From: Gammaproteobacteria bacterium
Lineage (GTDB): Bacteria; Pseudomonadota; Gammaproteobacteria; PS1; Pseudothioglobaceae
Assembly: GCA_029243595.1 (NCBI GenBank)
Contig: JAQWRQ010000028.1
Span: 1-40,320 of the forward strand
Reading direction: 5' to 3'
Length of the DNA: 40,320 bases
Each line of letters starts with the position of its first letter. Position 1 is the first letter of the stretch. Position numbers and translations under genes: made by a program. The notes under the pieces are model-generated. The model had not been told where the DNA came from. It saw only the letters and a list, made by a program, of their open reading frames with translations, and ran no database searches. This document shows, piece by piece, positions 1 to 40,320 of the stretch.

Positions 1-784
1 TGCGCTTTATGCTTGCGTCAAAGACGGTTTAATTGATGCCGGCTTAAATGAACACTGTGTGCAATTAATTGACACCACTGATCGCGAAGCAGTGACTGAG
101 CTTGTTAAAGCCAGTGATTACGTTGATGCCATTATTCCACGTGGTGGAAAAGGTCTAGTTGAAGCCATTAGTGAGAGTGCCAAAGTGCCTGTAATTAAAC
201 ATTTGCATGGTGTTTGTCATACGTACATTGACAAAGATGCTGACACAAAAAAAGCCATCCGCATTGCCTTTAATGCCAAAACACGCCGTTATGGTGTGTG
301 TAATGCCATGGAGACTCTGCTGGTGCATGCATCAGCAGTTGGTAGAGTATTGCCTGAGCTAATTGCAGAATACATTGCTAAAGGCGTAGAGCTTAGAGGT
401 TGTGAGCAAACACAACAACTCTCAGATCAAATCATTGCGGCAACGGAAGAAGATTGGGACACCGAATACTTGGATGCAATTCTATCTATTCGTATCGTCA
501 ACTCAATGAGCGAAGCCGTTGACCACATTGATCAGCACGGCTCTGGCCATACCGAGTCTATCGTCACTGAAAATTACACATCCGGTCGTCGCTTTATCAC
601 TGAGGTCGATTCATCATCAGTGATGATCAACGCCTCCACCGGATTTGCCGATGGCTTTGAGTATGGTCTTGGCGCAGAAATTGGCATTAGTACGGATAAA
701 TTCCATGTCCGTGGCCCAGTTGGGCTAGAGGGGCTTACCTCACAAAAATTCATCGTCCTAGGCGATGGTCATACAAGAAACTAA
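1..784 (+). CDS. proA: Gamma-glutamyl phosphate reductase, C-terminal part (partial)
   Basis: This NADPH-dependent enzyme reduces gamma-glutamyl phosphate to glutamate semialdehyde, the second step of proline synthesis in the cytoplasm. The gene enters from the left edge. The frame is open from base 2, so the GTG at 59 is an internal valine and not the start. The visible part holds the aldehyde-dehydrogenase-like catalytic motif [11 protein letters not shown] with the catalytic cysteine, and the C-terminal motif [13 protein letters not shown] typical of ProA. Only about 260 of the usual ~415 residues are in the window. The stop lies 6 bp before tyrS, so the two are probably co-transcribed. 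proC of the same pathway is at 21458. Identification is secure. Confidence 0.95.
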
Positions 785-790
785 ACAATC

Positions 791-1975
791 ATGAATACAG
801 AACAAACATTAGCCGTTTTCCAGCGCGGTGCTGATGAAATATTGCCAGTTGATGAGTTAAAGAAAAAGCTTGCTAAAAACAAACCTTTACGCATTAAAGC
901 AGGTTTTGATCCAACAGCGCCTGATCTACATTTAGGACATACAGTATTAATCAATAAACTCAAACAATTGCAAGACTTGGGTCATGAGATTTTATTCCTG
1001 ATTGGTGATTTCACCGGCATGATTGGCGACCCAACTGGCAAGAGTGCTACACGCCCGCCACTCACCCAAGAACAAGTGGTTGAAAATGCTCAATCTTACC
1101 AAGACCAAGTATTTAAGATTCTAGACAAAGAAAAAACCAAGGTTGTTTATAACTCTGAGTGGATGAATAAAATGTCATCTGCTGATATGATCAAACTTGC
1201 TTCTCAGCAAACCGTTGCTAGAATGTTAGAGCGTGATGATTTTTCCAAGCGTTATAAATCTGGCAAAAGTATTTCTATTCATGAATTCCTCTACCCACTC
1301 ATTCAAGGTTACGACTCTGTTGCTTTAGAATCAGATGTTGAACTCGGTGGTACTGACCAAAAGTTCAATCTTTTGATGGGTCGTGAACTACAAAAACAAG
1401 CCAAGATGGAACAGCAAGTGATTCTTACTATGCCAATTTTAGAGGGGTTAGACGGCGTGCAAAAAATGTCTAAGTCGCTCGATAACTACATTGGTATCGA
1501 TGACAAACCAGATGACATGTTTGGAAAAATTATGTCTATCTCTGATGAGCTTATGTGGCGTTACCTTGAGCTACTCAGTTTCGAGACACTCGAAACTATT
1601 GCTAGCTGGAAAGCAGAAGTAGAAAATGGTGAAAACCCAAGAAACATCAAGTTCCGCCTAGCTGAAGAAATCATCACGCGCTTCCATAGCTCCGATGATG
1701 CCAAGCAAGCACAACAAAACTTCATTAATCGCTTTGCCAAAAACAAAGTACCAGATGAAATGCCAGAATTTAATTTTGATTCAGGCATCAAAATTGCCAA
1801 CCTATTAAAAGATGCTGGCTTAGTTAACTCTACTTCAGATGCCTATAGAATGATCAAAGAAGGCGCTGCCAAGATTGAAGGCGAGAAAATTACTGATCGT
1901 AATCTTGAGCCCGAATCAGGCACGGCTATCTACCAAGTTGGTAAACGCAAGTTTGCAAGGGTAACAATCGCATAA
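791..1975 (+). CDS. tyrS: Tyrosyl-tRNA synthetase
   Basis: Class I aminoacyl-tRNA synthetase that charges tRNA-Tyr in the cytoplasm. The HIGH-type signature is HLGH at residues 47-50 and the second signature is KMSKS at 225-229. The C-terminal ~60 residues look like an S4 RNA-binding domain. The length of 394 aa and the [10 protein letters not shown] sequence fit the TyrZ-type (short-spacer) bacterial enzymes. The ATG at 791 is 6 bp after the proA stop and has no strong Shine-Dalgarno sequence, so coupling to proA is possible. The stop codon lies about 20 bp upstream of the tmRNA, so the tmRNA promoter must overlap the end of tyrS. Confidence 0.97.
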
Positions 1976-1981
1976 AAATGT

Positions 1982-1987
1982 TATAAT
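1982..1987 (+). promoter_or_regulatory. Candidate -10 element for ssrA
   Basis: A perfect TATAAT lies immediately after the tyrS stop codon and 10 bp before the first base of mature tmRNA, the right distance for a -10 box. No convincing -35 hexamer is visible at 16-18 bp upstream. The call rests on the -10 alone and its position. Confidence 0.55.
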
Positions 1988-1997
1988 ACCCACTCCA

Positions 1998-2344
1998 GGG
2001 GATGACATGGCTTCGACGAGGAGTTGGATCTCAAGGACGCATGCCGAGGATAAAGATAGCTCGTTAAAACGCTCTTTAAAAAGATAGTTGCAAACGAAAA
2101 CAACTACGCTCTAGCTGCATAGCTAGCCGCTCCCTTGAGATTGTCTGTGTTTCTTGGATAGCGGTCGCTTACAGACTCGCTAGGATTATTTGTTCCAGAT
2201 AATTCGGTTAAAACTTTAGGAAATCGCTACTTACATCCCTGATGGTCGGGTGGTAGGCGGCTAACTCAAATAGACCAAGCTAAGCATGTAGACTCTTTGT
2301 TTGAAGGTTTTCGGACGCGGGTTCGATCCCCGCCATCTCCACCA
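1998..2344 (+). ncRNA. ssrA: Transfer-messenger RNA (tmRNA), one-piece
   Basis: tmRNA rescues stalled ribosomes by trans-translation and tags the nascent protein for proteolysis together with SmpB. The 5' end GGGGATG pairs with CATCTCC at 2334-2340 to form the acceptor stem (one G-T pair). A T-arm with GGTTCGATCCC precedes it, and discriminator A plus an encoded CCA end the gene at 2344. The tag-coding frame runs from GCA at 2090 to TAG at 2120-2122 and reads ANENNYALAA, so the full tag is alanine followed by this sequence, ending in the protease-recognised LAA-type tail. The gene is not permuted and no intron is seen. Identity is certain; the ends come from the acceptor-stem pairing. Confidence 0.97.
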
Positions 2345-2390
2345 ATATTAACTCTCACTACGAAAATTTATAAAGTAATTATAGAAAGCA

Positions 2391-2420
2391 TTGACAAATT
2401 GGCTTCTATTGCTGTATAAT
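2391..2420 (+). promoter_or_regulatory. Sigma70-type promoter of nirB
   Basis: Perfect consensus hexamers are visible: TTGACA at 2391-2396 and TATAAT at 2415-2420, with an 18 bp spacer. This is the best promoter in the window. Transcription should begin near 2427, leaving a leader of about 120 nt before the nirB ATG. An inverted repeat, TATAATA (2415-2421) and TATTATA (2429-2435), overlaps the -10 box and start point and could be an operator. The regulator is unknown. Confidence 0.85.
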
Positions 2421-2454
2421 AATCAGAATATTATAGACTTATAATAAAGTTATT

Positions 2455-2544
2455 TAGAAACTAACAGCGGTTTCTACAAATACAAAGATACCAATGGCGG
2501 TATAAAAAGTAAGACAACGAAGTCCTTTTAAATTCATTAAAAGG
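2455..2544 (+). promoter_or_regulatory. Structured nirB leader with tandem hexaloop hairpins and an RBS-sequestering hairpin
   Basis: Four possible hairpins are seen by eye. H1 pairs TAGAAAC (2455-2461) with GTTTCTA (2470-2476); a further T-G pair would leave the six-base loop AACAGC. H2 pairs ATACC (2488-2492) with GGTAT (2499-2503) around the six-base loop AATGGC. H3 pairs AAAAG plus GAC (2505-2515, with a TAA bulge) with GTC plus CTTTT (2522-2529) around the loop AACGAA. H4 pairs CCTTTTAA (2524-2531) with TTAAAAGG (2537-2544), which hides the ribosome binding site AAGGA. H3 and H4 share 2524-2529, so they cannot coexist. Paired hexaloop hairpins are known from ANTAR-type leaders (NasR, NasT) of nitrate/nitrite genes. 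That match, and any ligand, is inference. Confidence 0.5.
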
Positions 2545-2549
2545 AAAAT

Positions 2550-4913
2550 ATGAAAAATCTAATTATAGTTGGCACTGGTATGTCAGCAATGCGAGTAGTT
2601 GATGAAGTATTAACGCTCAACCCCGCCAAATATCAAATTACACTAATCGGTGAAGAAAACTACCTTCCTTATAACAGGATAATGCTTTCACCTGTTTTAT
2701 CAGAAGAAAAAACGTTTCAGGATATCATCACTCACGATGATAAATATTTCAAGGAAAACAACATTACCTTTAAGCCAGGTTTAAAGGTAATAGATATCCA
2801 CAAAGATGATAAAAATGTTTTGTTATCAAACGAAGAAGTATTGCATTATGATAAGTTAGTTTTGTGCACTGGATCTACATCATTTATCTTGCCAATACCT
2901 GGAAATAACATAGATGGTGTAATCTCATTTAGAGACATTAATGATGTTAAATTTATGAAATCCGCACGAGGCAAAAGTGCTGTAGTTATTGGCTCTGGTT
3001 TGCTTGGATTAGAAGCGGCAAATGGATTAAATGAATTAGGATTCTTGACTACTGTTATATCAAATGTTGGTTCACTTATGGACAGACAACTAGATATAGA
3101 ATCAAGTAAATTATTACAAACATCCTTAGAAGGTAAGGGGATTAAGTTCAGGTTTAATACAAATACTAAAGAAATACACAGCAAATACGATAAAGTAAGT
3201 TATGTAGAATTTGAAGACGGCAGTGAGACGACCACCGACTTAGTTATAATGGCAGTAGGAATTACTCCTAATGATTCATTGGCAAAAGGTTCTGGTATCA
3301 AATGCAACCATGGAATTCTAGTTAATGACCATATGCAAACTTACAGTGAATTCACGGACGATTGGGATTCATCAATATATTCAGTTGGTGAATGTGTATC
3401 GCATAAAGGAACTAACTTTGGCCTGGTAGCGCCATTATTTGACCAAGCAGCAGTTTGTGCCAGTCATTTAGTAGGGATCTCAGAAAAAATATTTAACTCT
3501 AAGGAGTACCCTACTCGTTTAAAAATATCAGGAACAGATGTATTTTCCGTGGGTGATTTTACAAGCAAAAGTGACGACGTTTTAATTTCATTTGATGAAG
3601 CAAATATAACACGTAAAAGGTTAACGATTAACAATGATATTTTAACTAGCGCTGTATTAATTAGTGACTCAAGTGATGGTTTATTCTACGAGAAACTAAT
3701 CAGTAACAAAACAAATATATCAAATATCAGAAAGACTTTATTGTTTGGTGATATCAGAACAAATACGGATGAAGTTGGTAATGCAACTGAACTAATGCCT
3801 AATGACGAGCAAGTATGTGGTTGTCTAGGGGTGTCAAAGGCTGATATTATCAAATCGATACCATTCTGTTCTAGTTTTAGTGAGGTTCAAAAAGAAACTG
3901 GGTGTGCAACTGGGTGTGGCGGGTGTAGGACTGTTGCTACACAAATATACGATTTTGTAACTGGTTTAGATACTATTGAAAAACTTGCCCTTTGTGATTG
4001 CACAACATTATCAACTGAAGAAGTAAGAGCTCATATCAGAGGGCTAGAAGAGATAAAAACAGTTAATGAAGTTAGGGAAAAATTAAATTTCGATGGTTCT
4101 TGTGATAAGTGTAGTAGTGCAATTAACTATTACTTATCTTCACAGTTTGATGAACTATATGTTCATAGTAATAAAAACAGCCCTCACAATGAAATGATGC
4201 ATGCCAATTTACAAAATGACGGCACTTATTCTATTGTGCCACAAATGCAGGGCGGACTAACCACACCAAGTGAACTAAGGGCTCTCGCTGATATTGCTGT
4301 AAAGTATGAAGTTCCAACTGTGAAAATTACTGGTGGTCAGCGTATTGATTTACTTGGTATTCCTGAAGATAACCTGAAACCAATGTGGAAAGAGATTGCT
4401 AATGCAGGCATGGAGTCTGGTTATGCATACGGAAAGGCAACAAGAACATGTAAAAGTTGTGTCGGAAAAGAGCACTGCTTAATGGGAACACAGGACTCTA
4501 TAGGTTTGGCAATCAAAATGGAGAATGCAGTTTGGTCGCATTTTATGCCACATAAATTTAAAATGGGTGTAAGTGGTTGTCCGCGTAATTGTGCTGAGGC
4601 AACGATTAAAGATTTTGGTGTGATTTGCACCGAAAAAGGTTATGAAATTCATGTTGCTGGTGCTTGCGGTATTCGCACCAAGGCATGTTTAAAAGACAGG
4701 TTCTTCGAAACTGAAGATGAGGTGGTCGAGTATCTTAAGGCATTTGTTCAGTTATATAGAGAAGAAGCAAACTATTTGGAGCGGGTGATGCACTTCGAAG
4801 AGAGGGTAGGTTTAGATTATATTCAAAATAAACTGGACACTGATGAGATGATTAAATTCTACTCAAGCAGACTACCAAAAACTAATGCAAATCCATGGAT
4901 GGATCGCGTGTAA
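2550..4913 (+). CDS. nirB: NADH-dependent nitrite reductase, large subunit (NirB)
   Basis: Cytoplasmic siroheme enzyme that reduces nitrite to ammonium with NAD(P)H. Domain order: an N-terminal FAD/NAD oxidoreductase (VGTGMSAMR from residue 8, second nucleotide motif near 145); a BFD-like [2Fe-2S] domain with C423, C425, C456 and C459; a second BFD-like segment ending in DGSCDKC; then the sulfite/nitrite reductase half-domain. Siroheme and [4Fe-4S] ligands are C637-x5-C643 and C677-x3-C681, within the family motif SGCPRNCAEATIKDFG. All key cysteines are present. At 787 aa it is shorter than E. coli NirB (about 847). No nirD small subunit follows; the next gene is a channel. Codon use is richer in ATA, AGA and AGG than in tyrS, which may mean transfer. 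Start ATG has AAGGA 5 bp upstream. Confidence 0.93.
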   Translation: MKNLIIVGTGMSAMRVVDEVLTLNPAKYQITLIGEENYLPYNRIMLSPVLSEEKTFQDIITHDDKYFKENNITFKPGLKVIDIHKDDKNVLLSNEEVLHYDKLVLCTGSTSFILPIPGNNIDGVISFRDINDVKFMKSARGKSAVVIGSGLLGLEAANGLNELGFLTTVISNVGSLMDRQLDIESSKLLQTSLEGKGIKFRFNTNTKEIHSKYDKVSYVEFEDGSETTTDLVIMAVGITPNDSLAKGSGIKCNHGILVNDHMQTYSEFTDDWDSSIYSVGECVSHKGTNFGLVAPLFDQAAVCASHLVGISEKIFNSKEYPTRLKISGTDVFSVGDFTSKSDDVLISFDEANITRKRLTINNDILTSAVLISDSSDGLFYEKLISNKTNISNIRKTLLFGDIRTNTDEVGNATELMPNDEQVCGCLGVSKADIIKSIPFCSSFSEVQKETGCATGCGGCRTVATQIYDFVTGLDTIEKLALCDCTTLSTEEVRAHIRGLEEIKTVNEVREKLNFDGSCDKCSSAINYYLSSQFDELYVHSNKNSPHNEMMHANLQNDGTYSIVPQMQGGLTTPSELRALADIAVKYEVPTVKITGGQRIDLLGIPEDNLKPMWKEIANAGMESGYAYGKATRTCKSCVGKEHCLMGTQDSIGLAIKMENAVWSHFMPHKFKMGVSGCPRNCAEATIKDFGVICTEKGYEIHVAGACGIRTKACLKDRFFETEDEVVEYLKAFVQLYREEANYLERVMHFEERVGLDYIQNKLDTDEMIKFYSSRLPKTNANPWMDRV

Positions 4914-4982
4914 TCTAGAATAACATTGACTAACATGCTAACGAAGGTAATGAGCAATGCTATATTATAAAGGAGATAACTA

Positions 4983-5819
4983 ATGAGTTATTTAGTACCA
5001 ACAGATGTCGTCGAGAAAATGGTCATAGCCGGCGCAATGAAAATGAATATGACCACAAAAACAACTTTAATTAGAGCGATAATGGCAGGTGCAATCTTAG
5101 GATTAGCCGCTGTATTTGCAATTACAGTTGCAATTAAAAGTGGGTCAGCAGTCGCTGGTGCTGTGTTATTCCCAGTAGGATTTATTATGCTAATCCTATT
5201 TGGATATGATTTGCTTACAGGAGTTGTTGTGCTTGGACCATTAGCGGTACTTGCTAAACGAAACTGCGCTTCAGTAAAAAAGATGTGGAGGATGATTGGA
5301 CTTGTATTTGTTGGTAATTTCATCGGGGCTGCAATGGTGGCTGTAATGATGTCGTTTATTTGGACATATGGGTTTAGTATTGAACCAGGAAAGGTTGCTT
5401 CTAAAATTGCCACTATTGGTGAATCAAGAACAGTTGGATATGCAGCTTATGGTGCAATGGGTTTTGCTACTGTGTTTATTAAAGCAATGCTATGTAATTG
5501 GATGGTTTCTCTGGGTGTTATTGGAGCGATGATGTCGAAGGATCTTATGGGAAAAATTCTTGCTATGTGGATGCCAATTATGTTATTTTTCTATATGGGT
5601 TTTGAACACTCGATTGTGAATATGTTCTTGTTCCCTGCAGGATTAATTATGGGTGGAGAATTTTCTATAATAGACTATCTTCTGTGGAACGAAATTCCTG
5701 TAATCCTTGGAAATGTAGTTGGCGGATTAGTTTTAACTGGACTGCCTCTATACTATGCACATAAAAGAACCGTTGAGGGGAAAGTTGTAAATTCTGAATT
5801 TAAGGAAGCCACATTGTAA
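4983..5819 (+). CDS. nirC: Formate/nitrite-family channel, probably nitrite transporter NirC
   Basis: Pentameric inner-membrane channel of the FNT family (FocA/NirC). The 278 aa protein has about six hydrophobic segments and the family motif GFEHSIVNMFLFPAG, which contains the central histidine, plus a PLAVLAKRN segment in the first half. It begins with a good ribosome binding site, AGGAG at 4971-4975, seven bases before ATG. It lies 69 bp after nirB with no terminator between and is followed at once by a terminator, so nirB and this gene form one unit. That context favours nitrite over formate as substrate, but sequence alone does not separate NirC from FocA. Confidence 0.85.
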   Translation: MSYLVPTDVVEKMVIAGAMKMNMTTKTTLIRAIMAGAILGLAAVFAITVAIKSGSAVAGAVLFPVGFIMLILFGYDLLTGVVVLGPLAVLAKRNCASVKKMWRMIGLVFVGNFIGAAMVAVMMSFIWTYGFSIEPGKVASKIATIGESRTVGYAAYGAMGFATVFIKAMLCNWMVSLGVIGAMMSKDLMGKILAMWMPIMLFFYMGFEHSIVNMFLFPAGLIMGGEFSIIDYLLWNEIPVILGNVVGGLVLTGLPLYYAHKRTVEGKVVNSEFKEATL

Positions 5820-5847
5820 GATAATTATTAAATATTTTGCAAATATT

Positions 5848-5872
5848 AAACCCAGCTTTTGCTGGGTTTTTT
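5848..5872 (+). terminator. Rho-independent terminator of nirB-nirC
   Basis: A perfect stem CCCAGC (5851-5856), loop TTTT, GCTGGG (5861-5866) is followed by six T residues. AAA before and TTT after the stem extend the pairing. The flanking A-run means it could also act weakly for the minus-strand genes that end at 5970. Confidence 0.9.
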
Positions 5873-5969
5873 ATCGTTAATATAAACCGTATATGTTGTT
5901 ATAGTTTAAACGGATAATGTGGCCATCATAACTGCCAATCTAGAAGACCTGTTAATCATTATCTGTCAG

Positions 5970-6560
5970 TTAGAAGCTATGCCTTAAAAGAATATTAAGT
6001 CTGCTTATCTTATCGTTATTCGTTAATTCTACAGCTTCAGCAACTAAATGAAAGTTTTTAGTTAAATCCCTAACAACTTGCAAAGTTAAAAAATTATCAT
6101 CCATACCTGAACCACATGAAATTTGACTAGTATAGCCAACGCTCGCTCTAGTCGTCTTAGTTAATAACCCTCTAGCACCTACACTAATAGAGTTAAAATT
6201 AGCTGTAGTTTTCTCAGTGCTTAATGATGGTGGTGTGTACTCACCATTAAAATAATGAGTTGACGCCTTTAATGTGATATCTGATTTATCGTTCATTGGT
6301 ATATTTTTGCCAACGCCGAACTCATAAAGCTTACGCTCATAACTAACATCGTTATCAGTTACACGATAGCCTCCCGTAACAATAACTGTATTTTTAAACT
6401 GGTGAGAACCTCTAATAAGAAAGCCTTTATTTAAATCTGTGGCTGTGTCTTTAGTGTGACCATATTCGACATAATTATCGTTAAATTCAGCTGCATAACT
6501 AGTAACAATACTTAAAGTGCACAATATAAAAACAAAATAATGAGAGATACTTAAATTCAC
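5970..6560 (-). CDS. Putative small outer-membrane beta-barrel protein
   Basis: No named family was recognised. After a signal sequence (hydrophobic core FVFILCTLSIV, then TSYAAEF with a likely cleavage after Ala-Ala) the protein alternates polar and hydrophobic residues with many Tyr, Gly and Thr. It ends in LLRHSF, and a C-terminal Phe is typical of barrels assembled by BAM. This suggests an 8- to 10-stranded outer-membrane barrel, an inference. The start is uncertain: the frame is open to a TTG at 6611, but the GTG at 6560 gives a compact normal signal peptide (about 196 aa total). It is the last gene of a minus-strand run starting at rhlE, 23 bp or more after the receiver-like gene. Confidence 0.6.
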   Translation of the reverse strand: MNLSISHYFVFILCTLSIVTSYAAEFNDNYVEYGHTKDTATDLNKGFLIRGSHQFKNTVIVTGGYRVTDNDVSYERKLYEFGVGKNIPMNDKSDITLKASTHYFNGEYTPPSLSTEKTTANFNSISVGARGLLTKTTRASVGYTSQISCGSGMDDNFLTLQVVRDLTKNFHLVAEAVELTNNDKISRLNILLRHSF

Positions 6561-6634
6561 AACTATAATTATAAAACAAAATAGCCTAGAAAAAAATAGT
6601 GAAAACACCAAAACTAATCTCTTTTAGATTGATT

Positions 6635-7024
6635 TTAAGCAATATCGAGCAGAGCTTCCATTGGTGATGGCGAAGTGATTGGAAGTTGCAACACACCATG
6701 CACGGGATAATCCACAGCATAGAGCACATTAAGATATTGCATTTCTTTCTTTTTTACCAAGACAATCACTTTAGTATTAGGTGAATACTTAATAAGACTG
6801 ACCAACAAACCCTCTATGTTGGACTTATAGATGCCGCTATAGTTAGTACTATAAGCATAGAAAAACTCTACTACGATAAAATCTGCTGGTTGCTTTTTAA
6901 CCAAAGCGGTGGCTTTACGAATACTATTAACTCTAAGCTCTGTGAAACCTTTACGCTGATACAGGGCGCCAAAGTCTGGAAACATCATCGATTCTATAAT
7001 TGAAACAACGATAGAATTAGACAT
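6635..7024 (-). CDS. Hypothetical protein, receiver-like fold
   Basis: A 129 aa soluble protein without signal peptide or membrane segment. The pattern is that of a CheY-like alpha/beta fold: an N-terminal hydrophobic strand (SIVVSII), a central strand DFIVVEFF where a receiver would have its phosphorylated Asp, a strand TKVIVLVKKK with the conserved-type lysine, and a last strand HGVLQLPI. The central strand has D followed by FIVVEF, so the usual phospho-Asp position appears to be Glu or missing; it could be a pseudo-receiver. No output domain is attached. It lies 9 bp from the small secreted protein gene upstream, so they are probably co-transcribed. Function unknown. Confidence 0.55.
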   Translation of the reverse strand: MSNSIVVSIIESMMFPDFGALYQRKGFTELRVNSIRKATALVKKQPADFIVVEFFYAYSTNYSGIYKSNIEGLLVSLIKYSPNTKVIVLVKKKEMQYLNVLYAVDYPVHGVLQLPITSPSPMEALLDIA

Positions 7025-7033
7025 GACGATTAC

Positions 7034-7282
7034 TTAGTCGTTAATTGAATAACAAGCAACGCCACCTTTTTGTGAGCCAGCTGCAAACATACAGCGCGCA
7101 TTTGGATTATCAGCCGGGATCCACTCGTACACACGAATATTCCAGCCTGCGGTTTCAATCAAATATTCAGAGCTAGGTTTAACAGTTGTAGCGCCCATGG
7201 TGGTCATTTTTTCCCAAAGTCCAGCTTGAGCCGACACTGATAACAAGAATGTTGTGATTAGTGCAATTATTTTAGTTTTCAT
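7034..7282 (-). CDS. Small secreted hypothetical protein
   Basis: An 82 aa protein with a clear Sec signal peptide: MKTK, hydrophobic core IIALITTFLLSV, and likely cleavage after SAQA. The mature part of about 62 residues contains EYLIETAGWNIRVYEWIPAD and a C-terminal pair of cysteines 13 residues apart (RCMF and VACY) that could form a disulfide in the periplasm. No known family was recognised. It lies between djlA (26 bp upstream) and the receiver-like gene (9 bp downstream), all on the minus strand. Confidence 0.6.
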   Translation of the reverse strand: MKTKIIALITTFLLSVSAQAGLWEKMTTMGATTVKPSSEYLIETAGWNIRVYEWIPADNPNARCMFAAGSQKGGVACYSIND

Positions 7283-7308
7283 ATTCTATCCTATGTTTTT
7301 TTGTTAAA

Positions 7309-8088
7309 TTAGCGCATACCACGTTGCTTTTTAATAAGCTCATAAGCACTAATAATTTCTTGAGTTTTCTCTTTGGCGATTGTCATCATTTCTTCTGGCA
7401 AGCCTTTGGCCACTAATTTGTCAGGATGATGCTGTGACAATAATCGACGATAAGCACGTTTGATTTCTTTGTCCGTTAGATTTTTATCCACGCCTAATAT
7501 CACATAGGCATCGTCAACGCTTAGCTTGCTAGCATGGTTGCTAGTAGCAGCAAACTGCTGGATAAGATTTTCTAACTCGTGAAGTGAAAAGTGTAATTTT
7601 TGAGCGATGTATTTAAGTGCGTCGTGCTCTTTATTGTCCAATACGCCATCCGCATAAGCAGATTGGATTTGGATCTCTAAAAACATGCGCACTAGATCTG
7701 TGCGTCTATGACTCTCAAGACGGAACTGCTCAAGCACTTCATCTAACTTAAAGTCTGGTTGCTTGCCTTGATTAAACAACTCTTTTGCAACTTTGCGCAT
7801 ATTAGCATCTAGCTGCATGTGTTGCATAACTTGTTGCGCTAGTAGTATTTCAGCTTTTGACACTTTGCCATCGGCTTTGGCAATATAACCCATGACTGAA
7901 AATACACCACTAAAAAATGCCGCTTGAACACGCTGCTGATCACCTGGATTAAAGCCTTTGTCAAACCCGCCAAAACTGGCTTTGCTTTTAGCAAAATTAC
8001 CCGCGAACGCTACACCGAGCATAGCACCGAGTGGCCCACCCAATATAAAACCAAATGCCCCACCTAAAACTGTTGTCCACCAGCTCAT
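7309..8088 (-). CDS. djlA: Co-chaperone DjlA (TerB-like plus DnaJ domain)
   Basis: Membrane-anchored J-protein that stimulates DnaK. The N-terminus MSWWTTVLGGAFGFILGGPLGAMLG is the Gly-rich membrane segment of DjlA. Residues about 57-175 form a TerB-like helical domain (AYIAKADGKVSKAE, SAYADGVLDNKE), and the C-terminal J-domain has the HPD tripeptide at 221-223. The length of 259 aa is usual. The start codon is 10 bp after the rhlE stop, so it is likely co-transcribed with the helicase. Confidence 0.93.
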   Translation of the reverse strand: MSWWTTVLGGAFGFILGGPLGAMLGVAFAGNFAKSKASFGGFDKGFNPGDQQRVQAAFFSGVFSVMGYIAKADGKVSKAEILLAQQVMQHMQLDANMRKVAKELFNQGKQPDFKLDEVLEQFRLESHRRTDLVRMFLEIQIQSAYADGVLDNKEHDALKYIAQKLHFSLHELENLIQQFAATSNHASKLSVDDAYVILGVDKNLTDKEIKRAYRRLLSQHHPDKLVAKGLPEEMMTIAKEKTQEIISAYELIKKQRGMR

Positions 8089-8097
8089 ATCGCTACC

Positions 8098-9399
8098 TTA
8101 TTTCTTTTGAGATTTTTTCTTAGAATCCCAAAAACTTCTTTTTTTATTGGGTTTTTTATCTTTAGAATTACTGTCTTTTCCGTATCTTGGCTTATTACGG
8201 GGCTTGTTCTTTTTAGGTTTTTTATTCTTAGGTGGTAATTGATTTTTAAGCGACTCTGGCAAATCATGATCCGGCACAAAGTCATCCACCATAATACGAT
8301 CTAATTTATTTTGAATAAGGCGCTCAATATCAAACAATTGCTTAGCTTCATCGGCACTCACTAGCGAAATTGCCTCACCTTTTGAGCCTGCACGCCCTGT
8401 ACGGCCAATACGATGCACATAATCTTCTGGCACGTGAGGAAGATCAAAATTAACCACATGTGGTAGTTGATCAATATCAATACCACGTGCTGCAATATCA
8501 GTGGCTACCAACACATTGACCTTACCGGCTTTAAAATCAGCCAGCGCACGTGTGCGTGCGCCTTGCGACTTGTTACCGTGGATGGCTGCTGCTGTAATGC
8601 CTTTCTTGCCCAATTGCGTGGCAATACGGTTAGCACCATGTTTGGTACGACTAAACACCAATACTTGATACCAGCCATGATCTTTAATCAGTTTTGTTAA
8701 TAACCCTTGTTTTTTAGATTTATCTACGGGATGAATCCATTGTTTAACTGATTTAACCGTTGTATTGCGCGGGGTTGTTGAAATCTCAACTGGGTTATGA
8801 ACTAAAGATTTTGCTAGCTTTCTAATGTCATTAGAAAAGGTAGCTGAAAACATTAACGTCTGTCTTTTAGGAGGCAACGTCTTTAAAATTCTCTTAATAT
8901 CGGGTAAAAATCCCATATCTAGCATTCTATCTGCTTCATCAAATACGATGATTTCTAGCTCGTCAAATTTCACTGCATTTTGTGAATATAAATCTAACAA
9001 TCGTCCTGGAGTGGCGACCAAAATATCCACACCACCACGCAATTTTTTCATTTGCGGATTAATCTTAACACCACCAAACACCACTGCTGATTTGAGTGGC
9101 AAATGTTTGCCATAAGTAGCAACGCTGTCTTGTACTTGGGCAGCCAGCTCTCGAGTTGGTGTTAATATCAATGTACGTACTTGGTTTGATTTTGTGGGTT
9201 GACCTTTTGATAAAAGCTGTAAGATTGGCAAAGTAAAGCCTGCTGTTTTACCTGTACCTGTTTGGGCGGCTGCCATCAAGTCTTTTCCCTCTAGTACAAC
9301 AGGAATAGATTTTTCTTGAATCGGTGAAGGCTTATCATAACCTTGCTGAGTAACAGCCTTCAGAATAGAGTCTGATAAGCCTAATTTTGAAAATCCCAT
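8098..9399 (-). CDS. rhlE: DEAD-box ATP-dependent RNA helicase, RhlE-type
   Basis: RNA helicase for ribosome assembly or RNA turnover in the cytoplasm. Motifs in order: Q-motif near 22-28, Walker A AQTGTGKT 45-52, PTRELAAQ 81-88, DEAD 154-157, SAT 185-187, [10 protein letters not shown] 299-308, HRIGRTGR 329-336. The last ~60 residues are a low-complexity Lys/Arg/Asn tail ([18 protein letters not shown]), common in RhlE and useful for RNA binding. RhlE fits best in core sequence and tail, although DbpA- or SrmB-type helicases share these motifs. It is the first gene of a minus-strand run of five genes down to 5970. Confidence 0.9.
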
Positions 9400-9428
9400 A
9401 GAATAATTAAGATGAATTAAAGAAGTGT

Positions 9429-9458
9429 ATTTTACATTTACCCCGCAAGGGGGTACAA
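9429..9458 (-). promoter_or_regulatory. Candidate rhlE promoter with palindrome in the spacer
   Basis: On the minus strand TTGTAC (9458-9453) and TAAAAT (9434-9429) are separated by 18 bp. The spacer largely consists of an inverted repeat, TACCCC (9439-9444) and GGGGTA (9450-9455) with a five-base loop, which could be an operator or a structural element. The start point would be near 9422, about 20 bp before the rhlE ATG. Confidence 0.45.
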
Positions 9459-9466
9459 GAGAAACC

Positions 9467-9472
9467 TATAAT
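9467..9472 (+). promoter_or_regulatory. Candidate -10 for the DUF1289 gene (possible leaderless start)
   Basis: TATAAT lies seven bases before the ATG at 9480. If transcription begins at the usual distance, the mRNA would start on or next to the initiation codon. No Shine-Dalgarno sequence is visible, which agrees with a leaderless message. A -35 box is not evident. Confidence 0.35.
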
Positions 9473-9479
9473 AAAGCAT

Positions 9480-9656
9480 ATGAATGAGAAGCAACCTATT
9501 CAAAGTCCTTGCGTAGATATTTGTAAATACAATAAAAATAACTACTGTATAGGCTGTAAGCGCCATAGTAATGAGATCACTGGCTGGATTAATTACTCAG
9601 ACTCAATGCGTGAAGCGATTATGCAAGACTTAAAAAGTAGAAACATTGATGAATGA
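9480..9656 (+). CDS. DUF1289 family small Cys-rich protein
   Basis: A 58 aa protein read directly from the sequence. It shows the DUF1289 pattern SPC-x3-C, then YCIGCKRHSNEITGW and a short helix (NYSDSMREAIMQDL). The four cysteines (C11, C15, C23, C26) probably bind a metal ion; function of the family is not established. The gene overlaps the next small Cys-rich gene by 8 bp (ATGAATGA), so the two are translationally coupled. Confidence 0.85.
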   Translation: MNEKQPIQSPCVDICKYNKNNYCIGCKRHSNEITGWINYSDSMREAIMQDLKSRNIDE

Positions 9657-9840
9657 GCTACAACAACATTCAATAGATTGTCCATATTGTGGCGAAGTTA
9701 TTGAAATAGATGTTGATTGCTCTGAGACAAATCAAAGTTATATTGAAGACTGCTCAGTCTGTTGTCGACCGATTAATATCAATGTTGAAATTGACTTTGA
9801 TGAACAAGTGAGTGTATTTGTCACTCACGAAAACGAATAA
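9649..9840 (+). CDS. CPXCG-motif cysteine-rich protein
   Basis: A 63 aa protein of the small CPXCG family. It has DCPYCGEVIEIDVDCS near the N-terminus and DCSVCCRPININVEID in the middle, two Cys pairs that form a zinc-ribbon-like site. The ATG at 9649 is preferred over the TTG at 9646. It overlaps the DUF1289 gene by 8 bp. Function unknown. It converges with the BolA gene with a 2 bp gap. Confidence 0.85.
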   Translation: MNELQQHSIDCPYCGEVIEIDVDCSETNQSYIEDCSVCCRPININVEIDFDEQVSVFVTHENE

Positions 9841-9842
9841 AC

Positions 9843-10073
9843 CTAGGTATTTTCTTCCGGTGTTCTGGCTTTAATACTAAGCGCATGTAGCTCGCCACTA
9901 TCAATATTCTCACGCACTGCAGCCAATACCATTCTCTGCCTCGCTAATAGCGACATACCTTCAAAAATAGGTGAGACTACCAAGGTTGAACAGTTGCAGC
10001 CATCACCATCCATGGTAACTGTTGAGTCTTCAACGCCCGCTTCAAGCTTGGCCTGGATTTCTTCTAAAGTCAT
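9843..10073 (-). CDS. BolA/IbaG family protein
   Basis: A 76 aa BolA-fold protein. The family core is clear: an N-terminal helix MTLEEIQAKLEAG, then FEGMSLLARQRMVLAAV and the end LHALSIKARTP. BolA proteins act with glutaredoxins in Fe-S cluster handling. An oddity is GDGCNCSTLVVS, where a Cys-Asn-Cys stands at the loop that in BolA/IbaG usually has a His-containing sequence used for cluster binding. It is the last gene after the phosphate transporter (2 bp gap), so it is probably co-transcribed with it. A dithiol glutaredoxin is encoded at 38257. Confidence 0.85.
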   Translation of the reverse strand: MTLEEIQAKLEAGVEDSTVTMDGDGCNCSTLVVSPIFEGMSLLARQRMVLAAVRENIDSGELHALSIKARTPEENT

Positions 10074-10075
10074 AA

Positions 10076-11344
10076 TTAAGCTCCGAATATGCCTTTAAGC
10101 ATAAAGAAAAATACAATCGACATAATTGCGCCTGCAGGCAATGTAATCAACCATGATAAGAAAATTTTATTAATCACACGTGTATCTAGCGCTGCCAAAC
10201 CACGTGCCAAGCCAACGCCTAAAACTGCACCTACTAGCACTTGCGTAGTCGATACTGGTAAGCCTGTGCCTGAAGCGATAACAACCGTTGCTGCTGCTGC
10301 TAAGGTTGCCGCAAAACCACGTGATGGTGTCAGCTGGGTAATACCGGTACCTACTGTGGCAATTACCTTGTGGCCATAAGTCACTAGACCAAATACAATA
10401 CCGCCGCCGCCAACAAGCAACACCCAAACCGGTAGCACACTCTTAGCGCCAATCAAACCACCACTTTCAATCACACCATAAATAGCAGCTAACGGGCCAA
10501 TCGCATTGGCCACATCGTTTGATCCATGGGCGAATGCCATGGCTGCAGCCGTGATGATCATCAGTACACTGAAAATTCTTTCCATTGAAGTAAAGTGAAA
10601 GTCTTCATTTTCATTGGGGTCAATCTGGATACGTCTAATAATGATTGTGCCAACTACCGCAACAAACACACCAAAAGCAAAAGCATACAGATAGCTAGTA
10701 CCTGTATCAAGGCTTAAACCGACATGTTTAAGGCCTTTAAGAATAGTCACTAAAGAAATAATAAAACCTACCAAAAACATATAGAACGGCACATATTTTT
10801 TAGCATTATCAAACGGGCGCTTGGTGTCAATGATTAGATTTTGCAAACTTCTAAACAACATGAATGCAATGGAACCAGCTAAGATTGGTGAAACTACCCA
10901 GCTCATGGCAATATTGCCTACCTTTCCCCAAGCAACAGCATCAACACCAACGCCCACTGCACCAAAACCAACGATTGCACCTACAATTGAGTGAGTGGTT
11001 GATACTGGCCAGCCTAAATTTGAAGCAATCATCAGCCATGTTCCTGCTGCTAAAAGTGATGCCAACATACCATATACCAAAAGATGTGGATCATCTGTAA
11101 AAATCGCCGCATCTAAAATCCCCTTGCGAATGGTGGCTGTCACTTCGCCACCTGCCAAAATAGCGCCAGCAAATTCAAAAATTACAGCAATAACAATGGC
11201 TTGTTTAATGGTAATTGCGCCTGAACCTACCGAGGTACCCATGGCATTTGCGACATCATTCGCACCGACGCCCCATGCCATAAACAAACCAAATACAACC
11301 GCTAAAACCAATAATACATCGCTGTACTGAGTGATAATATCCAT
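10076..11344 (-). CDS. pit: Low-affinity inorganic phosphate transporter (PiT family)
   Basis: Inner-membrane phosphate permease of 422 aa. It has the duplicated PiT signature GANDVANAMGTSVGSG near the N-terminus and HGSNDVANAIGPLAA in the second half, each followed by a Gly-rich helix and a PVSTT motif (GWPVSTTHSIVGA and GLPVSTTQVLVGA). About ten membrane segments are seen. The DUF47 gene lies 9 bp upstream on the same strand, the usual pit partner order. Confidence 0.95.
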   Translation of the reverse strand: MDIITQYSDVLLVLAVVFGLFMAWGVGANDVANAMGTSVGSGAITIKQAIVIAVIFEFAGAILAGGEVTATIRKGILDAAIFTDDPHLLVYGMLASLLAAGTWLMIASNLGWPVSTTHSIVGAIVGFGAVGVGVDAVAWGKVGNIAMSWVVSPILAGSIAFMLFRSLQNLIIDTKRPFDNAKKYVPFYMFLVGFIISLVTILKGLKHVGLSLDTGTSYLYAFAFGVFVAVVGTIIIRRIQIDPNENEDFHFTSMERIFSVLMIITAAAMAFAHGSNDVANAIGPLAAIYGVIESGGLIGAKSVLPVWVLLVGGGGIVFGLVTYGHKVIATVGTGITQLTPSRGFAATLAAAATVVIASGTGLPVSTTQVLVGAVLGVGLARGLAALDTRVINKIFLSWLITLPAGAIMSIVFFFMLKGIFGA

Positions 11345-11353
11345 GAATACTCC

Positions 11354-12031
11354 TTACTTGGCGAGTAGCACTTCTAAGCGAGAGCCGACTTTCTGCGCAG
11401 CATCTGCCAACTCACCTAACCACTCAACAGCGCGATAATAAAACATGACATCAACTGGAGGCAGACTTGCCTCTAATGGGAATAACTTCGCACGAATGAC
11501 GTGTTGAATTTTGTCTGACTTACTTTCAAGATCGTTAATGTCTGAAATAATTGAACCAACCACTCTACGCTCACGAGTACCAAATGCGGTTTCTAATAAT
11601 TCATCTAGCTCATTGACCGCTTTGAGCGCTGTTGCTGAGGTCTTAATACAAACATCGGTGAGTTCAATAATGTCATCAAATATTTCGTTCGGCAATGTCA
11701 TCTTACGATTAATCATAAGGCCAGAAACATCTTTAGCAATATTGGCAATAGAATCTTGAATCAGTAATAAATCTAACAAGTCACGGCGTGAAAACGGCAT
11801 CATAAATGTCGATGGTAAACTTAGGCGCAACTTCTTTTTAAGTGTGTCGGCTTCACCTTCTTTGGTGCCAATCTCACTTCTAATTTGTTCGGCTTGATCC
11901 CAATTTTGAGCATGGATAGCGATCATAAAACCTTTGAGCTCTGCAATACACGAATGCACGCTGGTCATATGTTGTTGCAATGGGCTGATTGGTGACTTAC
12001 CAAACAAGCCGTCAATAATACTTTTTGCCAT
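11354..12031 (-). CDS. DUF47 family, PhoU-like regulator of phosphate transport
   Basis: A 225 aa all-helical cytoplasmic protein of the DUF47/TIGR00153 family, related to PhoU and typically encoded beside pit. Family features are KEGEADTLKKKLRLSLPSTFMMPFSRRDLLDLL in the first half and a C-terminal helix AVEWLGELADAAQKVGSRLEVLLAK. It probably modulates the Pit permease encoded 9 bp downstream. The start ATG has a GAGGA-type ribosome binding site about 9 bp upstream. Confidence 0.92.
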   Translation of the reverse strand: MAKSIIDGLFGKSPISPLQQHMTSVHSCIAELKGFMIAIHAQNWDQAEQIRSEIGTKEGEADTLKKKLRLSLPSTFMMPFSRRDLLDLLLIQDSIANIAKDVSGLMINRKMTLPNEIFDDIIELTDVCIKTSATALKAVNELDELLETAFGTRERRVVGSIISDINDLESKSDKIQHVIRAKLFPLEASLPPVDVMFYYRAVEWLGELADAAQKVGSRLEVLLAK

Positions 12032-12082
12032 CTTCTTTTCCTCTTTATTATCGCTTTATTTTTCTTCTATGTTCTAAGTGCG

Positions 12083-12111
12083 AATTTTCAATAAATACAA
12101 CTGCGTGTCAA
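12083..12111 (-). promoter_or_regulatory. Candidate promoter of the DUF47-pit-bolA unit
   Basis: Minus-strand TTGACA (12111-12106) is a perfect -35; a weak AAAATT (12088-12083) lies 17 bp downstream. An inverted repeat TCAAGCCT (12108-12115) and AGGCTTGA (12134-12141) overlaps the -35 and the end of ccoS. It might be a weak stop signal for ccoS or an operator. Confidence 0.4.
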
Positions 12112-12118
12112 GCCTTAT

Positions 12119-12289
12119 TTAAGATTTTTTTTGAGGCTTGAAATCATCATTATCTTCATCAAACAAAATTCGTTGTCCTTCACCTTCTAAATCTTCATAC
12201 TGACCGCTCTTAACCCCCATTATTAATAGAGCTACCAGTACTACACCTACAAAAATCATACTTGGAATTAGCCAATAAATTACATCCAT
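12119..12289 (-). CDS. ccoS: cbb3-type cytochrome oxidase assembly protein CcoS
   Basis: A 56 aa protein read from the minus strand. It starts MDVIYWLIPSMIFVGVVLVA, a single membrane helix, followed by GVKSGQYEDLEGEGQRILFDED, the hallmark CcoS tail (the segment QYEDLEGxxxRIL/ILFDD). CcoS is needed for cofactor insertion into the cbb3 high-affinity oxidase. The usual partners ccoNOP, ccoGHI are not in this window, so ccoS stands apart. Its 3' end abuts the promoter region of the DUF47 gene. Confidence 0.9.
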   Translation of the reverse strand: MDVIYWLIPSMIFVGVVLVALLIMGVKSGQYEDLEGEGQRILFDEDNDDFKPQKKS

Positions 12290-12388
12290 TTTTGTGACTC
12301 AATTAGTTTCATTAGCCCATATTAACATAATTAATTTACTTATAATTTCAGGGTTTTGCTAAATTTGATTTAAAAAGTAGTAAAACGT

Positions 12389-13291
12389 TTAATTTTTAGA
12401 TGGTTTATTTTTCAAAAAATCTAAACTAATCTTATTCAATATCATTAGTGAAGCGATGGTCATCACCACGCCAATCACAGTCGTTAACTCTAGAAATTCG
12501 TCCAACATAATGATACTGAGACCGATCGCAAAAAATGGCACTAAAAAAGTAAATACACTGCCTTTTTTTGAACCGAGTCTTTGAACACCTGAAAAATATA
12601 CCGTGGTAGCAAAGGTAGTCGAACCAACTGCTAAGAATACAAAACCAAGCCAAAACGTTTGGTCCATTTCAAAAATTGAACCACTCGTTGGGTTGAAAAA
12701 TATCAGATAATCAATCAACGTGGCGAATAGGTAAATATAAAAACTGAGCACCACTGGATGAATCGACTTTGTGTAGGAAGCAGTAATTGACATCAATGCC
12801 CAACACAGTGCCGCCCATAATAAATATACGTTCGATACATTAAAGATTTGACCCACTTCAAAAGTCCAAACTTTAATCATGGTAAAAACACCTGTCACTC
12901 CTAATACTAAAGCTAGCCAGTCTTTAATTTGCGGCTTCCTTTTCCGACTGAACAACATGAGTACATAAACAATAATAGGCATCAGTGTTGTCACTAGTGC
13001 ACCAGCAAGCCCTGCTGTGCCATACTTTGTGCCCAAGAAAAACAGCTTAGTATAAAAAATCAATAACACACCAGAAATGACTGCCAATACTAAGTTTTTT
13101 AATTCAATTCTAAAAGGCAACTTCATCCAAAACAGAATAGGCAACATGGTAATGGTGGTTAAAACATAACGGTACGTTACCAACTCATGTTCAGTAATAT
13201 AACTTGAAAGTATTTTGGCAATTGGCCATGAAGCACCCCAGCCCAACATAGCGAGTGTCATCCATAAGAATAGTTTGCGTTCAGTCATCAT
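12389..13291 (-). CDS. EamA/DMT-family transporter
   Basis: A 300 aa inner-membrane protein with about ten hydrophobic segments arranged as two EamA repeats (the first begins LFLWMTLAMLGWGASWPIAK, the second near YLLWAALCWALMSITASY). Members export amino acids or other small metabolites; the substrate cannot be read from sequence. It starts 4 bp after the stop of the LysE-type gene, so both are likely one operon. Confidence 0.88.
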   Translation of the reverse strand: MMTERKLFLWMTLAMLGWGASWPIAKILSSYITEHELVTYRYVLTTITMLPILFWMKLPFRIELKNLVLAVISGVLLIFYTKLFFLGTKYGTAGLAGALVTTLMPIIVYVLMLFSRKRKPQIKDWLALVLGVTGVFTMIKVWTFEVGQIFNVSNVYLLWAALCWALMSITASYTKSIHPVVLSFYIYLFATLIDYLIFFNPTSGSIFEMDQTFWLGFVFLAVGSTTFATTVYFSGVQRLGSKKGSVFTFLVPFFAIGLSIIMLDEFLELTTVIGVVMTIASLMILNKISLDFLKNKPSKN

Positions 13292-13294
13292 GAT

Positions 13295-13903
13295 TCAATA
13301 CAATGCCACAAAAACACCAACCAACATCATGGTAATACCCGTTATTTCATTCACGCGTTTAATGACGCTAGGGTTCTCTATATGCACTCGCAACTTCAAC
13401 CCCAATACATTAGCAAGGCTAAGTACAAACAAAACTGTTACGCCGACAACGCCCAATACTTCTATTTCAGTTGTTAGCGTTAAGTTATTCAAATCAATAA
13501 AAACTGGTAAAAAAGATAAGTAATAAATAATACTCTTTGGGTTTGTACCGCCCACTGCAAAACCTGCAATTAGAAGTTTAATAATAGATTTTTTATCACT
13601 TCTCGTTTCAAAACTTACGCCTTTAGAAGTATATTGCTGGTAGCCAATATATAAAAGATAAGCTGCACCAAAAAATTTAACATAAACCATACCTTGCTCA
13701 ATCGTCTGAGCCAAAATTGTTAGTGCAAACATAGCAATTGATACATAAAGCATATCAGCAACCGTGTGGCCAATTGATAACCACAAAGCCGATACTGCAC
13801 CATAGCGAGTTGAGGTTGCCAGCACTGCAAATAAACCTGGTCCAGGCGAGATAGCATATACAAAAGTTGCAAAGGCTAAAGAGAGTAGTGTGAATAAGTC
13901 CAT
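13295..13903 (-). CDS. LysE/RhtB-family amino-acid exporter
   Basis: A 202 aa inner-membrane protein with about six hydrophobic segments. Family signatures are AISPGPGLFAVLATSTRYG near the N-terminus, LWLSIGHTVADMLYV and FFGAAYLLYIGYQQY, and VGGTNPKSIIYYLSFLPVF. Such proteins export amino acids such as homoserine or threonine. It precedes the EamA gene by 3 bp. It diverges from accA, whose extended -10 lies just upstream of its ATG. Confidence 0.88.
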   Translation of the reverse strand: MDLFTLLSLAFATFVYAISPGPGLFAVLATSTRYGAVSALWLSIGHTVADMLYVSIAMFALTILAQTIEQGMVYVKFFGAAYLLYIGYQQYTSKGVSFETRSDKKSIIKLLIAGFAVGGTNPKSIIYYLSFLPVFIDLNNLTLTTEIEVLGVVGVTVLFVLSLANVLGLKLRVHIENPSVIKRVNEITGITMMLVGVFVALY

Positions 13904-13904
13904 C

Positions 13905-13913
13905 TGCTATAAT
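13905..13913 (+). promoter_or_regulatory. Candidate extended -10 promoter of accA
   Basis: TGCTATAAT is a perfect extended -10 (TGN plus TATAAT) 33 bp before the accA ATG at 13947. Such promoters need little -35, and none is evident. It overlaps the 5' end of the divergent LysE-family gene. Confidence 0.5.
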
Positions 13914-13946
13914 TTCCAATATTATTACTATGAATTTTAACTCGAT

Positions 13947-14897
13947 ATGAATTTAGATTATCTTGATTTTGAACAACCCATTGCTGACTTAGAAGGCAAG
14001 ATTCAAGCGCTTTGTAATATTAAAGATAAAGCCGATATTGCTAAAGAGATGGAGGCGTTAAAAGCCAAAAGTGGTGCACTAACTAAAAAGATATTTTCAT
14101 CATTGAGTGATTGGCAAGTATCTCAATTGGCTAGACACCCACAACGCCTTTACACACTTGACTATATTGATAACGTGTTTGACGAATTCACCGAGTTACA
14201 TGGTGACCGTACATATGGTGACGATCATGCTATTGTCGGTGGTATTGCCAAGTTAGATGGTCAAAGTGTGATGTTTATTGGCCAGCAAAAAGGTCGGTCA
14301 ACACAAGAAAAAATAAAATATAACTTTGGCATGCCACGTCCAGAAGGCTACCGAAAAGCACTACGATTAATGATAATGGCTGAAAAGTTCTCAATGCCAG
14401 TCATTACCTTTATTGATACACCAGGTGCTTACCCTGGCATTGGCGCAGAAGAACGTGGCCAATCCGAAGCGATTGCAAAAAACCTATTCGAGATGTCAAC
14501 ACTAGCCACGCCGATTATTTCCGTGGTGATTGGTGAAGGCGGTTCTGGTGGTGCACTTGCTATTGGTGTGGCAGACATCATGATGATGTTTGAATACTCT
14601 ATCTATTCGGTCATCTCTCCAGAAGGTTGTGCTTCTATTCTGTACAAGGACGCAGCTAAAGCTAACGCAGCAGCAGAATCACTCAAACTCACCAGTAGAC
14701 ATCTTAAAAAAGAAAACTTGGTTGATGTTATTATTGCTGAGCCATTAGGCGGCATTCATCGCGACCCTGATGAAGCTCGCAGACTACTCAAAAATGCGCT
14801 CAAACAACAATTAGAGGTAGTTGGAAAGATGACCACAGATCAACTACTGCAAGCTCGAGCGGAGAAACTCTTAAGCTTTGGAAAATTTAAAGAATAA
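13947..14897 (+). CDS. accA: Acetyl-CoA carboxylase carboxyltransferase subunit alpha
   Basis: Carboxyltransferase alpha subunit that with AccD transfers CO2 from biotin to acetyl-CoA, the first step of fatty acid synthesis. The 316 aa length is normal. Family sequences include [21 protein letters not shown]-type [20 protein letters not shown], and the oxyanion-type loop [15 protein letters not shown]. The N-terminal helical region ([14 protein letters not shown]) is typical. Its 3' end overlaps the tilS start by 20 bp. Confidence 0.97.
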
Positions 14898-16053
14898 AGA
14901 CCCCTTCCTTAAGGGTAAAAATATTGTTGTCGCCTTAAGTGGCGGCATTGATTCAGTTGCCCTGCTGCATTATCTGCACACACATTATCCAGACAATTGT
15001 CGCGCTATTCATTGCAATCATCACCTCTCAAAACACTGTGTTGAATGGGGTGAGTTTTGCAAAGACTTGTGTCATAAGCTAAGTATTCCTTATTCAAATG
15101 TTGATATATTCATCGAAAATGCATCTAACTTAGAAGAAAATGCACGTAAAAAACGCTATCATTCATTATCATCTGATTTAAAAGAAAACGAAGTATTGTG
15201 CACAGCGCACCATCAGAACGACCAAGCTGAGACACTTTTATTACAGCTTTTCCGTGGCGCTGGCGTGGCAGGTTTAGCCTCCATGCCAAAATCAAAACCT
15301 TTGGGTAAGGGTGTTCATTATCGCCCAATGCTTAATATTGAAAAATCTGAAATTATTCAATATACTAAAGATAATCATTTGTCTTGGGTTGAGGATGATA
15401 GTAATACTGACACCAATTTTCGACGAAATTTCTTACGCTTAGACATTATTCCAAAGCTAGAAATGGTCTACAAAAATTTAGCAAAAACCTTAACTCGAAG
15501 CGCCAAACACCAGTCTGAGGCCTTACAGCTTACTCAAACTTTAGCAAAAATTGATATTCAAGAACATCAACTGGTGAATCTTAATCATCAAATTAATATT
15601 CAAAAACTCACTCAGCTTGATACCTTAAGAATTAAGAATGTCATTCGCTACCACCTATTAAACCTAGGGTTTCTTGCGCCTGCTGACAAGGTGATGAAGC
15701 AAATTCTCGATTTATTATCGGCTAAAGAAGATGCTAACCCTTTAGTCAGCTGGGATCAATTTGAAACCCGACGATTTCAAGGTCAATTGTATTTCATTGA
15801 CAATAAAGCCAATCAAAACGAAGATTTCTGTCCTTATCATGCTGAATTGAAAAAATTGCCAAATTTTTCAATTCGTTATCGTACCGAAGGGCAACGTATC
15901 AAGTTACCTGGCAAAAAACACTCGCAATCGCTTAAAAAGATCTTACAAGAAGCCAATATCCCACCTTGGGAGCGGAGTTCACTAAAAATGTACTACATTA
16001 AGGATGAATTACGTGCCATGGAGCGATTAGGGCGCATGGAGCATTCTGACTAA
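14878..16053 (+). CDS. tilS: tRNA(Ile)-lysidine synthetase
   Basis: ATP-dependent enzyme that converts C34 of tRNA-Ile2(CAU) to lysidine so that it reads AUA. The PP-loop motif SGGIDS is at residues 21-26, with HCNHHLS and the family segment [23 protein letters not shown] helical C-terminal region includes [25 protein letters not shown]. The 391 aa length is somewhat short but all parts are present. The start is a TTG at 14878 inside accA; no ATG lies close before the PP-loop. Its substrate tRNA is encoded at 31378. Confidence 0.93.
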
Positions 16054-16060
16054 TATCTAA

Positions 16061-16540
16061 TTACTCGTAAGGATTAGCAATTTCGATTTTTCCCAAAATT
16101 TCAATTTCTAAACTTTCCATTTTATTAGCATCAGATTCTTCAACATGATCATAACCAAGCAAATGCAAAGTGCCGTGAATAGCCATATGAATTAGATGAT
16201 GCTCGAAAGTCTTATTTTGTGCTTTGGCTTCATTAGCGACCACATCGGTACAAATAACAACATCGCCTAAAATCGACTCATCAATTTCTATAGGCAAGTC
16301 AGATGGAAAAGACAAAACATTGGTTGTTTGGTCTTTATTGCGATATATTTTATTGAGATTTTGAATCTCAAGCTTATCCACAATCCGAATTAATAACTCA
16401 CTCTCACCCTGATCTAAATCAGTGATCACTTGTTGCAAGGTATCCTTGAGATTTATCTCATTAATCGAAACATCATTAATACTGTTTTGAATAACAACCA
16501 TGGTGGGTTTTTTAAGAATAAAATGACTTATTTTACCCAT
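16061..16540 (-). CDS. ybeY: Endoribonuclease YbeY (rRNA maturation factor)
   Basis: Zinc-dependent endoribonuclease for 16S rRNA 3' maturation and 70S quality control. The metal motif H122-x3-H126-x5-H132 lies in HGTLHLLGYDH, preceded by NVLSFPSD. The 159 aa length is usual. The ATG at 16540 has AAGGGG about 9 bp upstream; M14 (MVVIQNS) is a possible alternative. It diverges from priA with only 16 bp between start codons, so each promoter must lie within the other gene or the ribosome sites overlap. It converges with tilS. Confidence 0.93.
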   Translation of the reverse strand: MGKISHFILKKPTMVVIQNSINDVSINEINLKDTLQQVITDLDQGESELLIRIVDKLEIQNLNKIYRNKDQTTNVLSFPSDLPIEIDESILGDVVICTDVVANEAKAQNKTFEHHLIHMAIHGTLHLLGYDHVEESDANKMESLEIEILGKIEIANPYE

Positions 16541-16556
16541 ATAAATTTACCCCTTA

Positions 16557-18518
16557 ATGGCGATCGTTGAAGTTGCAATACCTGTACCGTTAAACAAAAC
16601 ATTTGACTATCTGTGTGATGTTGAAGTGGCTGTTGGTACGCGTGTGAGGGTACCTTTTATTCGCAAAAAAGTAATCGGTATCGTGTTGGGCAATAAAGAC
16701 AAGAGCGAGGTTGACAATCTGAAATCAGTCGAAGAAGTGTTAGATGACGTACCGATACTGGATAAGCCAATTCTCGATTTTTTGTTTTGGTCAGCTAAAT
16801 ATTACCATCATCCTATTGGCGAGGTAATCTCGGCAGCACTACCAAAAAATCTACGTCTTGGGAAAGAAGCAAAAATTAAAAAAGTCACTGGGTTATCCAT
16901 CGATACTGAAAAACCAGATTACAAAATTACGGATGAACAGTCACATGCGATTGATGAGATTCTTAAAGCTCAAAATAGCTATCATGGATTCTTACTACAT
17001 GGTGTTACAGGCAGTGGCAAGACCGAGGTTTATCTTAATATTACTCAAACCATATTAGACCAAGGCAAACAAGTATTAGTACTGGTACCTGAGATTGGAC
17101 TTACACCACAAATGATCACACGTTTCGAGTCGCGTTTAGAAACTCGGGTGGTGGCCATTCACTCTCAACTGAATGAAACACAAAAACTCGATGCCTATCT
17201 AATGGCAAAAAATGGTGAAGCGGGTGTGGTACTCGGTACCCGAAGTGCGATTTTTGCACCAATACCTAATTTGGGTTTGATTATTATCGATGAAGAGCAT
17301 GACGGCTCTTTCAAACAACAATCTAGCTTTCGTTATTCAGCCAGAGATTTATGCTTTATTCGCGCTAAGCAAGCCAACATTCCATTGGTGTTGGGCACAG
17401 CAACGCCTTCACTAGAAATGCTAAAAAATGTGCTGGATAAAAAAATCACACGCCTTATACTCGCTAAGCGCGCTGGTGGTGCAATAATGCCAAAAGTCAG
17501 TTTGATTGACATGAGGCAACATTTCGATGGATTGTTATCTACCTTGTTAATCGAAAAAATGAAACAATATTTATCCAAAGGCAAGCAGGTAATGTTGTTT
17601 ATTAATCGCCGTGGTTATGCGCCGGTTTATTACTGCAAAGAGTGCGGCTGGAAGGCCGAGTGCGGGCGTTGCGATTCAGGCATGATTTACCATCGCCATA
17701 TCAACCGGCTTAAATGCCACCACTGTGGTGACGAAAAAATGCCTGAGCACACTTGCCCTGAATGCAAACAACCCAGTCTCGAGGTGTTGGGTTACGGTAC
17801 CGAGCGACTGGAAGAAACCTTATCCTCACATTTTTCTGATACGCCTATTATTCGTATTGATAGAGACACCACTCGTCGAAAAAAAGCCTTTGGTGAGCAT
17901 TTAAAACAAATCAACTCTGGCGAGCCCTGCATTATTGTTGGTACACAAATGCTAGCCAAAGGACATGATTTTTCTAATCTGGCAATGGTGGGAATCTTAG
18001 ATACTGATGCTGGTTTACTCTCGCTTGATTTTCGTGCGACTGAACATTTGGCACAATTATTAATCCAAGTTTCGGGTCGTGCTGGCAGAAACAAAGAACA
18101 GGGTGAAGTGGTGATTCAAACGCGTTACCCCGACCACCCTATCTTTAACTACGTACTCTCATCACGTTACACACAATTCGCAAGCCAATTACTCAAGCAA
18201 CGCAGTAGCGCCCTATTGCCGCCTTTCTCACACCAAGCTTTATTATGTGCCAACGCTAAAAACAAACAAATGGCTGAGGATTTTTTGCGTGAAGCAGCTG
18301 GCTTACTAAAAAGCATTCAAATAGATGTTGTAGAAATTTGGGGGCCGGTGGCTAATATTATCGAGAAAAAATCGGACTATTATTACTTCAACCTCTACTT
18401 ACAGTCGAATGACAGAAAAGCGCTGCATCAAATGCTTTCTACCTTTAACGAGCACATCGACACTTTAAAACTAAAAAACAAAGTGCGTTGGTATTTGGAT
18501 ATTGACCCGATTGAGTAA
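16557..18518 (+). CDS. priA: Primosomal protein N' (replication restart helicase PriA)
   Basis: Superfamily 2 helicase that reloads the replisome at collapsed forks. It starts with the typical 3' DNA-binding domain (VEVAIPVPLNKTFDYL). Walker A GVTGSGKT is at 149-156, DEEH at 245-248, and eight zinc cysteines at 360, 363, 369, 372, 387, 390, 400 and 403. SGRAGR closes the helicase core. At 653 aa it is shorter than E. coli PriA (about 730); the difference lies in the region between the DNA-binding and helicase domains. All motifs are intact. It abuts the convergent MBL gene with no gap. Confidence 0.96.
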   Translation: MAIVEVAIPVPLNKTFDYLCDVEVAVGTRVRVPFIRKKVIGIVLGNKDKSEVDNLKSVEEVLDDVPILDKPILDFLFWSAKYYHHPIGEVISAALPKNLRLGKEAKIKKVTGLSIDTEKPDYKITDEQSHAIDEILKAQNSYHGFLLHGVTGSGKTEVYLNITQTILDQGKQVLVLVPEIGLTPQMITRFESRLETRVVAIHSQLNETQKLDAYLMAKNGEAGVVLGTRSAIFAPIPNLGLIIIDEEHDGSFKQQSSFRYSARDLCFIRAKQANIPLVLGTATPSLEMLKNVLDKKITRLILAKRAGGAIMPKVSLIDMRQHFDGLLSTLLIEKMKQYLSKGKQVMLFINRRGYAPVYYCKECGWKAECGRCDSGMIYHRHINRLKCHHCGDEKMPEHTCPECKQPSLEVLGYGTERLEETLSSHFSDTPIIRIDRDTTRRKKAFGEHLKQINSGEPCIIVGTQMLAKGHDFSNLAMVGILDTDAGLLSLDFRATEHLAQLLIQVSGRAGRNKEQGEVVIQTRYPDHPIFNYVLSSRYTQFASQLLKQRSSALLPPFSHQALLCANAKNKQMAEDFLREAAGLLKSIQIDVVEIWGPVANIIEKKSDYYYFNLYLQSNDRKALHQMLSTFNEHIDTLKLKNKVRWYLDIDPIE

Positions 18519-19457
18519 CTAATCCAAAGTCTTTTCTAAAAATAAATATACCGCGTAAGCATTCTTTCGATTGGCAATATCAAACGCCGTTTCATCTTCA
18601 AATTCTGACCAGTCAATAGCCTCATAAGTTTCTTCAAACTGTTCCATATCTTCAACGGCTTTGCTGAGTTTTTCTAGTAGGAATTTCAGGTAACGATAAG
18701 TTAGATCCATGGTTTGCTGCGGTTGATTAGAAGCGCTACCATGGCCTGGCACAAAATAATCTACTTGTGTGTGCTGCATACGCTCTAGGGTTTTAACCCA
18801 ATCAATAATATTGGCATCGCCCACAAATGGTAGGCGACCTTCAAAAATAATATCGCCACTATAAAGGGTTTGATCCTTCACGCTGAGTAATGACATATCG
18901 CCATCAGAATGCACCTTGCCAAAGTAGTTAATCATAAACTCATGACCGCCCAAACTAAACTTAATGTCTTGGTCGATAATACGGTCTGGTTTGACTAAAT
19001 AAGTATCGTCCGTTACCCAAGGGAACAAGGCTGTGCGTCTTGATTCTAGTAAATTTTCAGCGGTTTCTGAATCTAGGTAATCCCAAGTGCCTTTAGGTGC
19101 CAAAACTTGTGCACCTTCATCTTTAAAAACTTGCAATCCATACAAATGATCGGCATGGTAATGACTCATTACTACAATCTTGATGGGTTGATCGGTAATC
19201 TTACGAATCTCACCCAACATCGCATGTGCAAGCGATGGTGTACCGAGTGCATCAAATACTACCACGCCCTCATTAGTTACTACAAAACCCGCATTAGAAA
19301 TAAAGCCCTCATATTCAGTGGCCGCGCCCGACATGCCAGGCACATAATAAGCATCGCCAGTTAATTTTTGCGCCTTGACTTCAACACCGACAGCTTCATA
19401 TTCTTCGGCCTGGACCGAGAAAGTCAATAGCGTTAGTAATAAAGTTAATATTTTCAT
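18519..19457 (-). CDS. Secreted metallo-beta-lactamase-fold hydrolase, SoxH-like
   Basis: A 312 aa protein with a Sec signal peptide (MKILTLLLTLLTFSVQA, cleavage before EEYEAV). It has a full binuclear metal site: H99-x-H101-x-D103-H104, H183, D202 and H239. The C-terminal ~65 residues are helical and acidic. It resembles the SoxH/quinoprotein-relay type MBL proteins found in sulfur oxidizers; substrate unknown, so SoxH-like is only a resemblance. The start ATG overlaps the bioA stop by 4 bp (ATGA), so it is translationally coupled to a biotin gene. A second secreted MBL protein is at 37252. Confidence 0.8.
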   Translation of the reverse strand: MKILTLLLTLLTFSVQAEEYEAVGVEVKAQKLTGDAYYVPGMSGAATEYEGFISNAGFVVTNEGVVVFDALGTPSLAHAMLGEIRKITDQPIKIVVMSHYHADHLYGLQVFKDEGAQVLAPKGTWDYLDSETAENLLESRRTALFPWVTDDTYLVKPDRIIDQDIKFSLGGHEFMINYFGKVHSDGDMSLLSVKDQTLYSGDIIFEGRLPFVGDANIIDWVKTLERMQHTQVDYFVPGHGSASNQPQQTMDLTYRYLKFLLEKLSKAVEDMEQFEETYEAIDWSEFEDETAFDIANRKNAYAVYLFLEKTLD

Positions 19458-20701
19458 GATGCCTCCACAACGGTTTTAATTGCTTTGGTGATGGTTATTA
19501 ACTCATCATCAGTAATAACAAAGGGTGGCATGGTGTAAAGTAATTTTCCATACGGTCTTAACCAAACCCCGAGCTCAATCAGTTGCTTTTGCATCCATTC
19601 TACTCTAATTTCTTCTTTCATTTCAATCACTGCAATGGCACCTAAGATGCGTACATCAGCTACTTTATCCTGCTGTCTAAGACCAGAGAGCTCAGCATGA
19701 AATATTTTTTCTATACGGGCAATATCATCTTGCCATGGCGAATTAAGTAATAATTCGATACTGGCATTCGCCACTGCACAAGCCAAAGGATTGGCCATAA
19801 AGGTTGGGCCATGCATGAGTGTGCCGACAGTGGTGGTAATTTCATCTGTGGTGAGTGTGGCAGCGAGTGTCATATAGCCACCCGTCAGCGCCTTACCCAG
19901 ACACAAAATATCTGGTGTAACATCTACATACTCTAGCGCAAAGAGCTCACCCGTTCTGCCAAAACCAGTGGCAATTTCATCCAAAATAAACAACACATCA
20001 AACTGCTCACACAGTGCTTTTGCCTGAGTTAAATACTGCGGGTTATAAATGCGCATACCACCTGCACCTTGCACCACAGGCTCTAAAATCATTGCAGCAA
20101 TTGAATTGGAATTTTTCTTGAGGGTTGATTTTAAATCTTGCAGAGCCTCATCCATACTCACCATCGATGGGCTTTTAACAAAAAAGTGTTTTGGTAATAC
20201 ACCTGAGAATAAATGATGCATGCCGTTATCAGGGTCACACACACTCATAGCACCAAAAGTATCGCCATGATAACCACCACGAATGGTGACAAATTTATGC
20301 TTTTCGACTTGACCTTTGTTTTGCCAATATTGCAATGCCATTTTTAAAGCCACTTCAACTGATACTGAGCCTGAGTCGGTAAAAAAGACCTTGGTTAAAT
20401 TCTCTGGTGTAATTTCAACTAAGGTTTTTGCTAGCGTAATAGCAGGCTCGTGGGTGAGTCCACCAAACATTACGTGTGAAATTTTTCCTAATTGATCTTG
20501 GATGGCTTTATTGAGTACTGAATGGTTGTAACCATGAATCGCACTCCACCATGAGCTCATGCCATCAACCACTTTGATATCACCTTCTAAATTAAGGTAG
20601 ACACCGTCGGCTGACTCAACTAGAAAAGTCGAAATTTCATTGGGAACTTTGGCATAAGGATGCCAAATATGTTGCTGGTCAAATGTATCCATTGGATACA
20701 T
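19454..20701 (-). CDS. bioA: Adenosylmethionine-8-amino-7-oxononanoate aminotransferase
   Basis: PLP enzyme that makes 7,8-diaminopelargonic acid in biotin synthesis. The N-terminus has HIWHPYAKVP and DGMSSWWSAIHGYNH, typical of BioA. FFTDSGSVSVEVALKMALQYW, ILDEIATGFGRTGELFALEY, and LCLGKALTGGYMTLAATLTT (catalytic Lys) follow. The 415 aa length is usual. Other bio genes are not in the window. Biotin serves acetyl-CoA carboxylase, whose accA is nearby. An ATGA overlap links it to the MBL gene, and gph lies 17 bp upstream. Confidence 0.95.
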   Translation of the reverse strand: MYPMDTFDQQHIWHPYAKVPNEISTFLVESADGVYLNLEGDIKVVDGMSSWWSAIHGYNHSVLNKAIQDQLGKISHVMFGGLTHEPAITLAKTLVEITPENLTKVFFTDSGSVSVEVALKMALQYWQNKGQVEKHKFVTIRGGYHGDTFGAMSVCDPDNGMHHLFSGVLPKHFFVKSPSMVSMDEALQDLKSTLKKNSNSIAAMILEPVVQGAGGMRIYNPQYLTQAKALCEQFDVLFILDEIATGFGRTGELFALEYVDVTPDILCLGKALTGGYMTLAATLTTDEITTTVGTLMHGPTFMANPLACAVANASIELLLNSPWQDDIARIEKIFHAELSGLRQQDKVADVRILGAIAVIEMKEEIRVEWMQKQLIELGVWLRPYGKLLYTMPPFVITDDELITITKAIKTVVEAS

Positions 20702-20718
20702 TTTACTGATACTACTTG

Positions 20719-21387
20719 TTATAGGTAGTCTTTCAACTCTGCCATTGAATCAATGACTAAATCAGGATTAGTGTCACGAATATCATCACCATGATTGTAA
20801 CCATATGACATGCAAATAATCTCAAACCCAGCCGCACGAGAAGCCTTGACATCACTCACCGAATCACCTAGCATCATTGAATCTTTTGGATCGATGCCAA
20901 AAAATTCAGCACTGTGCAACAATGGCAATGGGTCTGGCTTTTTCTTTGCTAACGTATCGCCAGATACCACGATGCCAAAATAATCAAAAATACCTAAATC
21001 TTTTAACAAAGGATGTGTGAATTGCTCGGCTTTATTGGTCACACAACCCAAGGTGTAGCCTTGTGCCTTCATATAATCTAAGCCTTCTTTAACACCGTCG
21101 TACAATGACGAACGACCTGATGTATTGACGGCATACAACTCTAAGAATATTGGATAAGCTTTATCAAAATCAGCTTTATCGACTGTACCTTCAAGCTCAC
21201 CCGTGAGTGAGCGCTCTACCAATTTAGGCACGCCATTACCTACCCAATGCCGCACCTTAGCTTCGCCCCATTTGTCTCTACCCATGGCGACCATTAGCTC
21301 ATCAACACAATAAGCCAAATCTGGCACGCTGTCGACCAATGTGCCGTCCACATCGATCATAATTAACTTGGGGTTGAATTTTTTCAT
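20719..21387 (-). CDS. gph: Phosphoglycolate phosphatase
   Basis: HAD-superfamily phosphatase that removes 2-phosphoglycolate, important in autotrophs with Rubisco and in DNA repair. HAD motif I is DVDGTLVDS at residues 12-20, motif II VTNKAEQFTHPLL, motif III KKKPDPLPLL and motif IV MMLGDSVSDVKASRAAGF. The 222 aa length fits Gph. It diverges from proC across a 70 bp gap. HAD enzymes are broad; Gph is the best fit but substrate is inferred. Confidence 0.88.
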   Translation of the reverse strand: MKKFNPKLIMIDVDGTLVDSVPDLAYCVDELMVAMGRDKWGEAKVRHWVGNGVPKLVERSLTGELEGTVDKADFDKAYPIFLELYAVNTSGRSSLYDGVKEGLDYMKAQGYTLGCVTNKAEQFTHPLLKDLGIFDYFGIVVSGDTLAKKKPDPLPLLHSAEFFGIDPKDSMMLGDSVSDVKASRAAGFEIICMSYGYNHGDDIRDTNPDLVIDSMAELKDYL

Positions 21388-21457
21388 TGTTATCCTTGTA
21401 TTATTAACAGGTAGTATTTAGGTAGAATATGCAATCTAATATGTTTGAGATATTTTA

Positions 21458-22288
21458 ATGCAAAACTCTACTACAATCGGTTTTATTGGTGCGGGCAACA
21501 TGGCTTACGCATTAATTTCTGGCCTTATTAATAATGGCTTTAATGCGCAAAACATTAAGCTAAGCGATACCGATGCCGCGTTATTATCCTCACGTGCCGA
21601 TGAATTTAACCTTGAAGTTTTTACGGATAATACCGAACTGACCACTCAATGCGATGTTGTTGTCTTTGCCGTTAAGCCGCAAATATTGTCTGTCGTTTGC
21701 AAAGAGCTGCAAGCGCATATCGACCACAAACCTTTAATGATTTCAATTGCAGCAGGTGTACGAGCCACAGATATTAATCGCTGGCTAGGTGGTGATGTGG
21801 CTATTGTTCGCAGTATGCCAAATACACCAGCTTTGTTGGGCAAAGGCGCAACTGGGATGATGGCCAATGATGCCGTGAGTGATGAACAAAAATCTTTAGC
21901 CGAGCAAATACTCGGCGCGGTAAGTCAATGCTTATGGGTGGAAGACGAAAAAATGATAGATGCGGTCACAGCACTATCAGGCAGTGGCCCGGCTTATTTC
22001 TTTTTAATGATTGAATCAATGGCCAAAGCAGGTGCTGCACTAGGGTTGGACGAAAAAACCGCCGAACAACTCAGTATTCAAACAGCACTTGGCGCCAGTA
22101 TGATGGCCAATAATAGCAAAGATTCTGCACATGAATTACGCGCTAAAGTCACCTCGCCAAATGGCACAACACAAGCAGCCATTGAAAGTTTTCAAGATCA
22201 AAATTTTGAAATGATTGTCTCACACGCAATGCGCGCAGCCTTTGATCGCGCTAGGGAAATGGGTGCTGAATTAGGCGATGATGACTAA
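21458..22288 (+). CDS. proC: Pyrroline-5-carboxylate reductase
   Basis: Reduces pyrroline-5-carboxylate to proline in the last step of the pathway begun by proA at the left edge. The NAD(P) motif GFIGAGNMAYALI is at the N-terminus, and the C-terminal signature is LRAKVTSPNGTTQAAIESF. The 276 aa length is usual. Its last 11 bases overlap the next gene (YgfX-like), so they share a transcript. Confidence 0.96.
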   Translation: MQNSTTIGFIGAGNMAYALISGLINNGFNAQNIKLSDTDAALLSSRADEFNLEVFTDNTELTTQCDVVVFAVKPQILSVVCKELQAHIDHKPLMISIAAGVRATDINRWLGGDVAIVRSMPNTPALLGKGATGMMANDAVSDEQKSLAEQILGAVSQCLWVEDEKMIDAVTALSGSGPAYFFLMIESMAKAGAALGLDEKTAEQLSIQTALGASMMANNSKDSAHELRAKVTSPNGTTQAAIESFQDQNFEMIVSHAMRAAFDRAREMGAELGDDD

Positions 22289-22694
22289 TGAGTTTGATGG
22301 ATTGGTTGTCCATATAAAAACATCAAAAATTTATTTAACCCTTAGTATTGGTGCTTATCTATTAACCCTATTTAGTGCTTGGCATTACTTTTATAACATT
22401 TGGCTAAGTCTTGGTATTAGTCTGTTTTTATCACTTTGGTTGACTAGTTTTCTACCTAAAAATGTACTACTCACACAGCCTAATTCAATTACCAAAATTG
22501 CACTGAATAAAAAACAGGTTGTTATAGAAAAAAACAACCAATCTGCTAAGCAATACCCTGGATTTTATCCAACCTATCAATCTCGATTTTTGGTGATAAT
22601 TGAGGCCGGAAAAGAATCAGTTGTGATCTTTAAAGACGCCATAGATTCTCAGTCGCTCTCACAACTTAACCGATACTTGAATGCTAACACCTGA
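22278..22694 (+). CDS. Small inner-membrane protein, possibly YgfX/CptA-like
   Basis: A 138 aa protein (137 if the second ATG at 22281 is used) with two adjacent hydrophobic segments near residues 19-58 separated by a short turn, then a soluble tail rich in beta-type sequence. The end FKDAIDSQSLSQLNRYLN resembles the C-terminal motif of YgfX/CptA-type proteins (a Ds-x-fRxLr pattern). The resemblance is weak and no sdhE partner is adjacent, so the name is tentative. It overlaps proC by 11 bp and the DsrS-like gene by 14 bp, so all three are one operon. Confidence 0.55.
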   Translation: MMTNEFDGLVVHIKTSKIYLTLSIGAYLLTLFSAWHYFYNIWLSLGISLFLSLWLTSFLPKNVLLTQPNSITKIALNKKQVVIEKNNQSAKQYPGFYPTYQSRFLVIIEAGKESVVIFKDAIDSQSLSQLNRYLNANT

Positions 22695-23724
22695 AGACAC
22701 ACTTAGACTCAATGTTCTAATTTCAACTTGTGTGGCGATTCGAGTTGATGTTTATAAATTGGTCGTTGTCGGCCTCACGGCAGACAAAAAAGAGCAAACC
22801 ATTACGCTTAATCCAGATATCGATAGTGGTAAATACATCCAAGCAGTACAAAAATTATTGGTCTCTCAAGTGCTTGGCAGTATGGGTGGCTACCCATCGT
22901 ACCTAAAACGCTGGTCACGAATGGGGCAGGTCAGCTCAAATAATTTAGGATCACTGCTAAAAATTGGCAACATTGAAGCGGTAGTAGCCGTTGCTAACTC
23001 TAAAAATTTAAACGAAGAGGTGCTAGATTTAGTTTGGTGGTGCGCTACCAATACCGATCAGCAAGCAGAAATTGGGCGATTTTTACTGACACGAGATTTT
23101 GTAGTGAAACACGCTGTTGGCAAACAAATTGCTGATTATTTGTTAGAATTTTTACCTTTTACCGATGACACAACACAGCTGATTGACACCACTAATTTGC
23201 TATTACAAGATGGCCTAATCTCTGAAGAATCTAAAGATAGATTGTGGAAACAAGGACAGAGAAAAACAGCATTCTTAGTAGGTTTCATTGAACGAATGAA
23301 AGACAACTTGCCGAATAATGACGGCACGATAGCGTTAGATAAAGACATTAAAGAGCTAGAATGTGTCAGCACTGAGCAAGGGCAAATCATGCTTAAGACC
23401 ATTGCACACATCTTGAAAAAGATTAACCAAGAGCATGTTTTGTATCGCACATTAGAGGTGTTAGGTGCTTGTTTATCACACCCAATGATTCAACCTCTGG
23501 ATCAAATTGAAGATTTACAAAATCAAGCACAATCAGTGCTAGAAAAATTGGGTTTAGATGATGACAAAATTAAAGCGCGGTTATTGCTTGCAGGGGTTAA
23601 TGAGAGATTAGCCGTGAGTACAATCTCTGCTCATAGTTTGGCCGGCTCAGCCATTCGTAAAAAACTAGCTAGTGTGCTTAACCCAATTCAAGACGCTTTA
23701 AAGGTCCTAACTACCCCACAATAA
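22681..23724 (+). CDS. dsrS: DsrS-like protein (sulfur oxidation associated)
   Basis: A 347 aa soluble protein without signal peptide or membrane segment. From memory of the family, its layout fits DsrS of the reverse dissimilatory sulfite reductase gene set in purple and other sulfur bacteria: N-terminal LTPEDTLRLNVLIS, GGYPSYLKRWSRMGQ, EAVVAVANSKNLNEEVLDLVWW and EFLPF then LLLQDGLISEESKDRLW. DsrS is cytoplasmic and its biochemical role is not defined. Other dsr genes are not present here. The start ATG lies 14 bp inside the preceding membrane-protein gene. The name comes from recalled similarity, not a search. Confidence 0.6.
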   Translation: MLTPEDTLRLNVLISTCVAIRVDVYKLVVVGLTADKKEQTITLNPDIDSGKYIQAVQKLLVSQVLGSMGGYPSYLKRWSRMGQVSSNNLGSLLKIGNIEAVVAVANSKNLNEEVLDLVWWCATNTDQQAEIGRFLLTRDFVVKHAVGKQIADYLLEFLPFTDDTTQLIDTTNLLLQDGLISEESKDRLWKQGQRKTAFLVGFIERMKDNLPNNDGTIALDKDIKELECVSTEQGQIMLKTIAHILKKINQEHVLYRTLEVLGACLSHPMIQPLDQIEDLQNQAQSVLEKLGLDDDKIKARLLLAGVNERLAVSTISAHSLAGSAIRKKLASVLNPIQDALKVLTTPQ

Positions 23725-24423
23725 CTGCATATTGGCTATCGCTGCTATCGATGCGGTTTCAGTTCTCAGTACACGTGAACCCAACAGCAATGATTGATAA
23801 CCTGCTTGAGTAGCTTGGCTGATTTCTACTCCACTCAGCCCACCTTCTGGGCCAATTAAAATCGTAGCTTCATTGGTTGTCGCCACATCAAGTAGTGTTT
23901 GCTCAGATCGGTGATGTAAAACAAAGCCATTGGAAATTGTCTGCTGTAAGAACTCGTCCAAACTTATCGGAATAGTGATCTCTGGAACAACTGACCGCCC
24001 TGATTGTTCACACGCACCAATAACAATTTTTTGCCAATGTGCTTGGCGCTTTTTGAGTTTGTCACCCTTGAGTTTGACCACACAACGTTCAGTCAAAATA
24101 GGGATAATTTTGCTCACACCCAATTCAATAGATTTTTGTATTAAAAAATCCATTTTCTCGCCTTTGGCAATACCTTGTGCCAAGGTAAGATTGAGTTTTG
24201 ATTCAGATGGATTATCAATTTTATCCAACAACTTGACCATGCAATCTTTCTTGGCATTAATCACTTCGGCGGTGTAATTAAACCCATCGCCATTAAACAA
24301 GGTAATGGTCTGCCCTTGAGGAAAACGCAACACCTTGACCAAATGATGGGAGGCGTAGGTATCTAGCGTTAGTTCATCGCCAATATTCAAAGGGGTATTT
24401 TGGTACAAACGAACGTGTTTCAT
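23707..24423 (-). CDS. rsmE: 16S rRNA (uridine-1498-N3)-methyltransferase
   Basis: SAM-dependent SPOUT methyltransferase acting on U1498 of 16S rRNA. It starts MKHVRLYQNTPLNIGDELTL, with HHLVKVLRF; the SPOUT knot includes LIGPEGGLSGVEI and LLLGSRVLRTETA. The frame is open 21 codons further to 24486, but the ATG at 24423 matches the usual family N-terminus and avoids overlap with divergent pepP. It converges with and overlaps the DsrS-like gene by 18 bp. Confidence 0.93.
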   Translation of the reverse strand: MKHVRLYQNTPLNIGDELTLDTYASHHLVKVLRFPQGQTITLFNGDGFNYTAEVINAKKDCMVKLLDKIDNPSESKLNLTLAQGIAKGEKMDFLIQKSIELGVSKIIPILTERCVVKLKGDKLKKRQAHWQKIVIGACEQSGRSVVPEITIPISLDEFLQQTISNGFVLHHRSEQTLLDVATTNEATILIGPEGGLSGVEISQATQAGYQSLLLGSRVLRTETASIAAIANMQLLWGS

Positions 24424-24458
24424 GGTATCTTGTTGAACTTTAAGAACTCTTCGCGCTA

Positions 24459-25682
24459 ATGATACATCAAAAACGCAGAACAGCACTACTTGAACAACTT
24501 GATGATGGTGCTGTTGTTATCGTTTCCACCAACCCAGAACAATTGCGTAATGGTGATGTGCATTACCCTTTTCGTCCGCATAGTGATTTTTGGTATTTAA
24601 CTGGCTTTACCGAGCCCCAAACAGTTGCAGTTTTTTCAAAAGACACTTACACCATCTTCTTAAGGGATAAAGATCCAGCGCGCGAGATTTGGGATGGAAA
24701 ACGCCTAGGTGTGTCAGATGCGCCACAAACATTAAAAGCTGATGAAGCCTATAATATTGACGATATAAAGCACAAATTACCACTGTTAATTGCCAATGCC
24801 ACTAGCTTGTATTACGACTTTAAGCCTTGTACTTTGGATGACGAAATTATTGAGATTTTGGCAAAAAACCACTACCAATCACTCGCTGAGCATGTGCACG
24901 AAATGCGCTTGACTAAGGGTGATGAAGAAATTAAGCTTATGCAAAAAGCAGCCGATATTTCTGTTGCTGCGCATCAATTAGCTATGCAAAAAACACAAGC
25001 TGATTTATTCGAATTTGAAGTGGCAAGTGTGTTTGATTCTGAATTTAGAAAAAACAATACAGAGCACGCTTACACGCCGATTGTCGCTGGTGGTGAAAAT
25101 GCCTGTGTGTTGCACTACATTGAAAACAACAAAGTTTTAAATGACGGTGATTTATTACTCATTGATGCCGGCTGTGAAGTAGAGGGTTACGCCTCAGATA
25201 TCACTCGTACTTTTCCAGTAAATGGCACCTTTAGCAAAGCACAACGACAAATTTACCAAATTGTGCTCGATGCGCAATTGGCCGCTATTGAAAGTATTAA
25301 GCCGGGCGTGATGGTAGTAAAGCCCCATCAAATTGCCACCCAAGTTATCCAACAAGGATTGATTGATTTGGGTATTTTACAAGCTGGTGGCGACTTATCG
25401 CAGTTCTACATGCACGGCACAGGACACTATCTTGGGCTCGATGTGCACGATGTAGGCGCTTATCAAAAGAACGATCAGCATCGCCAATATGAGGCAAGCA
25501 TGGTTACCACTGTCGAACCAGGCATTTACATTCGCAAGGATGATAAAATCAACCCAATTTATTGGGGCATTGGTATCAGAATTGAAGATGATGTTTTAAT
25601 TACCGATAATGGAAATAAAGTATTAACCGAAGCACTGGTTAAAGAAATTGACGACATAGAATCATTAATGAGAGAAAAATGA
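24459..25682 (+). CDS. pepP: Xaa-Pro aminopeptidase (aminopeptidase P)
   Basis: Dinuclear manganese peptidase that removes N-terminal residues ahead of proline. The N-terminal creatinase-like domain has PEQLRNGDVHYPFRPHSDFWYLTGF. The pita-bread domain has metal ligands in LLIDAGCEVEGYASDITRTF, HGTGHYLGLDVHD, TTVEPGIYI and IRIEDDVLI. The 407 aa length is slightly shorter than E. coli PepP (about 440). Its stop overlaps the trpD ATG by 4 bp (ATGA). Confidence 0.94.
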   Translation: MIHQKRRTALLEQLDDGAVVIVSTNPEQLRNGDVHYPFRPHSDFWYLTGFTEPQTVAVFSKDTYTIFLRDKDPAREIWDGKRLGVSDAPQTLKADEAYNIDDIKHKLPLLIANATSLYYDFKPCTLDDEIIEILAKNHYQSLAEHVHEMRLTKGDEEIKLMQKAADISVAAHQLAMQKTQADLFEFEVASVFDSEFRKNNTEHAYTPIVAGGENACVLHYIENNKVLNDGDLLLIDAGCEVEGYASDITRTFPVNGTFSKAQRQIYQIVLDAQLAAIESIKPGVMVVKPHQIATQVIQQGLIDLGILQAGGDLSQFYMHGTGHYLGLDVHDVGAYQKNDQHRQYEASMVTTVEPGIYIRKDDKINPIYWGIGIRIEDDVLITDNGNKVLTEALVKEIDDIESLMREK

Positions 25683-26698
25683 ACATACAACAAGCAATAA
25701 AAGCAGTCATTGCAAAACAAGATCTAACTGAAGATGAAATGCACGCAGTGATGAGCGACATTATGACGGGAAAAACTACTGATGCACAAATTGGTGGTTT
25801 TTTAGTGGGTTTGTCTATGAAAGGAGAAACGGTTGATGAAATTACCGCTGCAGCAAAAGTGATGCGATCATTAGCAACTGGTGTGCAAATCCACCACCCA
25901 AAGCATTTGGTCGATACTTGTGGTACTGGTGGTGACGGCTTAGGTTTGTTTAATATTTCAACCGCTTGTGCTTTTGTTGTTGCGGCAGCTGGTGGTCAAG
26001 TTGCTAAGCATGGTAATCGCTCTATTTCTTCTAAATCAGGCAGTGCCGATGTTTTAGAAGCGGCAGGCGTAAACCTCGACATGAGCCCAGAGAAAATCAG
26101 TAAATGCGTTGAAAAAATTGGCGTTGGCTTTATGTTTGCACCCGCGCACCACTCAGCCATGAAGCATGCAATTGGCGCACGTAAAGACTTAGCGGTGCGC
26201 ACTATTTTTAATGTGTTAGGCCCGCTCACTAATCCGGCAAAAGCACCACATCAAATCATGGGTGTGTATAACAAAAATTTAGTCGAGCCTATTGCTAATG
26301 TACTTAAAAGCCTTGGTTCTAAGCACGTAATGGTGGTGCACTCTAAAGACGGCTTGGATGAAATCTCCATTGCAGATGATACCTATGTTGCAGAATTAAA
26401 AGACGGTGCAGTAACCACTTACACCATCAACCCTACAGAATTCGGTCTGCCTTTAGGTGATCTGAATGACATTAAAGCCGATGATGCAGATAGCTCTTTG
26501 GTACTTATCCAACAAGCACTCGATGGTAAAGACGGTGCGGCTAAAAATATTATTGCACTGAATTCAGGTGCTGCCATCTACGTATCTGGCATGGCCAAAT
26601 CTTTACAAGCCGGAATCAATACGGCACTTGGAATTTTAAATGGCGGCGCTGCCCACCAAAAATTAGACGACTTTGTGCGTGAATCAACTGGCTGTTAA
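25679..26698 (+). CDS. trpD: Anthranilate phosphoribosyltransferase
   Basis: Transfers phosphoribosyl from PRPP to anthranilate in tryptophan synthesis. Signatures are [36 protein letters not shown] and [12 protein letters not shown], with [15 protein letters not shown]. The 339 aa length is normal. It overlaps pepP by 4 bp and is not with other trp genes; PRPP, its substrate, is made by prs encoded at 28484. Confidence 0.96.
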
Positions 26699-26718
26699 AA
26701 ACAAGGAATTATAAAAAA

Positions 26719-27261
26719 ATGGATAAAGACACTAACCTAATTTGGATTGATTTAGAAATGACGGGCTTATTACCAGAAAAAGACGTCATTATTGAAATCG
26801 CAACCATTGTCACCGACAAAGACCTTAACGTATTAGCCGAAGGCCCGGCACTAGCCATCCACCAAAGCAGCACAATACTTGCAGGTATGGACGAATGGAA
26901 CACTGAACATCACGGTAATTCTGGTTTGGTGCAGCGCGTTAAAGATAGTGATATTTCTACCAAGCAAGCTGAAATTCAAACTCTTGATTTTTTACAAAAA
27001 TATGTCAACCCAGGCGTCTCGCCGATGTGTGGCAATAGCATTTGCCAAGACAGAAGGTTTTTATACAACTATATGCCGAAATTGGAACAGTTCTTCCATT
27101 ATCGCCACATTGATGTCACCACTCTTACAGAGTTAGTGGTGCGCTGGAAGCCCGAAGTAAAAATGGTACGAGAAGGAGAATCTGCACACTTGGCGTTATC
27201 AGATACTCACGATTCTATTAAACAGTTAAAACATTATCGAGATGTCTTTATTGATGTCTAA
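26719..27261 (+). CDS. orn: Oligoribonuclease
   Basis: 3'-5' exonuclease that degrades RNA fragments of two to five nucleotides, including pGpG from cyclic-di-GMP. DEDDh-family motifs: WIDLEMTGL at the start, [12 protein letters not shown] in the middle and [11 protein letters not shown] near the end. The 180 aa length is standard. It lies 20 bp after trpD and its stop overlaps the ispE start by 20 bp. Confidence 0.97.
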
Positions 27262-28093
27262 CACTTGGCGTTCACCTGCAAAAATTAACCTATTTTTGCA
27301 CATTAATTCTAAACGAAAAGACGGCTACCACAATCTACAAAGTATTTTCCAATTGCTAGATTACTGTGATCAGCTAAACTTTAATGTTAGACAAGACGGT
27401 ATCATTAATCGCACTAGTGGCAATGAAGATGTGCCCGAAGAAATTGATTTAATTATTAAAGCAGCCAAAGCCCTGCAACAGGCAACTAACACAAAACTTG
27501 GCGCTGATATTTCTGTAGTAAAAAACATTCCTGCCGGCGGTGGGCTAGGTGGCGGTAGCTCAAATGCAGCCACCACGTTGATTGCACTAAACCAACTGTG
27601 GAATACGCAATACTCAAATCAACAACTTTCAGAAATTGGCTTGTCATTAGGCGCTGATGTACCTATTTTTATTGCTGGACATAGCGCCTGGGCTGAAGGT
27701 GTGGGCGAAATACTCACGCCAATGACGCTACCAAAACACTACTTTTTAGTGGTTTCAATCAACAAACATATCTCGACCAAAGAAATATTCTCTCACAAAG
27801 CATTGACAATGACCTCACAGATAGGGAAAATGTCCGACTTCTCAGAGTTAATCAATCCACACAATGATTGTCTTGAGGCGGCCGTAGATTTAGAAGGCGA
27901 AGTTTTAAAGGCGTTAGTGCATTTAGAATCAGCTAAAAATTATCTATACCAGCCAAGAATGACCGGCACAGGGAGCTGTGTTTTTGTGGAATTTAAACAT
28001 GAGAAAGATGCTTTGGTAGCACTCGACAATCTACCAAAACAATGGTCTGGCTTTGTAGCGCAAGCGCTCAATACCTCTCCAGCTTTAACCTAA
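27242..28093 (+). CDS. ispE: 4-diphosphocytidyl-2-C-methyl-D-erythritol kinase
   Basis: GHMP kinase of the non-mevalonate isoprenoid pathway. It has [13 protein letters not shown] at the N-terminus and the ATP loop [20 protein letters not shown], then [11 protein letters not shown] and the C-terminal [11 protein letters not shown]. The 283 aa length is usual. Starts at M1 (27242) or M5 (27254) are both possible; both overlap orn. An inverted repeat TTTAACC (28084-28090) and GGTTAAA (28095-28101) spans the stop. The order ispE, tRNA-Gln, prs is common in gammaproteobacteria. Confidence 0.96.
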
Positions 28094-28109
28094 CGGTTAA
28101 ACACTTTAA

Positions 28110-28184
28110 TGGGCTGTCGCCAAGCGGTAAGGCAACGGGTTTTGATCCCGTCATGCGCAGGTTCAAATCCTGCCAGCCCAGCCA
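28110..28184 (+). tRNA. tRNA-Gln (UUG)
   Basis: A cloverleaf of 75 nt with the acceptor TGGGCTG (28110-28116) pairing with CAGCCCA (28174-28180), discriminator G and encoded CCA. The anticodon stem ACGGG/CCCGT closes the loop TTTTGAT, giving anticodon TTG at 28142-28144. The T-arm has GGTTCAAATCC. U1-A72 is the weak first pair typical of tRNA-Gln. It may be processed from the ispE transcript. Confidence 0.96.
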
Positions 28185-28483
28185 TTTTCTGCTTCGTCTT
28201 TTTCCTTTGAACGGCGTCGAATCCTAAAAAAATTTCAATCACATAGCAGTATCTATGCTCAATCAAATTTTTGAGAATTTTCCTTGTTCAAAGAAAAAAT
28301 ACTTGCATAAAGAATACTCATAAAATTAATAGCTATTCTATGAGCCCGAATAAACAAGGAAATGATCTTTGAGCACTTAATCAATTTTTAACAATGGATA
28401 AATAAAGATACAAAAAGTATTTAACAAATCTATTTTGCTATCGTAGTATAATTCAAGCACTTTAATGTTCATTACTATTATCT
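28185..28483 (+). other. Gene-free region upstream of prs with nested inverted repeats
   Basis: About 300 bp without a credible gene. It holds an imperfect long hairpin: outer arms TTTTTCCTTTGAAC (28199-28212) and GTTCAAAGAAAAAA (28286-28299), inner arms AAAAATTT (28228-28235) and AAATTTTT (28265-28272), and tip CATAG/CTATG (28242-28257). A second helix TTTCCTTGTT (28279-28288) and AACAAGGAAA (28353-28362) uses part of the same 3' arm, so the two folds exclude each other. A TATAAT sits at 28447-28452, 32 bp before the prs ATG. It could be a structured leader of prs, the end of the tRNA transcript, or a palindromic repeat. Confidence 0.5.
28447..28452 (+). promoter_or_regulatory. Candidate -10 of prs
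   Basis: Perfect TATAAT 32 bp before the prs ATG. The best -35 is TTAACA at 28421-28426, but the spacer of 20 bp is too long, so only the -10 is supported. Confidence 0.4.
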
Positions 28484-29446
28484 ATGTCACTCGACAAAAT
28501 TAAAATCTTTAGCGGTAACGCTAACCCTGAGCTTTCGGGCGAAATCATCTCTCAACTTAATGTTGCCCAAGGCAAAGCCTTGGTTGGGCGATTTAGTGAT
28601 GGCGAATCACAAGTTGAGATTTTAGAAAATATACGTGGTTGCGATGTGTTTATTATCCAGCCAACTTGCGGCCCTTCACCAGCTGAAACATTGATGGAAT
28701 TATTGGTGATGGTTGATGCGTTAAAACGCTCGTCAGCTGCTCGTATTACGGCTGTTGTGCCTTACTTTGGTTACTCACGACAAGATCGTCGTTCTCGTTT
28801 AACCCGTGTACCAATCACCGCAAAATTAGCTGCAAAAATGGTGGAGGCTTCTGGTGTAGATCGTATCTTAACAGTCGATTTACACGCAGACCAAATTCAA
28901 GGATTTTTCAATATTCCAATTGATAATATTTACGCACAACCTGTCTTGATTGGTGATATTTTGTCTAAGGGTTATGATGATGTTGTTGTCGTGTCTCCCG
29001 ATGTAGGTGGTGTGGTGCGTGCACGTGCTGCAGCAAAACGCATTAACGATGCAGATCTTGCCATTATTGATAAACGTCGCCCTGCACCAAATATGGTGAA
29101 AGTCATGAACGTGATTGGTGATGTTGAAGGTCGCACTTGTATCATCATTGACGATATGGTTGATACAGCTGGTACACTGTGCCAAGCGGCTAATATCTTA
29201 AAAGAAAGAGGCGCAAAAAATGTTGTCGCCTATGCAACACACGCAGTACTTTCTGGCAATGCTATTGACAATATCAATAATTCTGAGCTCGACGAGCTGG
29301 TCACTACCAACACCATTCCTTTATCTAAAGACGCAGCTAATTGCGACAAAATTAGACAACTGTCAATCGCGCCAACAATGGCTGAAGTAATTAAGCGTAT
29401 TAGTGAAGAAGAATCTATCAGCACCATCTTTACTGACACTCAGTAA
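28484..29446 (+). CDS. prs: Ribose-phosphate pyrophosphokinase
   Basis: Makes PRPP from ribose 5-phosphate and ATP for nucleotide, histidine and tryptophan synthesis. It has [16 protein letters not shown] at the start, [28 protein letters not shown], the [14 protein letters not shown] segment and the PRPP loop [12 protein letters not shown]. The 320 aa length is close to the usual 315. It is followed by a hairpin terminator and rpoD. Confidence 0.97.
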
Positions 29447-29484
29447 AAACAAGTATTTACAAAGCACTTCCAAGACTCTGATTT

Positions 29485-29510
29485 TTAACCCATAATTTTG
29501 GGTTAATTTT
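29485..29510 (+). terminator. Probable terminator of prs
   Basis: Stem TTAACCCA (29485-29492) and TGGGTTAA (29499-29506) with a six-base loop, followed by TTTT. The stem is preceded by a T-run as well. The rpoD promoter region begins immediately after it. Confidence 0.65.
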
Positions 29511-29513
29511 GGG

Positions 29514-29519
29514 TATAAT
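29514..29519 (+). promoter_or_regulatory. Candidate -10 of rpoD
   Basis: TATAAT 37 bp before the rpoD ATG, right after the prs terminator. No good -35 is present at 16-18 bp. A short perfect hairpin CCAGCC/GGCTGG (29520-29534) lies at the expected transcript start. Confidence 0.45.
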
Positions 29520-29556
29520 CCAGCCTTTGGCTGGTAAAAAACAAACACTGTAACCT

Positions 29557-31368
29557 ATGAAATCTACAACTAAAGCACACAAGCAAGCACTACAAAAACT
29601 CATCATGGTCGGTAAGGAAAAAGGTTATTTAACCTATGCCGAACTAAACGACTTACTGCCGAAAGATTTGCTAACTCAAGAGCAAATCGAGCCAATTGTT
29701 ACTATTTTAGAAGAGTTGGATATTGTCGTTTCTGAGACTGTTCCTGATGCTGATACACTGGTTGTTGAATCAGGTGCTAAGGCGCAATCTACTTCTGCAG
29801 AAGCGGCAGTAGCAGCATTAGCAGCACTTGACTCAGAGTTTGGTAGAACCACTGATCCAGTTAGAATGTATATGCGTGAAATGGGTGTGGTTGATTTATT
29901 AGAGCAATCAGATGAAATCCGTATTGCTAAAGAAATTGAAGCAGGTGTATTTGAGATTATGCAAGCCATTACGCTTTACCCAGCTATTACCAATTTCTTC
30001 TTCAAAGCGCATACACGCCTTGAAGAAGGAAAATGTAAGATGACCGATGTCATCATTGGTTACCAAGGCGATGCTGAAGATTTTGCTGCAAAAAAAGCAG
30101 CTTTTGATGCTGGCGAGTTTGATGATGATGAAGAATACGAAGACATGGAAGAAATGGAATACACTGGCCCAGATGAGGACAAGGTATACACCCGTTTTGA
30201 AACTATTCTAAAGTGCTCTGAAGGTTACCAAGCTGTCAACGAAAAACACGGCTTCCGTCATAAGAACACTATTGCCGCTCGTGAGCAATTATCACTTGGA
30301 TTATCTGATTTACGTCTTGCGCCAAAACTAGTTAGCACCATGATGGAAGTTATTTGTGACCGCGTTGCAATGATGAAAAAACAAGAAAAATCTATTCTAA
30401 CCGCTTGCTTATATGCCGGCTTGGAAAGAGAACAATTCTTTAAATTATTCACTGATAATGAAACCAATTTTGATTGGTTAAAAGGCGCTAAATTAGATAA
30501 AAAAGTTGCTGATGCGTTAAAGGTCAGTAAAGATGAAATCTACTACGCACAAAAGAATCTTCTTGAATACGAAGAAGAGATGCAGCTCACAATACCAGAG
30601 CTAAAAGCACTAAACAAACTCTATCGTCGTGGTGATCGTCGCGCTAAGAAAGCAAAATCTCAAATGATTGAAGCCAACTTACGTTTGGTTATCTCTATTG
30701 CTAAAAAATACGCTAACCGTGGCTTACAGTTCTTGGACTTAATTCAAGAAGGCAACGTAGGCTTAATGAAAGCGGTAGATAAGTTTGAGTATCGACGTGG
30801 TTATAAGTTTTCAACTTATGCGACTTGGTGGATCCGTCAAGCTATCACCCGCTCAATTGCTGACCAGGCGCGTACTATTCGTATTCCAGTACACATGATT
30901 GAAACCATTAACAAACTCAACCGTGTTCGTCGTCAACTGTTACAAAAATTTGGCCGTGAAGCCACACCTGAAGAATTGGCAGTAGAGATGGAATTACCAG
31001 AATACAAAATCATTAAGATTTTGAAAATTGCCAAAGAGCCTTTATCAATGGAAACACCGGTAGGTGACGATGAAGATTCAAATATTGGCGACTTTATTGA
31101 AGACACTAACTTGTCTTCTCCAGTGGAAATTACAACCAGAGAAAGCTTAAAAGAAACAACAGGCGATCTACTCTCTAACCTTTCACCTCGTGAAGCAAAA
31201 GTACTGAAAATGCGTTTTGGTATTGACATGAATACCGATCACACACTTGAAGAAGTGGGTCGTCAATTTGATGTAACTCGTGAGCGTATTCGTCAAATTG
31301 AAGCAAAAGCATTGCGCAAATTAAGACACCCGTCTCGTGCGCACAAATTGCAAAGCTTCCTAGAGTAA
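29557..31368 (+). CDS. rpoD: RNA polymerase primary sigma factor RpoD (sigma70)
   Basis: Housekeeping sigma factor. An N-terminal region 1.1 (first ~80 residues) is followed by region 1.2 [16 protein letters not shown], an acidic non-conserved region ([14 protein letters not shown]), region 2 with [20 protein letters not shown] and [11 protein letters not shown], region 3, and region 4.2 [30 protein letters not shown]. The 603 aa length is near that of E. coli (613). The consensus hexamers seen at nirB fit this sigma. tRNA-Ile2 follows 9 bp after the stop. Confidence 0.98.
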
Positions 31369-31377
31369 AACCTTTAC

Positions 31378-31454
31378 GGGCCTATAGCTCAGTTGGTTAG
31401 AGCAATCGACTCATAATCGATTGGTCCTTGGTTCAAGTCCAAGTAGGCCCACCA
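31378..31454 (+). tRNA. tRNA-Ile2 (CAU, lysidine-modified)
   Basis: A 77 nt cloverleaf with acceptor GGGCCTA/TAGGCCC, discriminator A and encoded CCA. The anticodon loop CTCATAA gives anticodon CAT at 31412-31414. It is assigned to Ile2 rather than elongator Met because it has C4-G69 and C5-G68 in the acceptor stem, which are TilS recognition pairs, and the arm GACTCATAATC followed by TTGGTC and GGTTCAAGTCC, as in E. coli tRNA-Ile2. It should be converted by TilS, encoded at 14878. Confidence 0.88.
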
Positions 31455-31625
31455 CATTAAAATTACAAGCATTTTCCTTTTCTAGGTTGTTGCGCTTGTC
31501 TTTCGTTCAGTCATATAGTTACACCTATACTCCTTCTCTCATTCCTACGCCCTCCTACTAGTAAGGGAAAAGACTTATCATTTACCGAGCTATCTATTGA
31601 TAGGAAAAAGGTATGATAGATTTAT
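31455..31625 (+). other. Gene-free gap between tRNA-Ile2 and cysQ
   Basis: About 170 bp with no credible ORF. It contains the eight-base palindrome TACTAGTA and a small inverted repeat CTATC/GATAG near 31591-31604. No clear promoter or terminator was recognised; a TATGAT at 31612-31617 is too close to the ATG to be confident. Confidence 0.4.
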
Positions 31626-32384
31626 ATGTTTGATTCACTAATAACCCCGTTAACCACACTAACAACCGAAGTTGGTGAAGTCATTATGTCTTTTTATAAG
31701 AGAGACATGGATGTTGAGGTAAAGTCCGATCAAACACCACTCACTGTTGTTGATCAAACTGCTCACCAGTTGATTGTTGAGGGGTTAGAAAAACTCACCC
31801 TTGGCACACCCATCCTCTCAGAAGAGTCTGAAGAAATCTCATTTGATGAGCGCTCATCATGGTCAGAATACTGGCTGATTGATCCGCTCGATGGCACGCG
31901 GGATTTTCTAGAACACACGGGTGAATTTTGTATTTGTATTGCTTATATCAAAGACAACACACCTATATTTGGCATGGTTTACGCACCATTAGACAAAATC
32001 CATTATTACACGCTCAATGGGCAGGCTTTTAAGCGTCAAGATGGTGTCGATATTACCTTAAAAACCAACGCACCGTCAAGCCCACTACAAGTGGTGATTG
32101 GCCATCATTCATTGCAAAATGAACAACTAACAATCCACCTTAGTCAACAAGCTGATTATGAAGTTAGCCGTTTGGGTAGTGCACTCAAATTTTGCCAGAT
32201 TGCACAAGGTCGTTATGATTACTATCCAAGATTTGGCCCTTGTTCAGAATGGGATACGGCAGCTGGTGTTTGCATCTTACAAAATGCGGGCGGGTCTGTG
32301 GTTGACAAAAATGGGCAAGCACTTAAGTACAACACTAAAGATGATTTATTATCACCTGTGTTTTTTGCTTCAGGAAAACCTTAG
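31626..32384 (+). CDS. cysQ: 3'(2'),5'-bisphosphate nucleotidase CysQ
   Basis: Inositol-monophosphatase-fold enzyme that hydrolyses PAP or PAPS in sulfate assimilation. Metal-site motifs: SEESEEI (residues 61-67), DPLDGTRDFL near 82-91 and CSEWDTAAGVCIL in the C-terminal half. The 252 aa length is usual. The start ATG follows a weak ribosome site. It converges with nadC and the two genes overlap by 15 bp at their 3' ends. Confidence 0.93.
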   Translation: MFDSLITPLTTLTTEVGEVIMSFYKRDMDVEVKSDQTPLTVVDQTAHQLIVEGLEKLTLGTPILSEESEEISFDERSSWSEYWLIDPLDGTRDFLEHTGEFCICIAYIKDNTPIFGMVYAPLDKIHYYTLNGQAFKRQDGVDITLKTNAPSSPLQVVIGHHSLQNEQLTIHLSQQADYEVSRLGSALKFCQIAQGRYDYYPRFGPCSEWDTAAGVCILQNAGGSVVDKNGQALKYNTKDDLLSPVFFASGKP

Positions 32385-33191
32385 CGACAAATCGATAGCC
32401 TGAATGTTTTTGGTTATACTGCCAATCGAAATATAATCCACACCGGTATTGGCTGTTGCCACAATATTATCTGTATCAATATTACCAGAGGCCTCTAATG
32501 GTAATTTTCCCTTGGCCAGTACAACTGCCTTGGCCAGATCATCTATCGAAAAGTTATCGCACAACGCTCGAGTAACGCCATTAAGCACCAATGTTTGTTG
32601 TAATTGGTCTAAGTTTTCAACTTCAACAATCAGTGGCAAATTAGGGTATTTCGCAAAAGCTGATTGAACAGCTTGCTTGATTGATCCAGCAGCAATAATA
32701 TGATTTTCTTTAAGCATGACGCAGTCATACAAACCCAACCGATGGTTAACACCACCACCGCATTTAACTGCTTGTTTTTGCGCCAAGCGTAATCCGGGAA
32801 TGGTTTTCCTAGTGTCTAGCAATTTTGTATTAGTGTGTGCAATTTTCGATACCAAAGCATGTGTTTGTGTTGCTGTTGCGCTCAGTGTTTGCAAAAAATT
32901 TAACGCCACGCGTTCTGCCGATACAACTGAGCTGGCCAAGCCACCCAATGTACACAATATTTGATTTTTAGCAACTTGGTCACCATCAGCAACCATCCAG
33001 TTGATTTTGATTGAATCATCAATCGATAAAAAAGCTTGTTGTGCATATTCAATACCGAAAATAACTGCTGACTCTCTGGCAATAATACTTGCGCTCACTT
33101 GAGTGTCTGGCAGTAAGCTGGCCGAAACATCACCTGAACCAATGTCCTCATTCAATGCTTGTTGCACAACACTCAAGCTATCTTCACTCAT
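32370..33191 (-). CDS. nadC: Quinolinate phosphoribosyltransferase (decarboxylating)
   Basis: Makes nicotinate mononucleotide from quinolinate and PRPP in NAD synthesis. It has NEDIGSGDVSASLLP at the N-terminus, ERVALNFLQTLSATAT, LLDTRKTIPGLRLAQKQAVKCGGGVNHR and the end VDYISIGSITKNIQAIDLSLRF. The 273 aa length is normal. Its start overlaps the lpxB stop by 8 bp; its stop lies inside the convergent cysQ 3' end. Confidence 0.96.
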   Translation of the reverse strand: MSEDSLSVVQQALNEDIGSGDVSASLLPDTQVSASIIARESAVIFGIEYAQQAFLSIDDSIKINWMVADGDQVAKNQILCTLGGLASSVVSAERVALNFLQTLSATATQTHALVSKIAHTNTKLLDTRKTIPGLRLAQKQAVKCGGGVNHRLGLYDCVMLKENHIIAAGSIKQAVQSAFAKYPNLPLIVEVENLDQLQQTLVLNGVTRALCDNFSIDDLAKAVVLAKGKLPLEASGNIDTDNIVATANTGVDYISIGSITKNIQAIDLSLRFS

Positions 33192-34269
33192 TAACCAAAT
33201 CCATAATAGCTTTTACTGCTTGATCATCATTGTCGTGTTTGAGCTGTGCGTGAATAGCGCTAAATTCTTTAACCAAAGACTGATTATCTCTATTCAAGAT
33301 TTCTATTGCATGCTGGGCAATGTTTTCACCGTTCGCATCTTTTTGAATCAGCTCTGGCACTAAGGCTTGGTTGGCAATCACATTGGGCAATGAAACATGC
33401 GGGCTCTTAACCAATCGTGAAGCAATAAAATAACTCATTGCCGATAGCTTGTAAATCACGACCATTGGCACACCAATCAGCGCTACTTCTAAGGTTGCTG
33501 TGCCCGATGCGACTAACACTAAGTCTGATTGCTCAATACGCTGATGTGCATCGCCCACCGATATACTCACGTTTAGATTTTGAATTTGTTGCTCTGCCCA
33601 TTCTCTCAAAGAATCGTTAGCCAAGACTAAATGAAAGCTTAACTCACTATCTTGCTCACTCATTAACCGTACTGCCGATAACATCTCTGGCAATAATCGC
33701 CTGACTTCGCCTTCACGCGAGCCTGGCATTAGAGCAATGTTTTTACCAGTCATATGGTTTTTTCTTGGGTTTAAGCTTTGGGCTAATGGATGACCAACAA
33801 ACAATGCTTTTTGTTGATTTTTTTGATAAAAATCTACCTCAAATGGAAACACGCACAACACCAAATCGGTTGATTGCTTGATTTTTTTGATACGACTTTG
33901 GCGCCACGCCCACACAGAGGGTGAAATATAATGCACCGTCTTCACACCTTGTTTTTTTAATTTTTTCTCAATGATAAAATTAAAATCTGGCGCATCTACA
34001 CCAATAAAAACATCTGGCTTATTGGCTGAATAATAATCAACAATGGTTTTTCGTAAACGCAATAAAGAAGGAAGTTTTTTTAAAACCTCGCTAAAGCCCA
34101 TTACATTAACTAAGTTTTGATCCCAGCGCTGTATGCAACCAGCAGCGATCATTTTCTCGCCGGCTAAGCCTTCTATTTGGTGATCGGTGTTTTGCGCTTT
34201 TAAAGCCTGAACCAGTTTAGAGCCAATTAAGTCACCTGAAGTTTCAGCTGCACTTATGGCGATCTTCAT
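33184..34269 (-). CDS. lpxB: Lipid-A-disaccharide synthase
   Basis: Glycosyltransferase that forms the beta-1,6-linked lipid A disaccharide at the inner membrane. It starts MKIAISAAETSGDLIGSKLV, contains VFIGVDAPDFNF, HYISPSVWAWRQSRIKKI, FVGHPLAQSL, and LMPGSREGEVRRLLPEML, then ASGTATLEVALIGVPMVVIYK. The 361 aa length is slightly short of 380. It shares one base with the yhbY stop (TAATG) and overlaps nadC by 8 bp. It supports a Gram-negative with LPS. Confidence 0.96.
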   Translation of the reverse strand: MKIAISAAETSGDLIGSKLVQALKAQNTDHQIEGLAGEKMIAAGCIQRWDQNLVNVMGFSEVLKKLPSLLRLRKTIVDYYSANKPDVFIGVDAPDFNFIIEKKLKKQGVKTVHYISPSVWAWRQSRIKKIKQSTDLVLCVFPFEVDFYQKNQQKALFVGHPLAQSLNPRKNHMTGKNIALMPGSREGEVRRLLPEMLSAVRLMSEQDSELSFHLVLANDSLREWAEQQIQNLNVSISVGDAHQRIEQSDLVLVASGTATLEVALIGVPMVVIYKLSAMSYFIASRLVKSPHVSLPNVIANQALVPELIQKDANGENIAQHAIEILNRDNQSLVKEFSAIHAQLKHDNDDQAVKAIMDLVNE

Positions 34270-34571
34270 TACTTTCTCGGCAGGATAATCTGCGGATCTT
34301 CGTCAAAAGCGCGATAAATAACCATGATATTGCCAATCACCTGAATAAGATGTGATTTTGACACCTCGACAATTTGGTTAATCATTTGTTGTTTTTCGTC
34401 TTTGCCGTCTGCTCGAACTTTGATCTTTAATAACTCATGCTTATTCATGGTTGTTTCAAGTTCAGCTAAAACTGACTCGCTCAAACCATGCTGTCCAACC
34501 ATTACTACTGGCTTTAATGCATGACCCATTGATCTTAAAAATTTCTTTTGGTTGTTGGTTAGTTTATTCAT
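34269..34571 (-). CDS. yhbY: CRM-domain RNA-binding protein YhbY
   Basis: A 100 aa ribosome-assembly-related RNA-binding protein. The CRM domain is seen in LTNNQKKFLRSMGHALKPVVMVGQHGLSESVLAELETTMNKHELLKIKV and the final QVIGNIMVIYR. It overlaps lysA by 8 bp upstream and lpxB by one base downstream, which makes a coupled four-gene row lysA-yhbY-lpxB-nadC. Confidence 0.94.
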   Translation of the reverse strand: MNKLTNNQKKFLRSMGHALKPVVMVGQHGLSESVLAELETTMNKHELLKIKVRADGKDEKQQMINQIVEVSKSHLIQVIGNIMVIYRAFDEDPQIILPRK

Positions 34572-35805
34572 TGATTATGTGTTCTTTGTTAAATAAATCT
34601 TGGATGGTCTCACGCTCTCGCACCAGATGATGTTGGTCGCCACTCACCATTGCCTCGGCCACTCGTGGGCGGGAATTGTAATTTGAGCTCATGGTAAATC
34701 CATAAGCGCCTGCTGACATTAAAGCTAAATAATCACCTTGCGATAAAGATAATTCTCTGCCTTTGGCTAAGAAATCACCGGTTTCACAAATTGGCCCGAC
34801 CAAATCCCAGCTTGCCTGAGTGCCGTTAGAATTTTCGCTGATGGGCAACACCTGATGATAAGCATTATAAAAACTTGGGCGCAAAAGATCATTCATTGCG
34901 CCATCAATGATGGCAAATGAGTGTTCAGAATTTTGCTTTAGAAATTCAACTTTCGTGATAAATACACCAGCGTTTCCCACAATCGCCCTTCCAGGCTCTA
35001 AAATTATCTCAATATTACCCACTTTAGCAATCATTGCTTCAACATAAGCCTTAATGTCGATAGTCTGTTCATCATCATACCGAATGCCTACACCACCCCC
35101 TAAATCTAGATGTGTAATTTCAATGCCTTGTTGATTAAGTTGGTCAACCAATTCTAATACTTTGTCTAATGCATCTAAAAATGGGGATACTTCAGTCAAT
35201 TGTGAACCGATATGGCAATCTAAACCCTGCACATCCAAATACTCAGAATCTTGTGCACGTTGGTACAAGCCAATGGCGTCATCAATATCGACACCAAACT
35301 TATTTTCTTTTAAGCCGGTAGAAATATAAGGATGTGTTTTTGCATCAACATTAGGGTTCACACGAATAGAAATTGGTGCTTGTGTATTTAACGACTGCGC
35401 AACGGATTCTATTCGGTCAAGTTCAGAAGCTGATTCCACATTAAAACAACGCACGCCCACTTCTAATGCTCGCCTGATCTCTTGCGCCGTTTTAGCCACG
35501 CCTGAAAATACACAACGACTGGCCTGGCCACCCGCTGCTAACACACGCTCTAATTCGCCTTGTGAAACAATGTCAAAACCTGCGCCAATTTTTGCCAAAA
35601 CATTAAGTACCGCTAAGTTTGAATTAGCCTTGACCGCATAGCAAACTAAGTGAGGGTGTGCACCAAAAGCTTGATCAAATTCACGCCAATTATTTTCAAT
35701 ATCATGGCGTGAATATACATAAAGTGGCGAACCGTAAGTCGCCATCAAGTCTGTTATTGCAACAGATTCAGCGTGTAATGTTAGATTTTGGTAAGAAAAG
35801 CTCAA
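34564..35805 (-). CDS. lysA: Diaminopimelate decarboxylase
   Basis: PLP enzyme that makes lysine from meso-diaminopimelate. It has YVYSRHDIENNWREFDQAF, HLVCYAVKANSNLAVL (PLP lysine), GGGVGIRY, LEPGRAIVGNAGVF, GPICETGDFLAKGREL and SAGAYGFTMSSNYNSRPRVAEAM. The 413 aa length is usual. The start is a TTG at 35805, six bases after the lipoprotein stop and without strong ribosome site; coupling to the upstream gene may drive it. The lipoprotein-lysA order matches other gammaproteobacteria. Confidence 0.95.
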   Translation of the reverse strand: MSFSYQNLTLHAESVAITDLMATYGSPLYVYSRHDIENNWREFDQAFGAHPHLVCYAVKANSNLAVLNVLAKIGAGFDIVSQGELERVLAAGGQASRCVFSGVAKTAQEIRRALEVGVRCFNVESASELDRIESVAQSLNTQAPISIRVNPNVDAKTHPYISTGLKENKFGVDIDDAIGLYQRAQDSEYLDVQGLDCHIGSQLTEVSPFLDALDKVLELVDQLNQQGIEITHLDLGGGVGIRYDDEQTIDIKAYVEAMIAKVGNIEIILEPGRAIVGNAGVFITKVEFLKQNSEHSFAIIDGAMNDLLRPSFYNAYHQVLPISENSNGTQASWDLVGPICETGDFLAKGRELSLSQGDYLALMSAGAYGFTMSSNYNSRPRVAEAMVSGDQHHLVRERETIQDLFNKEHIINE

Positions 35806-35811
35806 CGAAAA

Positions 35812-35946
35812 TTAGGCCTGATGAATATCAACATAAACTGATGCTACCGCTTCAGCTCTTACTGGCTCCAATTCGCCCATTTTCCCGCAAGAAGACAAGC
35901 CAACAACGACTAAAATCAATGCTGATAATTTAATGATTGTATTCAT
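35812..35946 (-). CDS. Small lipoprotein, LptM/YifL-like
   Basis: A 44 aa protein read from the minus strand: MNTIIKL, hydrophobic stretch SALILVVVGL, lipobox LSSC with Cys20, then GKMGELEPV and a short tail. Lipoproteins of the LptM (YifL) type are often encoded right before lysA or dapF; this position and the Cys-Gly-x-x-Gly-x-Leu pattern suggest LptM, which supports LptD maturation. The usual KGPL sequence is not exact, so the family name is tentative; the lipoprotein call is firm. Confidence 0.7.
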   Translation of the reverse strand: MNTIIKLSALILVVVGLSSCGKMGELEPVRAEAVASVYVDIHQA

Positions 35947-35982
35947 ATTGCCACCACAATTGTATAAAAATTAATCTTTATT

Positions 35983-36642
35983 TTACAGTAATTCCCTAAG
36001 CTGTTGCACGAACGCAGAACGCTCTATATTAAAGGCACCCAAGCTTTTTAAATGAGGATTTTCAACTTGGCAATCAATTAACTGATAATTGGTATCTCTC
36101 AGCAAATGCACAAAGGCTACTTTCGAGGCGTTACTCTCACAAGAAAACATTGATTCCCCAAAAAAGACCTTGCCTATCGCAACACCATATAGACCGCCCA
36201 CCAATTGTTCATCTTTATAAACTTCAATTGAGTGTGCATAACCTTGGTGATGTAATTGGATATAGGCTTGCACCATATCATTATCAATCCAGGTGCTATC
36301 TTGGTCCTTGCGCTTGATATTTTTGCACTGATAAATCACTTGTTCAAAATTGTTATTCACTCGAACTTCAAAACAATGACTGCGCAGTACTTTGTCCAGG
36401 CTTTTTGAGATATGAAGTTTATCTTTGGTAATAACCATTCGTGGATTTGGGCTATACCAAAGCACGGGTTCACCTTCACTATACCAAGGAAAAATACCTT
36501 GTTGATAAGCGTCTAATAAGCGCTCGGTTGATAAATCACCGCCAATAGCAACCAGCCCATTAGGCTCTTCAAATGCCAAATCAACATTAGGGAAAGGAGT
36601 ATTACTTGAGCGAAGAATAAATTCTTCTGGGATATTAATCAC
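35983..36642 (-). CDS. aat: Leucyl/phenylalanyl-tRNA-protein transferase
   Basis: Adds Leu or Phe to N-terminal Lys/Arg proteins for degradation via ClpS/ClpAP (N-end rule). It has FPNVDLAFEEPNGLVAIGGDLS, AYQQGIFPWYSEGEPVLWYSPNPRMV and the core SIEVYKDEQLVGGLYGVAIGKVFFGESMFS. The 219 aa length is usual. Its ATG overlaps the nudE stop by 4 bp. Confidence 0.96.
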   Translation of the reverse strand: MINIPEEFILRSSNTPFPNVDLAFEEPNGLVAIGGDLSTERLLDAYQQGIFPWYSEGEPVLWYSPNPRMVITKDKLHISKSLDKVLRSHCFEVRVNNNFEQVIYQCKNIKRKDQDSTWIDNDMVQAYIQLHHQGYAHSIEVYKDEQLVGGLYGVAIGKVFFGESMFSCESNASKVAFVHLLRDTNYQLIDCQVENPHLKSLGAFNIERSAFVQQLRELL

Positions 36643-37190
36643 GCGTTTTGTTTTCTGATAATTTCTTTAGCCATATACAGCGCCGCAATACTTCTGGCTT
36701 CGGTCAAATCTTTATGATAAGCCAAGTCCTCTAATTCTGAAAGTTTATATTCAACTACTTCAAGTGGTTCTGGTTCATCGCCTTCAGCGCTGGCTTCATA
36801 GAGATCTTGTGCAAGCACAATATGTGTTACATTCGATTGATACCCAGGTGCAAGCGTCATGGTTTTAATAAAAGTTAATTTATTTGAACCATAACCAATC
36901 TCTTCCATTAATTCTCGATTGGCCGCCTCTATTGATGTTTCTCCAGCATCAATCTTTCCTTTAGTTAGCGCCAACTCATAACGATCAGTGCCGCCCGAAT
37001 ATTCATAAATCATCAGTACGGTATCATCATCTAACATTGGTACTACTAATACTGCACCGTTACCCGGTGGCTTGAGGCGCTCATACTGACGTTTTTCACC
37101 ATTAGAAAATTCCAAATCTAAACTTTCAATATTGAAAACACGTGTAGTAGCAAGGGTTTCAACACTTAATATCTTAGGTTTTTTACGCAT
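36639..37190 (-). CDS. nudE: ADP compounds hydrolase NudE (Nudix)
   Basis: Nudix hydrolase acting on ADP-ribose, Ap3A and NADH. The Nudix box GKIDAGETSIEAANRELMEEIG has all consensus residues (G-x5-E-x7-RE-x2-EE-x-G). The protein opens KPKILSVETLATTRVFNIESL, as in NudE. The 183 aa length is usual. It overlaps aat by 4 bp and diverges from the MBL gene at 37252. Confidence 0.9.
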   Translation of the reverse strand: MRKKPKILSVETLATTRVFNIESLDLEFSNGEKRQYERLKPPGNGAVLVVPMLDDDTVLMIYEYSGGTDRYELALTKGKIDAGETSIEAANRELMEEIGYGSNKLTFIKTMTLAPGYQSNVTHIVLAQDLYEASAEGDEPEPLEVVEYKLSELEDLAYHKDLTEARSIAALYMAKEIIRKQNA

Positions 37191-37251
37191 AGATGTATTA
37201 TATTAGGACTTGTATGGGTACAATAATACCTTTATCTCAAGGAATGAAATA

Positions 37252-38205
37252 ATGAAAAAACTAACAACACTGTTTATACTGGCAATTTCAACACTCAGCC
37301 ATGCATGGACAATTGAAGGCTATGGAGAATATAAATTTGACGCAATTAGTTCTAACGTTTATGTAATCCACGGTCCGTTAGACGAGCCTAATTCTGGCAA
37401 TCAAGGCTTCATGAACAACCCTGGCATGGTGATTGGTGCTGACGGTGTGATTGTGGTTGATCCTGGTGGTAGCTATCAAACTGGTAAAAGAGTTGTTGGT
37501 GAAGTCAAAAAAATGACCGATAAGCCAATCGTAGCAGTATTTAATACTCATGTGCATGGCGATCATTGGCTAGGAAATCATGCAATCATAGAGCAATATC
37601 CCAATGCTAAAATTTATGCTCACCCGCAAATGATTGAGCAAGCAAAAGAAAGTGAAGCCGAATTTTGGATAGACTTAATTGAACGTTTAACTGAGGGCTC
37701 ATCAAAAGGCACAATGGCTGTTTATCCCACTAACGCAACTTCACACTTGCAAACTATCACTATAGGCTCAGAACAATTCAAGATTCACAGTCCAACTACA
37801 AAAGCGCACACAACTACCGATATTATGATTGAACATGTAGGCAGTAAGACTTTGTTTTTAGGTGACAATGATATGATTAATCGTTTAGGTGGGTTTGGCA
37901 GCACATCTGATATGCATAGTAATATCGAAGTTTTGAATTACGCAATTGACCTAGGTCTTGCTAATTATGTACCAGGTCATGGTCCGTCAGGGAATGCTGA
38001 GAATTCTATCAAACCTTTCTTAAATTACTTGTCAATTCTGCAAGACGAAGCAAGAAAGGGTTATGAAGAAGATCTGGCTGATTATGAGATTAGGCCAGCT
38101 ATCGTAAAAAGGTTGTCTGCTTACAAAAATTGGCATAGCCTTGACAACTACTTAGGCAGACATATTAATAAAATGTTGTTAGAAGTAGAATCGTTAGACT
38201 TGTAA
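37252..38205 (+). CDS. Secreted metallo-beta-lactamase-fold hydrolase (second)
   Basis: A 317 aa protein with a Sec signal peptide (MKKLTTLFILAISTLSHA, cleavage before WTIEGYG). The metal site is complete: H100-x-H102-x-D104-H105, H186, D205 and H243. The frame is open to 37210, but the ATG at 37252 has AAGGA eight bases upstream and begins a normal signal peptide. It resembles the protein at 18519 in layout, with a helical C-terminal tail, but sequence identity looks low. Substrate unknown; SoxH-like is a possible class. Confidence 0.82.
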   Translation: MKKLTTLFILAISTLSHAWTIEGYGEYKFDAISSNVYVIHGPLDEPNSGNQGFMNNPGMVIGADGVIVVDPGGSYQTGKRVVGEVKKMTDKPIVAVFNTHVHGDHWLGNHAIIEQYPNAKIYAHPQMIEQAKESEAEFWIDLIERLTEGSSKGTMAVYPTNATSHLQTITIGSEQFKIHSPTTKAHTTTDIMIEHVGSKTLFLGDNDMINRLGGFGSTSDMHSNIEVLNYAIDLGLANYVPGHGPSGNAENSIKPFLNYLSILQDEARKGYEEDLADYEIRPAIVKRLSAYKNWHSLDNYLGRHINKMLLEVESLDL

Positions 38206-38256
38206 CAAGTCGACTGTTTTCTTAAAATTTTCACTAGCGCGAGCAAGGTTTCTTAT

Positions 38257-38499
38257 TCAGTCAAAGAAACCATCCATATGAAGCTCAGTTAGCTCACTAA
38301 ACCCGCCAATATGTTTCCCATCAATGGTAATTTGCGGCACCATACGTGCGCCATCTGTCACTTTAGAAAACTCCACCATGTGGGCTCGATCTTCATCGAT
38401 GTATTTTTGCTCAAAGGGCAAACTCCATTTATCAAGAAGATCTTTAGTTTTAACGCAAATAGGGCATGTGTGAGTGGAGTAAACGACAATATTCATCAT
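38257..38499 (-). CDS. Glutaredoxin
   Basis: An 80 aa dithiol glutaredoxin with the redox motif CPIC (residues 12-15 from M1) and the glutathione-binding segments ARMVPQITIDGKHIGGFSEL. It reduces disulfides with glutathione in the cytoplasm. The start ATG at 38499 overlaps the leuB stop by one base, or the second ATG at 38496 is used. It follows leuB on the minus strand. Confidence 0.93.
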   Translation of the reverse strand: MMNIVVYSTHTCPICVKTKDLLDKWSLPFEQKYIDEDRAHMVEFSKVTDGARMVPQITIDGKHIGGFSELTELHMDGFFD

Positions 38500-39572
38500 T
38501 AACCTTTAAGCGCTTCTACGACTAAATCACCCATCTTATTCGTGCTCACAACCGTGTCGCCATCACTGGCAATGTCTTGTGTGCGGTAGCCTTGATCAAG
38601 TACAGTGTTTACTGCTGCATCAATTTTATCAGCGAGTGCAATTTGGTTAAGTGAATAGCGCAACATCATTGAAACGGATAAAATCGTTGCTAAAGGATTG
38701 GCAATGTCTTGGCCGGCAATATCAGGCGCTGAACCATGAATGGGTTCATACATACCAAAACCGTCTTTGTTGAGTGACGCACTTGGCAACATGCCAATAG
38801 AACCTGTAAGCATCGCGGCACAATCTGACAGTACATCGCCAAATAAGTTTGAAGTCACCATCACATCAAATTGCTTTGGTGCTTTAACCAGCTGCATAGC
38901 TGCGTTGTCTACATACATGTGAGAAAGCTCAACATCTGGATAGTCTTTAGCCACCTCAATCATCACATCGCGCCATAATTCACACACTTCTAACACATTG
39001 GCTTTATCCACCGAACAAACACGCTTGTCGCGTTTTTGTGCAATTTTGAAAGCTGAATGGCCAATACGGCGAATTTCTGATTCATAGTAAGTAGCAGTAT
39101 TAAAACCATAACGCTCGCCATCACGCATTTCAATACCACGTGGCTGGCCAAAATAAATACCAGCAACCAGTTCACGAACGATCATTAAATCTAACCCAGA
39201 AACAATGTCTTCTTTTAGGGTTGAAGCGCTAGCCAACTGCGGGTATAAAATCGCAGGACGAAGGTTTGAGAATAAATCCATCTCTGCGCGTAAGCCTAAC
39301 AGGCCACGCTCAGGACGAAGGTCGCGCTCTAAAGTTTCCCACTGGTAACCACCCACAGCACCTAGTAAAATGGAATCACAGGCTTGCGCAGCATCCAAAG
39401 TTGCTTGTGGCAAAGGTGAGCCAGTTTCATCATAAGCCGTGCCGCCGACTAAGCCGTGCACTAATTCCATGCCTAAATTGGCATTTTCATTTAAATGGTC
39501 GATAACCTTAAGCGCTTGAGCAACAATCTCTTGACCGATGCCATCACCTGGCAGTATTAATACTTTTGACAT
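38499..39572 (-). CDS. leuB: 3-isopropylmalate dehydrogenase
   Basis: NAD-dependent enzyme of leucine synthesis. It starts [23 protein letters not shown], has [25 protein letters not shown], a dehydrogenase segment [20 protein letters not shown], and [49 protein letters not shown]. The 357 aa length is usual. A glutaredoxin gene shares its last base. No leuCD is adjacent in this window. Confidence 0.97.
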
Positions 39573-39642
39573 TCTTCTATTCGTTTTTTAAAAGTTAAAC
39601 ATGCATTTTACTAGACACACTTCTATAAGAAATATTTTTTCC

Positions 39643-39675
39643 TTAACGGAGGAAAGCCTTGCTTTCCTCCGTTAA
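39643..39675 (-). terminator. Very strong stem-loop after rubredoxin, without T-tract
   Basis: A perfect 15 bp stem TTAACGGAGGAAAGC (39643-39657) and its complement (39661-39675) with a three-base loop. On the minus strand it follows the rubredoxin stop at 39681 by about six bases, so it could end that transcript or protect its 3' end. However the bases after it on that strand are A-rich, not T-rich, so a canonical rho-independent terminator is not proven. Confidence 0.5.
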
Positions 39676-39680
39676 CTGAA

Positions 39681-39851
39681 TTAGATGTCTACCATTTCAA
39701 ATTGATCTTTCGTTGCGCCACAATCAGGGCATACCCAATCTTCAGGTACGTCGTCCCATTTAGTTTTTGGCTCAATGCCGTCTTTTGGTGAGCCCAAGTA
39801 TTCGTCATAAACCCAGCCACAAACGATACATCTTAATTTTTTAAATTTCAT
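39681..39851 (-). CDS. Rubredoxin
   Basis: A 56 aa iron-binding electron-transfer protein with C8, C11, C41 and C44 in LRCIVCGWVYD and WVCPDCGATKDQFE, which bind the Fe(Cys)4 site. The ATG at 39851 is preferred over the TTG at 39863 because a GGAG ribosome site lies between them. It lies between leuB and the peroxiredoxin, after the peroxiredoxin terminator, so it may be transcribed from read-through or from its own promoter. Confidence 0.95.
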   Translation of the reverse strand: MKFKKLRCIVCGWVYDEYLGSPKDGIEPKTKWDDVPEDWVCPDCGATKDQFEMVDI

Positions 39852-39870
39852 TATTGTCTCCAATTTTTAA

Positions 39871-39903
39871 ATAAAAAAAAGGGGAGTGAATCACTCCCCT
39901 TTA
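39871..39903 (-). terminator. Rho-independent terminator of the peroxiredoxin gene
   Basis: GGGGAGTGA (39881-39889) and TCACTCCCC (39891-39899) form a perfect stem, with flanking A/T pairs; read on the minus strand the stem is followed by eight T residues. The stop codon of the peroxiredoxin is at 39920. Confidence 0.92.
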
Positions 39904-39919
39904 TTAAACCAATAATTAA

Positions 39920-40320
39920 TTACAAATTATCAGCGTTTTTCGCTAAGTACTCAGCCACACCTTCTGGTGTGTCTTTCATGCCTTCATCACCTTTATTCCA
40001 ACCTGCAGGGCAAACTTCGCCGTGTGTTGTATGGAAATCAAGTGCGTCAACCATGCGTAACATTTCATCAACATCTCTACCAAGCGGTAAATCATTCACT
40101 ACTTGATGACGTACATCAAAGTTTTCATCAATTAAGAATGAAGCACGTAGTGCAATACCTGCTGGATGCACAATGCCATAAGCTTCCATAATTGAATGAT
40201 CTGTATCAGCCACTAATGGAAAGTCAATTGCGCCTAAGCCACCATCTGCTGGTGCTGTGTTGCGCCATGCGTTATGTGTGAACTGCGAATCTACTGAAAC
40301 ACCAACTACTTCAACACCTT
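39920..40320 (-). CDS. Peroxiredoxin, AhpC/Prx1 type, C-terminal part (partial)
   Basis: Typical 2-Cys peroxiredoxin reducing hydrogen peroxide and alkyl peroxides in the cytoplasm. The gene leaves the window at its 5' side; the frame is open to 40320 and the visible ~133 codons hold GVEVVGVSVDSQFTHNAWRNT, FPLVADTDHSIMEAYGI, and the resolving-cysteine motif GEVCPAGW. The catalytic N-terminal FVCPTE part is beyond the edge. An apparent GTG start at 40213 is internal. It is near rubredoxin and glutaredoxin, consistent with oxidant defence. Confidence 0.93.
   Translation of the reverse strand, partial: GVEVVGVSVDSQFTHNAWRNTAPADGGLGAIDFPLVADTDHSIMEAYGIVHPAGIALRASFLIDENFDVRHQVVNDLPLGRDVDEMLRMVDALDFHTTHGEVCPAGWNKGDEGMKDTPEGVAEYLAKNADNL

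Follow-up and report, generated by a model that had tools for sequence, protein, structure and literature searches.

A putative ANTAR-responsive translational switch ahead of nirB in a SUP05-clade gammaproteobacterium

Transcription antitermination is the activity for which ANTAR regulators are chiefly known; the translational cases reported for them are repressive. For EutV, NasR and AmiR, the established features are dual hairpins with six-base loops bearing A at the first and G at the fourth position (A1/G4), the length of the linker between these hairpins, and antitermination (PMC3369931). Matches close to ribosome sites, and the suggestion of translational control, go back to Ramesh 2012. 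In actinobacteria, about 37% of the predicted ANTAR RNAs extend over the start codon or ribosome site; ANTAR binding represses in mycobacteria (PMC8164766).

The leader described here precedes nirB in the window, as we call the whole 40,320-nt stretch of DNA that was analysed. It resembles the EutV/eut, NasR/nasF and AmiR/amiE leaders in its two short A1/G4 hexaloop hairpins with a 9-nt linker (PMC3369931, PMC8934654), in a second hairpin that overlaps the following stem at its 5' base and in that the genome encodes an ANTAR protein; it differs from them in that the next stem holds the Shine-Dalgarno site, that there is no intrinsic terminator and that an extra hairpin (H1) lies upstream. With the actinobacterial ribosome-site RNAs it shares hairpins near the start codon and a proposed control of translation, but in those the ribosome site is inside the ANTAR hairpin and the protein represses, whereas here the site is in a separate stem that ANTAR would open (PMC8164766). 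NasS-NasT (PMC3795266) also combines a receiver-plus-ANTAR protein with nitrate/nitrite genes, unlike the present genome in that the latter lacks a NasS-like PF13379 protein and has its ANTAR gene in a putative glnK-amt operon. ANTAR RNAs over ribosome sites have already been proposed, and what would be new is the separate Shine-Dalgarno stem opened by ANTAR, of which no case was found in the open-access literature searched. From the sequence, the comparison with relatives and folding calculations, we consider it quite probable that this leader makes nirB translation respond to an ANTAR protein, which would activate it.

Promoter and hairpins of the nirB leader

The source genome (G000) is a 1.1 Mb MAG of 55 contigs with a completeness of 93%, belonging to the Thioglobaceae in the SUP05 clade, whose named members are Ca. 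Thioglobus, Ruthia, Vesicomyosocius, Thiodubiliella and the Bathymodiolus thiotrophic symbionts. The features of the locus are as follows (R1 and type B are defined in the next section).

1998-2344, tmRNA gene, upstream of the nirB promoter and leader
2391-2420, plus strand, sigma-70-type promoter, TTGACA-18-TATAAT (consensus match 12/12)
2455-2476, plus strand, H1, 8-bp hairpin with the six-base loop AACAGC (paired 100% in four genomes)
2488-2503, plus strand, H2, ANTAR P1-like hairpin with the A1/G4 loop AATGGC (P1 placement of model R1)
2513-2524, plus strand, H3, ANTAR P2-like A1/G4 hairpin GAC[AACGAA]GTC (invariant stem; P2 placement of model R1)
2523-2545, plus strand, H4, 9-bp stem sequestering the Shine-Dalgarno site (fold; low accessibility in four of four type B leaders)
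2541-2545, plus strand, Shine-Dalgarno site AAGGA of nirB, preceding the ATG at 2550
2550-4913, plus strand, nirB, large subunit of NADH-dependent nitrite reductase (TIGR02374, 727 bits, above the cut-off)
4983-5819, plus strand, formate/nitrite transporter family gene, 3' of nirB (PF01226, 3.7e-62)

The leader between promoter and gene measures about 122 nt. Transcription is expected to start near 2427 and, since the promoter ends at 2420, H1 to H4 should all be transcribed. Elsewhere in the window, an ORF of 129 aa on the minus strand (6635-7024) resembles a receiver by eye and matches none of the Pfam families.

A sequence-only reading of this leader had already described four hairpins, and most of its description stands. 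H1 (arms 2455-2462/2469-2476, the last pair being U-G) has the announced loop with A1 and with A instead of G at position 4, and H2 (arms 2488-2492/2499-2503) has the five announced pairs around an A1/G4 loop. For H3, the core of three pairs at 2513-2524 is common to all relatives, but the outer pairs 2505-2509/2525-2529 that had been added to it require a 3-nt bulge and are missing in the relatives. H4 does cover the AAGGA, although it folds with one pair more than the 8 bp first assigned to it (arms 2523-2531/2537-2545). H3 is an alternative to the base of H4, so the proposed competition between both holds, but because H3 is conserved only at 2513-2524, the conserved overlap is restricted to the two bases 2523-2524 instead of the claimed 2524-2529.

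The linker between H2 and H3 (2504-2512) is 9 nt long, inside the ANTAR range of about 5-12 nt. ANTAR targets are characterized by a pair of neighbouring hairpins, each with a six-base loop and a stem of 3 bp or more, which H2 (5 bp) and H3 (3 bp) provide. With scan rules taken from the literature and the relatives (A1/G4, a Y-G closing pair and a spacing of 19-25), neither strand of the 40 kb has a dual A1/G4 hexaloop pair other than H2/H3, and dual A1/G4 hexaloops at that spacing appeared in 0 of 20,000 shuffles. The fold of the leader (2453-2549) has a z of -4.7, with none of 200 shuffles being as good. The intrinsic terminator found in ANTAR antiterminator leaders is absent, as the earlier reading had suspected: no terminator-like site with a T-tract was detected in 2300-2700, and H4 is followed by AAAATATG, without a T-tract. 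The hoped-for ANTAR match in Rfam did not appear, as the covariance-model search of the window and the leader retrieved no relevant family at the gathering score; this result is uninformative because the family's canonical ANTAR units likewise have no ANTAR-type match.

In the free leader, the calculated probability of the AAGGA being unpaired is 0-0.03, and the accessibility of the nirB Shine-Dalgarno site is the lowest among the 28 genes of the window. The site begins 17 nt past the end of H3, so it is outside the dual hairpin motif.

Two types of nirB leaders in the family

A NirB search gave a match in 41 of 83 family genomes, and the 30 nirB leaders that were read fall into 26 of type A and four of type B. 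In type A leaders, a TATAAT promoter is followed by two consecutive units, each made of P1 and P2 hexaloop hairpins that overlap a T-tract terminator. In the second unit, P2 extends over about three pairs at the base of the terminator; automatic picking did not return this unit in L007, L020 and L023, and in L011, L012 and L029-L031 it was irregular. In the 41 gapless type A units, 88.7% of the cells are paired and the covariation score is 0.71, versus 0.37 when shuffled and at most 0.35 when slid. Type B leaders contain H1, H2, H3 and the sequestering H4 with no terminator, and are those of the window, ETNP2_MAG_37 (G049), Thioglobus KZ2-2019 (G054) and TC_Bin1 (G003). The window shares with the nirB leaders of Ca. 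Thioglobus, Ruthia, Vesicomyosocius, Thiodubiliella and the Bathymodiolus symbionts the gene, the regulator family and A1/G4 hairpin pairs with a Y-G closing pair, but those leaders differ in their two tandem hairpin-pair-plus-terminator units, mostly without a sequestering stem. The accessibility of the Shine-Dalgarno hexamer is 0.17-0.20 across the four type B leaders and mostly 0.26-0.93 in type A leaders, three of which are as low as type B.

The NirB proteins of the four type B genomes are 72-76% identical and form one side of a branch in the NirB tree (SH-aLRT 97), so a single change of leader type suffices, its direction being unsure because the root of this tree is unsure. We rejected a tie between leader type and the downstream transporter, as G004 has a nirB-FNT arrangement with a terminator-type leader. 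The idea that genomes of the same genus share the nirB of the window was mostly rejected as well, the NirB of G074, G075, G076 and G081 being only 43-44% identical; where flanks were read (in G075 and G081, and in G030, which is more distant), nirB is directly behind a kinase-like gene and has no type B leader. G080 has a NirB fragment that is 77% identical and located at a contig start.

A model built solely from type A units (R1; three Vesicomyosocius second units were excluded because their P1 choice was ambiguous in the automatic picking) did not match the leader when searched against the whole window, its sole match, at 28383, being due to chance. Applied unfiltered within the leader, its best placement put P1 precisely over H2 and P2 over H3, with 7.6 bits versus 1.0 for the next one. 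At the three related type B loci, R1 gave weak matches only, with the H2-H3 site of G049 at 9.0 bits amid chance matches. The exact H3/H4 core motif is found, in 83 genomes, only ahead of the four type B nirB genes.

A second model, built from the type B leaders (R2), was run against 369 genomes of the class. Its top foreign match consists of two A1/G4 hexaloops and a terminator ahead of an NMT1/NrtA-like gene in another gammaproteobacterial family (L177, G084:C12, 1501-1580; the gene was named by eye from the sequence), and its matches in G132 and G270, inside a coding frame, were judged to be due to chance. As a separate observation, GGCAAAGAATTCCTTTTAA occurs in ten identical copies, mostly about 20-30 kb apart, along 260505-1568131 of contig C1 of a 2.8 Mb relative genome (G053), which suggests a large repeated element.

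Among the four type B leaders, covariation supports H1, where four of the eight pairs show two-sided changes and slid controls score far lower. H1 of G003 and G054 bears A1/G4 and fits as a third hexaloop, which is not so in the window. H2 is weakly supported, since the compensatory change looked for was found once (one two-sided change) together with one broken cell, and H2 of G049 has only two contiguous pairs. Covariation cannot test H3 or H4 because both are nearly invariant: the H3 stem does not vary, and H4, where compensatory changes had also been anticipated and none was found, has five invariant pairs and two pairs broken in half of the four genomes, with a 2x2 internal loop in G003 and G054. 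The whole G054 leader folds no better than shuffles. The predicted conservation of A1/G4 is observed in all four leaders, for H2 as well as for H3: H2 loops (AAUGGC, AGCGAA, AGCGAA and AACGAA) keep A1 and G4 while the other positions move, and H3 loops (AACGAA, AAAGAU, AAAGAU and AAAGAC) keep A1, A2, G4 and A5.

These data bear on two other explanations. H4 could be an independent attenuator responding to, for example, temperature, an sRNA or ribosome availability, with the hexaloops as relics of a lost ANTAR terminator unit. The H3/H4 overlap of just 2 nt, the loss of A1/G4 in H1 of the window and the imperfect stem in two leaders are in line with this idea, which we regard as unlikely given that A1/G4 and the C-G pairs closing H2 and H3 persist in the four genomes despite variation in the linkers and at the other loop positions, and that three of these genomes retain an ANTAR gene. 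Alternatively, the leader could control transcription in some other manner, for example through pausing or Rho-dependent termination, the ANTAR complex serving as an antiterminator; terminators are what the type A leaders of relatives use at nirB, and what the source genome uses in its other ANTAR leaders. However, H4 lacks a subsequent T-tract and the 3' arm of the stem is the Shine-Dalgarno site itself in four of four genomes, and we consider this route very improbable.

The ANTAR protein and its putative regulon

The search for an ANTAR-domain gene, proposed together with the initial reading, found one in the source genome: a single gene (L001:1477-2082, minus strand) encoding a receiver-plus-ANTAR protein of about 194 aa. 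Such a gene is present in 47 of 49 good family genomes and in three of the four type B genomes, and was not found in G049 (an 87% complete MAG). Nine of the 11 RNA-contacting residues of EutV (PMC8934654) are identical in this protein, and both mismatches also occur in NasR, according to the printed alignment. In the family, the position aligned to the phospho-Asp of EutV is Asn in all 30 proteins covering the site, and the conserved receiver Lys is replaced by Asp in 30 of 31; therefore, the ANTAR protein has a pseudo-receiver.

In the source genome, the ANTAR gene sits behind amt and a CBS-domain gene. A glnK-amt-CBS-ANTAR operon can be inferred across contigs C54 and C41, which are unjoined, glnK-amt-ANTAR being contiguous in relatives. 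Ahead of its glnK are two tandem units of an ANTAR hairpin pair plus terminator (L126, G000:C54, 906-1035, minus strand; matched by R1 and by eye), both with A1/G4 hairpin pairs and T-tract terminators by eye and also found in relatives, so the regulator probably controls its own operon. Two further tandem ANTAR terminator units, with P2-terminator portions nearly identical to each other, precede urtA of the urea ABC transporter (L127, G000:C25, ~815-1035, minus strand). In relatives, ANTAR units are located ahead of outer-membrane/porin-like genes and a nitrate-transporter-like MFS gene (L129, G054:C148, 711-751; L132, G081:C66, 587-625; L143, G081:C63), and the ANTAR regulon would therefore be wider than nitrogen enzymes.

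A NasS-like protein (PF13379) had no match in the source genome (93% complete), and only four of 83 family genomes were over the cut-off. Because of this, and of the placement of the ANTAR gene in the glnK-amt operon, the input is likely nitrogen status rather than nitrate.

Proposed mechanism and significance

The calculated energy of H4 is -6.8 kcal/mol and, once H3 forms (-0.7 kcal/mol), that of the leftover 7-bp H4 is -1.6 kcal/mol, so the off state is favoured by about 4.5 kcal/mol without protein. In the free mRNA, H4 would pair the Shine-Dalgarno site with CCUUUU and translation of nirB would stay low. Active ANTAR protein would bind the H2 and H3 hexaloops, and H3 would take U2523-C2524, the two basal pairs of H4, reducing it from about -6.8 to -1.6 kcal/mol and leaving a marginal stem that the ribosome could open. 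H3 would be transcribed before the 3' arm of H4, a timing that may favour capture by ANTAR during transcription. The recognition module would be that of the glnK-amt-CBS-ANTAR and urtA antiterminators, and the output alone would differ, the sequestering stem replacing the terminator. A point against this switch is that H3 alone still leaves the weak 7-bp H4.

Since the H3-stabilised state leaves a marginal H4 and H3 is made first, activation seems the natural reading of the direction. The opposite, that ANTAR binds the leader but represses translation by occupying the region beside the ribosome site, has precedents in mycobacterial and other actinobacterial ANTAR RNAs (PMC8164766), and the bound protein is predicted to adjoin the ribosome site, at about 25-60 nt before the start codon. 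We find it very improbable: the Shine-Dalgarno site is located outside the ANTAR hairpin, in a stem of its own whose base cannot pair when that hairpin forms, and canonical units of equal geometry (P2 over the 5' base of the stem that follows), both in this genome and across the family, imply activation. The translational ANTAR variant suggested by the sequence-only reading gains strong comparative support from the ANTAR gene, the canonical attenuators at glnK-amt-ANTAR and urtA, the nirB leaders of relatives, the A1/G4 kept in H2 and H3 of the type B leaders and the sequestering stem. That ANTAR opens this stem to activate translation, that one regulon mixes both outputs and that the output at nirB changed within the family is, taken as a whole, the account we favour, with reasonable rather than high confidence.

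If true, ANTAR outputs would be interchangeable, terminator-type switches being present elsewhere in this 1.1 Mb genome and also at nirB of relatives, which would offer a natural comparison for testing such interchangeability. No paper joining 'SUP05' and 'ANTAR' was found in the open-access literature searched. SUP05-clade sulfur oxidisers are important both as symbionts and in oxygen-minimum zones, and a nitrogen-uptake regulon covering ammonium, urea and nitrite is proposed here for them.
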